Assembly: GCA_016870915.1 (NCBI GenBank)
Contig: VFZY01000014.1
Location: 1-49,427 of the forward strand
Length of the DNA: 49,427 bases
From: Acidobacteriota bacterium
GTDB taxonomy: Bacteria; Acidobacteriota; Terriglobia; Bryobacterales; Bryobacteraceae
Reading direction: 5' to 3'
Part shown: positions 1 through 49,427 of the stretch, in pieces
Layout of the letters: every line of letters begins with the position of its first letter
Numbering within the stretch: the first letter of the stretch is position 1
Translations under genes and position numbers: made by a program
Notes under the pieces: generated by a model
The model's input: the letters and a program-made list of their open reading frames with translations, nothing else
What the model was told of the DNA's origin: nothing
The model's database searches: none

Positions 1-6
1 TACAGA

Positions 7-48
7 GGCGCGACCGGAGTCGCGCCCCCGCTCATCGTCCACGATGAG
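7..48. terminator. Two adjacent perfect hairpins
   Basis: Positions 7-14 and 19-26 form a perfect 8-bp stem (GGCGCGAC / GTCGCGCC) with a 4-nt loop. Positions 31-38 and 41-48 form a second perfect 8-bp palindrome (CTCATCGT / ACGATGAG). They lie downstream of the minus-strand receptor that stops at 188, so they could terminate it, but no T-tract follows on either strand. They could equally be part of whatever element lies to the left of the window. The pairing is certain, the role is not. Confidence 0.4.
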
Positions 49-187
49 TCGCACCGGCTATCCCTTGGCGGGTTGCTCTCCAGCAGAGCCCGCCTCCGTT
101 TCACCGGGTGTCTCCAGTTTGCTATCAATGAGATTTGCCGGTCAATGATTTTGCAGCGAACGGCGAGTAGTGTCTTAACCCTTTGTC

Positions 188-3100
188 TCAGCCCAGGGGA
201 CAAGCGCACAGAGCCGGTTCGACTCCCGCCGTGGTGGTGGTGAGCGTGGTTCCGACCGTGGTGAAGCTGGGATGGTTCGGCGCGTTGAATAGTTCCGCGC
301 GGAACTGCCAGTAGCGGCGCCGCTCGCCGAAGTAGAAGCTCTTCATCACTGAGGCGTCCCACCGGTTCAGCCCGGGCCGGCGAAGCGTGTTGCGGCCCAG
401 ATTACCGAACGTTCCGGACTCGGGTCTGGCAAAGGCTCGTGTGTTGAACCACTGCTCCACGGTGCGCGGACCCTTTGTCGAACCAATCAGATTGGGGCGC
501 TGGTTCTGAGCCGCGCCGATGTTCGCCACATCCTGCGACATGGTGACGTCAAACGGCGCGCCGGTGTTGATCCGGGTGATGCCGGAGATCTGCCAGTCAT
601 TCAGCAGGAATGCCCCGGCCCGGTTGCGCGTGAGGCGGGGCACGGTGAAGATGTAGCTCGCCGTGAGGATGTGGGTCCGGTCGAAATCGGAGACGCCGCG
701 CTCGTTCTTCGGATTGCGCGTGTCGGGCGGAACGTCGGAACCGCCCCGGTCGCTGGAGGCGTTGTCGATTGCTTTCGAAAACGTGTAAGCCATTGTCACC
801 GTAAGGCGCCTGGCCATCCTTCGATTGAGCGACACCTGAAGCGAGTTGTAGTTCGAGTTCGCCGTGGGCTGGCGTTCGGTGACCGAGCCGTAGCCCAGAA
901 AGGGCCGCACCGCGTTGACATTGATACCGTCCGTAGTGGCCCGCGGCAGCGGGTTGTTCAGATTGAGCGGCCGCAACAGGTGTGTTCCCTTATTGGCCAC
1001 ATAGGCGATCTTCAGGACGGCGTTCCGCGCCGCCTCCTGTTCAATCCCAAGCCCCCACTGCTGAGTGTAAGGAGCCTCGAGCGGTGATGCCATCACCGTC
1101 AGCGAAGGCGCGGGCTGACCGGCCACGGCGCCCGCGTTCAGATCGCGGAACAGCGGATTGAGAATCGTGACGCTGCGATTGAACGGCGGGTTATCGAAGG
1201 CATTGTTGATGAAGCTGCCGATCAGCGGCCGCGTGTAGTTGATGCCGTAACCGCCGCGGAGAGCGGTCTTTTTCCGCCCGGTGATGTCCCAGGCGAAGCC
1301 GAAGCGCGGCGCCCAGAGGTTGTGCAGGTCATTGGTGATCTTCTTGCCGAACGGCGAGTTCACGCCCGCGATGATGATGCCGTTGAGCGGATCGCCGGTA
1401 CCAGCGACACGCTGGCCATTGACCGGATTGATGCGCGGCGCCTTGGATGGATCCCAACGGCCGGGCAGAAAATTGGTCAGGACATTCCGGGTATCCCACG
1501 GGTTGAAATACGACGAATACCGGACGCCGATGTTGAGCGTGAGACGCGGGTGCAGCCGAAAGTCGTCCTGGGCGAATGCCTCCAGCATGCCAAACCGGGC
1601 GTGGGACACCACCAGGCGCTCGGCTTCGCTGTAGTTGGTGGGAATGCCAAGCAGAAGATTCGCCACCGCGTTCCGGCTGGCAATGGTGGAGTACGCGTAC
1701 TGGCCGTTCACCACCGGCCCGGTGGGATTCTCGCGGTTGCCCCCATACGCCGCCGCAACACCCGTCTTGAAGATGTGGCGTCCGGCCAAACGGGTGAGAT
1801 TGCTCGACAAGTCGTAGTTGAAAAGATCCTTCAGCCACGGCCGTCCGATGTTGAGCACCGCGTAGGTGCCGCCGAGCGATACGTTGGGGATGGTGTCTAT
1901 CCCATTGGCGAACAGCTTGGGCAGGTCGATCCCCAGCGACTTCCGGTCGACATCCAGATTTGCGGGATCCATCTGGATGCGCCGCGCGGAGTAGGTGGCA
2001 ATCGTCTCGCTCAACAGCCCGCCGGGCAGGAGCGCGGTGACATTGAAGTTGGCATTGCGGCCGTCCACCGTGGAGAAGGTCCGGTTCAGGCCAGGGAATC
2101 GCGTGCCGATGGTGCTCGCCTGCCAGCCGCCATAGGGGTTGTCCACCTCGGAATCGTCCAACGTGTACCGGCCATAGATGCGGAACGTTTCGGTAAAGTT
2201 GTGGTCGATCCGGAACATGGTCTCGCGCCACTTGTTGAAGCTTGGAGCCGCGCTGGTGAAATTGAGCGCTCCGGGGCCGCGAAAGTTGGGGGCTGGAAAC
2301 AGGTTCGCCAGACGGCGCGCGGCGGGGTCGATACGCGAGGCCGGAATCTGTCCGCCGGGAAACCCTACGCCGGTATCGGGGTCGATCACCGGGTCATCCG
2401 CCGTGCCGAACTGGCCATCGCGGCCGGGGCCGAGGGAGCGGAAGTCCCCGGCGCGATGGGCGACGTCAGGCACCTGGGTATTCACGGCTTCGCCGCGAGT
2501 GACGATGCGATTGAACTCCTGGGTGAAGAAGAAAAACGTCTTCTTGCGATCGCGGTTGTACCAGGGGAAGGAGAGCGGGCCGTGCAGGTTGTATCCGAAG
2601 TTGTTGAGCTTCAGCGGCAACACCTGGTGGGTCAGGTAATCGCGTGCGTCCAGCGCGTCGTTGCGCAGGAAGTGATAGAGAGTTCCCTTGAACTGGCGTG
2701 TTCCGCCCCGGGTCACCACGTTGACCTGCGAGAAGCCGCCGCGTCCGTATTCGGCGGCAAAGGTGGAGGTTACCACTTTGAACTCCGCGATCGTATCCAC
2801 GCTGGTGAAGGTGTTGAGCGACCCTGAACCAACGATCACATCGGAGTTGGTTCCACCGTCAATATTGAAGCTTGACGCCGAGTTGCGGGAACCGTTGATG
2901 GCGATGTTGGGCGGCGTGTTGGGATCCACGCGGTCCGGCAGATCGGACGACACGCCCGGCATCAGTTCGATCAGCGACATGAAGCCCCGGCCGTTCAGTT
3001 GGAGTTCGCGTACCTGTTCACCCGAAATGACACCGCCCTGTTCGCTGGTTTCGGTGGAAACCGACGCCCCGGACTCTTCCACCGTGACAGACTGCGAGGC

Positions 3101-3430
3101 ATCGCCCACCTGCAAAGTGAAGTCGACGCGAATGCGATCGGAGACGTGCAACATGAGGCCGCCCTTCCGCGCGGATCGGAAGCCGGCATGCGAAGCTTCA
3201 ACGGACCACGTGCCGATGGGCAGTGAAGTTAGGGTGTACTGCCCGGAAGTGCCTGTGAATGAGTGCCGCACCGCGCCGGTCTCTTCATGAGACGCCACGA
3301 TGGGAGCCCCGCTGATGGCGGCACCGGTGGCGTCAACCACCAACCCGGTGACGGACGCCGTCACCTCCTGCGCGCGCGCCACCACAGCACACGCCAGCAG
3401 CGCCGCGATCGATTTCAATGGAACCCGCAT
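188..3430 (-). CDS. Oar-type TonB-dependent receptor 1, abnormal C-terminus
   Basis: Outer-membrane receptor of 1080 residues. A signal peptide (about 1-21, ending ARAQ) is followed by a carboxypeptidase-regulatory-like domain (about 24-115, with GLVVDATGAAISGAPI and GQYTLTSLPIG), a plug region (LNGRGF, then the INGSRNSASSFNIDGG and FAAEYGRGG type motifs) and a long beta-barrel. The family takes up large ligands using TonB energy; the ligand cannot be read from sequence. The protein should end in a barrel strand with a terminal aromatic residue, as its five relatives here do. Instead, after the family-typical TTTTAGV it runs into ALCACPLG and stops, so the last strand (about 20-25 residues) is missing. 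The break lies near 210-230. It is divergent from receptor 2 with 163 bp between starts. Confidence 0.9.
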   Translation of the reverse strand: MRVPLKSIAALLACAVVARAQEVTASVTGLVVDATGAAISGAPIVASHEETGAVRHSFTGTSGQYTLTSLPIGTWSVEASHAGFRSARKGGLMLHVSDRIRVDFTLQVGDASQSVTVEESGASVSTETSEQGGVISGEQVRELQLNGRGFMSLIELMPGVSSDLPDRVDPNTPPNIAINGSRNSASSFNIDGGTNSDVIVGSGSLNTFTSVDTIAEFKVVTSTFAAEYGRGGFSQVNVVTRGGTRQFKGTLYHFLRNDALDARDYLTHQVLPLKLNNFGYNLHGPLSFPWYNRDRKKTFFFFTQEFNRIVTRGEAVNTQVPDVAHRAGDFRSLGPGRDGQFGTADDPVIDPDTGVGFPGGQIPASRIDPAARRLANLFPAPNFRGPGALNFTSAAPSFNKWRETMFRIDHNFTETFRIYGRYTLDDSEVDNPYGGWQASTIGTRFPGLNRTFSTVDGRNANFNVTALLPGGLLSETIATYSARRIQMDPANLDVDRKSLGIDLPKLFANGIDTIPNVSLGGTYAVLNIGRPWLKDLFNYDLSSNLTRLAGRHIFKTGVAAAYGGNRENPTGPVVNGQYAYSTIASRNAVANLLLGIPTNYSEAERLVVSHARFGMLEAFAQDDFRLHPRLTLNIGVRYSSYFNPWDTRNVLTNFLPGRWDPSKAPRINPVNGQRVAGTGDPLNGIIIAGVNSPFGKKITNDLHNLWAPRFGFAWDITGRKKTALRGGYGINYTRPLIGSFINNAFDNPPFNRSVTILNPLFRDLNAGAVAGQPAPSLTVMASPLEAPYTQQWGLGIEQEAARNAVLKIAYVANKGTHLLRPLNLNNPLPRATTDGINVNAVRPFLGYGSVTERQPTANSNYNSLQVSLNRRMARRLTVTMAYTFSKAIDNASSDRGGSDVPPDTRNPKNERGVSDFDRTHILTASYIFTVPRLTRNRAGAFLLNDWQISGITRINTGAPFDVTMSQDVANIGAAQNQRPNLIGSTKGPRTVEQWFNTRAFARPESGTFGNLGRNTLRRPGLNRWDASVMKSFYFGERRRYWQFRAELFNAPNHPSFTTVGTTLTTTTAGVEPALCACPLG

Positions 3431-3447
3431 GGAATGGACTGCCCTCT

Positions 3448-3466
3448 TGTTCTACAGGCTAGAACA
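3448..3466. promoter_or_regulatory. Inverted repeat between divergent receptor genes
   Basis: TGTTCTACAGGCTAGAACA is a perfect 7-bp inverted repeat with a 5-bp spacer. It sits 17 bp upstream of the minus-strand receptor start (3430) and about 130 bp upstream of the plus-strand start (3594). It could be an operator for a dimeric regulator or a hairpin in the 5' leader of the minus-strand transcript. On the plus strand a TATCCC element near 3530 could serve receptor 2. Confidence 0.4.
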
Positions 3467-3593
3467 GTTTCCGGCCCGCCGCAGCCGTCAGCCTGTGTGG
3501 TGTCTGCTTGTGTTCCGCGCCAAAGTGCGCTATCCCTGACTCAATGGTTCAGGCCGGCGCGCCAGCCGGTTCGTTTGGGGAAAGGAACAGTGT

Positions 3594-6500
3594 ATGCATT
3601 GCAATGCCCGTGGCGGCATGGCGCTTTTGTGCGCCCTGATGCCGTTGTGCCTCCACGCACAGGTTTCGACAGCGCGATTCGAAGGAACGGTCATTGACCA
3701 AAGCGGCGCGGTGGTCCCCGGGGCCACAGTGACCGCGGTGAACTCGCGCACCAAGGCCACTGCCACCGTTACCGCTGATTCCCAGGGCCACTTCATCTTC
3801 GCGTCCCTGCCGAACAGCATCTACACGATGACCGCCGAGGCATCGGGTTTCCGGAAGGCGCAGCTTGAGAACGTCGAGCTGAATGCGTCGGCCACCGTGA
3901 GCGAGACCATCCGGATGGAGATCGGCTCGACGAGTGAAGTGGTGACGGTGGAAGCGGCATCGGTGCGTGTCAATACGACCGATGCGCAGATTGGCCGCTC
4001 CGTCACCTTGCGCGATATCGACACGCTGCCCCAGTTGGGCCGCGGCCCGCTTGCTCTGGCGGTATTCCAACCCGGCGTTTCCATCGATCCAGGTGATACC
4101 ACGTTCTCGCGCATCAACGGCGCCCGGCAGGGCAGCAACAACTCCAAGCTCGACGGCATTGACGTCAACGACGCAGTCGTTCCCCGTTTTGGTCTGAGCA
4201 TGACCGCCATCAACGTCGATTCGGTTGAGGAGATGCGGGTGATCACCAATGGCGGCAAGGCCGAGTATGGCCGCAATGCCGGCGGGCAGGTCGAAATGAT
4301 CACACGGTCCGGCACCAACCGCTGGTCCGGCAGTGCGTTTGAGTACCTGCGCAACACCAAGCTCAACGCAAACAACTTCTTCAACAACAGCTCCGGAATC
4401 TCGCGCCCCACGTTCATTCAGAACATCTATGGAACTTCGCTGGGCGGGCCAGTCAAGCGCGACAAGTGGTTCGTCTTCGGCAACTGGCAGAGCCGCCGCA
4501 CCACACAGCAGACGGTGCGCACCCGAACGGTGCTGACACCGGAGGCCAAGGCGGGCGTGTTCCGGTGGCGCGCGCCCGGCAGCACGGCGATCTCCAGTTT
4601 CGATATCCCTCGCAATGACCCGCGAAGCCGCGGCATCGACCCGGCCATGCGCGACATTTTTGCCCTGCTCCCCAATCCCAACAACTTCGACCTGGGCGAT
4701 GGCCTGAATACGGCCGGGTTCCGCTTCAACAACCCATCCGGCAGCTTTGAGGATCAGTGGACGATCAAATCCGACTACCAGTTAAGCTCCATGCATCGCG
4801 TCTTCTATCGCCATAGCTGGCAGAGGAACGAATCCATCGATGCCCTGAACAACGCGGATGCCCGGTTTCCCGGCCGTCCGCAGGGGGCGCAAGGCGGAAG
4901 GCGCTGGGGCTATTCCATCGGCTCCGACTGGGTGATCACACCAACGTGGATCAACGAGTTCCGCCTGGGCCGCCAGAGGGCGAACGTCGACTTCATCAGA
5001 CCCGACCGTCCGCGCGGAGCGGCGTACGTTTCGAACACATTCACGGACCCCATCAATCCGGCGTTTGCACAAGGCCGGAGTTCACCGGTTTGGGACGTGA
5101 CTGAAAACCTGTCGCATCTTTCCGGCAAGCACACCTACAAGCTGGGCTTTACCACCCGGCGCGTGTTGCAGTTCGGCTATAACGACGCCGGCATCTTCCC
5201 GGATTTCAACCTTGGGCGGGCGAACAACAACCTTCCGGCGGCGGCCATTGGACCGTCAGGCGGCATGATCAGTTCAGCGGACCGGCAGCGGTTCGAGGAA
5301 CTGTACAATGACACGCTGGGCCGCGTCAGTTCGATTGCCACTACGTTCTACAGCAATCTGAGAGAGTTCCAGCCAGCGGGCACTGGCCGTGTGCGCAACC
5401 TCGACTTCGCCGACTATGCCGGTTTCTTCCAGGACGACTGGCGTGTGCGGTCAAACCTGGTCCTGAATCTGGGTCTGCGCTGGGAGTTTTTCGGTTCACC
5501 AACGGAACAGGGCGGCTTTCAGGGAACCGTGGAGCAGGCGGCGGCGATCACCCCGGCGGCCCAGATCGCCGATTTACGTGTGGCGCGGGCGGAGTCGTGG
5601 TTCCGCAACGACCTCAACAATCTGGCGCCACGCTTCGGTTTCGCCTGGGATCCGTTCAAGGATGGCAAGCTGGCCATTCGCGGCGCCTACGGCATCTTCT
5701 TTGACCGCATCATCGGCGCCACCGCAAATGTGGTAGACGCGAACACACCTGGCTTCACCCAGGGTGTCACGTTGTTTCCGAACGCCAGTGCGGGCTCCGA
5801 TGTGCGCATCGCGGACCGTCCGGCGCTCCCTGGGCAGCCGCCAGCACCGGTGTTGCAGCAACCCGTAACGCGGGTGCCGAACATCAGCGTCTTTAGCGAC
5901 CGTCTCGCCACCGGTTACGTTCAGCAGATGAACCTGAACATCCAGCGCGAAATCCTCCGCAATACCGTCGTCGATGTTGGCTACGTCCGGACGCACGGCG
6001 TCAAGCTGTTTACCTGGCTCAACTACAACCAGCCGCGGATTGCCGGCGACTTCCTGAACGCTTTCCGGGAGATCGAGGCATTCCGGGCCTCTGGCCGGGC
6101 CCCGTCCGCAGCCAATACCCTGGTGCGTATCTTCGGAACACCGCAAGCCGCCATCAACTCCATCGGCGCTACCACGTTCCAGCAGGGCTTGGCGGGCGCG
6201 GCCGCAGACACCGTGGATCGCAGCAACTATCAGCGCTATGCGGCGGCGGGTGTCTCCCAGTTCTATCTGCGCAATCTGCCGCAGTACAACCAGATCTTTT
6301 TCGGAGGCAATGACGGCCGATCCTGGTATGACTCTCTGCAGGTCAGCCTGCGACGGTCGGCCGGCGCTCTGAAGTTCTCCGTGAACTACACCTGGAGCAA
6401 GACCCTGGACAACACTTCATTGGACGGCAACGGTTTCACCTCCACGATCGATAACTTCAACCTCCGTCTCAACCGGGGCCGCGGCGACGCGGACCGGCCG

Positions 6501-7055
6501 CACGCGTTCAACTACACTACTCTCTACAGCCTTCCCTTCGGGCGGGGCAAGAAGTTCGCCTCGGGGGCGCCGGGCTGGGCCAACCAGATCATCGGCGGCT
6601 GGGAACTCGGCGTGCTCGGCATCTGGCAGAGTGGCGGCGTGCTCACCTTTACGTCCGGCCGGCGCACCACGGGGTCCACCTTGAACGCCTGGGCCAATTA
6701 CAGTGGCGATCGCAATATCGGCAGCGTCGAACGGCGCGGCAACGGCGTGTTCTATCTCACCGCCGATGAAGTAGGCCGGTTCGCCTTCCCCGCCGCGGGC
6801 GAGATCGGCACCGGCGGACGCAACGCGTTCCGGGGACCCCGGTTCTTCAACATTGATGCCAGCGTCGTCAAGCGTTTCCCCCTCTTCTGGGAACGGCACA
6901 CCGTCACGTTCCGGGCGGAACTCTACAACGCGATCAACAACGTGAACTTCGGCGGACCCGGGACCAGCCTGGTGACCCCGCAGAACCTGGGCCGCATCAG
7001 TGGAACCGTGGGTAACCCTCGCATCATGCAGATGGCCCTTCGCTACGATTTCTAG
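3594..7055 (+). CDS. Oar-type TonB-dependent receptor 2
   Basis: A complete 1153-residue outer-membrane receptor. The signal peptide (about 1-22, ending LHAQ) precedes a carboxypeptidase-regulatory domain (about 26-115: GTVIDQSGAVVPGATVTAV, then GHFIFASLPN). The plug region carries RINGARQGSNNSKLDG and AEYGRNAGGQVEMITRSGT. The barrel ends in the expected MQMALRYDF, with Phe last. The ATG at 3594 follows a good ribosome site (AAAGGA, 7-nt spacer). The stop is only 3 bp from the convergent stop of the DUF1501 gene. No TonB, ExbB or ExbD gene is in the window, so energy must come from genes elsewhere. The ligand is unknown. Confidence 0.93.
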   Translation: MHCNARGGMALLCALMPLCLHAQVSTARFEGTVIDQSGAVVPGATVTAVNSRTKATATVTADSQGHFIFASLPNSIYTMTAEASGFRKAQLENVELNASATVSETIRMEIGSTSEVVTVEAASVRVNTTDAQIGRSVTLRDIDTLPQLGRGPLALAVFQPGVSIDPGDTTFSRINGARQGSNNSKLDGIDVNDAVVPRFGLSMTAINVDSVEEMRVITNGGKAEYGRNAGGQVEMITRSGTNRWSGSAFEYLRNTKLNANNFFNNSSGISRPTFIQNIYGTSLGGPVKRDKWFVFGNWQSRRTTQQTVRTRTVLTPEAKAGVFRWRAPGSTAISSFDIPRNDPRSRGIDPAMRDIFALLPNPNNFDLGDGLNTAGFRFNNPSGSFEDQWTIKSDYQLSSMHRVFYRHSWQRNESIDALNNADARFPGRPQGAQGGRRWGYSIGSDWVITPTWINEFRLGRQRANVDFIRPDRPRGAAYVSNTFTDPINPAFAQGRSSPVWDVTENLSHLSGKHTYKLGFTTRRVLQFGYNDAGIFPDFNLGRANNNLPAAAIGPSGGMISSADRQRFEELYNDTLGRVSSIATTFYSNLREFQPAGTGRVRNLDFADYAGFFQDDWRVRSNLVLNLGLRWEFFGSPTEQGGFQGTVEQAAAITPAAQIADLRVARAESWFRNDLNNLAPRFGFAWDPFKDGKLAIRGAYGIFFDRIIGATANVVDANTPGFTQGVTLFPNASAGSDVRIADRPALPGQPPAPVLQQPVTRVPNISVFSDRLATGYVQQMNLNIQREILRNTVVDVGYVRTHGVKLFTWLNYNQPRIAGDFLNAFREIEAFRASGRAPSAANTLVRIFGTPQAAINSIGATTFQQGLAGAAADTVDRSNYQRYAAAGVSQFYLRNLPQYNQIFFGGNDGRSWYDSLQVSLRRSAGALKFSVNYTWSKTLDNTSLDGNGFTSTIDNFNLRLNRGRGDADRPHAFNYTTLYSLPFGRGKKFASGAPGWANQIIGGWELGVLGIWQSGGVLTFTSGRRTTGSTLNAWANYSGDRNIGSVERRGNGVFYLTADEVGRFAFPAAGEIGTGGRNAFRGPRFFNIDASVVKRFPLFWERHTVTFRAELYNAINNVNFGGPGTSLVTPQNLGRISGTVGNPRIMQMALRYDF

Positions 7056-7058
7056 AGA

Positions 7059-8498
7059 TCAGGCCATCAGCCGCTTGGCCAGATCGATGCTCCCGTGCAC
7101 GTCGGTCAGCCGGAAATCGCGCCCCTGGAACGGGTACGTCAGTTTCGTGTGATCCATCCCCAGGAAATGGAGAATGCTGGCATGCAGATCGTGGACATGA
7201 ATGGGATCCTCAATCGCCCGCAGGCCAATCTCATCGGTTCGCCCGATCACCTTGCCGCCCTTCACGCCGCCGCCCGCCATCCAGATGGTGAAGCCGTACG
7301 GATTGTGGTCGCGTCCCTCGGAATCACCGCCCCCGTTCAGGCTCCCATCCGAGGTGGGCGTGCGTCCGAACTCGCCGCCCCAGATCACCAGGGTTGATTC
7401 CAGCAAGCCGCGGGCTTTCAGATCCTCAAGCAGCGCCGCCACCGGCTGGTCCGTCTTCGCCGCCATCTTCACGTGGTTCTTGTCGCACTGCTTGTGGCCA
7501 TCCCAATCGCCTTCGCCCGTCGTTCCGCCGCTCCACACCTGAACAAACCGGACCCCGCGCTCCACCAGCCGGCGTGCCATCAGACACTTGCCGCCAAACG
7601 CCGACGTATGCTCCTGATCGAGTCCATAGAGCTTCCGCGTCGCAGCTGTCTCGCGGCTCAAATCGGCCAGTTCGGGTGCGGCCGTCTGCATCCGGAACGC
7701 CAGTTCGTAGGAGGAAATGCGCGCCTCCAACTCCGTTTCGCCGGCGTGAGACGCCAAGTGCTGTTCGTTAAACCACCGCAACGATTCCAGCATCGTCCGC
7801 TGATCGCTCTCGCCGACTCCCCGCGGCGGCTTGAGATTCAGAATCGGCGAAGCGCCTTCTCGAAGCGTGGTGCCCTGGTAGACCGCCGGGAGGAAACCCG
7901 CGCCATACGCCGGTGGACCGCTCTTGATTCCGCCGTCAAGCATCACCACGAACGCCGGCAGATTCTGACACTCAGATCCAAGCCCGTACACAATCCACGA
8001 ACCCAGGCTCGGCCGTCCCAGCCGTGGCCAGCCGTTGTTCAGATAGTTAAGCGCCGCCGTGTGCGTGAAGCCGTCATGGTACATTGACCGGATCACAGCG
8101 ATATCATCCGCCCGCCGCGCCACGTTCGGAAAGATATCGGAAACCTCAAGGCCCGCGTGCCCGTGCTTCCGGAACGTGCGCCGGCAGCCGATGATGGGTT
8201 GTTCGTTGAACTTCGAAAACTGAAGCTGCACGTGCCCGAAGCTTGGCGGCACAAGCTTGCCGCTCAGTTCATTCAAAGCGGGCTTGGGGTCGAAAGTCTC
8301 CAGGTGCGAAGGGCCGCCGTGCATGAAGAGAAAAATGACGTTTTTCGCCGTCGCGGCAAGCGGTGGCTTCCTGGGCGCCAGCGGATCCGTCACCGCGGCC
8401 GCCGCCAGTGCCGGAAAGCCCAGCGCGCTGCTCAGAAGCTGGCGGCGCGAGATCCTGAGCGCCTCGTCCGGGTTGATCCGCCGCGGGTCAGTCGACAT
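7059..8498 (-). CDS. DUF1501 family secreted protein
   Basis: 479 residues of the DUF1501 family, which has an alkaline-phosphatase/sulfatase-like fold and is common in Planctomycetes and Acidobacteria. The N-terminus has a Tat-like signal (SRRQLLSSALGFPALAAAA, about 18-36). Family motifs follow: NVIFLFMHGGPSHLETFDP, SWIVYGLG, WGGEFGRTP, GRDHNPYGF and the C-terminal HVHDLHASILHFLGMDH with GRDFRLTDV. No enzymatic activity has been established for the family to my knowledge. The start codon overlaps the end of the upstream DUF1553 gene by 11 bp, so the two are translationally coupled and probably act together in the cell envelope. Confidence 0.92.
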   Translation of the reverse strand: MSTDPRRINPDEALRISRRQLLSSALGFPALAAAAVTDPLAPRKPPLAATAKNVIFLFMHGGPSHLETFDPKPALNELSGKLVPPSFGHVQLQFSKFNEQPIIGCRRTFRKHGHAGLEVSDIFPNVARRADDIAVIRSMYHDGFTHTAALNYLNNGWPRLGRPSLGSWIVYGLGSECQNLPAFVVMLDGGIKSGPPAYGAGFLPAVYQGTTLREGASPILNLKPPRGVGESDQRTMLESLRWFNEQHLASHAGETELEARISSYELAFRMQTAAPELADLSRETAATRKLYGLDQEHTSAFGGKCLMARRLVERGVRFVQVWSGGTTGEGDWDGHKQCDKNHVKMAAKTDQPVAALLEDLKARGLLESTLVIWGGEFGRTPTSDGSLNGGGDSEGRDHNPYGFTIWMAGGGVKGGKVIGRTDEIGLRAIEDPIHVHDLHASILHFLGMDHTKLTYPFQGRDFRLTDVHGSIDLAKRLMA

Positions 8499-10668
8499 AG
8501 ATGAACTCGCTCATATTAAACAGCATCAGGCACAGTCTCTGCAATGAGCTTTCCTTCAGGAAGCTCTGGGCACGGGCGCGCTCATCGCCCGAAGGGTCGC
8601 GGGCCAACGCCCGGCGCCATGCCTCGCCCACCGGATCGCTGGCCTTGGCCAGGGAAGCCGCGAAGCGGGCCGACTGGCGCGACATCCACTCGGAATTCAT
8701 CAGCGCCAGCGCCTGCGGGGCCACGGTGGAGGTATCGCGGCGGGCACAGCTTTGGGAGGTGTCGGGCGCGTCGAATGTATCCAGCATCGGCAGCCGGAAT
8801 GACCGCTTCACGAACATGTAGATGCTTCGCCGGTCATGCTGCGTCTCATCCGGCGTGATAGGCCACATCGACATGTCCCGCATCCCATCCTCTTCATCCT
8901 CTGAAAGCGGTGTCACCACCGGAGGACCGTACATGTCCGGGTTCAATGTTCCGGAGACCGCCAGCACCGCGTCACGAATCGACTCGGCGTCGATGCGCTG
9001 CGGCCGCCGTCGAGCCTGGTACGCGGACGACATCAGGATCTGGCGATGCATCTCCTTCATGCTCCAGCCACGATCCATGAACTCCACGGCCAGCCAGTCC
9101 AGAAGTTCGGGGTTCGTGGGCGCTTCGCCCTGACGCCCGAAATCGTTCGGGGTGCCGGCCAGACCGCGGCCAAAGTGCGATTGCCAGATGCGGTTCACCA
9201 TCACGCGCGCCGTTAGAGGATGCTCGCGCGAGGTGAGCCATTGCGCCAGCGCGCGCCGCCGTTGTGTGATGAAGAGGTTTCCGGGCGGCTCGACAATCTC
9301 CGGGCTGGGCCCCAGAGCCGCCGGTGTGCCTGGCAGCACCTTCTCGCCGCGATTTTTCCAGTCGCCCCGTTGCAGCACGTGTGTATCGGGCACGGGCGCC
9401 GTATGCACCAGCAGCGTGGCCTTGTCGTACATCCTGGGCGTCTTGACATAGGCTTCTCCGATTTGGCGCAACAAGGTCTCGCGGCCATCCTTGTCACCGG
9501 GCTTCAGCCCGTTGTACCTGGCTCGCAGGTCGTCCACGTGCACCTGCTTGGTCTGGAATCGCGTGTACTCGAAAATGCGCATCTGGCTCACGATGGGCAC
9601 TTCGCGCTCCTCGCTGCCGGCGAAAAACGCCGAGAGGCGGTAGAAGTCCTTCTGCGAAATCGGATCGAACTTATGGTCGTGGCACCGGGCGCAGTTGAAG
9701 GTCAGGCCCAGGAACGCCGCGGCGGTGGTCTCCACCGATTCCGCCTGCCACTCCGCGCGAAGTTGATCGCCAAAGAACGAGTATTCAACCGGCATCGCGG
9801 CCAGTGTGTACAGCGACGTGCCAATCCGCCGTTCCAGGTTCTTCTTCTTCGATTCTGGCAGATCGTAGGATCCGTCCAGTTCCAGGTTGTCGGGCCAGAT
9901 CTCATCGGCCGCGATCTGCTCCTGCACGAAGACGTCGTAGGGCTTGTCCTGGTTGAACGACCGGATTACGTAGTCGCGATACCGCCAGGCGTTGGGAAAC
10001 AGAACGTCGGTCTCATACCCGCCAGTGTCTGCATACCGCACCACGTCCAACCACAACCGGCCCCAGCGCTCGCCGTACCGCGGCGACCCCAGAAGGCGCG
10101 CCACCAGCTTCTCATAAGCCTTGGGATCCGGGTCATTCACAAAGGCGGCCGTCTCGGCGGGCGTTGGCGGAAGGCCATGCAGGTCGAAGGTGGCGCGGCG
10201 GATCAGTGTTCGGCGATCCGCCGCCGGAGCGGCGGTCTTGAGCAAAGCGTCGATAGGATTGGCACTCGCCGAACCCGGAATCGCCGGCCGCCGCGGCTTC
10301 TTGAAAGACCACCATGTGGGCTCGGCCGCCGCGGCTGGCGCGGTGAACGCCGCGCCGCCTTCGATCCAACTCTTGAGTGTGGCGGCGTCCGCCGCTGAAA
10401 GCGCCTGCTTGCCGGGCGGCATCTTCAGATCGCCCTGGCGCAGAACCGCCTGATAGATCAGGCTGGCGGAGGGATTCCCGGGGACCACGGCGGGGCCGCG
10501 TGAACCGCCCTTGAGCGCTGCCTCACGCGTTCGAAGGTCAAGCCCGGACATCGCCGTTGCGCCGTGGCAAGCATTGCAGTTCGCATCCAAAACACGGCGG
10601 GCGTTCTGTTCGATGGTCTGCGCGGTGAGCCCGCCGGCAAACGCGGCGAGCACCGGAATCATACGCAC
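8488..10668 (-). CDS. PSCyt1-DUF1549-DUF1553 multidomain cytochrome
   Basis: A planctomycete-type multidomain protein. A short signal (IPVLAAFAGGLTAQ) precedes a c-type cytochrome domain with CNACHG and the distal MPPGK ligand region. Next come PSCyt2/DUF1549 (RWGRLWLDVVRYADTGGYE), a second haem motif (CARCHDHKFDP) and PSD1/DUF1553 (LTARVMVNRIWQSHFGRGL). At about 725 residues it is shorter than many relatives. The frame stays open upstream to an ATG at 10719, but a perfect TATAAT (10690-10685) would start transcription near 10678. I therefore prefer the GTG at 10668 (adds an Arg to the signal) or the ATG at 10662. It overlaps the DUF1501 gene by 11 bp. An envelope redox or polymer-breakdown role is inferred; the substrate is unknown. 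Confidence 0.9.
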   Translation of the reverse strand: MRMIPVLAAFAGGLTAQTIEQNARRVLDANCNACHGATAMSGLDLRTREAALKGGSRGPAVVPGNPSASLIYQAVLRQGDLKMPPGKQALSAADAATLKSWIEGGAAFTAPAAAAEPTWWSFKKPRRPAIPGSASANPIDALLKTAAPAADRRTLIRRATFDLHGLPPTPAETAAFVNDPDPKAYEKLVARLLGSPRYGERWGRLWLDVVRYADTGGYETDVLFPNAWRYRDYVIRSFNQDKPYDVFVQEQIAADEIWPDNLELDGSYDLPESKKKNLERRIGTSLYTLAAMPVEYSFFGDQLRAEWQAESVETTAAAFLGLTFNCARCHDHKFDPISQKDFYRLSAFFAGSEEREVPIVSQMRIFEYTRFQTKQVHVDDLRARYNGLKPGDKDGRETLLRQIGEAYVKTPRMYDKATLLVHTAPVPDTHVLQRGDWKNRGEKVLPGTPAALGPSPEIVEPPGNLFITQRRRALAQWLTSREHPLTARVMVNRIWQSHFGRGLAGTPNDFGRQGEAPTNPELLDWLAVEFMDRGWSMKEMHRQILMSSAYQARRRPQRIDAESIRDAVLAVSGTLNPDMYGPPVVTPLSEDEEDGMRDMSMWPITPDETQHDRRSIYMFVKRSFRLPMLDTFDAPDTSQSCARRDTSTVAPQALALMNSEWMSRQSARFAASLAKASDPVGEAWRRALARDPSGDERARAQSFLKESSLQRLCLMLFNMSEFIYVD

Positions 10669-10684
10669 GGAAGCCACGGCACTT

Positions 10685-10690
10685 ATTATA
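10685..10690 (-). promoter_or_regulatory. -10 element (TATAAT) for DUF1553 gene
   Basis: A perfect TATAAT on the minus strand lies 17-23 bp upstream of the GTG/ATG starts at 10668/10662. No convincing -35 box is seen at 17 bp; TTGAAA lies 23 bp upstream, which is too far. The element falls inside the decayed 3' part of the secreted-protein stub. Confidence 0.45.
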
Positions 10691-10855
10691 AGCGGGGATG
10701 AAGAGCGTTCCTGTTTCAAGGGTTGCGCGGCGGCCGGGTGGCGAGTGCTGGACGAGGCGTGGGTGGGCTCGGGTGTACTCGACCATTGGCGACGGGTTTT
10801 GGGGCGACTGGCCGTGGGCGCAGGCGAGTGCGATGAGCAGGGTAGCGGCTTTCAT
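10686..10855 (-). pseudogene. 5' stub of a secreted protein gene
   Basis: On the minus strand an ATG at 10855 opens a reading frame that begins with a clear secretion signal (MKAATLLIALACAHGQ). It continues with a Pro/His-rich start (NPSPMVEYTRAHPRL, then HSPPGRR and TLETGTLFIPA), which looks like the N-terminus of an exported enzyme of Acidobacteria. After about residue 57 the frame enters the DUF1553 gene in another frame and loses all character, although it stays open to 10538. I read it as the retained 5' end of a deleted gene. The parent family is not identified with certainty. Confidence 0.4.
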
Positions 10856-10975
10856 GGCCTGGACGGTTTGGGTAGCGTGCGGCTACACGGGTTCAATCGG
10901 CTCCGCTAGCCCCGGTTCCGTTTGAAATTCGTTTTGGATAAGACGGCGTGTCGCCGCCGCGATGCCCGTAGTCCG

Positions 10976-13900
10976 TCAGTAGTAGAAGCGCAATCCGAAC
11001 TGGATCTGCCGGGGCACATTCACCTGGCTCAGCCGGATACGGCCAAAGTCGGCCGAGGTGACCGCGGCGTTCGGCCCGGCGAAGATCACGTTGTTGAACG
11101 CATTGAAAAGCTCCGTCCGGAAATCGAACCCGAACCGCTCATTGATCGCGATCCGCTTCTCGATCAGCAGGTCCCAGTTCTTTGTCCCCGGAACCCGTAC
11201 ATCGGGCAACAGGCGCGAGGCTGTGCCAAATGTGAACTGCGGGGCTCGCCGGAAGGCCGCCGGGTCAAAGTAGAGCGCCCCGTCCTGCAACGTCCGCGAA
11301 CTCAGGCGAGCCTTCACGCCGGTCGCATCGGGCCGCTGCCCGCCGCCAAACGAGTTGGAATCGTTCGGCCCGCCCACCTGCACCGGAGTGCCGTTGTCCC
11401 AAGTGAAAAACGAACCCAGCGACCAGCCGCCCGCCACGCGCGCCAGCACGCCGCGATTCAACTTCGGCCGGCCGACGCCAAACGGCAGGTCATACCGGAA
11501 GCTCAGCCGCAGCACGTCCGGAATGTCGTAGAACGACAACGACCGCTCGCACGAGAAGCAATACGTATTGCTGTAGCCGCCCGACGGCCCCAGGAAGCCG
11601 CCGAAATCGCCCACGTTATCGATCAGCTTGCTCTTCGTATAGGCAAAAAGCACCGCCAGGCCTTCGGAAAACCGGCGCTCGGCCCGAAGCTGCAACGCAT
11701 GATAGGTGGAGTGTCCGGTGGGCGTCTGGCTGGCCGCGGTGCTGGTGAACTGCGGGTGGGGCCGCAGCAGTTGGCCGCGCTGCACGGTGGGCCGGCTCAG
11801 CGTGGATGTGGGATCCGTGATCAGGCCCAGGAACGGGTTCGGCACCACCGCATTCAGCGCCGTGCCCAGACTCTGGTGTTCGTTAGGAAGCTGGTTGAAC
11901 TGCGCCGGGGCAGGCAGCGCGATGCCCGCCGTGCCCGCGTAGCCCACCTCTACCACGGCCTTCCACGGCAACTGCCGCTGCACGTCAAACGACCACTGCG
12001 CCTGATACGGCAGCCGCTGCTGCCGCAGTGGACCACCAATTCCCTGGCCCAGGTTCGTAGCCAGGCCCAGCGAACTCCCCGTCGGCGCCAGGAAGCCGCC
12101 GGGTAGCGGATTGATCAGATTGAAAAGCGGCGTCACCCCATCAGGCTCCGTTGTGAGAGACGAAGTGGTGCGCTGAAATCCCAGCGACGAGTCGGTGTTG
12201 GGCGCAATCGACGAAGTAAAGATACCAAGCCCGGTGCGGACCACGGTCTTCTGGTTCAATTCCCAGGCCAGGCCGAGGCGCGGGTCCCAGTTGGTGCGGT
12301 CGGCGATCTGCGTCCGGCGGCCCAGGCCGTTCACGCCAGGAAAGCCAACGCCGCCGCGCAAGGCGCCCATGCCCGACACACGCCCGTTGAGCGGCGACGT
12401 GCTGGCCAGATCCAAAAAGACGTATTGATTATTGGCTTCGGTGCGCGGCAATTCCAGGCTGTACCGGATTCCCAGCGTGAGTGTCAACCCCGTGCGCAGC
12501 CGCCACTCATCTTGGAAGAATCCGGCGTAATAAGGATGCACATGAGATTCCAAGGGCCGCAGAGTGTAGCTCACCCCGGCCGCGTTCAGCATCAGATCGG
12601 CTAGCCCCCGGCCCGTGCGAGCGGCGGCGGCCTGTGGATTCGGACCCGCGGTGAAACCGCCTCCGGCGCCGATGCTCAACGGTGATGACTGATCAATGGT
12701 CACCGGGTAACGCCGGAAATCGAAACCCGTCTTGAACGTGTGCCGGCCGCGCAGCATCGTTACCGATGAGTTGTACTGCCACGTCCGCGACTTCACCGCG
12801 TTGTAGCCGGTCCCCGTGGGGCCAATCTGCGTCAGCCCTCCGATGCCGAACACCGGGAAATACTTCACTCGCTGGCCGTCAATCAGGGTCTTCGACAACC
12901 CCAGGGTCGATTGGTCGAAGCCCAGCGTCAACGGCGTACGGTTGGTTTCGCTTTGCGCCATGGAAAAGTGTTGCTGCACGATCACGCCTGGAGTCGCCGT
13001 CCACGTGTGGTTCACCACCCAGTTGATTCCCGGAATGCGGTTCGGCGTCTCGACAGGCGAGGCCGCGTGGCCGTACACCAGCGGCTGCGCATTCAGATTC
13101 TCGAACCAGCTGTAACGGAAAAACAGCTGATGCCGGGAGTTCACCTGATGATCGACGCGGCCATCCACGCGGTCCCCATCCAGAGAGTTGGCGGCGGCCA
13201 CGAAGAAGTTGTTGATGTCGCTCTGTCCAAGGCCGCGCTGGTTTGGCGCCGGATAGAAGCGCACGGCGGCGGCGGCCACCGGGCTCACCGAAGCGGCGGG
13301 AATCATGTTGCCTGGAAAAAGATCACGAACGTAGCGAGTGGTGCCCTGCGGCCGCGCCGGGTCAAGCCGGGTCGAGCGCGGGTCATAGATCAGGAAAGAC
13401 TGCCCGTTCGTGTCACGCGATCCGGAAAAGTCGCCGCGGCGCTCGGCCTCCGTGGGAACCGTGCCCGTGTACGGATTCAGGCTCCGCTGGCGCAGCCCCT
13501 CATAGGCCACGAACCAGAAGGAGCGATTGCGGCCGTCGTAGACCTTCGGCACGCGGATGGGCCCGCCCGAGGTGAATCCGAACTGGTTGCGCTTGAAACT
13601 GGGTTTGCCCCGAAGCCCGGCCCGGTTGAAGTTGAACCCGGCGGCGTCCAGCACGCTGTTGCGCAGAAACTCATGGAAAGTGCCATGCAGGCTGTTGCTG
13701 CCGCTCTTGATGGAAAAGCTGACGATGCCGCCGCCGGTGCGGCCGAACTCAGCCGCGTAGGGCGATGTGTTCACACGGAACTCCTGCACGGAATCCAGCA
13801 TGGGCATCGCTGAGACCTGGTTGTTGTAGGTCCCGGTATTGGCCGCGCCGTCAATCAGGATTTCGCTTGTGGCCCCGCGCCCGCCATTGATCCGGAAGTT

Positions 13901-14422
13901 GTTCGTCGTCGATTGCGACGCGGTGTTGTCTCCAGCCAGCCGGCCGGTTGTCACCCCGGGCACGGTTGTCAACAGGAACAAGGGATTGCGCACGTTGAGC
14001 GGAATGCTCGAAAGAAACTTGTTCTCCACCACGGAGCCCCGGTCGGCGCGATTGGTGGTGATCAGCGGTGCGGTGTCGGTAACCGTCACGGACTCTTTCA
14101 CCTCGCCGGGTTCAAGCGTCATGTTGAACGTACGCGCCTGGCCAATCTCCAGCACAACCCCGTCGATGCGCCATTCCTTGAAGCCCGCCGCCGAGCACGC
14201 CACCCGGTACCGCCCGGGGGGAAGCGGCGGCAGGACGTAGAACCCTTCGGCGTTCGCGACACCGGACGATTCGATGGCCGTCTGCAGGTTCGTCAGGACA
14301 ACCCGTGCCCCAGGAACCGACGCACCGCTTGAATCGATGGCCCGGCCCGACACCAACGCGTTCTGCGCGTACAAGAACGCGCCGGACGCGAAAAGACAGA
14401 GCAGTTTTCCCGGGCGAGACAT
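10976..14422 (-). CDS. Oar-type TonB-dependent receptor 3
   Basis: 1148 residues. A signal peptide (about 1-19, ending LYAQ) precedes the regulatory domain (about 22-115: GRAIDSSGASVPGARVVLTN, then GFYVLPPLPPGRYRV). The plug carries INGGRGATSEILIDG and AEFGRTGGGIVSFSIKSG. The barrel ends QIQFGLRFYY. An extracellular loop holds a Cys pair (YCFSCE). The start is 7 bp from the stop of the enolase-superfamily gene, so the receptor is the last gene of a three-gene unit with two cytoplasmic catabolic enzymes. This suggests it imports the substrate of those enzymes or a polymer that contains it. A weak stem-loop (CGGCG-TGT-CGCCG, near 10943) follows the stop. Confidence 0.92.
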   Translation of the reverse strand: MSRPGKLLCLFASGAFLYAQNALVSGRAIDSSGASVPGARVVLTNLQTAIESSGVANAEGFYVLPPLPPGRYRVACSAAGFKEWRIDGVVLEIGQARTFNMTLEPGEVKESVTVTDTAPLITTNRADRGSVVENKFLSSIPLNVRNPLFLLTTVPGVTTGRLAGDNTASQSTTNNFRINGGRGATSEILIDGAANTGTYNNQVSAMPMLDSVQEFRVNTSPYAAEFGRTGGGIVSFSIKSGSNSLHGTFHEFLRNSVLDAAGFNFNRAGLRGKPSFKRNQFGFTSGGPIRVPKVYDGRNRSFWFVAYEGLRQRSLNPYTGTVPTEAERRGDFSGSRDTNGQSFLIYDPRSTRLDPARPQGTTRYVRDLFPGNMIPAASVSPVAAAAVRFYPAPNQRGLGQSDINNFFVAAANSLDGDRVDGRVDHQVNSRHQLFFRYSWFENLNAQPLVYGHAASPVETPNRIPGINWVVNHTWTATPGVIVQQHFSMAQSETNRTPLTLGFDQSTLGLSKTLIDGQRVKYFPVFGIGGLTQIGPTGTGYNAVKSRTWQYNSSVTMLRGRHTFKTGFDFRRYPVTIDQSSPLSIGAGGGFTAGPNPQAAAARTGRGLADLMLNAAGVSYTLRPLESHVHPYYAGFFQDEWRLRTGLTLTLGIRYSLELPRTEANNQYVFLDLASTSPLNGRVSGMGALRGGVGFPGVNGLGRRTQIADRTNWDPRLGLAWELNQKTVVRTGLGIFTSSIAPNTDSSLGFQRTTSSLTTEPDGVTPLFNLINPLPGGFLAPTGSSLGLATNLGQGIGGPLRQQRLPYQAQWSFDVQRQLPWKAVVEVGYAGTAGIALPAPAQFNQLPNEHQSLGTALNAVVPNPFLGLITDPTSTLSRPTVQRGQLLRPHPQFTSTAASQTPTGHSTYHALQLRAERRFSEGLAVLFAYTKSKLIDNVGDFGGFLGPSGGYSNTYCFSCERSLSFYDIPDVLRLSFRYDLPFGVGRPKLNRGVLARVAGGWSLGSFFTWDNGTPVQVGGPNDSNSFGGGQRPDATGVKARLSSRTLQDGALYFDPAAFRRAPQFTFGTASRLLPDVRVPGTKNWDLLIEKRIAINERFGFDFRTELFNAFNNVIFAGPNAAVTSADFGRIRLSQVNVPRQIQFGLRFYY

Positions 14423-14429
14423 ACCCGAA

Positions 14430-15572
14430 TTATAGGGCTTCGGCTAATCGAATCCCCAGGCCCGGCTCGTCCGGCACCTGGTAGGCGGCATCGAGAATCT
14501 CAATGGGCCGCTCAAGAAAGCGGTTCGCCGTCTCAAGCACAGCTTCGTTGTATTCCGCCAACCGGCAGTTCTCCGTGGCTGCGGCAAACTGAAGAGCCGC
14601 CGCGATCTGGGGCCCGAACGCAATGCTCAGGTGCGGCACCACCGGAATCCCGGCCTCCGCCGCCATCGCCGCCAGACGTAAGCCCTCGGTGATGCCACAG
14701 CGGCCCAGGTCCGGCTGCAACACCTCCACCGCCCGCTCACGGAAGAAGGCAGCCATCTCAAAGCGCGTGCGATAGCTCTCGCCAATCGCGATGGGCGTCC
14801 TCACCAGACGAGCCAGTTGGCCGTGCGCCACGGCATCCTCCGGCGCCAGCGGCGCTTCAAACCACAACGCCTGACGCGCGTCCAGTTCGGCACCAAACCG
14901 CGCCGCCTCTTCCGGTGTATGCCGCCAAAGCGCATCCACGGCGTAGCTGGCGGGTGGCAGGGCGTCCATGGACCCCAGAAAAGCCTCCGGCTCCGGCGTG
15001 TCGTAGAACAGCTTGAACTGCGTAAAGCCCCGGTCCCCCGCTGCTCGAGCAGCTTCCGCGCGGCCGTTGGCGGGCAGGCCGCTATAGTACGCCGGAATGC
15101 TTCGCTTAGGCTTCGGCGCGATCATTTCGCAGACCGGCTTCCCGGCGGCTTGGCCCGCCAGATCCCACAACGCCGTGTCCACCGCGCTGATCGCATCCAG
15201 CATGAACCCGCCCGTCTGGCCGCGCACCCGCATCGTGGAATACAGGCGATCCCACCACACCGCAATCGATTCCGGCGAGCCTTCAAACTCCTGGTCCTCA
15301 AGCACCGGCGCCAGCAGGCGCTCCACGATGGTGCACGCCACCTCCGGAGCCAACGGCGCCTGCGCCTCGCCCCAACCCACGCGGCCCTCGGTGGTCGTGA
15401 TCCGCACCAGGGCTGTCTCAAAGTCCGTGGAGTAGAGGCACGGGAACACTTGCGACCAGCGGTACCGGCTCGCACCCGCCGCCAACTGTGTCGGCGACCC
15501 GGCCCTTCCGGTGGCCGCCGTGATGTCGCGCGGCAGCCGTATGGGCCGTGCCTCCACGCTACGAATGCGCAC
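14430..15572 (-). CDS. Mandelate racemase/muconate lactonizing-type enolase-superfamily enzyme
   Basis: 380 residues with an N-terminal capping domain and a C-terminal TIM barrel. The predicted Mg ligands are D213 (YAVDALW), E239 (WFEAPLAPED) and E265 (IAIGES). D288 (QPDLGRCG) and H314 (VVPHLS) form the typical His-Asp base pair of the mandelate racemase subgroup. The usual KxK motif is KLF (K187, then F189), so the second Lys is missing. This fits an acid-sugar dehydratase that uses His, but the substrate is not readable. The 14-bp overlap with the upstream DapA-like gene and the receptor 7 bp downstream argue for one catabolic operon: dehydratase, then keto-acid lyase. Confidence 0.88.
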   Translation of the reverse strand: MRIRSVEARPIRLPRDITAATGRAGSPTQLAAGASRYRWSQVFPCLYSTDFETALVRITTTEGRVGWGEAQAPLAPEVACTIVERLLAPVLEDQEFEGSPESIAVWWDRLYSTMRVRGQTGGFMLDAISAVDTALWDLAGQAAGKPVCEMIAPKPKRSIPAYYSGLPANGRAEAARAAGDRGFTQFKLFYDTPEPEAFLGSMDALPPASYAVDALWRHTPEEAARFGAELDARQALWFEAPLAPEDAVAHGQLARLVRTPIAIGESYRTRFEMAAFFRERAVEVLQPDLGRCGITEGLRLAAMAAEAGIPVVPHLSIAFGPQIAAALQFAAATENCRLAEYNEAVLETANRFLERPIEILDAAYQVPDEPGLGIRLAEAL

Positions 15573-16488
15573 GGTGCATCTCGCGGATCACGGCCAGTTC
15601 CGCCAACCCGGCGGCGTTCAGCGCCTGTGTCGGATGACGCACCGCCGCGCTGCGGATCACGCCCGCCGCCGCCAGATTGTGCTTCGCCGCCGAAACACCC
15701 AGGCCGGGTTGAAGCTCATACCGGATCAGCGGCAGTGCCTCCGTGAACTTGCGCCACGCCGCCGCCTTCTCACCGCGCTCCAGGTGATTCCAGATGGCAA
15801 CGTAGGTGCTGGTGATATCGCTCGACGGCATGATTCCTGCCGCGCCCCGCTCGAACTCTTCGATTAGGAACTGGCCATTCAATCCGCCGAAAATCGCAAA
15901 CCCGCCACCAGACTCACCCAAGGCCTGTCGCAGCGCCGCGATCTTGGGAGCCGTGGGCGGCGCCTCCACCTTCGCCGAACGCACATTCTCGATCTCGCGC
16001 GCCATCCGGGCGAGCAACGCGGCCGGCATCGCCACCTGGGTCATCAGCGGAGCGTCCTGCACCATGATCGGAATCGACACGGCCTTCGAGATGGCATCGA
16101 AGTAAACCATCAGCCCCTCGCCATCGGGCTTCAGTAGATACGGAGGCAAAACCATCAGCGCATCCGCGCCCAGGTCCTGCGCCTCGCGGCTCAGAGCGGC
16201 GGCCGCCAACGTTCCCGTGTGGCCGGAACTGGCCACCAGCGGCACGCGGCCGTTCACGCGCCGGACAATCTGCGTCAACATCGCCGTGCGCTCTTCGGCC
16301 AGCAGTGTGTAGCCTTCACTGGCATTGCCGAACAGCCCCAGGCCGTGGGCGCCTTGTTCCAGAAGATACTCCACCAGCCGGTCGAGCGACGCGTAGTCCA
16401 CCGTGCCATCGTCATGGAACGGCGTCACCACAATGGGGTATACGCCGCGAAGGGTTGGCGCTTGGGTATCGCCGGTTTTCTGTGTCAT
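15559..16488 (-). CDS. DapA-family (class I) aldolase/lyase with altered active site
   Basis: 309 residues of the dihydrodipicolinate synthase/N-acetylneuraminate lyase family, a TIM barrel that forms a Schiff base with keto acids. GVYPIVVTPF opens the fold. GLFGNASEGY (about 51-60) stands where DapA has the GTTGE loop, and K173 (NVRSAKVEA) is the Schiff-base lysine. Where DapA has the catalytic Tyr in YNxP, this protein has Q144-D-A-P, so normal DapA chemistry is unlikely. Next to the enolase-superfamily enzyme, a 2-keto-3-deoxy-sugar-acid aldolase or dehydratase is a reasonable guess. It is the first gene of the minus-strand unit, with only 38 bp separating its start from receptor 4. Confidence 0.87.
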   Translation of the reverse strand: MTQKTGDTQAPTLRGVYPIVVTPFHDDGTVDYASLDRLVEYLLEQGAHGLGLFGNASEGYTLLAEERTAMLTQIVRRVNGRVPLVASSGHTGTLAAAALSREAQDLGADALMVLPPYLLKPDGEGLMVYFDAISKAVSIPIMVQDAPLMTQVAMPAALLARMAREIENVRSAKVEAPPTAPKIAALRQALGESGGGFAIFGGLNGQFLIEEFERGAAGIMPSSDITSTYVAIWNHLERGEKAAAWRKFTEALPLIRYELQPGLGVSAAKHNLAAAGVIRSAAVRHPTQALNAAGLAELAVIREMHRAHS

Positions 16489-16526
16489 GCTGGTTGGAAA
16501 CTTTAAGCATAGCTGGGGGTTGAATC

Positions 16527-19500
16527 ATGCGCGCATTCACACGCTGTCTCGGGCTGCTGACCGCCCTGGCCGCCGCCTGGGGGCAACAGGGCACCGGGAC
16601 CATTTCGGGCGTTGTGACGGATCCTCAGGATGCCGTCATCGCCGGGGCTGAGTTGCGGGTTCGCAACACCGGCACCAACTCCGTCTTCCGCGCCCGCACC
16701 AATGAGCAGGGTTTCTATACGGCGCCGGGCTTGCCCGTCGGCGATTACGAAATCACCGCCGAACTCCAGGGCTTCAAGCGCTCGGTGCGCAGCGGCATCA
16801 CGCTGCAGGTGAACCAGAACGCCCAGGTGAACGTGCGCCTCGAAGTGGGCCAGGTGGCCGAAAGGGTGGAGGTGGTGGGCGAGGCCCCTCTGGTCAACGC
16901 GGCCAACGCCACAGTGGGCGAAGTGATTGAGAATCGCCGCGTGCGCGACCTGCCGCTCAACGGCCGCGGCGCCCTGGCCCTGACGCTGCTTACCGCCGGC
17001 GTCGTTTCGAACGCGGGACCCACCAACAGCGGCTTCGGCGACCGCGGCATCCAGATCTCCTCCATCTCCATCAACGGAAGCCCCAACTCGATGAACGCCC
17101 AGATGCTCGACGGTTCGAACAACGTCCTCAGCTACGTGGGCGAGGTGGGCGTGCCCCCGGCCGTCGATGCCGTGGAAGAGTTCAAGGTGCAGAGCGGCAC
17201 CATGTCCGCCGAGTTCGGCTTCACCGCCGGCGGCACCATCAACCTGGTCACCAAGTCCGGCACCAACCAGATTCACGGGTCGCTCTATGAGTTCCTGCGC
17301 AACAACAAGTTCGACGCCCGCAACACCTTCTCCGCCGTGAACCTGCCCTTCCGCTACAACCAGTTCGGCGGAACGATCGGCGGGCCCATCCGCAAGGACC
17401 GTACCTTCGCCTTCTTCAACTACGAGAAGTACCTCTCCCGCCGCAGTTCACCGCGCATCGCCAGCATGCCCACCGCGGAGTGGCGCGGCGGCGATTTCCG
17501 CACCCTGTTCACTAACGCCGGCGCGCTCATCCCCATCTTTGACCCGGCCACCACGCGCGCCAACCCCAGCGGACCCGGCCAGGTGCGCGACCCCTTTCCG
17601 AACAACACCGTCCCGCGCAACCGTTTTGACCCCATCACACCCAAAGTGGTGGAACTCTTCCCGCTGCCCAACCGCCCGCCCCAGGACCCCTTCACCCAGG
17701 CTCGGAATTACCAGGATGCCGGGCGCGGCATCATCGATTGGGCCCAGTGGAACTTCAAGGTGGATCACCGCATCAGCCAGCGCAACTCGATGTTCGTGCG
17801 CTACACCTCTGCCCAGCATCAGCCCTCAAGCGATTCCTTCTTCACCGATCAGACCGCCGGGGCCAATCGCGCCGACGACCAGACCAACCGCAACGCCGTT
17901 GTGAGCGACACCCATACCTTCTCACCCACCCTCATCAACGATCTGCGCGTGGGGGTGATGCGCCAGAGCTTCATCTTTGTCGCCGTCAACTTCAACCAGG
18001 GCTGGCCCCGTAAACTCGGCCTGCCGTCCATCGTGCCCAACGATCAGATGCCGCTCATCAACTTCGGCTATGGAGATATCGGCGGCGGCGCGGCCGGCAA
18101 TCGCGGCAGCTTCAACTGGGACATTCAGGACATGGTGACCAAGGTCACCGGCAACCACACCCTGAAAATCGGCTACAACCACCGCATCCTCCAAGGCAGC
18201 AATCTGCAGGGCGCCGCGCTCTCCGGCAACTTCTCCTTCGGCGGCCTCACCGCCAACCCGCAGGCGCCCGCGGCCAGCGGCAACAACCTGGCGCAGTTCC
18301 TGCTGGGCGATGTCTCCTCCGCAACCATCGATCGCATTTTGGGCAACACCTGGCACGGGTTCTCCTCCAGCACTTTCCTGCAGGACGACTGGAAGATCAC
18401 CCGCCGGCTCACCCTGAACCTTGGCATCCGCTGGGACTTCCAGCAGAAACCCTATGAGCGGCACAACGGCCACATCAACTTCGACCTCAACGGCCGCGAC
18501 GCCGCGGGTTTCGCCGGCCGCACCGTCTACGCCGGCACCGACGGGCAGCCGCGCAGCTTCATGGACCAGGACTACACCGATTGGAGCCCGCGCTTCGGCT
18601 TCGCCTGGGACGTCTTCGGCCGTGGCAAGACGGTTCTCCGCGGCGGCTACGGCGTCTTCTACCCGCCTATCTTTTTCCGCAACTTTCTGGGCAACACCGC
18701 TCTGTTTTCCACCACCACCACATCCTATGTGGCCTCGAGCCCAGGCCTGCGCGCCTTCCAGTTCTCGCAGGGCTTCCCGCGAGCCCCCATCGAATCGCCG
18801 GGCGCCGCGGCCGGACCCGGAGCGCTGCTGGGCCAGGGCGTCAACATCACCGAACGCGACGGCACCACGCCCCTTACCCAGCAATGGAACCTGTCCCTGC
18901 AGCAGCAGATCGGCGAGTGGCTCTTCGATGCCACCTACGCCGGCAACAAGGGCAACCACTTCATCGCGAACAGCTACAACCTGAACGCGCTCTCACCCGA
19001 TGAACGCCTTCGCCGCGGCCGCTCTCTTCAGGATGTCGTCCCCAATCCGCTCGCCGGCCGCGTGCCCGGAGGCCTGGGCGCCGCCACTGTCACCCGCGAG
19101 CGGGCCCTGCTTCCGTATCCGCACTATCAGGGGGTGAGCATCCGCAATCCCCGGTTTGGCAACTACGTCTCCCACCAGGTGCAGATCAACGCCAAGCGCC
19201 GCATGGCCCGCGGACTGCTGGTGCACCTGGCCTACACCGGCGGCAAGAAGATCAGCGACGGTGTCGCCGTGCCGGTGGATTTTGGCGCCATCGAACAAAC
19301 CAATGAAAACGGCTTCCAGGATGGCCTCTTCAACCGCCGCATGAACCGTGCCGTCGACCCCGCCGACGTTGCCCAACGCGCCGTCATCAGCGTCCTCTAC
19401 GAACTGCCCTTCGGACCCGGCAAGGCCCTCAACCCCGGTAACATTGTGCTGCGCAAGATCGTGAGCGGCTGGCAGATCAACACCATCGGCGTGATGCAGA

Positions 19501-19916
19501 GCGGCATTCCACTCACCGTCCGCGGCGCCACCAACTTTGCCGCCGACCGCCCCAACTCAACCGGTGTCTCCTCCAAACTCGATGACCGCACGCGCGAGCG
19601 CTGGTTCAACACTCAGGCCTTTGTCAATCCGCCCGAATTCACGCTGGGCAACGTGGGCCGCACCATCCCCGACGCACGCCATCCCGGCGCCGTCAACTTC
19701 GATCTCTCGCTCATCAAGAACACCACGTTCCTCGAACGCTTCCGCGTCGAGTTCCGCGCCGAAGCGTTCAACTTCACCAATCGAGTGAACCTGGGCCTGG
19801 CCGACGACAACTTCGTCGCCGGCACCGATGGCCGCAACCGCAGTGCCACCTTCGGCACGGTCAACTCGGCCCGCGACGCGCGCATCATTCAATTCGGACT
19901 GAAGGTGATCTTCTGA
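16527..19916 (+). CDS. Oar-type TonB-dependent receptor 4
   Basis: 1129 residues with signal peptide (about 1-19, ending AWGQ), regulatory domain (about 24-115: SGVVTDPQDAVIAGAELRV, then GFYTAPGLPVG), plug (INGSPNSMNAQMLDGS, AEFGFTAGGTINLVTKSGT) and a barrel ending IIQFGLKVIF. It is divergent from the DapA-like gene, so their promoters must overlap within 38 bp. Its stop codon overlaps the proposed start of the first MFS transporter, which suggests coupling of outer- and inner-membrane transport. Codon use in the 3' half is strongly C-ending. Confidence 0.92.
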   Translation: MRAFTRCLGLLTALAAAWGQQGTGTISGVVTDPQDAVIAGAELRVRNTGTNSVFRARTNEQGFYTAPGLPVGDYEITAELQGFKRSVRSGITLQVNQNAQVNVRLEVGQVAERVEVVGEAPLVNAANATVGEVIENRRVRDLPLNGRGALALTLLTAGVVSNAGPTNSGFGDRGIQISSISINGSPNSMNAQMLDGSNNVLSYVGEVGVPPAVDAVEEFKVQSGTMSAEFGFTAGGTINLVTKSGTNQIHGSLYEFLRNNKFDARNTFSAVNLPFRYNQFGGTIGGPIRKDRTFAFFNYEKYLSRRSSPRIASMPTAEWRGGDFRTLFTNAGALIPIFDPATTRANPSGPGQVRDPFPNNTVPRNRFDPITPKVVELFPLPNRPPQDPFTQARNYQDAGRGIIDWAQWNFKVDHRISQRNSMFVRYTSAQHQPSSDSFFTDQTAGANRADDQTNRNAVVSDTHTFSPTLINDLRVGVMRQSFIFVAVNFNQGWPRKLGLPSIVPNDQMPLINFGYGDIGGGAAGNRGSFNWDIQDMVTKVTGNHTLKIGYNHRILQGSNLQGAALSGNFSFGGLTANPQAPAASGNNLAQFLLGDVSSATIDRILGNTWHGFSSSTFLQDDWKITRRLTLNLGIRWDFQQKPYERHNGHINFDLNGRDAAGFAGRTVYAGTDGQPRSFMDQDYTDWSPRFGFAWDVFGRGKTVLRGGYGVFYPPIFFRNFLGNTALFSTTTTSYVASSPGLRAFQFSQGFPRAPIESPGAAAGPGALLGQGVNITERDGTTPLTQQWNLSLQQQIGEWLFDATYAGNKGNHFIANSYNLNALSPDERLRRGRSLQDVVPNPLAGRVPGGLGAATVTRERALLPYPHYQGVSIRNPRFGNYVSHQVQINAKRRMARGLLVHLAYTGGKKISDGVAVPVDFGAIEQTNENGFQDGLFNRRMNRAVDPADVAQRAVISVLYELPFGPGKALNPGNIVLRKIVSGWQINTIGVMQSGIPLTVRGATNFAADRPNSTGVSSKLDDRTRERWFNTQAFVNPPEFTLGNVGRTIPDARHPGAVNFDLSLIKNTTFLERFRVEFRAEAFNFTNRVNLGLADDNFVAGTDGRNRSATFGTVNSARDARIIQFGLKVIF

Positions 19917-21157
19917 TTCCAGGCCTCCGCTGGTGGATCGCCGGTCTGCTCTTTCTCTCCACGGTCATCAATTACGTGGACCGGCAGGTGCTCTCCGTCG
20001 CCGCCCCCATCATCACCCGTGAACTGAACCTGTCACCCAGCCAGTACGCCGCCATCCTCAACGCGTTCCTTATCGCCTACACCGTCATGTACGTGGGTTC
20101 GGGCCTCCTGGTGGACCGCTGGGGCACCCGCCGGGCCCTCGCCGCGTTCGTCGCGTGGTGGTCCGTCAGCAACATGCTCCACGCCTTCGCCCGCTCAGCC
20201 ATGCAGTTGGGCGCGTTCCGCCTGCTGCTTGGCATCGGCGAACCGGGCAACTTCATGGCTGCGGCCCGCGTGGTTTCCGAATGGTACCCGGCGCGCGAAC
20301 GCGCCTTCGTGCACGGCCTGGTGCAGGCCGGCGCCAGCGTGGGCGCCGTCATTGCTCCGCCGCTCATCGTCTGGCTGATCGAGGTCTATGACTGGCGCAT
20401 GGCGTTCACGCTCACCGGCGCTCTGGGAGTGGTGTGGCTGGCGGCATGGCTTCTCATCTTCCATCAACCCGGCCGACATCCCCGCATCACGCCCCAGGAG
20501 CTGGCGCTCACCCCGCCGCCTGAGGCAACTCCGCGCGGAAATACCTTCAAGGCTTGGGCCGGCCTGCTCCGCTATCGCGAAACCTGGGGCCTCATGCTCG
20601 GCCGGTTCTTCTCGGACCCGGTCTGGTGGTTCTACCTCTTCTGGCTCCCCAAGTTCCTCTCAGATCAGCGCGGCTTCACCATGAACGACATCGCGCTGCT
20701 CGCCTGGCTGCCCTACCTCGCCGCCGACATTGGCGCCATCGCCGGCGGCATCCTCTCCGGCTTTCTGGTCAAGCGCGGCCGCACGGAACTGGGCGCCCGC
20801 CGCCTCGGCATGTGGCCGTTCGCCTTGTTGATGCCGCTCAGTTGCCTCATCGCCTTCACCGATTCCCGGCTCATCACCATGGCCGTCATCTGCACCGTGA
20901 CCTTTGCCCACATGGCCTGGAAGACCAACATCATGACCGTGACCAATGATCTTTATCCAGCGGGCGTGGTGGGGTCCGTGGCCGGCATCGTCGCTTTCGG
21001 CAATGGCCTGGGCGGCGCGCTCTTCACCTGGTTCACCGGTTGGGTGGTTGAGCACCACTCCTACAACGCCATCTTCATCATCATGGGCTTTCTCCACCCG
21101 TTGGCGTTTTTGATCTTTCGTTGGTTGGTCCGCAACCCCCTTCCGCGGACAATCTAA
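19913..21157 (+). CDS. MFS transporter, hexuronate/acid-sugar (ExuT) type, non-ATG start
   Basis: Twelve-helix inner-membrane transporter of the anion:cation symporter group, close to ExuT: WWIAGLLFLSTVINYVDRQ is the typical first helix, and GEPGNFMAA with WYPARERA follows. The first canonical start in frame is GTG at 19976 (codon V of the YVDRQ motif), which would remove most of helix 1. The frame is open upstream. AAGGTG (19902-19907) is a ribosome site 5 nt before CTG at 19913 and 8 nt before ATT at 19916. I therefore place the start at 19913, giving about 414 residues, overlapping the receptor stop. Acid-sugar or carboxylate uptake is inferred from family and context. Confidence 0.87.
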   Translation: MIPGLRWWIAGLLFLSTVINYVDRQVLSVAAPIITRELNLSPSQYAAILNAFLIAYTVMYVGSGLLVDRWGTRRALAAFVAWWSVSNMLHAFARSAMQLGAFRLLLGIGEPGNFMAAARVVSEWYPARERAFVHGLVQAGASVGAVIAPPLIVWLIEVYDWRMAFTLTGALGVVWLAAWLLIFHQPGRHPRITPQELALTPPPEATPRGNTFKAWAGLLRYRETWGLMLGRFFSDPVWWFYLFWLPKFLSDQRGFTMNDIALLAWLPYLAADIGAIAGGILSGFLVKRGRTELGARRLGMWPFALLMPLSCLIAFTDSRLITMAVICTVTFAHMAWKTNIMTVTNDLYPAGVVGSVAGIVAFGNGLGGALFTWFTGWVVEHHSYNAIFIIMGFLHPLAFLIFRWLVRNPLPRTI

Positions 21158-21516
21158 ATTAAGTACATGTCGCGGGCATTCATTGCGTCTACCGAAATCG
21201 ACCTGGCTCCCTATCGCGATAAGGCCCGCGACGGGGCCATCGCCAGGGGCTGATGCCCGTAATGAGTGAATGTTTCTCCGGCGGCGACCGTCAAACAGAC
21301 AACGTCCGTCGGCATTTACCCTCAGGGAGCCATACGAGACGAGCAGAGTGCTCCGCGGTAGTTCCTGGGCCTTCGATTCCAGGAACCTCGACGCTTCGGT
21401 CCGCGGCAGGAGCCGGCTTGGCGGCAGGGTCGTCAGCTTCGGGTTCCGGTGCGTCCGTGGGATCTGATTCCAACCCTCCAACCTGACCCTCCGCCCACCG
21501 CGTGGTACCTTGTGTT
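21158..21516. other. Intergenic stretch between the two MFS genes
   Basis: About 360 bp with no convincing gene. An ATG at 21167 opens a 28-codon frame (MSRAFIASTEIDLAPYRDKA..., stop at 21253) without a ribosome site, perhaps a remnant. Positions 21361-21368 and 21379-21386 form a perfect 8-bp inverted repeat (GTTCCTGG / CCAGGAAC) around a 10-nt loop, without a T-tract. TACCTT at 21506-21511 could be a -10 element for the downstream MFS gene. Confidence 0.5.
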
Positions 21517-22770
21517 GTGCCCGGCCCGCTTCCTCCCCTCCACCGCCAGGTCCGCTGGTGGATCCTCACTGCCCTCTTCCTCGCCACCGTCATCAACTTC
21601 GTCGACCGCCAGGCCCTCTCCGTCGCCGCCCCACTCCTGCGCGACCAGTTCCGCCTCTCCAACCAGGACTACGGCTTCATCGTCTCCGCCTTCATGTTCG
21701 GCATGCTCACCGCCGAATTCCCCATGGGCTGGATCATGGACCGCTTCGGCGTCCGCCGAGGCTTCTCCTTCGCCATCCTCTGGTGGTCCCTGGCCAACGC
21801 CATGCACGCCTTCGGGTCCAGCCGCCTGCAGTTCGCCGCCCTGCGCTACTGGCTGGGCACCGGCGAATGCGGCAACTTCTCCGGCGGCATGAAAGTGGTC
21901 GCCCAGTGGTTCCCCCCGCACGAGCGCGCCTTGGCCACCGGCATCTTCAACGGCGGAGCCATGGTGGGCAGCGTCATCGCCCTGCCCCTGCTCTCGTTCC
22001 TCATCGTGAACTACGGCTGGCGCGCCAGCTTCCTGGTGCCCAGCCTGTTCGGCTTCGTCTGGGTGCTGCTCTGGCTCAAGGTGTACCACCCGCCCACCGA
22101 GCACCCCCGCGTCACACCCGCCGAACTTCAGCACATCGCCGGTCCGCCCGCAGGGCCCATGCCGCGCAATCGAACCCTGCTCCGCCACCCTCAGGTCTGG
22201 GGTCTCATGCTCTCGCGCTTCTTCATCGGACCCGTGGTTCAGTTCTACATCTTCTGGACGCCCGAATTTCTCTTCCGCCAGCACGGCCTCAACATCCGTG
22301 AAATCGGCCTGTTCGGCTGGCTGCCTTTCCTGTTTGGCGATATCGGCAGCGTCGGCGGCGGCTGGCTCGCCGGCTGGCTCATGCGCCGCGGCATGCCGCT
22401 GGAGCGCGCCCGCCGTCTCACCATGGGTATCGGCGCCGCTTGCTGTCTCCTCAGCGTTGCCGTGGTTCTATCCCAATCCGCCGGCGCCGCCATCGCCTTC
22501 ATCTGCCTGGTGCTTGCCGGCCACACCTGTCTTTCCGCCAACATGTTCGCCGCCATCGCGGACCTCATGCCGCCCGCCGCCGCCGGGCGCGCCACCGGGC
22601 TCACCGGCATCGCGGGCGGGCTCTCCGGCATGGCCTTCCCCATCCTCACCGGCTACCTGGTCGACAAGGTCTCCTACACGCCGGTGTTCATCCTCGCCTC
22701 CCTCATGCCGCTCATCGGAACCGTCCTGCTCTTCGCCCTGGGACGCGGCCTGAAACGGGTGGCACTGTGA
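21517..22770 (+). CDS. MFS transporter, hexuronate/acid-sugar (ExuT) type, second copy
   Basis: About 417 residues and a paralogue of the previous transporter: RWWILTALFLATVINFVDRQ in helix 1, then GTGECGNFSGGMKVV and WFPPHERALA. GTG at 21502 and GTG at 21517 are both possible starts. TACCTT (21506-21511) ends 5 nt before 21517, so a leaderless message from 21517 is likely. Its stop overlaps the nucleoside hydrolase start (GTGA, 4 bp), giving tight translational coupling. The substrate is not readable; acidic sugars or related carboxylates are usual for the group, while the coupled hydrolase hints at a riboside or ribose-derived compound. Confidence 0.9.
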   Translation: MPGPLPPLHRQVRWWILTALFLATVINFVDRQALSVAAPLLRDQFRLSNQDYGFIVSAFMFGMLTAEFPMGWIMDRFGVRRGFSFAILWWSLANAMHAFGSSRLQFAALRYWLGTGECGNFSGGMKVVAQWFPPHERALATGIFNGGAMVGSVIALPLLSFLIVNYGWRASFLVPSLFGFVWVLLWLKVYHPPTEHPRVTPAELQHIAGPPAGPMPRNRTLLRHPQVWGLMLSRFFIGPVVQFYIFWTPEFLFRQHGLNIREIGLFGWLPFLFGDIGSVGGGWLAGWLMRRGMPLERARRLTMGIGAACCLLSVAVVLSQSAGAAIAFICLVLAGHTCLSANMFAAIADLMPPAAAGRATGLTGIAGGLSGMAFPILTGYLVDKVSYTPVFILASLMPLIGTVLLFALGRGLKRVAL

Positions 22771-23717
22771 CCCGTCGCCAACTCCTCACCATGCCCCTCA
22801 TGGCCCAGGATGGCGCCCAACCCGTCCTGCTCGATCACGACGGCGGCATGCCCGACGACTATCTCGCCACCGCGCTGGTGGCCGGCATGGCCAACGTCGA
22901 TCTGCTCGGTGTCGTGGTCACCCCGGCCGATTGCGAAATCCGCCCGGCCGTGCTCGCCACGCGCCGCCTGCTGCCGCTTGCCGGCCGGCCCCGCGTCCCT
23001 GTGGCGCCAAGCACGGTGCGTCCCGTGAACCCGTTCCCCGAACCCTGGCGCCGCTCCTCGCGCCGCATGCCGCCGCTGCTGGATCGCCGCGCGCAGGCGC
23101 CTCTGGCCGGCTTCCCGGGCCAGCAATTCCTCGCCCGGCAACTGGAACTGGCCACCGCCCCGGTCACCCTCGCCGTCACGGGCCCCCTTTCCACCATCGC
23201 CGCCGCACTCGCCCTGAACCCCGCCGTGGAAAAGAAAATCCGCCGCATCCTCTGGATGGGCGGCGCAATCGATGTGCCCGGCAATGTAGTTGAGCCCGGC
23301 CATGACGGCTCCGCCGAGTGGAACGTCTACTGGGATCCCCCGGCCGCCGCCGCCCTCTGGCGCACCGCCATCCCCATCCTGATGTGCCCGCTTGACATCA
23401 CCAACAGCGTGCCGCTCACCAGGGACTTCCTGAACCGGCTCAAATCGCTGACCAGCTTCCCCATCGCCGCGCTCGCACATCGGGCCTATGACACCTCAGC
23501 CGGCGACGGAGAACTTTACTTCTGGGACTTGCTCACCGTGGCATGGCTCGCCCGGCCGGACCTGTTTTCGATCCGCACCGTGGAGACGGAGATTGTGACG
23601 GAAGGCCCAAGCCAGGGGCGTACCCGCCGCGCAACGTCAGGCCGGCGCGTGGATGTGCTGCACCAGGTGGATCGCGAGGCGTTCTACAAGTGGCTGCTCA
23701 GTGCGTGGTCGAAATAG
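22767..23717 (+). CDS. Inosine-uridine nucleoside hydrolase family protein
   Basis: 316 residues of the nucleoside hydrolase fold, which cleaves the N-glycosidic bond of ribonucleosides using a bound calcium ion. The signature is DHDGGMPDD (D23-D31), the metal-binding Asp cluster. The later motifs VTGPLSTIAAAL, RRILWMGGAI and DGSAEWNVYWDP match family positions, and the C-terminal GDGELYFWDLL carries the last Asp ligand. The GTG at 22767 overlaps the MFS stop by 4 bp. The N-terminus TRRQLLTMPLMAQ resembles a very short or degraded Tat signal, so periplasmic location is possible but unproven. The stop faces the convergent aldo/keto reductase across 12 bp. Confidence 0.9.
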   Translation: MTRRQLLTMPLMAQDGAQPVLLDHDGGMPDDYLATALVAGMANVDLLGVVVTPADCEIRPAVLATRRLLPLAGRPRVPVAPSTVRPVNPFPEPWRRSSRRMPPLLDRRAQAPLAGFPGQQFLARQLELATAPVTLAVTGPLSTIAAALALNPAVEKKIRRILWMGGAIDVPGNVVEPGHDGSAEWNVYWDPPAAAALWRTAIPILMCPLDITNSVPLTRDFLNRLKSLTSFPIAALAHRAYDTSAGDGELYFWDLLTVAWLARPDLFSIRTVETEIVTEGPSQGRTRRATSGRRVDVLHQVDREAFYKWLLSAWSK

Positions 23718-23729
23718 CCCAGACCGGAC

Positions 23730-24638
23730 TTAGCCGTTCAGCGCGGTGTTGATCCGGCTGATCGCCTCGTCCACTTCCGCCGTGGACTTGAACCCGATGG
23801 TCACCGCATCCACCAGGCCCGACCGGAACACCTTGTTCACCGCCGCTTGCCGGTCGTCGGGATTCGTGAAACGCCCCTCGCCGATCAGCTTCATGCCGAT
23901 GACCCCAGTTCCCTGGCCGTGAACAGCCTTGACGTGCGAGAACACCTCCTGCACATCGCCCGGATCCTCATTCACGTCGTTCAGGTTGTCCATGCGCGTA
24001 CCGTTGTGGTTGGTGCGCATCAACGCCACCTCCAGCCACTTGTTGCCCGGAAAAGCCCGGATGGGCCGCAGCCCATGCGCCGAGGCGCCATGCGAGAGAA
24101 CGATCTTCTTCTGCTTGGCTTCCGAAATCACGTCGCGCAAGGCTTCCAGCTCAGTGGGCCAGTTCCCGCTGCGAACGCCGTGGATCAGAAGAATATCGAA
24201 GTACTCGGACTGCAACTCACGCCGCAGCCGGTCAATGCTGGCCTGCGGGTTGTTCGGTTCACGGAAGTTGAACTTCGTCATCAGGCGGTAGCTGTCGCGA
24301 GGCAAGCCCTTCAAAGCTTCACCCAACATCACCTGCATGCCAGCGTAACGGTCCGCCGTCTCAAAGAACCGGACCCCCTGGTCGTAGGCATGGCGCACCA
24401 GACGGGTGAACGCCTGCTGGCCAAGTTCACGCTGAATCCGGCCCCCATTCGTGCCCGTGCCAAGGGCAAGCCGTGTCACCTTTATCCCTGTGTTTCCCAA
24501 CGGCACAAGGTCCGTCGCGGCGCGCTTGGCGCCCAGAAGCGGCGCAGCGGCAACGGCGCCGGTGGCGGTAAGAACGCCGCGCAAGAAGCCGCGGCGGCTC
24601 AGTCCGGTGAAGCGTCCGGTTTTCGGGCAAATCGACAT
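23730..24638 (-). CDS. Tat-exported aldo/keto reductase
   Basis: 302 residues. A twin-arginine signal (LSRRGFLRGVLTATGAVAAAP, about 13-33) is followed by an aldo/keto reductase TIM barrel. The tetrad reads E93 (in FFETADRY, where Asp is usual), Y98, K122 (MTKF) and H153 (LLIHGV). Asp-to-Glu is conservative, but activity should not be assumed. C-terminal GVIGMKLIGEGRF and VDAVTIGFKS are typical of the exported Acidobacteria/Planctomycetes group. The ribosome site is strong (GGGAGG, about 5 nt before ATG). The 140-bp gap to the upstream gene suggests its own promoter. Confidence 0.9.
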   Translation of the reverse strand: MSICPKTGRFTGLSRRGFLRGVLTATGAVAAAPLLGAKRAATDLVPLGNTGIKVTRLALGTGTNGGRIQRELGQQAFTRLVRHAYDQGVRFFETADRYAGMQVMLGEALKGLPRDSYRLMTKFNFREPNNPQASIDRLRRELQSEYFDILLIHGVRSGNWPTELEALRDVISEAKQKKIVLSHGASAHGLRPIRAFPGNKWLEVALMRTNHNGTRMDNLNDVNEDPGDVQEVFSHVKAVHGQGTGVIGMKLIGEGRFTNPDDRQAAVNKVFRSGLVDAVTIGFKSTAEVDEAISRINTALNG

Positions 24639-24778
24639 GAAACCTCCCTCGGCCCGGCATCAATGACCGAACCTTCGACCTACCGTATCACACTCACCAA
24701 GTCTCTGCCGCCCATGGCAGCCCGAGATCAGTCATTGCCGTTGGGGGAGCTCTCTATGCCTGAGGCGAGCGTCTTCCC

Positions 24779-25726
24779 TCACAGCGTAGCCAGAAAATCC
24801 AGGTCCACATTACCGCCGGATATCACGACTCCCACGCGCCCTAACCCCGCCGGCAACTTCCCAGCCAACACTGCCGCCGCCGCCACCGCGCCGCTCGGTT
24901 CAACCACCATCTTCATCCGCGTCAGGAAGAACCGCATCGCTTCCCGGATCTCTTCCTCGGTCACCAGCAGAATATCTTCCACATTCCGCTGAATAATGGG
25001 AAACGTAATCGCTCCCGGCATCGGCGACCGCAACCCGTCCGCGATCGTCTCCGGCGGCGAAATGCCCACCCGCTCGCCCTTCCGGAACGAAAGCCATGTA
25101 TCGTTGCCCAGCTCCGGCTCCGCCCCAAAAATCCGCGTTCGCGGCGACATCGCCCGAGCCGCGATACTCGACCCCGACATCAACCCGCCGCCGCCCAGAC
25201 ACACCACCAGCGCATCCAACCCGGGCACCTCTTCAATCAGCTCACGAACCGCCGTGCCCTGACCGGCAATGATCAGCGGATGATCGAACGGAGGCACCAG
25301 CACAGCGCCCGTCTCCTGTGAAATGCGACGTCCAATCGCCTCGCGATCCTCGCGCATCCGGTCATACACCACAACGTTGGCGCCCTGCGCCCGCGTGGCC
25401 GCCAACTTCGACTTCGGGGCATCATCGGGCATCACCAGCGTCGCCGCCGCGCCCACCGAACGCGCCGCAATCGCCACGGCCTGTGCATGATTGCCCGACG
25501 AGAACGCCACCACGCCGCGTGCCCGCTCCTCACCGCTCAAAGAGAAAATGAAGTTCGAAGCCCCGCGAATCTTGAATGCTCCGCCGCGCTGAAAGTTCTC
25601 GCACTTGAAAAACGCCTCCATCCCCGTGCGATCCGTGAATGTGCGCGACGTCAGCACTGGAGTGCGATGCGCAATGGGAGCGATGCGGGCCGCGGCGGCC
25701 TCGATTTGCGAATAGGTGACCGTCAT
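24779..25726 (-). CDS. Threonine/serine dehydratase-like PLP enzyme
   Basis: 315 residues of fold-type II PLP enzymes. K52 in FQRGGAFKIRGA binds PLP, SSGNH (76-80) holds the cofactor, GGGGLMSG is the phosphate-binding loop and VISGGNVDLD closes the active site. It lacks the C-terminal ACT domains of biosynthetic IlvA, so it is a catabolic threonine/serine deaminase or serine racemase type; these cannot be separated by eye. Its start is 3 bp from the stop of the upstream 2-hydroxyacid dehydrogenase, so the two are co-transcribed. Together they could handle 2-keto and 2-hydroxy acids. Confidence 0.9.
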   Translation of the reverse strand: MTVTYSQIEAAAARIAPIAHRTPVLTSRTFTDRTGMEAFFKCENFQRGGAFKIRGASNFIFSLSGEERARGVVAFSSGNHAQAVAIAARSVGAAATLVMPDDAPKSKLAATRAQGANVVVYDRMREDREAIGRRISQETGAVLVPPFDHPLIIAGQGTAVRELIEEVPGLDALVVCLGGGGLMSGSSIAARAMSPRTRIFGAEPELGNDTWLSFRKGERVGISPPETIADGLRSPMPGAITFPIIQRNVEDILLVTEEEIREAMRFFLTRMKMVVEPSGAVAAAAVLAGKLPAGLGRVGVVISGGNVDLDFLATL

Positions 25727-25729
25727 GGC

Positions 25730-26698
25730 CTAGTAACCGGAGCCCTTGTCCACCAGATTCTCAAGCGGCTGCCCGTTCACGAAACGGTCGAAGTTGCGCA
25801 GAAAGAACTCCACCGCCTGCTCCTGCCAGTCGTCCGTGTGGTCGGCGCAATGCGGCGACAGCAACACGTTATCCAGCCCATAAAACTCATGCCCGGCGGG
25901 CAACGGCTCCACATCGAACACGTCCAGCACGGCGCCGCGAATCCGGCGCTCACGCAGCACCTCAAGCAGCGCGCTCTCCACCACGGTCGGTCCGCGTCCC
26001 AGGTTCAGGAATACCGCATCGGGCTTCATTGCGGCCAGTTCCCGGGCGCCGATCAATCCGCGTGTGTCCGCCGTCAGCGGCGTCGAAATCATCACGTAGT
26101 CGCAACGCTCAATCACATCAATCATGCGCTCCAACCCATGCACTTCATCCGCATACGGGGCCTCGCCGCCCGCCGCGCCCCGCCGCCGCACGGCCAGCAC
26201 TCTCATGTCGAACGCCTTGGCGCGCTTCGCCGTTTCCTGCCCGATGGTGCCGTACCCAATGATGCCCAGCGTCAGCCCTCGCAACTCCCGGATGTCGAAC
26301 TGTTCCCACCGGCCGGCTTCCTGCTGCCGCACCATCCGGCGCAGGTCCTTCGAGAAGTGAAGAATCCCGGCCATGGCGAACTCACCCAGCGAAGGGCTGA
26401 AGATGCCGCGCGAGTTTGTCAGCGGCACCGGGCTCGCGCACAGTTCCGGGAACAACACCTGCTCCACGCCAGCGGCCAGCGCATGCACCCACTGAACGCG
26501 GGCCGCCCGCCCCCACAGCGCGCGCAGCACCTGCGCATGGTGGGACCCGTTCACCAGCACGTCGGCCGTGCCAATGGCCGAATCAAACGCTTCCACCGAG
26601 TTGCCAACCGTGATCGTCGTCGAATCCGGCAAGCGGCTCAGCAGTTTCAAATGTCTGGCCGCCGGGTTGGCGATCACCAGCACGTGGACGGGTTTCAT
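25730..26698 (-). CDS. D-isomer-specific 2-hydroxyacid dehydrogenase
   Basis: 322 residues from ATG 26698. The frame is open to 26788, but the extension overlaps the divergent zinc-ribbon gene and is not protein-like. The NAD-binding motif is GIIGYGTIG. The catalytic residues are Arg in NLGRGP, Glu in DVFDVEPLP and His in LLSPHCADHTDDW, all in family order. It interconverts a D-2-hydroxyacid and a 2-keto acid; the specific acid is unknown. A TATACT box (minus strand, about 26713-26718) lies about 15 nt upstream of the start, within the 30-bp divergent region. Confidence 0.9.
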   Translation of the reverse strand: MKPVHVLVIANPAARHLKLLSRLPDSTTITVGNSVEAFDSAIGTADVLVNGSHHAQVLRALWGRAARVQWVHALAAGVEQVLFPELCASPVPLTNSRGIFSPSLGEFAMAGILHFSKDLRRMVRQQEAGRWEQFDIRELRGLTLGIIGYGTIGQETAKRAKAFDMRVLAVRRRGAAGGEAPYADEVHGLERMIDVIERCDYVMISTPLTADTRGLIGARELAAMKPDAVFLNLGRGPTVVESALLEVLRERRIRGAVLDVFDVEPLPAGHEFYGLDNVLLSPHCADHTDDWQEQAVEFFLRNFDRFVNGQPLENLVDKGSGY

Positions 26699-26728
26699 GG
26701 GTAAAGGAACAGTATATGGGAAACTGGA

Positions 26729-27379
26729 ATGGTGCCTGAGTCCTGCACATGCGGTGCGCTGCTGCCCCCCGATGCCCGGTTTTGCCACAAGTGCGGCAAG
26801 CCGCAGCGGGAAGAGCCGTCCCTGGAGCCCGTTGCGGAGTCTCCGAGCGGCAGCGACGCTCCGCTCACGGCCTCGCCCTCATCGGCGCCCGCGCCGTCCA
26901 GTGAAAGCCCCGCCGAGATCAACTTCCGCAACCGCATCGCCCTGCGCGTCGGCTTTCGCACCGCGGGCTTCACACTGCTGGCAAGCTACCTCACGGCGCT
27001 GCTGTCGTTCGTCCTGCTGAGCATCGTATCCCTGGTCCTGCTGCCCGCGGCCGGCTTCTATTCCGTGCATCTCTACACCAAGCGCACCGGCTATCTGCCC
27101 ACGCCGCGCGGTGGTGCCCGCCTTGGCTGGATCACCGGCGTCATCGTCGGCGCCATCAGCCTTCTGCTGTTCTCCCTGGCCATGGTGGCCTTTGCGAACG
27201 TTGTGCAAAACACCAACGCCGCGGAAATGGGTCTGCCCGCCGAAGCGTACAACCAGCTTGTCAAGATGCTGGAGGATCCGCTGCAACTCATCCTCCTTTC
27301 CCTGCTTCAGTTCGCATTCTTCGCCGTCGCCGCCAGCCTGGGAGGCATGATCGGAGCCATGATCCTGGACAAGGATTAG
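26729..27379 (+). CDS. Zinc-ribbon membrane protein
   Basis: 216 residues. The N-terminus is a zinc ribbon (SCTCGALLPPDARFCHKCG: C-x-C and C-x2-C), followed by a Pro/Ser/Ala-rich linker (about 28-65) and then three to four membrane helices (around residues 77-105, 130-155 and 185-212). The plan is a cytoplasmic metal-binding or protein-docking head on a small membrane anchor; the function is unknown. It starts 30 bp from the divergent dehydrogenase and is followed 21 bp later by the PepSY-TM pair. ATG 26729 and GTG 26732 are both possible starts. Confidence 0.82.
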   Translation: MVPESCTCGALLPPDARFCHKCGKPQREEPSLEPVAESPSGSDAPLTASPSSAPAPSSESPAEINFRNRIALRVGFRTAGFTLLASYLTALLSFVLLSIVSLVLLPAAGFYSVHLYTKRTGYLPTPRGGARLGWITGVIVGAISLLLFSLAMVAFANVVQNTNAAEMGLPAEAYNQLVKMLEDPLQLILLSLLQFAFFAVAASLGGMIGAMILDKD

Positions 27380-27388
27380 CCGCTTGGC

Positions 27389-27394
27389 TATCAT
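27389..27394 (+). promoter_or_regulatory. -10 element for a leaderless transcript
   Basis: TATCAT ends 6 nt before the ATG at 27401 and no ribosome site lies between. This places the transcription start at or near the A of the start codon, as in leaderless messages. Confidence 0.35.
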
Positions 27395-27400
27395 TGCGGA

Positions 27401-27997
27401 ATGTTGTCGAAGATCGTCCGGCGAACGCACCTTTACCTGGCGCTGGCACTCTCACCGTGGATCTTAATGTATGCCGTCTCGACGATGGCGATGAACCATC
27501 GGGTCCTGCTGCGGGAAATCACCGGCATGGAGGCCCCCAGGTTCGTCCCTGAACGCGAGTTCTCCTACGACGGCGGAATGCCGGAGCCAGGCAACATTCT
27601 GGCGCTGGCGCGGGGCGTTCTCATGGCCGCTGGCCTCGACGGCGCCCATGGCATCGGCCGCCCGCAACCCGATGGCCGCGTCGTCATCCAACGCCAGGAC
27701 CTCATCACGCCGCGCCGCCTCACCTACATCCCCGCGGAACGCAAAGTCACCGTGGAACGCATGATCTACTCCACGCCCCAGTTCCTCGAACGCTTCCATC
27801 GCCGCCGCGGCTTCCAGCATGCTTACTGGCTGGACAACGTCTGGGCCGTCACCGTCGACCTCGTCATCGCCGCCCTCATCCTCTGGGTTCTCACCGGCCT
27901 CTGGATGTGGTGGGAACTCAAAGTCACCCGGCCCCTCGGCGCTCTTGCGCTTGCCGGCGGCCTTGCGGTCTTTCTGTGGTTCGTCTTCAACGTGTAA
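27401..27997 (+). CDS. PepSY-associated TM-type membrane protein, copy 1
   Basis: 198 residues. An N-terminal helix follows a basic head (IVRRTHLYLALALSPWILMY), then a soluble periplasmic part of about 120 residues with short beta-like stretches, then a C-terminal helix pair (VTVDLVIAALILWVLTGLWM and ALALAGGLAVFLWFV). The RRTHLYLAL start and the Trp-rich ending resemble PepSY-associated TM proteins, which often accompany iron uptake or reductase systems. That role is not shown here. It is followed after 12 bp by a paralogue of the same length. Confidence 0.75.
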   Translation: MLSKIVRRTHLYLALALSPWILMYAVSTMAMNHRVLLREITGMEAPRFVPEREFSYDGGMPEPGNILALARGVLMAAGLDGAHGIGRPQPDGRVVIQRQDLITPRRLTYIPAERKVTVERMIYSTPQFLERFHRRRGFQHAYWLDNVWAVTVDLVIAALILWVLTGLWMWWELKVTRPLGALALAGGLAVFLWFVFNV

Positions 27998-28009
27998 GGA
28001 GCCAGAGTC

Positions 28010-28606
28010 ATGAAGTTCCACCACATCAACCGCCGCACGCACCTTTATCTGGCTCTCGCCCTGCTGCCGTGGTTCCTCATCTATGGCGTCTCCTCCATAC
28101 CCTTCAGCCACCCCCGCTGGATGGGCGATCGGTACGAGAAGGACGGCATCCCTCAGTGGACCGTGAAATACGAAAAGCCCTTCGACCTGCCCATGACGCA
28201 GCCGGGACGGCAGCGTGAAGCGGGCGAGAGCATCCTGCGTGGGGAGAACATCGGCGGCGCCTTTGGCGTCATGCTCCAGGGAACCAAAGTTGTCGTCTTC
28301 CAGCACACTTTCCTCACCGCCATGCGGCTCACCTATGACAGCGGCAAGAAGACCCTCACCGTGGAGGAGCGGCGCTTCCGCTGGGACCACTTTCTCACCG
28401 GCATGCATGCCCGGGGCGGTTTCGAACAGGCCAGCCTGGCCGACGACCTCTGGGCCGTCATCGTCGACCTGGTCTGCCTTGGCATGATCGTCTGGATCGC
28501 CAGCGGCCTCATCATGTGGTGGAACCTCCGTTCCGTGCGTCGCTCCGGTTGGGCCGCCATTGTCACAGGTCTCGCGCTGTTCCTGTTTGCCACCATGCGA
28601 CTATGA
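28010..28606 (+). CDS. PepSY-associated TM-type membrane protein, copy 2
   Basis: 198 residues, the same length and plan as the preceding gene: NRRTHLYLALALLPWFLIYG in the first helix, a matching mid-region (MRLTYDSGKKTLTVEERRF against RRLTYIPAERKVTVERMIY), and LADDLWAVIVDLVCLGMIVW with a final short helix. The two are a tandem duplication with considerable divergence and could form a heterodimer in the inner membrane. The ribosome site is AAGGAG, 7 nt before ATG. Its stop is 3 bp before the DinB-like gene. Confidence 0.77.
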   Translation: MKFHHINRRTHLYLALALLPWFLIYGVSSIPFSHPRWMGDRYEKDGIPQWTVKYEKPFDLPMTQPGRQREAGESILRGENIGGAFGVMLQGTKVVVFQHTFLTAMRLTYDSGKKTLTVEERRFRWDHFLTGMHARGGFEQASLADDLWAVIVDLVCLGMIVWIASGLIMWWNLRSVRRSGWAAIVTGLALFLFATMRL

Positions 28607-28609
28607 ACC

Positions 28610-29089
28610 ATGCCTGACCCGAAGCGCGAACTGCTCCGCCACGCCGTGGCCACCGTGGCATACCGTGCCGGAAAGACCCTGCGCGGCGCGCCCGAATCCT
28701 TCGCCGGGTTCGCTGCCGGGCCCTCCACGCGAACGCCCGCCAAGATCCTGGCCCACATGGGCGACCTCTACGATTGGGCCCTCTCCATGGCCCAGGGCAA
28801 CCAGAAATGGCAGGACTCGGAGCCGCTCCCCTGGCCCGCCGAATGCACCCGCTTCTTCACCAGCCTCACCGCCTTCGATCAATACCTGGCCTCCGAAGCC
28901 CCGCTTGCCTGCTCCGAAGAGAAACTCATCCAGGGACCCATCGCCGATTCGCTCACCCACACCGGCCAACTCGCCATGCTGCGCCGCCTCGCCGAGGCCC
29001 CTGTCCGGGGCGAAAACTACGCCCGTGCCGCCATCGCCGCCGGCAGCACTGGACCCGATCAGCCCGCCCCGCGCATGGAGTTCGACTGA
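28610..29089 (+). CDS. DinB-like helical bundle protein
   Basis: 159 residues, all-helical, resembling DinB/YfiT-type four-helix bundle proteins. H49 (ILAHMGDLYDW) and H117 (SLTHTGQLAMLRRL) stand at two of the usual metal-ligand positions; the third His is not obvious (Q120 follows). Such proteins often act as thiol-dependent S-transferases or are of unknown function. It is 3 bp downstream of the PepSY-TM pair, so probably the last gene of that unit. Confidence 0.72.
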   Translation: MPDPKRELLRHAVATVAYRAGKTLRGAPESFAGFAAGPSTRTPAKILAHMGDLYDWALSMAQGNQKWQDSEPLPWPAECTRFFTSLTAFDQYLASEAPLACSEEKLIQGPIADSLTHTGQLAMLRRLAEAPVRGENYARAAIAAGSTGPDQPAPRMEFD

Positions 29090-29167
29090 AGCGGCGGGAG
29101 TTCCGTCGTGAAGACTCAGAGATCCCATACTGTTATCCTGAATGGCACTTGAAAGGCCGGCAACCGG

Positions 29168-30178
29168 ATGAAACGCTTCACCACTCTCTTCATCTTTCTC
29201 GCCCTGATGACCCTCAGCGGCCAATCTCCGCACAAGGAAGCCGCGGTCGCTGCCCACATCGAAGCAGCGCGCAAAGCGGCTGGCGCCGAACACCGTGGAA
29301 TCTTTGAAGGAATATGCACGCAGTTCGCCCAGCCCCGCGGCCCGGCGGCGGCAAAGCCGGTGCGCCGCTCCCCCGGTGGAGGCGGTCCGCCGGACCGCGC
29401 CGCCTGGCACGCCGAGCCGGTGAAGGTGTTCGACAACCTCTATTTCGTGGGCGAGAAGGACTACGGCGCCTGGGCGGTGACCACGTCCGAAGGGATCATC
29501 ATCATTGACGCGATTTTCGACTACTCGGTGGAGGACGAAATCGTGAACGGGCTGAAGAAGCTGGGCCTGAATCCGGCCACCATCAGGTACGTCATCGTGA
29601 GCCACGCCCATCGCGATCACGTGGGTGGCGCGGGCTATCTGCAGGAACACTTCGGCGCCAAGGTGGTGATGGGCGCCGAGGACTGGACGCTGCTCGAAAA
29701 CACGCCCGCGAGCTGGCTGAAGCCCAGCCGGAACATTGCGGCTACCGATGGCCAGAAACTCACTCTTGGCGACACCACGATCACCCTGTACGTGACGCCG
29801 GGCCACACGCTGGGCACGCTTTCCGTGCTGGTTCCGGTGAAGGATCAGGGCAAGCCGCACCTGGCGGCATCCTGGGGAGGCACCGGTTTCAACTGGCTGA
29901 GCGACAGCACCTACATCGCGCCGGGCCGTCCCAGCAAGTTCTGGTTCGATCACTACATCCGGTCAGCCAACCGGTTCCGCGACATCGTGGCCAAGGCCGG
30001 GGCGGACGTGCTGATAGCAAATCACACCCATCTGGACGATGCGAAGAGCAAGCTCCCCATGATGGCCAAGCGGCGGCCTGGTGATCGGAACCCGTATGTG
30101 ATCGGGAATGACGCCGTGGTCCGCTATGTGACTGTGGCATCGGAGTGCGCGCAAGCCGGGTTGGCACGCACGGAATAG
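29168..30178 (+). CDS. Secreted metallo-beta-lactamase-fold hydrolase (B3-like)
   Basis: 336 residues. A signal peptide (about 1-19, TLFIFLALMTLSGQ) and a 60-residue linker precede the metallo-hydrolase fold. Zinc ligands are H146, H148, D150 and H151 (SHAHRDHVGG), H213 (TPGHTLG) and H286 or H288 (ANHTHLD), an order like subclass B3 beta-lactamases and related hydrolases. True beta-lactamase activity cannot be claimed from this. The 78 bp upstream contain a possible -10 (TTATCC, about 29133) and a GAAAGG site 12 nt before ATG, so it has its own promoter. The gene is convergent with the SDR gene (34 bp gap). Confidence 0.88.
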   Translation: MKRFTTLFIFLALMTLSGQSPHKEAAVAAHIEAARKAAGAEHRGIFEGICTQFAQPRGPAAAKPVRRSPGGGGPPDRAAWHAEPVKVFDNLYFVGEKDYGAWAVTTSEGIIIIDAIFDYSVEDEIVNGLKKLGLNPATIRYVIVSHAHRDHVGGAGYLQEHFGAKVVMGAEDWTLLENTPASWLKPSRNIAATDGQKLTLGDTTITLYVTPGHTLGTLSVLVPVKDQGKPHLAASWGGTGFNWLSDSTYIAPGRPSKFWFDHYIRSANRFRDIVAKAGADVLIANHTHLDDAKSKLPMMAKRRPGDRNPYVIGNDAVVRYVTVASECAQAGLARTE

Positions 30179-30212
30179 CCGCGCGTGGTTCTCGACTGAG
30201 GACAAGCTGATT

Positions 30213-30974
30213 TCAGCGCCCGCCAGCCACATCGATGAACGCGCCGGTGACGTAGGAGGCCTCGGGTGAAAGAAGCCACAGGATTGCCGAGGCAACCTCT
30301 TCTGGCTGGCCGCCGCGTTGCATGGGGACCAGAGCCTTTACCCGGTCCACTCGTTGGGGCTCGCCGCCCTTCGCGTGCAGGTCCGTGTAGATGAATCCCG
30401 GACGGACCGCGTTAACGCGGATGCCCTCCTGGGCGACTTCCTTCGCGAGACCGATGGTGAACGTATCGATGGCCCCTTTGCTCGCCGCATGGTCCAGGTA
30501 CTCTCCGGGCGAGCCGTATTTCGCAGCTCCCGATGAGACGTTGACGATGCTCCCGCCGTTGCCGCCGTACCGGGTGGACATCCGCCGAACGGATTCCCGA
30601 GCGCACAGCATGGACCCCACTACATTCGTAGCCAACATCCGATGGATCCGGTCCGCATCCATCGAATCCAATCGCGTTTGAGTGTTGATTGTTGCGGCGC
30701 TATTCACCAGGGCTGTCACACCGCCGAATTCCTGATCAACTCGCCGGAACAGTTCGCACACGTCCCGCTCCGAACTGACCTCGGCTTGGACGGCGATGGC
30801 CCGGCCGCCCTGCGCCACAATCTCGCCCACCACACCCTCCGCCGCCTGCCGATTGCTTAGATACCCGATGCAAACCGCATATCCGCGAGCCGCCGCGAGC
30901 TTTGCCGTCGCTGCGCCAATTCCACGGCTCCCCCCGGTCACAATCATGGTCGCCGAAGCCTTCACGCGATACAC
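30213..30974 (-). CDS. Short-chain dehydrogenase/reductase with His at the catalytic Tyr site
   Basis: 253 residues with a complete Rossmann motif (TGGSRGIG, about 13-20), NSAA (91-94), a Ser motif (NVSS, 145-148) and the C-terminal PEEVASAILWLLSPEASYVTG. The catalytic YxxxK reads H162-A-A-S-K166 (codon CAT at 30489-30491), so the Tyr is His, a single-base change from TAT. This should strongly reduce ordinary SDR catalysis. GTG starts exist at 30974 and 30965. It lies 29 bp downstream of receptor 5 and may end the long minus-strand operon. Confidence 0.88.
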   Translation of the reverse strand: MYRVKASATMIVTGGSRGIGAATAKLAAARGYAVCIGYLSNRQAAEGVVGEIVAQGGRAIAVQAEVSSERDVCELFRRVDQEFGGVTALVNSAATINTQTRLDSMDADRIHRMLATNVVGSMLCARESVRRMSTRYGGNGGSIVNVSSGAAKYGSPGEYLDHAASKGAIDTFTIGLAKEVAQEGIRVNAVRPGFIYTDLHAKGGEPQRVDRVKALVPMQRGGQPEEVASAILWLLSPEASYVTGAFIDVAGGR

Positions 30975-31003
30975 CAGAACAGTCTCGAACCGGCTGCTCA
31001 GTC

Positions 31004-34000
31004 TCAGAAAAGATACTTCAACCCGAACTGCATCTCCCGATTGTTGATGATCGTCGAATTAATCCGCCCAAAATCCGCTGCCCCCAACGACCGGCTGGGC
31101 GCCGAAAACTGAGGTGTGTTCAGGAAGTTGAACGACTCCCACCGGAACTGCAGCTTATGCCCCTCCCGCACCCGGAACTCCTTGAACAACGCAAAGTCCC
31201 AAGTCTTATGCGCGGGTGAATCGAACAACGAAACCCCGGCATTCCCATACCCCCGCCCGCCGCCAAACGTGCCCTCCCCCGCGCACCCGTCGCACTTCGA
31301 CCGCACAAACGCCGCCGTGTTGAACCACCGCTCGGGTGTCCTCTGCGCCCACACACGATCCACCGCCTGTCCCGCCACCACATTTGGCCGCGGGCTCGAT
31401 TGCGGACCCGTGTTTTGCGAATCGCCCGTCTGCGCAATCGTCACCGGCAGCCCTGAACTCAACTGGACAATCCCGTTCACCGCCCACCCGCCCAACAGCC
31501 ATCCGCGCGGGCCGCGCGCCGTGCGCAGCCACGGGATCTCCCAGATGTGCGAGAACACTCCGCGGAACCGCTGGTCGATCTGTGACCGTCCATAGTCCGC
31601 CTTCCGGTTCCGTGGATCCTGCGTGTAGTTCGCCCCGAACGGGCCGTTCTCGTTCACGCTGTATCCAATCGACATCGCCTTCTGATAGTTGAACGACGTG
31701 TGGAACGTCAACCCATGCGAATACCGCTTCTCCAGGCGCCCCTGCACCGCGCTGTAGTTGGACGACGTGCTCGATTCCAGTCTCCGCACCGTGCCCAGTG
31801 GAAGGCGCGTGTTCGGCGCCCGCGAATCCGCGTAGAACGGGTGCGGACGCCGGTCTTGCACACTGCCCAAACCTGGATCCGGGTTGTTCCAGTTCTGCAC
31901 CGGCATGTCGATGTGGCTGCCCGCGCTGCCCACGAAGGCAATGCCGCTCACCCAGTTCTGCCCGAAGCTCCGCTCTATCTCGGCCGTCCACTGCCAGATC
32001 TTGTTGTTCAAATACATCGACCGCTGATTGCGGTCTGCCTTCAAGTGGCCCAGCATCACAATCGCCGCCGGCCCCGCACCCACCGGCGCCCCGGCGAACG
32101 GGTTCTGAATCGTCGCGGTCGGCCGCGCCCGGTCGTTCTGAAACACAGTCGATCCCGAAAGCGGCGGATTCAACCCCAGAATGTTGAAGTTATTCGTCTG
32201 CTGGGGGCTGAAGAACAACCCCGATCCCATCCGCAGCACCGTCCGGTCATTGAACCGGTACACCACCCCCAGCCGCGGCATGTACTGTTTCCAGTTCACG
32301 TCGTAAAGCTTTGCAACCGCCAACGGCTCCGGCACAAGCAGCGGCAGCGTCCGCCCGCCCTCAAACGAAAGGTTCCTGATCCGCCCGCCCGCATCGATCA
32401 CCGGCCCGTACCAGTCCCATCGCATTCCATAGTTGATCGTCAACCGCGTCGTCGCCTTCCAGTCGTCCAGCCAGTACAAACCCACCTTCTGCTGATGCAT
32501 ATCGTTGGTCGGCACGCCCTCCGCCGAATTCGCGTTCAGCGGAATCCCCAGCATGAACGCGGCGAACGCATCCGGCACACCCGTAATGTCACCTGTGAAC
32601 GTGATCTGGCCGCGTGGCAGATTCGACGCCTCGTTCACCACCGGGCTCGACCTCCACTGTCCCCCAATTTTGAAGTTATGCCGGCCCCGATTGATGCTGA
32701 TGCTGTCAGCCACCTCCGCCGTCTCGTTCACGTTGAACGTCACGTTGGCGCTGCCCGCCCCCGCGAAGTTCGCGATGTTGATGTTCGGCAATCCTTCCTC
32801 CCGCGGATTCAGCGTCCGGTTGCCGTCGCCCGTCACCCGGAAATCCAGCCCCAGTTCGCGGTGCGAAAAATCCGTGTTCGTCTGAATCGCAAGCTGATTC
32901 GCGCGGATCCGGTTGTACCCCACCCGCAAATCATTCAGCATCGTCGGGCTCAACACCGTCGTATACCCCACGCCGATGTTCTGCGCCCGGAACCGCGTTA
33001 CGAACTTTGTCGTCCGCTGCAGCGGATCGTTCGTCCACGCCGACTCCACCACCACATACCGTGCGAACAGCCGGTTGTTGTCGTTCACCCGGTGATCGAA
33101 CCGTCCCAGATACTGATCCGAATTCAGAATCTGATCGTTTGTCCCCACCCGGTTCAACGTCGAACCCTGCGCCCTTGCCTCCGCGTCGAAGTTCGCTGGC
33201 GGCACGAACCCGCCTTCCGGGAACGGGCTCGACTTCTTGAATGTCAGCACGTTCAAGGACACGGGATTCAGCCGGCTCCGCGGAATGATGTTCCCTGGAA
33301 ACGGCAGCGTGTCTCCCGGCGCCCGTATTGACCGCGCCGCCGCCGGATTTGCGTCTCGCGGGTAGTACCGGTTGCCCGGCTGAATGATCTCCGAAAAATC
33401 TCCGTTTCGCATCGCCACCGTTGGAACCGCCTGACGCAATGGTGTCCCGCGCACCTCGCGCCGCCCCTCGTAGTTCGCCAGGAAGAACGTGCGGTCACGC
33501 TTGATTGGGCCTCCCAGCACGCCGCCATACTGATTTCGCCGCAGCTTGTTCTTGTTCTGCGCCGGCGCCAGAAAATAACCTCGCGCATCCAGGGTGTCGT
33601 TCCGCAGGAACTCGAACGCCGCCCCATGGTACTGATTCGTCCCGCTCCGGATCGCGACGTTTGCCTGCGCCCCGGAGTTCATCCCGTACTCGGCCGAATA
33701 CACGGCGCTCTGAATCTTGAATTCCTCCACCGCCTCAAGCGAAGGAACAAACAGCATCGCGCTCTTAAACCCGTCCACCGCCGCCACACCATCCAGGGTG
33801 ATGTTCTGGTTCGTGTCCCGCTGCCCGTTCGCCGAAAGCCCCACAATTTGTCCCGGCATCGCGCGCGTGCCTATCGTCTGGTTGCCGTCCACGCCCATGC
33901 GTGATGACCCGTACACCACGCCTGGCATGAGCGTCGCGGCCTGCGCGAAATTGCGGCCGTTCAACGGCAACTCAATGATCCGCTTCCGCTCCACCACCGA

Positions 34001-34384
34001 TCCCAGTGTCGCGTCCTCCGTCTTCAACAGCGGTTGCGACGCCGTCACCTCCACCCGCTCCGCCTGCTGCCCCACTTGAAGTTGAAAATCCAGCCGCGCC
34101 TTCTGCTGCAGTTCAATCGTCACGCCCCGGCGCACTTCGGTCTTGAACCCCTGCGCCGCGCACGACACCTCATAGGTGCCCGACTCGATCAGCGGGAAAA
34201 TGTAGTTCCCCGTGTCATTCGACACCGTCGACCGCGTGTCCCCCGTCTCCAGCCGCTTGGCCGTTACCGTGGCGCCCGGAATCATCGCGCCGCTGGCGTC
34301 ACTCACCAATCCCAGAATCTGTGTCGAGGCCGTCTGTCCCCACACCGCCGCGGCGGCCAGCATGAACAACGCAAGATGCTTCAA
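31004..34384 (-). CDS. Oar-type TonB-dependent receptor 5
   Basis: About 1126 residues. The frame opens at GTG 34402, but TTG 34384 has a better ribosome site (AAAGAGG, 7-nt spacer) and gives a clean signal peptide (MKHLALFMLAAAAVWGQ). Next are the regulatory domain (LGLVSDASGAMIPGATVTA, GNYIFPLIESGTYEV), plug (LNGRNFAQAATLMPGV, SANGQRDTNQNITLDGV, AEYGMNSGAQANVAIRSGT) and barrel ending MQFGLKYLF. A loop contains CDGC. It follows the unknown secreted protein by 6-24 bp. Compared with receptor 6 it is a paralogue rather than a recent copy. Confidence 0.92.
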   Translation of the reverse strand: MKHLALFMLAAAAVWGQTASTQILGLVSDASGAMIPGATVTAKRLETGDTRSTVSNDTGNYIFPLIESGTYEVSCAAQGFKTEVRRGVTIELQQKARLDFQLQVGQQAERVEVTASQPLLKTEDATLGSVVERKRIIELPLNGRNFAQAATLMPGVVYGSSRMGVDGNQTIGTRAMPGQIVGLSANGQRDTNQNITLDGVAAVDGFKSAMLFVPSLEAVEEFKIQSAVYSAEYGMNSGAQANVAIRSGTNQYHGAAFEFLRNDTLDARGYFLAPAQNKNKLRRNQYGGVLGGPIKRDRTFFLANYEGRREVRGTPLRQAVPTVAMRNGDFSEIIQPGNRYYPRDANPAAARSIRAPGDTLPFPGNIIPRSRLNPVSLNVLTFKKSSPFPEGGFVPPANFDAEARAQGSTLNRVGTNDQILNSDQYLGRFDHRVNDNNRLFARYVVVESAWTNDPLQRTTKFVTRFRAQNIGVGYTTVLSPTMLNDLRVGYNRIRANQLAIQTNTDFSHRELGLDFRVTGDGNRTLNPREEGLPNINIANFAGAGSANVTFNVNETAEVADSISINRGRHNFKIGGQWRSSPVVNEASNLPRGQITFTGDITGVPDAFAAFMLGIPLNANSAEGVPTNDMHQQKVGLYWLDDWKATTRLTINYGMRWDWYGPVIDAGGRIRNLSFEGGRTLPLLVPEPLAVAKLYDVNWKQYMPRLGVVYRFNDRTVLRMGSGLFFSPQQTNNFNILGLNPPLSGSTVFQNDRARPTATIQNPFAGAPVGAGPAAIVMLGHLKADRNQRSMYLNNKIWQWTAEIERSFGQNWVSGIAFVGSAGSHIDMPVQNWNNPDPGLGSVQDRRPHPFYADSRAPNTRLPLGTVRRLESSTSSNYSAVQGRLEKRYSHGLTFHTSFNYQKAMSIGYSVNENGPFGANYTQDPRNRKADYGRSQIDQRFRGVFSHIWEIPWLRTARGPRGWLLGGWAVNGIVQLSSGLPVTIAQTGDSQNTGPQSSPRPNVVAGQAVDRVWAQRTPERWFNTAAFVRSKCDGCAGEGTFGGGRGYGNAGVSLFDSPAHKTWDFALFKEFRVREGHKLQFRWESFNFLNTPQFSAPSRSLGAADFGRINSTIINNREMQFGLKYLF

Positions 34385-34408
34385 TTGTGTGCCTCTTTCC
34401 ACCGGAGA

Positions 34409-35074
34409 TTACTTCCGCTCGAACAGCAGTAACGTCTCCTCCCGGTTCTCCCGGCGATAAACCAACTCCAGCTTCCGGATCTTCCCCGCCTTTTCGTCTG
34501 TGGCGAAATACAACGTTCCCGCTACGGCGCCATCTGTCGTCTCTTCCTTGAGCGCCGCATCGTTCACGGCCTCATCCGCTGAAACTCTCTCCGGCTTCTC
34601 CAGCCGTTGATGTTCCTCCGCCGGGGCCCGCGGCTGGGGCGGTAAGGGCCGCGTTGTCGGATCGCCCGGAAACCGCGGAGTCCGTGGCGGTCGCCCCAGA
34701 ATAACCCCCGCGTCTCCCAAGCCGCCACCCGCCTGGAACGTGGGGCGCCGCGTCCAGTCGCCGTGTTTCAACGAGGCTGCCACAAACCCCGGAGGTTGCG
34801 AGAGAATGGCATACTTTCGCCCATTCACCCGCAGCAGAAAGTGTCCTGAGTTCACCGCCACCGGCCGCCCGCGCACCGGGTACAACCCAACCTCCACCAC
34901 CAGATAGCCCGGAACGAAATGCGACACCCCCTGGTGCATCAAGCTGTGCACCAGATACTCCGCGCCCACCGCCATCCCGGTCATCGCGCCGTGCGACGGG
35001 TAGTCTTCCGCCTTCGTCCGCGGGTCCAGCCCCGCCACGCCAGCCAACAGAAGAAGACCCGCCGCGCTTGTCAT
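34409..35074 (-). CDS. Secreted protein of unknown function between two receptors
   Basis: 221 residues that I cannot assign to a family. A short signal-like N-terminus (MTSAAGLLLLAGVAG) leads to a compact region (about 25-115) with beta-like segments (VPGYLVVEVGLYPVRGRPVA, GHFLLRVNGRKYAI). A Pro/Arg-rich linker (about 125-155: RPPRTPRFPGDPTTRPLPP) follows, then a charged C-terminal part (KIRKLELVYRRENREETLLL). It sits 5 bp after receptor 6 and 6-24 bp before receptor 5, so it is surely co-transcribed with them. A periplasmic or surface partner of the receptors is an inference from position only. Confidence 0.75.
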   Translation of the reverse strand: MTSAAGLLLLAGVAGLDPRTKAEDYPSHGAMTGMAVGAEYLVHSLMHQGVSHFVPGYLVVEVGLYPVRGRPVAVNSGHFLLRVNGRKYAILSQPPGFVAASLKHGDWTRRPTFQAGGGLGDAGVILGRPPRTPRFPGDPTTRPLPPQPRAPAEEHQRLEKPERVSADEAVNDAALKEETTDGAVAGTLYFATDEKAGKIRKLELVYRRENREETLLLFERK

Positions 35075-35079
35075 CGCGT

Positions 35080-38000
35080 CTAAAACATGTACTTCAATCC
35101 GAACTGAACCACACGGGCATCGCCGGGCATACCCGCCGCGCCCTGATTCGTGCTCGTCACCCGGCCGAAGTTGTCAGGGTCGCGGATGTTCAAGCCCGGC
35201 GCCCCCAGGTTGACGTGGTTGAAGAAGTTGAACATCTCAACCCGGAACTGGAAGTTATGCCGCTCCCCGATGCGGAAGTTCTTGTTCGCCGACGCGTCCA
35301 CCTGGCTCAGCCCCGGCAGATGCAGCGCAATGCGCGGAGCCGATCCGAACGCTCCCGGCCTCGGCAGCGTGAATGCACTCGTGTTAAACCACCGCGCACG
35401 CGTCCGGCCCCCCCGGTCGAGCATCGCCTTCTGGCCCGCCACCGCCTCCGGCCGCGACACCACTCCGGTGCCTGTTGTGTCCACGACGCCTGCCAGCGCC
35501 GCACCGAAGCCCGTCTGCAGCGTCGTGATGGTGCCCAACTGCCACCCGCCCAGCAACGTTCTCACCGCCTGACGCGACGCATTCCGGAACAGCGGCACAT
35601 CGTAGATCGCCGCCAGCGAGAACCTGTGCCGGATGTCGAACACCGAATCCGACCGGCTTCCGCGCAGGTCAAAGTAATCCTGAATGCCCGACAGGAAAGA
35701 CCCTCCGCCCACGCTCGAGATATCCGCATTCGACAGGCTCTTCGACCACGTAAACGACCCTATCATCGTGAATCCGCTCGCCACCCGCCGCTCCGCCTTC
35801 ATCTGCAGCGAATGATAGGTCGAGTTCCCGATCGCCTTCGTCACGCTGATGTTGTCGAACCCCTGGAACGGCCGCCGGCTCGCAATCGACGGGGTTGTCG
35901 GCGAGGGCACCAGCGTCTGAATCGGCCGGTTCCCGTCGAACGTCGCCGTCAGCCGGGTTCCCTTCGATCCCACGTAACCCACATCCCAGAAAATGCCGCC
36001 CGGCAGCCGTTTCTGCAGCGTCAGGTTCCACTGCTGTGTGTAGCTGGTGCGCAGATGTGGATCAAGCGCGCCCGATCCAAACAGCCCCGCACGCGTCTGC
36101 CCCTGCGTCTGGAACGCCGTCTCCACCCGGATCGGGTTCGCCGCATTCCCCGTGAACGCGAACGTCTTCACAATCGGAGGATTCAGCGTCAGAGTCGTCC
36201 ACGAATTCGTGATCTCCGGCGTGAAATACACGCCATAGCCGCCACGCACCACAAAGTCGCTCAACCGCGGCACCTGGTAGGCAAACCCGAACCGCGGCCC
36301 GAAATCGTTCCGGTCCGGATACACCAGCGCCGCCGGCCGGTCCGATGTGTTGGGGATCTCCGGGAAACCGTGGAAGGTCTGCCGCACCGGCACAAACCCG
36401 TTCAGGTCGAAGTTGGTTGCGGTGCCGCGCTGCACCGGCGGCTTGAAGTACTCGTACCGCATCCCGTAGTTGATCGTCAGCCGTGGCGACACTTTCCAGT
36501 CGTCCTGAAAATAGTAGCCGTGCCAGTTGTTGTTCATGCGGGTCGCGAACGGCTCCACACTCACCTGCGCCGTAGTTGCCAGCCCCAGTAGAAACTCGGC
36601 GAACTGATGATCCCGCGTCGCCGCTCCAACTGCCGTCACCGTGCCGTCAAACCCGAACGAGCCACGCGCGTTCACCGCTTCGTCGAACGTCCAGTTCCGC
36701 CGCGCCACCAACCCGCCGATTTTCAGATTGTGCGCACCGCGCCTTACGGAAAGGTTGTCGCTCACCTGCCACAACTGGTTCAACCGGTCCCGGGGCCCAA
36801 TCCCGCGCACCGTCGGCAGCACATACCCCGCCGTGAACGTCGGTGGACCGAAATCGCGCGGACGCTTCGCCACGCCCGGAATCCCGATCAGATTCGCGAT
36901 ATCCAACTCGGGCTTGTCCGTCGTCCCGAAGAACTCATGCTCGAAGAACCGGTGCCACCCCAAGCGCAGTTCGTTGATCACCGTGGGCGAAAACACGTGC
37001 ACCTCCGCCAGGCTCGCATTCTGGCCGCGCGCCGTGTTTCCTCGCGTGTCGAACCCGAACGTCGGCGTCGTGTTGTCCGCCTGCTGGTTGTAGATATAGC
37101 TTACGGAAAGCGTATCGTTCGCGCCCAAATTCTGATCCACGCGCGCCACATGCTGATCCTGCGTGATCGGCGCCGCCACCCGAGGCCCCCGGAAGTTGAT
37201 CCCCGGTTCATTCGTGTTCGGCGAGGGAACCCAGCCGTCCAGGAACTTCCGCGCATAACCGGCAACCCGCGCCGCCGGAATCCGGTTGCCCGGAAACGGA
37301 GTCCGCGTCGCGGGATCGTTGATCACCGCCGCGACACCGGAAAAATCACCCTGCCGCTGAGCCGCCGGCGGCACCAGCGCCTGCCCGCCAAACGATCCGG
37401 CCACCTGACGCCCCGCCTCCCAGTTGTAGAAGAAGAATGTCTTGTTCTTCCCGTTGTAAATCTTCGGGATCAGCACCGGCCCGCCAATGTTCACGCCATA
37501 TTGATTCCTGTTCAAACGCGGCGGCTTCGCACCCGGCGTCCGTGGCTGAAAACCGTTCAGCGCCGTGAACGCATCGTTGCGGTTGAACTCCCACGCCGTC
37601 CAGTGATACGTGTTCGTTCCGCTCTTCGTCGTCAGATTCACCTGGCCGCCCGGCGCTCCGCCCACGTCCGCCGAATAGGTGCTGCTCTGCACCTTGAACT
37701 CATTGATCGCGTCGATCGATGGCGAAAAGCTGAAGCTATAGCTGTCCAGGTCCATCGCCTCAATCCCGTCGTAATAGAACCGGTTCTGCGTATCGCGAGC
37801 TCCATTCGCCGACATCCCCACTGCCTGTCCCACCGACCCGCGCAGACGCCGCACCGTAATGCTCCCCGGTGTGCCCGGATTCACCCCCGGCGTCAGCAGA
37901 GCCAGTTGCACGAAGCTCCGCCCGTTCAACGGAAGCTCAACCACCTTCTGCGAATCGATCACCGTGCCCACCGTGGCATTCTCGGTCTGCATCAGCAGCG

Positions 38001-38349
38001 CCGCCGCCTCCACCTTCACCGATTGCGCTGCCTGCCCCAGCGTCATCTTTACATCCACGCGCGCCACCTGATCCACACTCAGCGCCAGGCCCTCCACTTC
38101 CGCCCGTTGAAAGCCGGCCGCCTCCACGCTCATCGCATACGGGCCCACCGGCAGAAAATTGAACTCGTACCCGCCGCTCTGGTCCGTCTGCGCAGATCGC
38201 GCCAGGCCGGTCTGGGTGTTTCGCACCTCCACCTTGGCCGCCGCGATCACCGCTCCCGACGGGTCGGTCACCGTACCCACCACCTTCGCGGTCGTCGACT
38301 GCGCCATCGCCGCCGCCGCCGTCATCAAAGCGAGACAAAAAATACGCAT
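35080..38349 (-). CDS. Oar-type TonB-dependent receptor 6
   Basis: 1089 residues: signal peptide (MRIFCLALMTAAAAMAQ), regulatory domain (about 20-110: VGTVTDPSGAVIAAAKVEV, GGYEFNFLPVGPYAM), plug (LNGRSFVQLALLTPGV, SANGARDTQNRFYYDG, ADVGGAPGGQVNLTTKSGT) and a barrel ending VVQFGLKYMF. The start ATG is preceded by AGGGGGG, which doubles as its ribosome site and as the homopolymer at the end of the phosphatase gene. The unknown secreted protein follows 5 bp after the stop. Confidence 0.92.
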   Translation of the reverse strand: MRIFCLALMTAAAAMAQSTTAKVVGTVTDPSGAVIAAAKVEVRNTQTGLARSAQTDQSGGYEFNFLPVGPYAMSVEAAGFQRAEVEGLALSVDQVARVDVKMTLGQAAQSVKVEAAALLMQTENATVGTVIDSQKVVELPLNGRSFVQLALLTPGVNPGTPGSITVRRLRGSVGQAVGMSANGARDTQNRFYYDGIEAMDLDSYSFSFSPSIDAINEFKVQSSTYSADVGGAPGGQVNLTTKSGTNTYHWTAWEFNRNDAFTALNGFQPRTPGAKPPRLNRNQYGVNIGGPVLIPKIYNGKNKTFFFYNWEAGRQVAGSFGGQALVPPAAQRQGDFSGVAAVINDPATRTPFPGNRIPAARVAGYARKFLDGWVPSPNTNEPGINFRGPRVAAPITQDQHVARVDQNLGANDTLSVSYIYNQQADNTTPTFGFDTRGNTARGQNASLAEVHVFSPTVINELRLGWHRFFEHEFFGTTDKPELDIANLIGIPGVAKRPRDFGPPTFTAGYVLPTVRGIGPRDRLNQLWQVSDNLSVRRGAHNLKIGGLVARRNWTFDEAVNARGSFGFDGTVTAVGAATRDHQFAEFLLGLATTAQVSVEPFATRMNNNWHGYYFQDDWKVSPRLTINYGMRYEYFKPPVQRGTATNFDLNGFVPVRQTFHGFPEIPNTSDRPAALVYPDRNDFGPRFGFAYQVPRLSDFVVRGGYGVYFTPEITNSWTTLTLNPPIVKTFAFTGNAANPIRVETAFQTQGQTRAGLFGSGALDPHLRTSYTQQWNLTLQKRLPGGIFWDVGYVGSKGTRLTATFDGNRPIQTLVPSPTTPSIASRRPFQGFDNISVTKAIGNSTYHSLQMKAERRVASGFTMIGSFTWSKSLSNADISSVGGGSFLSGIQDYFDLRGSRSDSVFDIRHRFSLAAIYDVPLFRNASRQAVRTLLGGWQLGTITTLQTGFGAALAGVVDTTGTGVVSRPEAVAGQKAMLDRGGRTRARWFNTSAFTLPRPGAFGSAPRIALHLPGLSQVDASANKNFRIGERHNFQFRVEMFNFFNHVNLGAPGLNIRDPDNFGRVTSTNQGAAGMPGDARVVQFGLKYMF

Positions 38350-39904
38350 CAGGTTCTACCCCCCTCTTGTATTCGATCTCCCGAAATGCCTCCAGCCGGT
38401 CAATCTCCTCAACCGGCTGCGTCACGGGCGAACGGAAAAACCGCGTAACCATCGTATCGAAAGTGAAGTCCACCAGCAGGAAGCCGTTCTCTTCCACGGC
38501 CGGCAAGCGCTCCTCAACCGTCACATGCAACGACGGATACGGATGCGTCCGCCGCCCCTGCGAAGGCCACCCGTTCAGCGTGCTCACCGGGCCCGGCAGG
38601 ATCGCATGCACCGGCCGGCGGCTCAAATCCACCTTACCGGTCCGTACAATCCGCGCCTCTCCAATAGCGTGCATGTCGCCGCTGATCCACAGCGGCACCC
38701 GCTCCTCCATCGCCGAGGAAGCCTGCATCAGCCGGTCATGCTGAGCGGTCCATCCCGGCTGATAGAAAGGCTTTGGCACCTTGTGTGTCAGCCGCCCATC
38801 GGCGCCCAGAATGTCGGCGTACCAGTCGCCCCACTTGCCCGCGCTCCACACCGGCGGCATCGATGGCACGTTCACCACGTGTGCCGCTCCCGGCGCCGCC
38901 ATCCGGGCCTTGATCCAATCCTCGGCCTCCCGCGCAATCGTCACTGCGTTCTGCCCCGCCAGCGTCAGGTACCGCCGGCAGTCGAACAACAGGATCTCCG
39001 CCAACTGCCCGAACCGCAGCGTGCCATACGCCTCGCTGGTGCCCGCTGGAGCATCCGGCGCCGAGGAGCCCGGCAGTCCCACCGGCCGGTTCGCATCGGG
39101 CAGAAACTCCGGAAAGTACAGGCGCCGCGTCCCGCGCCCAAGCTGCAACATCAGATGATCGGGCGGGAACGTCACCATCCGCTCATTGGCGTCGTCGTTT
39201 TCAAAGTAATCGTGATCGTCCTGCAGGAAGTACGCCGGCGTCGACCGCAGCCGCGTTCCATACAACCGTCCGATCTGCTCCTGCGCCACCCGCTTCAGCA
39301 CATCCTCGTTCGCCGTGCCCAGCACCGGCAGCGTCCGGTCGAATCGTCCCACGGATCGCACCAACTCGTCGCGATATCCGGGTGGCGCGCCCGTCTGCCG
39401 CAGATCCCAATAGATGTGGTCCCCGTTCGCGATCACCGCGTCCGGCTGAAAGGTCAGCGCCCGGTCCAGCAGACGCTGCCTCCGCGCTATTGGGTGATAC
39501 ACCTTCAGCCCGCTCGGATTGATTGCCCGCTCATCACCGCCGGCGCAGGTGTAGATCAGCAGCCGGAAGCGTGCCGCCGCCGTCCCCGGCTCGGGAAACG
39601 TCGCCACCTTCCACACATCGCACAACGCCCGCTTGCGGCCATCGAACAACTCCAGCGTATGCGGAGTCCCCGGCGCAAGCCCCGTCACATCGAACTGCCA
39701 GAACCGGCCCGCCGTGTCCGACATCCGCCCAGCCGCAACCCGCTGCCCTACACGCAAGACCGGAGTTCCGGCCGGCGCACCCGCGAAAGATGCCTTCAAC
39801 AGCAGCCGCTCATGATTCACGGCCGGCACAAGATGCGTCACCGAACCCGGTTGCCAGGCCGCGGCCGCGGCGCTGGAAAGAAGAAACTCACGTCGGTTCA
39901 TCAT
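37937..39904 (-). CDS. Tat-exported PhoD-like metallophosphatase, stop lost at a G6 tract
   Basis: The conserved part is about 514 residues: a Tat signal (MMNRREFLLSSAAAAAW), a cap domain, then a PhoD-like metallophosphatase core with ANGDHIYWD, FLQDDHDYFEND and WISGDMHAIGEARI (metal-binding Asp, His and Asn). It should hydrolyse phosphate esters outside the cytoplasm. The family-like sequence ends at about EIDRLEAFREIEYKRG. There the message reads a run of six G (38359-38364); with five G a TAG (38356-38358) would end the gene. With six the frame continues about 140 residues through the start of receptor 6 as a Gly/Asp-rich tail that is not protein-like. Either slippage, a recent mutation or a base-call error explains this. 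The TPR gene ends 10 bp upstream. Confidence 0.8.
   Translation of the reverse strand: MMNRREFLLSSAAAAAWQPGSVTHLVPAVNHERLLLKASFAGAPAGTPVLRVGQRVAAGRMSDTAGRFWQFDVTGLAPGTPHTLELFDGRKRALCDVWKVATFPEPGTAAARFRLLIYTCAGGDERAINPSGLKVYHPIARRQRLLDRALTFQPDAVIANGDHIYWDLRQTGAPPGYRDELVRSVGRFDRTLPVLGTANEDVLKRVAQEQIGRLYGTRLRSTPAYFLQDDHDYFENDDANERMVTFPPDHLMLQLGRGTRRLYFPEFLPDANRPVGLPGSSAPDAPAGTSEAYGTLRFGQLAEILLFDCRRYLTLAGQNAVTIAREAEDWIKARMAAPGAAHVVNVPSMPPVWSAGKWGDWYADILGADGRLTHKVPKPFYQPGWTAQHDRLMQASSAMEERVPLWISGDMHAIGEARIVRTGKVDLSRRPVHAILPGPVSTLNGWPSQGRRTHPYPSLHVTVEERLPAVEENGFLLVDFTFDTMVTRFFRSPVTQPVEEIDRLEAFREIEYKRGVEPDAYFLSRFDDGGGGDGAVDDREGGGYGDRPVGSGDRGGQGGGAKHPDRPGAICADGPERRVRVQFSAGGPVCDERGGGRLSTGGSGGPGAECGSGGARGCKDDAGAGSAIGEGGGGGAADADRECHGGHGDRFAEGG
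38356..38364 (-). promoter_or_regulatory. G6 tract overlapping receptor 6 ribosome site and phosphatase stop
   Basis: On the minus strand six G followed by TAG, 6 bp before ATG 38349. Loss of one G puts the TAG in frame with the phosphatase. The same G-run is the only ribosome-site candidate for receptor 6, so length changes here could alter both genes. Confidence 0.55.
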
Positions 39905-39914
39905 GCAGTCTCGA

Positions 39915-40859
39915 TTATCTCAAGGTTCCCGTTTCACCCGGCCCTCGTAACGACGCCACCCGGCCCGCATAGATCTGGTGCAGATGGAACCATGCCTCCT
40001 CATCCTCCCGCCGGCGCAGCAGGTGCGTGTACTGCTGCCGGTCCCGCAGCAACAGCCGCCGTGTCATCGGCACCGCCTTCCCTGAGTGCCCCGCCAGCGC
40101 CTCCTTAACCCCGCCGTGGTACGGAAACAGTTCCCGAGCCGTCTCCAGCACGCCCTTCGCCTCCGCCCGCCGCTCCAGCACATCGTAGGCATAAGCCAGC
40201 AACTGGTGCGCCTCCGGAAGCCTTTGATGCCGCGCCGCTGTGATCAGATGCGGAACAGCCTCCTCCGTGCGCTTCGTCCCCAGCAGATACTGTCCCAGCC
40301 GCAGGTTCGGCAGGAATGCGTTCTCATCCCTCTCCAACTCCGCCGCGAACGCGGCCGCCGCTTCCTGATACCGGCGCCGCACCCACAGCGCTTCGCCCGC
40401 ATCCGCGTAGATACCCGTCATCGCCCCGTCCAGCACCGCGGCCTGCCGGAACAGCCTCAGCGCCTCCTCCACCCGGTCCGCCATCAGCGATTCCTTGGCC
40501 AGATGATGCGCCCGCCGTGCCGAACTCTCAGGCAGCCCCGCCAGCTTTCCCGCCAACTCCGCCACTCGCCGCTCCAGCGCTTCACGATAGGAAACCGCGA
40601 ACGCCGTGTCCTTCGCCTTATCCCGCGCGATCACCTCAAACTGCTCAATCGCCGCCTCGGCATCGCCCAGTTTCAGACAGGCCACACCCAGCAGATACCG
40701 GTACTCCACACCACCAGGACCCGCGCGCACCGCATCCCGCAGCACCACACGAGCCCGCTCAAACTCCCCCTGCGCCACCAAAGCCCGCCCCAACTCCAAC
40801 TCTGGCGTCTGCGCCACCACCAGGCCCCACACAGCCGCCACCGCCACGGAGCCTGTCAT
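39915..40859 (-). CDS. Secreted TPR-repeat protein
   Basis: 314 residues from ATG 40859. The frame is open to 40961, but that extension only translates the tandem repeats upstream. A signal peptide (MTGSVAVAAVWGLVVAQ) leads into at least four tetratricopeptide-like repeats (for example LGRALVAQGEFERARVVLRD, YRYLLGVACLKLGDAEAAIE, AGEALWVRRRYQEAAAAF, LRLGQYLLGTKRTEEAVPHL). These are protein-docking scaffolds. It is the first gene of the minus-strand unit leading to the phosphatase and the two receptors, and is divergent from the ClpV-like gene. Confidence 0.85.
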   Translation of the reverse strand: MTGSVAVAAVWGLVVAQTPELELGRALVAQGEFERARVVLRDAVRAGPGGVEYRYLLGVACLKLGDAEAAIEQFEVIARDKAKDTAFAVSYREALERRVAELAGKLAGLPESSARRAHHLAKESLMADRVEEALRLFRQAAVLDGAMTGIYADAGEALWVRRRYQEAAAAFAAELERDENAFLPNLRLGQYLLGTKRTEEAVPHLITAARHQRLPEAHQLLAYAYDVLERRAEAKGVLETARELFPYHGGVKEALAGHSGKAVPMTRRLLLRDRQQYTHLLRRREDEEAWFHLHQIYAGRVASLRGPGETGTLR

Positions 40860-40904
40860 ATCCGCATCGTACACCGCCTCCGCCCCCGGTCGGGACACAC
40901 ACTC

Positions 40905-40962
40905 ATCGCGCACACCCACCATCGGACACACCCACCATCGGACACACCCACCATCGGACACA
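40905..40962. repeat. 16-bp tandem repeat in the TPR/ClpV divergent promoter
   Basis: The unit ATCGGACACACCCACC occurs at 40921-40936 and 40937-40952. A variant copy is at 40905-40920 (ATCGCG at its start) and a partial copy (10 bp) at 40953-40962. It ends 8 bp before the TTG start of the ClpV-like gene and lies 46 bp upstream of the TPR gene start. The 1.5-turn spacing does not favour same-face binding; copy-number variation or regulator sites are both possible. Confidence 0.85.
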
Positions 40963-40970
40963 ATAGAGTC

Positions 40971-43562
40971 TTGAGCAACACGGAGTCCCTGGTCGCCAGA
41001 CTCAATCCCGCCTGCCGCGCTGCCCTGGAGCGCGCCGCGGCCCTCTGTGTCTCACGCACCCACTACGAAGTCGACCTCGAACATCTCCTCCTCCCCCTCC
41101 TCGAATCCCCTGACACCGACGCCGCCCGCATCGTCCAGACCCTCGGCCTCAACCACGAACGCCTCGCCCTCGGCTTGCAACAGACCCTCCAACGCCTACC
41201 CGCCGGCAACCCCCGCTCTCCGGTTCTCTCCTCACGCCTCATCCAACTCCTCAGCGAAGCCTCCACACTCGCCTCCAGCGAATTCTCCGCGCCCCACATT
41301 CGCTCCGCCACCCTGCTTCTCGCCCTCCTCTCCACCACTGATCTGGCCCGCTCCCTCGAAGCCGTTTCCCCCGAGTTCCTCAAGCTGAACCCCGTCGTCC
41401 TGCGCCAGCAGTGGACCCAACTCCTCTCCCCCGCCGAAGGTGAGATCACCGCCCCCAACCCCCCTGCCCCTTCCACCACGGCCCTCGCCCAATACACCAT
41501 CGACCTCACCGCCGCCGCCCGCCGCGGCGAAATCGATCCCGTCGTCGGACGCGACTCCGAGGTGCGCCACCTCATCGACATCCTCACCCGCCGCCGCCAG
41601 AACAATCCCATCCTCACTGGTGAGGCCGGCGTCGGCAAAACCGCCATTGTTGAAGGCTTCGCCCTCCGCATCGCCGCCGGAGATGTACCACCCGCACTTC
41701 GGGACGTTTCCGTCCGCACCCTGGACATGGGCCTCCTCCAGGCAGGCTCCAGCGTTCGCGGCGAGTTCGAAAGCCGCCTCAAAGCCGTCATTGCGGAAGT
41801 GCGCGCTGCCGTGCCCCCCATCATCCTCTTCATCGATGAGGCTCACACCCTGATCGGTGGTGCGGGCGACGCCGCCAATCTCCTCAAGCCAGCCTTGGCC
41901 CGCGGCGAAGTGCGCACCATCGCCGCCACCACCCACACCGAGTACCGCAAGTACTTCGAACGCGACGCCGCGCTCGCCCGCCGCTTCCAGCCCATTCGCG
42001 TCGACGAACCGTCTGAGGATCGCGCCATTGAGATGATGCGCGCCCTCGTCCCCGCGCTCGAACGCCATCATGGCGTCCGCCTGCTTGATGAAGCCGTCGA
42101 AGCCGCCGTGCGCCTTTCCCACCGCTATGTCACGGCGCGCCAGTTGCCGGACAAAGCGGTGAGCGTTCTCGATACGGCCTGCGCCCGCGTCGCGCTCGCC
42201 CAGAACGCCACGCCCCCCGGTCTGGAGGATGTTCAGCGCCGCATCGCCTCCCTGCAAACCGAACTCACCGCCCTTGAACGCGATGCTGCCTCCGGCACTC
42301 CGTCCGGCCAGCGCCTTGCCGCCCTTCGCGAGCAACTCGCGGTCGCCGAAACCCAGCACGCCGACCTTGAGGACCGATGCCAGGAGGAGCGGCGTCTCGT
42401 CGCGCGCGTCCTTGAACTGCGCCGCCAGATCGAATCCGGCCCGCCCAACGACGACGGTCTGCCTCACCCCTTGCGCGCCTCGCTCGACCAGGCCGCCGCG
42501 GAACTCGCGGAGCTTCAGGGCGAATCGCCCCTCATCCCCGCCTGCGTCGCCGCACGCACCGTCGCCGAAGTCATCGCCGGCTGGACCGGCATCCCCACCG
42601 GCGTCATGTTGGCCGGCGAAATCCACGCCCTCCTCAACCTCGTCCACCTGCTCGGTGAACGCATCGCCGGCCAGGATCACGCCCTGCAGGCCATCGCGCG
42701 CCGTATCAGCACGGCCCGCGCCGGCCTTGAGGACGAAGCCCGCCCCACCGGCGTCTTCCTCCTCACCGGACCCAGCGGCTCCGGCAAAACCGAAACCGCG
42801 CTCGCCCTCGCCGAAGTCCTCTACGGTGGCGAGCGCAACGCCATCGTCATCAACATGTCGGAGTACCAGGAAGCGTACTCCGTCTCGTCGCTCAAGGGCT
42901 CGCCACCCGGCTACGTCGGCTATGGCGAAGGCGGAGTGCTCACCGAAGCCGTGCGCCGCCGTCCCTACTCCGTCCTTCTGCTCGACGAGATGGAGAAAGC
43001 CCACCCCGATGTCATCGAACTCTTCTACCAGGTGTTCGACAAAGGCCGCATGGAAGACTCCCAGGGCCGCGAAATCGACTTCCGCAACACCATCATCCTC
43101 ATGACCTCAAACGCCGGCGCCGATGACATCGAACGCGCCGCCGCCATGCCCGCGCCCAGCATCGAGGCCCTGCGCCGCGCCGCTGCTCCCGCTCTCCGGG
43201 CCATCTTCAAACCAGCCTTCCTCGGCCGCGTCACCGTTGTCCCCTATCTCCCCATCGCCCCCGCCACCCTCCGCCGCATCGTCGACATGAAGCTCGAACG
43301 CATCCGCCGCCGTCTCTGGCAAACCCGCCGCATCGAACTCACCTTCAGCGATCAACTCGCCGATGAGATCGCCGCCCGAACCTCCTCGCAAGCCGCCGGC
43401 GCCCGTGGCATCGATCACCTCCTCGACGCCACCCTCCTCCCGGAGATCTCCCGCCACCTTCTCAACGCCATGGCCGGCCGCATCGCCCTCCAAAGCCTCC
43501 ACGCCAGCCTCACGGCGGGTGGGGCATTCCGCTTCCAACTCGGTGAATCCCACGGCGAGTGA
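40971..43562 (+). CDS. tssH: ClpV/TssH-type AAA+ ATPase (type VI secretion), isolated
   Basis: 863 residues from TTG 40971, the only start that keeps the ClpV-like N-terminus (ESLVARLNPACRAALERAAA, then SRTHYEVDLEHLL) without translating the repeats. NBD1 has Walker A at about 217-224 (GEAGVGKT), Walker B (ILFIDEAHTLIGG) and the pore loop SSVRGEFE. A coiled middle domain lies around 410-500. NBD2 has Walker A at about 600 (GPSGSGKT), LLLDEMEKAH and the pore loop GYVGYG. RVTVVPYLPI near the end is typical of ClpV rather than ClpB. ClpV disassembles the contracted TssB/TssC sheath in the cytoplasm. No other Tss gene is in the window, so it is separated from its partners or has been reused. Confidence 0.88.
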   Translation: MSNTESLVARLNPACRAALERAAALCVSRTHYEVDLEHLLLPLLESPDTDAARIVQTLGLNHERLALGLQQTLQRLPAGNPRSPVLSSRLIQLLSEASTLASSEFSAPHIRSATLLLALLSTTDLARSLEAVSPEFLKLNPVVLRQQWTQLLSPAEGEITAPNPPAPSTTALAQYTIDLTAAARRGEIDPVVGRDSEVRHLIDILTRRRQNNPILTGEAGVGKTAIVEGFALRIAAGDVPPALRDVSVRTLDMGLLQAGSSVRGEFESRLKAVIAEVRAAVPPIILFIDEAHTLIGGAGDAANLLKPALARGEVRTIAATTHTEYRKYFERDAALARRFQPIRVDEPSEDRAIEMMRALVPALERHHGVRLLDEAVEAAVRLSHRYVTARQLPDKAVSVLDTACARVALAQNATPPGLEDVQRRIASLQTELTALERDAASGTPSGQRLAALREQLAVAETQHADLEDRCQEERRLVARVLELRRQIESGPPNDDGLPHPLRASLDQAAAELAELQGESPLIPACVAARTVAEVIAGWTGIPTGVMLAGEIHALLNLVHLLGERIAGQDHALQAIARRISTARAGLEDEARPTGVFLLTGPSGSGKTETALALAEVLYGGERNAIVINMSEYQEAYSVSSLKGSPPGYVGYGEGGVLTEAVRRRPYSVLLLDEMEKAHPDVIELFYQVFDKGRMEDSQGREIDFRNTIILMTSNAGADDIERAAAMPAPSIEALRRAAAPALRAIFKPAFLGRVTVVPYLPIAPATLRRIVDMKLERIRRRLWQTRRIELTFSDQLADEIAARTSSQAAGARGIDHLLDATLLPEISRHLLNAMAGRIALQSLHASLTAGGAFRFQLGESHGE

Positions 43563-44184
43563 CTGGCGGTTGGCACTCCATTGAGCGCAGCCGGGCCATT
43601 CAGGCATGTTCCGCCTCGGAACTCGGCGCTGTATCGTTCGTTTTGGCGGACGCACGAAGCGGGAACCCAATTGTGGAGAACACCTGGATCGCTGAGCGCG
43701 AGGCATCGGCCTGCTCCAGAACCGTGAGACGATCGGGACGGTTCGAACCACCGTTTTCCGCAAGTCCCCGGTCTCGGGTCTACCAGTGCCTCACCTACCA
43801 GAAAGGCCACCGCGGTGAGCGTGCGGCGTCCGCCGGATCACCCTCGATCAGATTGTCCTCCGAATCAATGTCGATCCGGCACGCGCTCGTCGTCCCGCGG
43901 GGCCGTTCACCAGACCCGAGCTCAATCGAGCAAACGACTGCCCCCTTGAACCGGGCCTCTCACCGTCCCTCGAACGGACTGGCCCCCTGAACCTGCGCAG
44001 CGCTCAACAGCACTGAAATCACGTAAGTGAATGTGAGCATGGTGGCCACCCCGGCACGTTCTCCTCCAATCGACAACCCGCCGGAAATTGACGAATTCCC
44101 GCGCGCATGGCCGGGCCTCGAAAGTACAGGTGCGCTGTTTCCGCATCACGGACCACCGTGCCGCGGCGAGCTACAAGAACAACA
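43563..44184. other. Non-coding stretch downstream of the ClpV-like gene
   Basis: About 620 bp without a convincing gene; short frames here have no recognisable domains. A perfect GGTTCGAACC palindrome is at 43740-43749. A signal-peptide-like stub is at 43960-44040 (listed separately). I see no terminator with a T-run after the ClpV-like stop. It may be decayed former coding sequence. Confidence 0.5.
43960..44040 (-). pseudogene. Possible stub of a secreted protein
   Basis: Minus-strand ATG 44040 opens 26 codons reading MLTFTYVISVLLSAAQVQGA then SPFEGR and a stop (43960-43962). It looks like a signal peptide plus the first mature residues, with a stop where more protein would be expected. 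The ribosome site is weak. It could be chance. Confidence 0.22.
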
Positions 44185-44216
44185 GGCGGGCGGACCACTC
44201 GTGCGGCCCGCCCGCC
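44185..44216 (-). terminator. Terminator of the PEP-CTERM gene
   Basis: A perfect 9-bp GC stem (GGCGGGCGG at 44185-44193 with CCGCCCGCC at 44208-44216) with a 14-nt loop, followed on the minus strand by TGTTGTTCTT. It lies 30 bp after the PEP-CTERM stop. Confidence 0.75.
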
Positions 44217-44246
44217 CAATTGATTTCCCGCTGGCTCGGTGACCCG

Positions 44247-44889
44247 TTACTTCCGTTTACGCGCCACCAGCGCTGCCAGCGCAAGGCCGCCCGCCATGAG
44301 CAGACTCGTGCCGGGCTCCGGAACCGCTGCCGGGGAATACGCCGTCAGCACGCGGATGTAGTCTCCCGGGGTGCTGGCCGTGAAGTCCACGCTGATCTGG
44401 TTTGGCCCGGAGATGGTCACAATGTCCCCTGTTTCAAGACCGCGTGCGCTCGGGTTCAGGTACGTCACGCCCGTGTTGGCCAAAAAGTCACTGGCCGCGA
44501 GGTTCGTTGTCGAGGTCAGAATCGCGACAATGGCCGAGTCAAAGTCCACCGTTCCTTTTACACGGCCAGAGGTTGGGTCGTAAAAGATATAGTGGCTCGC
44601 CACCGTGGTGCCGGTCGGCAGCGTCAGAGGGCCCGACGGAACGATGTTAACAGTCAGCGGAGCCGCCAAAACGATGTTCTGGTCCTCATCGAAGCCCCAC
44701 AGGTTGGGCGACTGGAAGGTGTCGTTGCCCACCGTGTTGTCCGGAGTGGACTCCGTAAACCCCGGTGCGAGCTTGACGAAAACTCCCCCCCCCGAACGTG
44801 ACAGTGCCACCAATGATGGTGGCTGTCGCCGGCAGGGTCATCGAAAACGCGGCTACGCACGCCGCAACTGTGATACGTGAAGATTGCAT
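44247..44889 (-). pseudogene. PEP-CTERM exoprotein gene, frame broken at a C9 tract
   Basis: The 5' part (ATG 44889, ribosome site AGGAAA 5-7 nt upstream) encodes a signal peptide, MQSSRITVAACVAAFSMTLP, and ATIIGGTVTFGGG. The 3' part, in another frame, encodes VFVKLAPGFTESTPDNTVGN onwards and ends with a PEP-CTERM sorting signal: VPEPGTS, a helix (LLMAGGLALAALV) and RKRK. The two parts meet at nine G on the minus strand (plus-strand C9, 44785-44793). With eight G they join as one 213-residue protein. Exported proteins of this class are processed by an exosortase and go to the envelope or matrix; no exosortase is in the window. True mutation, phase variation or a base-call error are all possible. 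Promoter and terminator are intact. Confidence 0.8.
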
Positions 44890-44922
44890 TTGAATTTCCT
44901 GAAGTATGAAGTATTGAACATC

Positions 44923-44941
44923 AGGCAATAGAAAATTGCCT
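44923..44941 (-). promoter_or_regulatory. 5'-leader hairpin of the PEP-CTERM gene
   Basis: AGGCAAT (44923-44929) and ATTGCCT (44935-44941) form a perfect 7-bp stem with a 5-nt loop. It sits in the predicted leader between the promoter and the ATG at 44889. It may protect the transcript or control translation. Confidence 0.4.
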
Positions 44942-44948
44942 CGTTGGG

Positions 44949-44977
44949 AGTCTAGCAGGTCGGCGGCGAAAAAGCAA
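44949..44977 (-). promoter_or_regulatory. Sigma-70-type promoter of the PEP-CTERM gene
   Basis: On the minus strand TTGCTT (44977-44972), a 17-bp spacer and TAGACT (44954-44949) make a good -35/-10 pair. A perfect 10-bp palindrome GGAACGTTCC (44991-45000) lies 13 bp upstream of the -35 box and could be an activator site. Confidence 0.6.
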
Positions 44978-45157
44978 ACAGATTAGTACTGGAACGTTCC
45001 TGACCTTTACACGCCCATCCGTTCGTTCCTCGCGCACCCGGTCACGGCCCCAACCATCGGGGCCCAAACGCCCAGAGCGGCCACGGTTGAAAATCACCTC
45101 CCCGTAGTCACGCTTGCACGCTGCCGTCAGTGAACAATGCCCGAATCTCGTCGCGGT

Positions 45158-46579
45158 TTAGGAAAGTATCTGCCGAACGACGTTGCCGTACACGTCGGTC
45201 AACCGGAAATCCCGGCCGTTGTACCGGTACGTCAACTGCTCGTGATTCAAACCAAGCAGATGCAGGATCGTGGCGTGCAAGTCGTGGACATGCACCTTGC
45301 CATCAACCGCCTTCCACGCATACTCATCGGTTTCGCCCAGGATCATCCCCTGCTTCACCCCGGCGCCGGCAAGGAACATCGTCCAGCAGTAGGGATTGTG
45401 GTCGCGTCCAGCGTCGGCACGCCCGCCGCCCAGGGACTGATCATAGGGGGTGCGCCCGAATTCGCCCGTCCAAATGACAAGAGTATCATCCAGCAGGCCG
45501 CGCGCCTTCAGGTCCGTCAACAGCCCGGCCAGAGGTTTGTCGATGCCGGTGGCGCTCCTCCGCAACGTGGTTGCGATCTTGGAGTGATGGTCCCAGCCGT
45601 TATCGGTCACCTGAATGTAGCGAACGCCCGCTTCCGCAAGCCTCCGGGCCATAAGACATTTCCGCCCGAAGTTGTCCGTTGCCTCCTCCCCAATGCCATA
45701 AAGCTTCTTGGTGGCTTCGGACTCGCGCATCACATCAAAGACCTCCGGCGCCGCCGTTTGCATCCGGAACGCCAGTTCATACGACTGAATCAGCCCTTCG
45801 ACATTCGGATCGGCCCCGCCAATCTCCTGATCCATTCGATTGCGCGCCTGGATCAGGTCAAGATGCTGCCGCTGCATGGCCAGCGTCAGTGACGGATCAC
45901 CCAGGTAGCCGATCTTCGAGTTCTTCACCGGCGTGCGCGCGTCACCAAGACGGGTGCCCTGATAGATAGCCGGCAGAAAGACGTTCGAGTAGTGCAGCGG
46001 GCTGCCGTCGTCGCCGTAGAGCATCGGGCTGATCACCACAAACCCCGGGAGGTTCCGGTTCTCGGTGCCCAGCCCGTAGACGATCCACGACCCCATCGAC
46101 GGGCGCACAAACTGCAAGGATCCGGTCTGGAACTGCCGGATTGCCCCGGGGTGTGCCGGGCTGTCCGTCACCATGGCCCGCAGCCAGCACAGTTCGTCGG
46201 CTTTCCCGGCCAGATGCGGCATCAGGTCGGAGATCCACATGCCGCACTGCCCGGCCTGTTTGAACTCGGCCACGGGCGGCATCAGGCGCGCCTGATCTTC
46301 GAAGCGCTCCTTGGCCGAATTGACCGTGAACGGAATCTTCTCGCCGCCCTCTTTCTTCAGGCGGGGCTTGTAGTCGAACAGATCCATCTGGGACGGGCCA
46401 CCCTGCATCCACAGCAGAATCACCCGCTTCGCTTTTGCCGGGAAATGGGACTGTTTGGGCGCCAGCGGATCGGCAGCCGCCGCGGCCATCGCGTTGAATG
46501 CAAGCGCCCCGAAGCCGCCGCCGAGAGAACGCAGAAACCCCCGCCGGTCATTGGGTGCGGGAGCGATAAGGTGTGCCAT
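45158..46579 (-). CDS. DUF1501 family secreted protein, second copy
   Basis: 473 residues from ATG 46579 (8 bp after the upstream DUF1553 stop; the longer frame to 46645 would overlap that gene). Tat signal NDRRGFLRSLGGGFGALAFNA (about 10-30). Family motifs: RVILLWMQGGPSQMDLFDYKP, SWIVYGLGTEN, WTGEFGRTPYDQ, GRDHNPYCWTMF, HVHDLHATILHLLGLNHEQL and GRDFRLTDVYG. It is a clear paralogue of the DUF1501 protein at 7059-8498, sharing nearly all blocks. It is paired with a DUF1553 cytochrome as the first copy is, so the two-protein module is conserved. The function is unknown beyond an envelope location. Confidence 0.92.
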   Translation of the reverse strand: MAHLIAPAPNDRRGFLRSLGGGFGALAFNAMAAAAADPLAPKQSHFPAKAKRVILLWMQGGPSQMDLFDYKPRLKKEGGEKIPFTVNSAKERFEDQARLMPPVAEFKQAGQCGMWISDLMPHLAGKADELCWLRAMVTDSPAHPGAIRQFQTGSLQFVRPSMGSWIVYGLGTENRNLPGFVVISPMLYGDDGSPLHYSNVFLPAIYQGTRLGDARTPVKNSKIGYLGDPSLTLAMQRQHLDLIQARNRMDQEIGGADPNVEGLIQSYELAFRMQTAAPEVFDVMRESEATKKLYGIGEEATDNFGRKCLMARRLAEAGVRYIQVTDNGWDHHSKIATTLRRSATGIDKPLAGLLTDLKARGLLDDTLVIWTGEFGRTPYDQSLGGGRADAGRDHNPYCWTMFLAGAGVKQGMILGETDEYAWKAVDGKVHVHDLHATILHLLGLNHEQLTYRYNGRDFRLTDVYGNVVRQILS

Positions 46580-46587
46580 GGTTCTTC

Positions 46588-49098
46588 TTACCTGCGATAT
46601 AGGAACTCGCTCGAAGCAAAGACCGCGTGGCAGTAACGTGCCCACGCTTCCAGCCCCGGGTCGGCGGCATTGTTCTTGCGCGCCGGCGCCTGGAAATCCG
46701 ATACGAACTGCCGAGCCTGATCGATATCCCGCGCCGTCGAGGGCCGGCCGAGCGCATCCATCACGATCTTCGAAACCCGTTCCCGGTCGCCCAGCCCCGC
46801 CGTCGCCTCCGCCAGCCTTCGCGCCTCCGTCTTCAGGAACGGCGAATTCATAAGGTAAAGCATCTGCGGAGGCACGGTCGTCGTGCTTCGCACGCCCACA
46901 ATCTGATCGGGATCCTTGAAGTCGAACAGATTAAGGATATCCACATCCTCCATCTGGCTGTTGCGCATGATGGGCTGGTAAACCGTCCGGCGGTACTTCA
47001 CCCGAGGCTCGATCTTCGAATCGTCCTCCAGGAAGTAAGGAGCGATCGTATGCAGATTCTCGGCCGTCAGGGGAAGCGCGGTGCCGCCGCGCGCGGAATC
47101 GAGGCGCCCGCTCACCTGCAGAATTGCGTCCCGGATGGCCTCGGCCTCCAACCGCCGCCGGTTGGCACGCCACAACAGCAGATTGCCGGCATCCACCTCC
47201 TGGTTGCGAGGCACCGGCTGGCTCGAGAGCTGATAGGTTCGCGTCAGCACAATCTCACGGATCAGCTTCTTCGTCGACCAGCCATTCTCGATGAACCGCG
47301 TTGCCAGATGGTCCAACAGCTTCGGATGGGTGGGTGCATCCCCGCGGCTGCCGAAGTTGTCCGTGCTTGCCACAATGCCGCGGCCAAACAGGTGGTGCCA
47401 GATGCGGTTCACGTAAACCCGCGCTGTCAGCGGATGGCCGGGACTGGTGAGCCAATCCGCAAGTTCCTTCCGGCCGCTCGAATGTGGATCGATCTCCGGC
47501 GCCGGCTGCCCCGTCGAGACCGCGCTGAGGAAGCCCCGTGGAACGAATTCACCCAGTTGGTGCGCATCGCCGCGCGAGGCGATGCGGGCATCCTCGGGAA
47601 ACTCCATCTCCTCGGCGGCATGGATCTCCGGCCACTTGGGCTTCATGTACTTCGTGAACAACAGGATCTGCCGGTCCCCGGCGAACTCGGTCTTCTTTTT
47701 CAGTTCAGCCAGTTCCTTTTCAGCGGTCTTGATAGCGGCGGCTGTTTCTTCCGACTGAGGCTTCGCCTTCAGTTCGTCGATGCGCTTGCGGACCTCGGCC
47801 TGTTCCTTCTTGAACACCTTATCGTCGGCCTCCGCGCCCGCCACGCGCTTCTCCCACTCTTCCAGTGCCGTGGCATGGGCGCGCACGGTCGCCGCGGTCT
47901 CGGGAAAACGCACCAGGTTGATCCCGCCCTCCGGGTTGTTCCGCGCCGTGGTCTTGGTGCTAAGGAAGATACCGGCCATCCGGAAGTAGTCCTTGTTGGT
48001 AACCGGGTCGAACTTGTGATCGTGGCAGCGCGCGCACCCAAGCGTGAGTCCCATCACCGAACGCCCGATCAGGTCCACCTGCAAATCCGCGGTGTCCAGA
48101 CGCACCTGCGCCTTGTCATAGGCGAACCAGGCCCACGGACCAAGCACCAGGAAGCCCGTGGCCGCCAGAGCCTCTTCCTTTGATCCGTCCTCCTTGGGCT
48201 GCTTGCCAGCCGGTCCGGCGATCTGCTCGCGCAGGAAGCGGTCATACGGCTTGTCGGAAGCGAAGGCACTGATCACGTAATCGCGATAGCGCCACGCCTC
48301 GCGCAGCGGAATCCGGCGCCCCACTCCGGTCGTGTCCGCCCAGTAGGTGATGTCCAGCCAATGGCGCCCCCACCGCTCGCCGAAGGCAGGCGACGCCAGC
48401 AGGCGGTCCACGGCGGCTTCCACCGCGTTGGGCGATTGGTCCTCGGCGAACTGCCGGATCTCATCCGCCCCCGGCAGCAGGCCCGTCAAGTCCAGCGTCA
48501 GGCGCCGCAGCAATGTGTACCGATCCGCATCCGGCGCCGGGGCAAGCTGCCGCTCCTCCAGTTCGGCGAGAATGAAGCGGTCGATGGCATTGCGCGGCCA
48601 CGCTCCGTCCTTCACCTGCGGCTCCGCCGGCTTTCGCACGGGCTGGAGTGCCCAATGCCCTGAGGCAGGCATAGAGACTGCGGGCGCCGAACCCTCCGGC
48701 CAAACCGCGCCGTCACGCACCCACTTCTCCAATGCCTCCACCTCATACTGTGGAATCTTGCCCGAAGGAGGCATCTTAACCTTGCCATCGTAACGGACCG
48801 CCCGGATGAGCAGGCTGGCGCCGGGGTCGCCGGCCACCACCGCGCCGGAACGATGCATGCCGTCGCCCGTCGTGAACTCCTTCTGGCCCATCTGAACCTT
48901 GTCACCATGGCAGGACGAGCACCGTGTAAGGAGGATCGGCCGGACCTTGGATTCAAAGAAATCGGACTGGCTTGCAGACTGGCCCGGGCACAGCGCCGCC
49001 GTGGCAAGTGCCATCAAAACGATCCCACGCCAGCGGGCGTCCACCCGATTGTAGACATGGCTTCTCATGCGGTTCAACGCTGAATCCGGGATTTCCAT
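46588..49098 (-). CDS. PSCyt1-DUF1549-DUF1553 multidomain cytochrome, second copy
   Basis: 836 residues from ATG 49098, which has a ribosome site (GGGAG) 6-7 nt upstream and a TAGACT -10 box (49126-49121). The frame is open to 49266, but that extension is not protein-like. A signal anchor (IVLMALATAALCPGQ) is followed by PSCyt1 with CSSCHG, DUF1549 (RWGRHWLDITYWADTTGVG), a second haem motif (CARCHDHKFDP), a charged coiled-coil insertion (about 430-500, rich in Glu/Lys) that the first copy lacks, then DUF1553 (LTARVYVNRIWHHLFGRGI) and a family-typical C-terminus ending FASSEFLYRR. It is coupled to the DUF1501 gene 8 bp downstream. Envelope redox-linked breakdown of a polymer or ester is inferred. 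Confidence 0.92.
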   Translation of the reverse strand: MEIPDSALNRMRSHVYNRVDARWRGIVLMALATAALCPGQSASQSDFFESKVRPILLTRCSSCHGDKVQMGQKEFTTGDGMHRSGAVVAGDPGASLLIRAVRYDGKVKMPPSGKIPQYEVEALEKWVRDGAVWPEGSAPAVSMPASGHWALQPVRKPAEPQVKDGAWPRNAIDRFILAELEERQLAPAPDADRYTLLRRLTLDLTGLLPGADEIRQFAEDQSPNAVEAAVDRLLASPAFGERWGRHWLDITYWADTTGVGRRIPLREAWRYRDYVISAFASDKPYDRFLREQIAGPAGKQPKEDGSKEEALAATGFLVLGPWAWFAYDKAQVRLDTADLQVDLIGRSVMGLTLGCARCHDHKFDPVTNKDYFRMAGIFLSTKTTARNNPEGGINLVRFPETAATVRAHATALEEWEKRVAGAEADDKVFKKEQAEVRKRIDELKAKPQSEETAAAIKTAEKELAELKKKTEFAGDRQILLFTKYMKPKWPEIHAAEEMEFPEDARIASRGDAHQLGEFVPRGFLSAVSTGQPAPEIDPHSSGRKELADWLTSPGHPLTARVYVNRIWHHLFGRGIVASTDNFGSRGDAPTHPKLLDHLATRFIENGWSTKKLIREIVLTRTYQLSSQPVPRNQEVDAGNLLLWRANRRRLEAEAIRDAILQVSGRLDSARGGTALPLTAENLHTIAPYFLEDDSKIEPRVKYRRTVYQPIMRNSQMEDVDILNLFDFKDPDQIVGVRSTTTVPPQMLYLMNSPFLKTEARRLAEATAGLGDRERVSKIVMDALGRPSTARDIDQARQFVSDFQAPARKNNAADPGLEAWARYCHAVFASSEFLYRR

Positions 49099-49120
49099 TT
49101 TGGGTCTCCCGGACCCCAAC

Positions 49121-49126
49121 AGTCTA
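49121..49126 (-). promoter_or_regulatory. -10 element for the second DUF1553 gene
   Basis: TAGACT preceded by TG (extended -10) on the minus strand, 22 bp before ATG 49098; no good -35 is seen. The same hexamer serves the PEP-CTERM gene. Confidence 0.4.
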
Positions 49127-49319
49127 CACCAACGCCTCACTCCCGTGCCGGATTTGATCAGAATCCCCTTTCCGAGGGCGGGCCAGTGCCTGCGGATGGC
49201 TTCTTTCGACCATCGCACAAAAACGAAAACTGACAACATGCCTGTTTCCAGCAGTTCTTTCGACACCTCTCCCTCCCAGCCTCCTTTCTCTCAAGATTTC
49301 CACCTCTCCGGGCCGATCT

Positions 49320-49427
49320 TCACCCCGCCGGCAGCGCCTCGATCCGCCGCACCATGCTCCCGAACAGCCGGCGCGTCAGATGGCTCTCAGCCAACATCAG
49401 CCAGTAGTAGCGGGCGTGCTTGACCAG
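49320..49427 (-). mobile_element. 3' end of a transposase gene, probably IS1380 family (partial)
   Basis: Minus-strand frame entering from the right edge: 35 residues, LVKHARYYWLMLAESHLTRR followed by LFGSMVRRIEALPAG and a stop at 49320. The ending (a Trp/Tyr-rich helix, then HLTRRLF and a final RRI) resembles C-termini of IS1380-family DDE transposases. The family is judged from memory of such endings, not a search. The element's right part is outside the window. Its left end must lie between 49127 and 49320, but I cannot place the terminal repeat. Confidence 0.55.

What the first reader, a model, noticed from the sequence alone, without database searches (positions are those of the whole stretch)
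44785..44793. C9 homopolymer splits a PEP-CTERM gene: possible phase-variable surface protein
Seen: signal peptide in one frame, VPEPGTS sorting signal in another, with only a run of nine C between; eight would join them into 213 residues. Promoter, ribosome site, leader hairpin and terminator are intact, which argues against old decay. Long homopolymers in exported-protein genes are a known mode of phase variation. This is the second homopolymer-linked break in the window.
Basis: partly seen in the sequence, partly recalled or inferred. Interest (0 to 1): 0.6.

Follow-up and report, generated by a model that had tools for sequence, protein, structure and literature searches.

The report
Surface-protein gene broken at G-run
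A bacterium's draft genome carries an otherwise healthy-looking gene for an exported, membrane-sorted protein whose reading frame is thrown off by one letter at a run of nine Gs; several unrelated genes in the same draft are broken at similar runs, so this is probably ordinary slippage or a miscounted run rather than a purpose-built on/off switch.

Summary
C9 at 44785-44793 (G9 on the coding minus strand) is the only G/C run of 8 or more in the window. It separates a signal peptide (ATG 44889) from a frame ending in VPEPGTS (stop 44247). Read as eight, it gives 213 aa whose homologues in other phyla (42-56% identity) cross the junction in one frame, so this is one gene with one break. No distant homologue has a long G/C run at the point, and no close orthologue was found. 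Only one of 78 PEP-CTERM hits in the genome carries such a run. The genome has no excess of G/C runs of 8 or more. About half of those inside genes break the frame, in unrelated genes: TonB-type receptor, glycosyltransferase, MR/MLE-type enzyme, sigma-like protein, kinase-like tail. At the MR/MLE locus a 93%-identical copy in a relative has seven G and is intact. Another PEP-CTERM gene here is broken with no run at all. Best reading: one-base slippage at a chance-made mutable G tract, a genuine variant or a consensus miscount, not a dedicated switch. Phase variation remains possible (about 0.18); only read-level tract lengths can decide.

The parts
44785..44793 (-). G9 homopolymer (C9 on +), codons 33-35 of the gene; site of the frame break
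44686..44889 (-). upstream frame as assembled: signal peptide and N-terminus, 67 aa, out of frame after the tract
   Evidence: N-terminal residues match homologues
44247..44794 (-). downstream frame: conserved domain (FDEDQNIV, RGLETGD, TASTPGDYIRVLT) and PEP-CTERM sorting signal
   Evidence: PF07589 E 4.4e-6; homologues L007-L010
44897..44900 (-). AGGA, probable ribosome-binding site
   Evidence: read from the sequence
44923..44941 (-). 7-bp leader hairpin, not better than shuffles
   Evidence: z -1.07
44183..44218 (-). strong terminator-like stem-loop after the stop codon
   Evidence: (z -4.12)

Best explanation
A recently intact gene for a small PEP-CTERM (exosortase-sorted, exported) protein is out of frame by one base at a G9 run. 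The run arose by ordinary sequence composition at a glycine-rich turn just after the signal peptide. Such runs slip easily, so the ninth G is either a genuine slippage mutation carried by part or all of the sampled population or a miscounted run in the draft consensus. As assembled the cell would make a 67-aa exported stub and no sorted protein. Shown: the break, the single-gene nature, the exosortase in the genome, and that other G/C runs of 8-9 in this genome also break unrelated genes. Inferred: slippage as the cause, and the absence of a dedicated switch.
For: Homologues cross the junction in frame. Runs of 8 or more: 32 in the genome (18 of eight, 14 of nine or more), not above Markov expectation (37-92 for 8 or more, 6-20 for 9 or more). 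Of about 12 runs clearly inside coding sequence, six break the frame and six do not, against 84 of 6092 same-strand frame changes at random sites (Fisher p 7e-9). Broken genes are functionally mixed: TonB-type receptor, GT2, MR/MLE family enzyme, sigma-like and kinase-like tail (inferred from sequence). MR/MLE locus: G8 here, G7 and intact in a 93%-identical copy of a relative. Only one of 78 PEP-CTERM hits has a run of 8 or more in it. A second PEP-CTERM gene (C40) is broken without any run. Two of about eight coding G9 runs in relatives, one in a 3-contig genome, also break genes.
Against: Short contigs suggest short-read assembly, in which a wrong consensus at G9 is uncommon (my knowledge; platform not known). 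Three of the six broken genes (this one, the receptor, the glycosyltransferase) act at the cell surface, as phase-variable genes do. The tract lies near the 5' end. The classification of runs rests on my own codon model and small numbers; the C110 case is less clean.
Confidence: 0.75

Rival explanations
1. True contingency locus: slipped-strand mispairing at the G run reversibly switches the PEP-CTERM protein on (8 or 11) and off (9, 10), so that a population always holds both states.
For: Run of nine G, early in an exported-protein gene, other parts intact; one base restores the frame; receptor and glycosyltransferase genes in the same genome are also out of frame at G8-G9 runs.
Against: No run at this point in four distant homologues; no enrichment of runs in the genome or among its 78 PEP-CTERM hits; other broken genes include enzymes and regulators; no length variation observed. 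Poly-G and poly-C tracts are generally under-represented in prokaryotic genes (PMC2831843).
Confidence: 0.18
2. Recoding: RNA polymerase slippage on G9 (or a +1 ribosomal shift) yields a fraction of in-frame product, so the gene is not off.
For: Long homopolymers are slippery for RNA polymerase (PMC3711429 and PMC2831843 discuss this for A/T runs).
Against: Known cases are mostly A/T runs; no conserved run or stimulatory element in homologues; leader hairpin no better than chance.
Confidence: 0.04
3. Old pseudogene in decay, the G9 run being a secondary change.
For: The protein family is nearly absent from relatives, so the gene could be dispensable.
Against: Downstream frame open for 178 codons with coding-like composition and conserved residues kept; terminator and ribosome site present.
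Confidence: 0.03

Closest known systems
PEP-CTERM / exosortase substrates (PF07589, TIGR02595)
   Same: N-terminal signal peptide, C-terminal VPEP, hydrophobic stretch, RKRK tail; exosortase gene in the genome and 78 PEP-CTERM hits
   Different: reading frame broken between the two ends; body belongs to no named NCBIfam equivalog
Poly-G/poly-C contingency genes of Neisseria, Campylobacter, Helicobacter, Bordetella (slipped-strand phase variation)
   Same: G run of 8-10 near the start of an exported-protein gene, one-base change toggles frame
   Different: no observed length variation, no conserved run in homologues, no genome-wide enrichment of runs
Poly-A tract inactivation of inlA in Listeria (PMC2831843)
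   Same: homopolymer near the 5' end where indels inactivate a surface protein
   Different: A run and strain-level evidence there; G run and a single draft genome here

Membership tests
PEP-CTERM exosortase substrate | signal peptide plus C-terminal PEP motif, hydrophobic segment and basic tail in one reading frame | tested here: inconclusive
   both ends present but in different frames as assembled; in one frame in homologues L008-L010, L007 having VPAP
PEP-CTERM exosortase substrate | exosortase encoded in the same genome | tested here: met
   PF09721 E 1e-67 at C93
Homopolymer phase-variable (contingency) gene | long mononucleotide run inside the gene or promoter | tested here: met
   G9, codons 33-35
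Homopolymer phase-variable (contingency) gene | reversible variation of run length between cells | not testable with these tools
   no reads and no second strain held
Homopolymer phase-variable (contingency) gene | run retained at the same place in orthologues | tested here: not met
   no G/C run at the point in four homologues at 42-56% identity; no close orthologue in 101 relatives, so the test is weak
Homopolymer phase-variable (contingency) gene | runs enriched in the genome, or concentrated in surface genes | tested here: not met
   32 runs of 8 or more, not above expectation; broken genes of mixed function; 1 of 78 PEP-CTERM hits
Programmed frameshift or transcriptional slippage gene | conserved slippery site in the gene family | tested here: not met
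   homologues are in one frame with no slippery run

The most novel reading that the evidence does not exclude
The G9 run is a working contingency switch for an exosortase-sorted protein, one of a small set of G8-G9 switches (with a TonB-type receptor and a glycosyltransferase) that diversify the cell surface of this bacterium. A full-text search for PEP-CTERM with phase variation found only four papers holding both terms, with few mentions (papers not read), so this seems undescribed in the open library searched.
Probability: 0.15. Interest if true: 0.55.

Novelty: already known. Interest (0 to 1): 0.2.

Why it matters
If the switch were real it would extend homopolymer phase variation to exosortase-sorted proteins and to a lineage where I found no report of it. 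As it stands the practical lesson is that G/C runs of eight or more in draft genomes of this group are hot spots of apparent frame breaks, so a single-genome break at such a run should not be read as phase variation without read-level evidence.

Tried and rejected
Homologues sought in viral contigs and plasmids: none. Profile search over 396 genomes of the phylum found only partial, distant matches outside the own genome. The C131 tract first looked like a break, but is the junction of two genes; likewise the G7 at L101:9650. The C7 run at 35408 is in an intact gene. Shared leader hairpin among PEP-CTERM genes: not found in 30 loci apart from one unrelated stem. Literature: no paper in the library joins PEP-CTERM, exosortase and Acidobacteria; gene content suggested that phylum to me, but the lineage was not identified by name with the tools.

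Full report
What is there. The window is contig 14 of a 6.61-Mb, 367-contig draft genome. At 44785-44793 the plus strand reads CCCCCCCCC, the only G/C run of eight or more in the window. On the minus strand an ATG at 44889, preceded by AGGA, opens a signal peptide (MQSSRITVAACVAAFSMTLPATA) and reads into three GGG codons. After nine G the frame is lost and stops 67 codons from the ATG. The next frame runs to 44247 and ends in a PEP-CTERM signal (PF07589). With eight G the two make 213 residues.

One gene, one break. Four homologues outside the group (MAGs labelled Rhodobacteraceae, Rhodocyclaceae, Rhodospirillaceae and Omnitrophota; 42-56% identity over the whole length) carry both halves in one frame and align without trouble across the junction: ATIIGGxVTxG...GGVFVKL. 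At the junction they use mixed glycine codons; none has a G/C run there, and L007 has a G6 a few codons upstream. The gene is almost absent from the 101 nearest genomes and from 396 genomes of the phylum. A weaker paralogue on contig 24 is intact. The genome has one exosortase and 78 PEP-CTERM hits, so the protein would have a sorting partner.

Signals around it. The terminator is strong (z -4.1). The leader hairpin is a true stem but no better than shuffles. No sigma-70-type promoter met the scan's cut-off. 'Intact control signals' is therefore only partly borne out, and what is there is unremarkable.

Is the run special in this genome? There are 32 G/C runs of eight or more, 14 of nine or more. 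Markov models of order 2-5 from 849 kb of this genome predict 37-92 and 6-20: no excess. Eleven exact G9 runs compare with 0-29 in 40 relatives.

Do such runs break other genes? A 3-periodic codon model trained on 373 long frames was laid over both sides of each run, and the frames were then read by eye. Six runs break the frame: this gene; a carboxypeptidase-regulatory/TonB-type receptor on C325; a family-2 glycosyltransferase on C38; an MR/MLE-type enzyme on C230; a sigma-like protein on C25; and a kinase/propeller-like tail on C110 (the last less clean). Pfam supports the receptor, glycosyltransferase and enzyme. The sigma-like protein has one-frame homologues in relatives spanning its break. 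Six other runs lie in intact frames. Same-strand frame changes at random sites, gene junctions included, are 84 of 6092 (Fisher p about 7e-9). So G/C runs of eight or more are hot spots of frame loss here, whatever the gene does. In relatives, two of about eight coding G9 runs also break genes, one in a three-contig genome.

Direct evidence of length change. The enzyme on C230 has a 93%-identical copy in relative G023 that is intact with seven G, where this genome has eight. Other relatives have interrupted codons (such as GGCGGG) there. The same kind of event, one base gained in a chance-made run, explains the PEP-CTERM gene.

Breaks without runs. A second PEP-CTERM gene (C40:16635-17166) is split between two frames with no run of five or more at the junction, and a relative's homologue crosses that junction in one frame. 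The draft therefore carries a general load of small indels, genuine or technical.

Verdict. The best account is incidental slippage at a mutable run, either a real variant or a miscount in the consensus; the tools cannot separate these two. A dedicated phase-variable switch is possible but lacks its defining evidence and fails the conservation and enrichment tests that could be run. The conservation test is weak because no close orthologue is held.

Literature. Homopolymer tracts near gene starts are a recognised route of gene inactivation, mostly A/T; G/C tracts are generally under-represented (PMC2831843). Isolated frame breaks are usually attributed to indels or sequencing error, clustered ones to phase variation or recoding among other causes (PMC3711429). 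Homopolymers are prone to sequencing and bioinformatic artefacts (PMC8808543). Four papers in the library hold both PEP-CTERM and phase variation, with few mentions; I did not read them.

Noticed in passing
window 38359-38364 (minus strand), gene 37937-39904: A phosphatase-like gene runs about 140 codons into the following TonB-type receptor gene; homologues in relatives end at about EIEYKRG, at a G6 run. Probably a second one-base indel.
   Followed up: partly
L068 (G000 C40:16635-17166): Another PEP-CTERM gene is split between two frames with no homopolymer at the junction; a homologue in G011 is continuous.
   Followed up: partly
L059 (G000 C15, near 38194-38265): A peptidyl-prolyl isomerase-like frame is followed, one base out of frame, by an orphan PEP-CTERM tail (GSDTTLTIEYSGAVPEPS...), as if a PEP-CTERM isomerase were broken at a G4.
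   Followed up: no
L053 (G000 C325, tract at 2957): G9 run breaks a CarboxypepD_reg/TonB-type outer-membrane protein gene into frames of about 324 and 685 codons.
   Followed up: partly
L049 and L142 (G000 C230 and G023 C434): MR/MLE-type enzyme broken at G8 here; 93%-identical DNA in a different genus of the family is intact with G7, far closer than other relatives (about 63% protein identity), hinting at recent transfer or a mis-binned contig.
   Followed up: partly
L050 (G000 C250:8873-8888): A C16 run three bases from a contig end, the look of an assembly artefact.
   Followed up: no
L007-L010: The nearest homologues of the window's PEP-CTERM protein lie in other phyla while the own family nearly lacks it, suggesting horizontal transfer of an unnamed PEP-CTERM family (motifs GFDEDQ, RGLE, TASxPGD).
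   Followed up: partly
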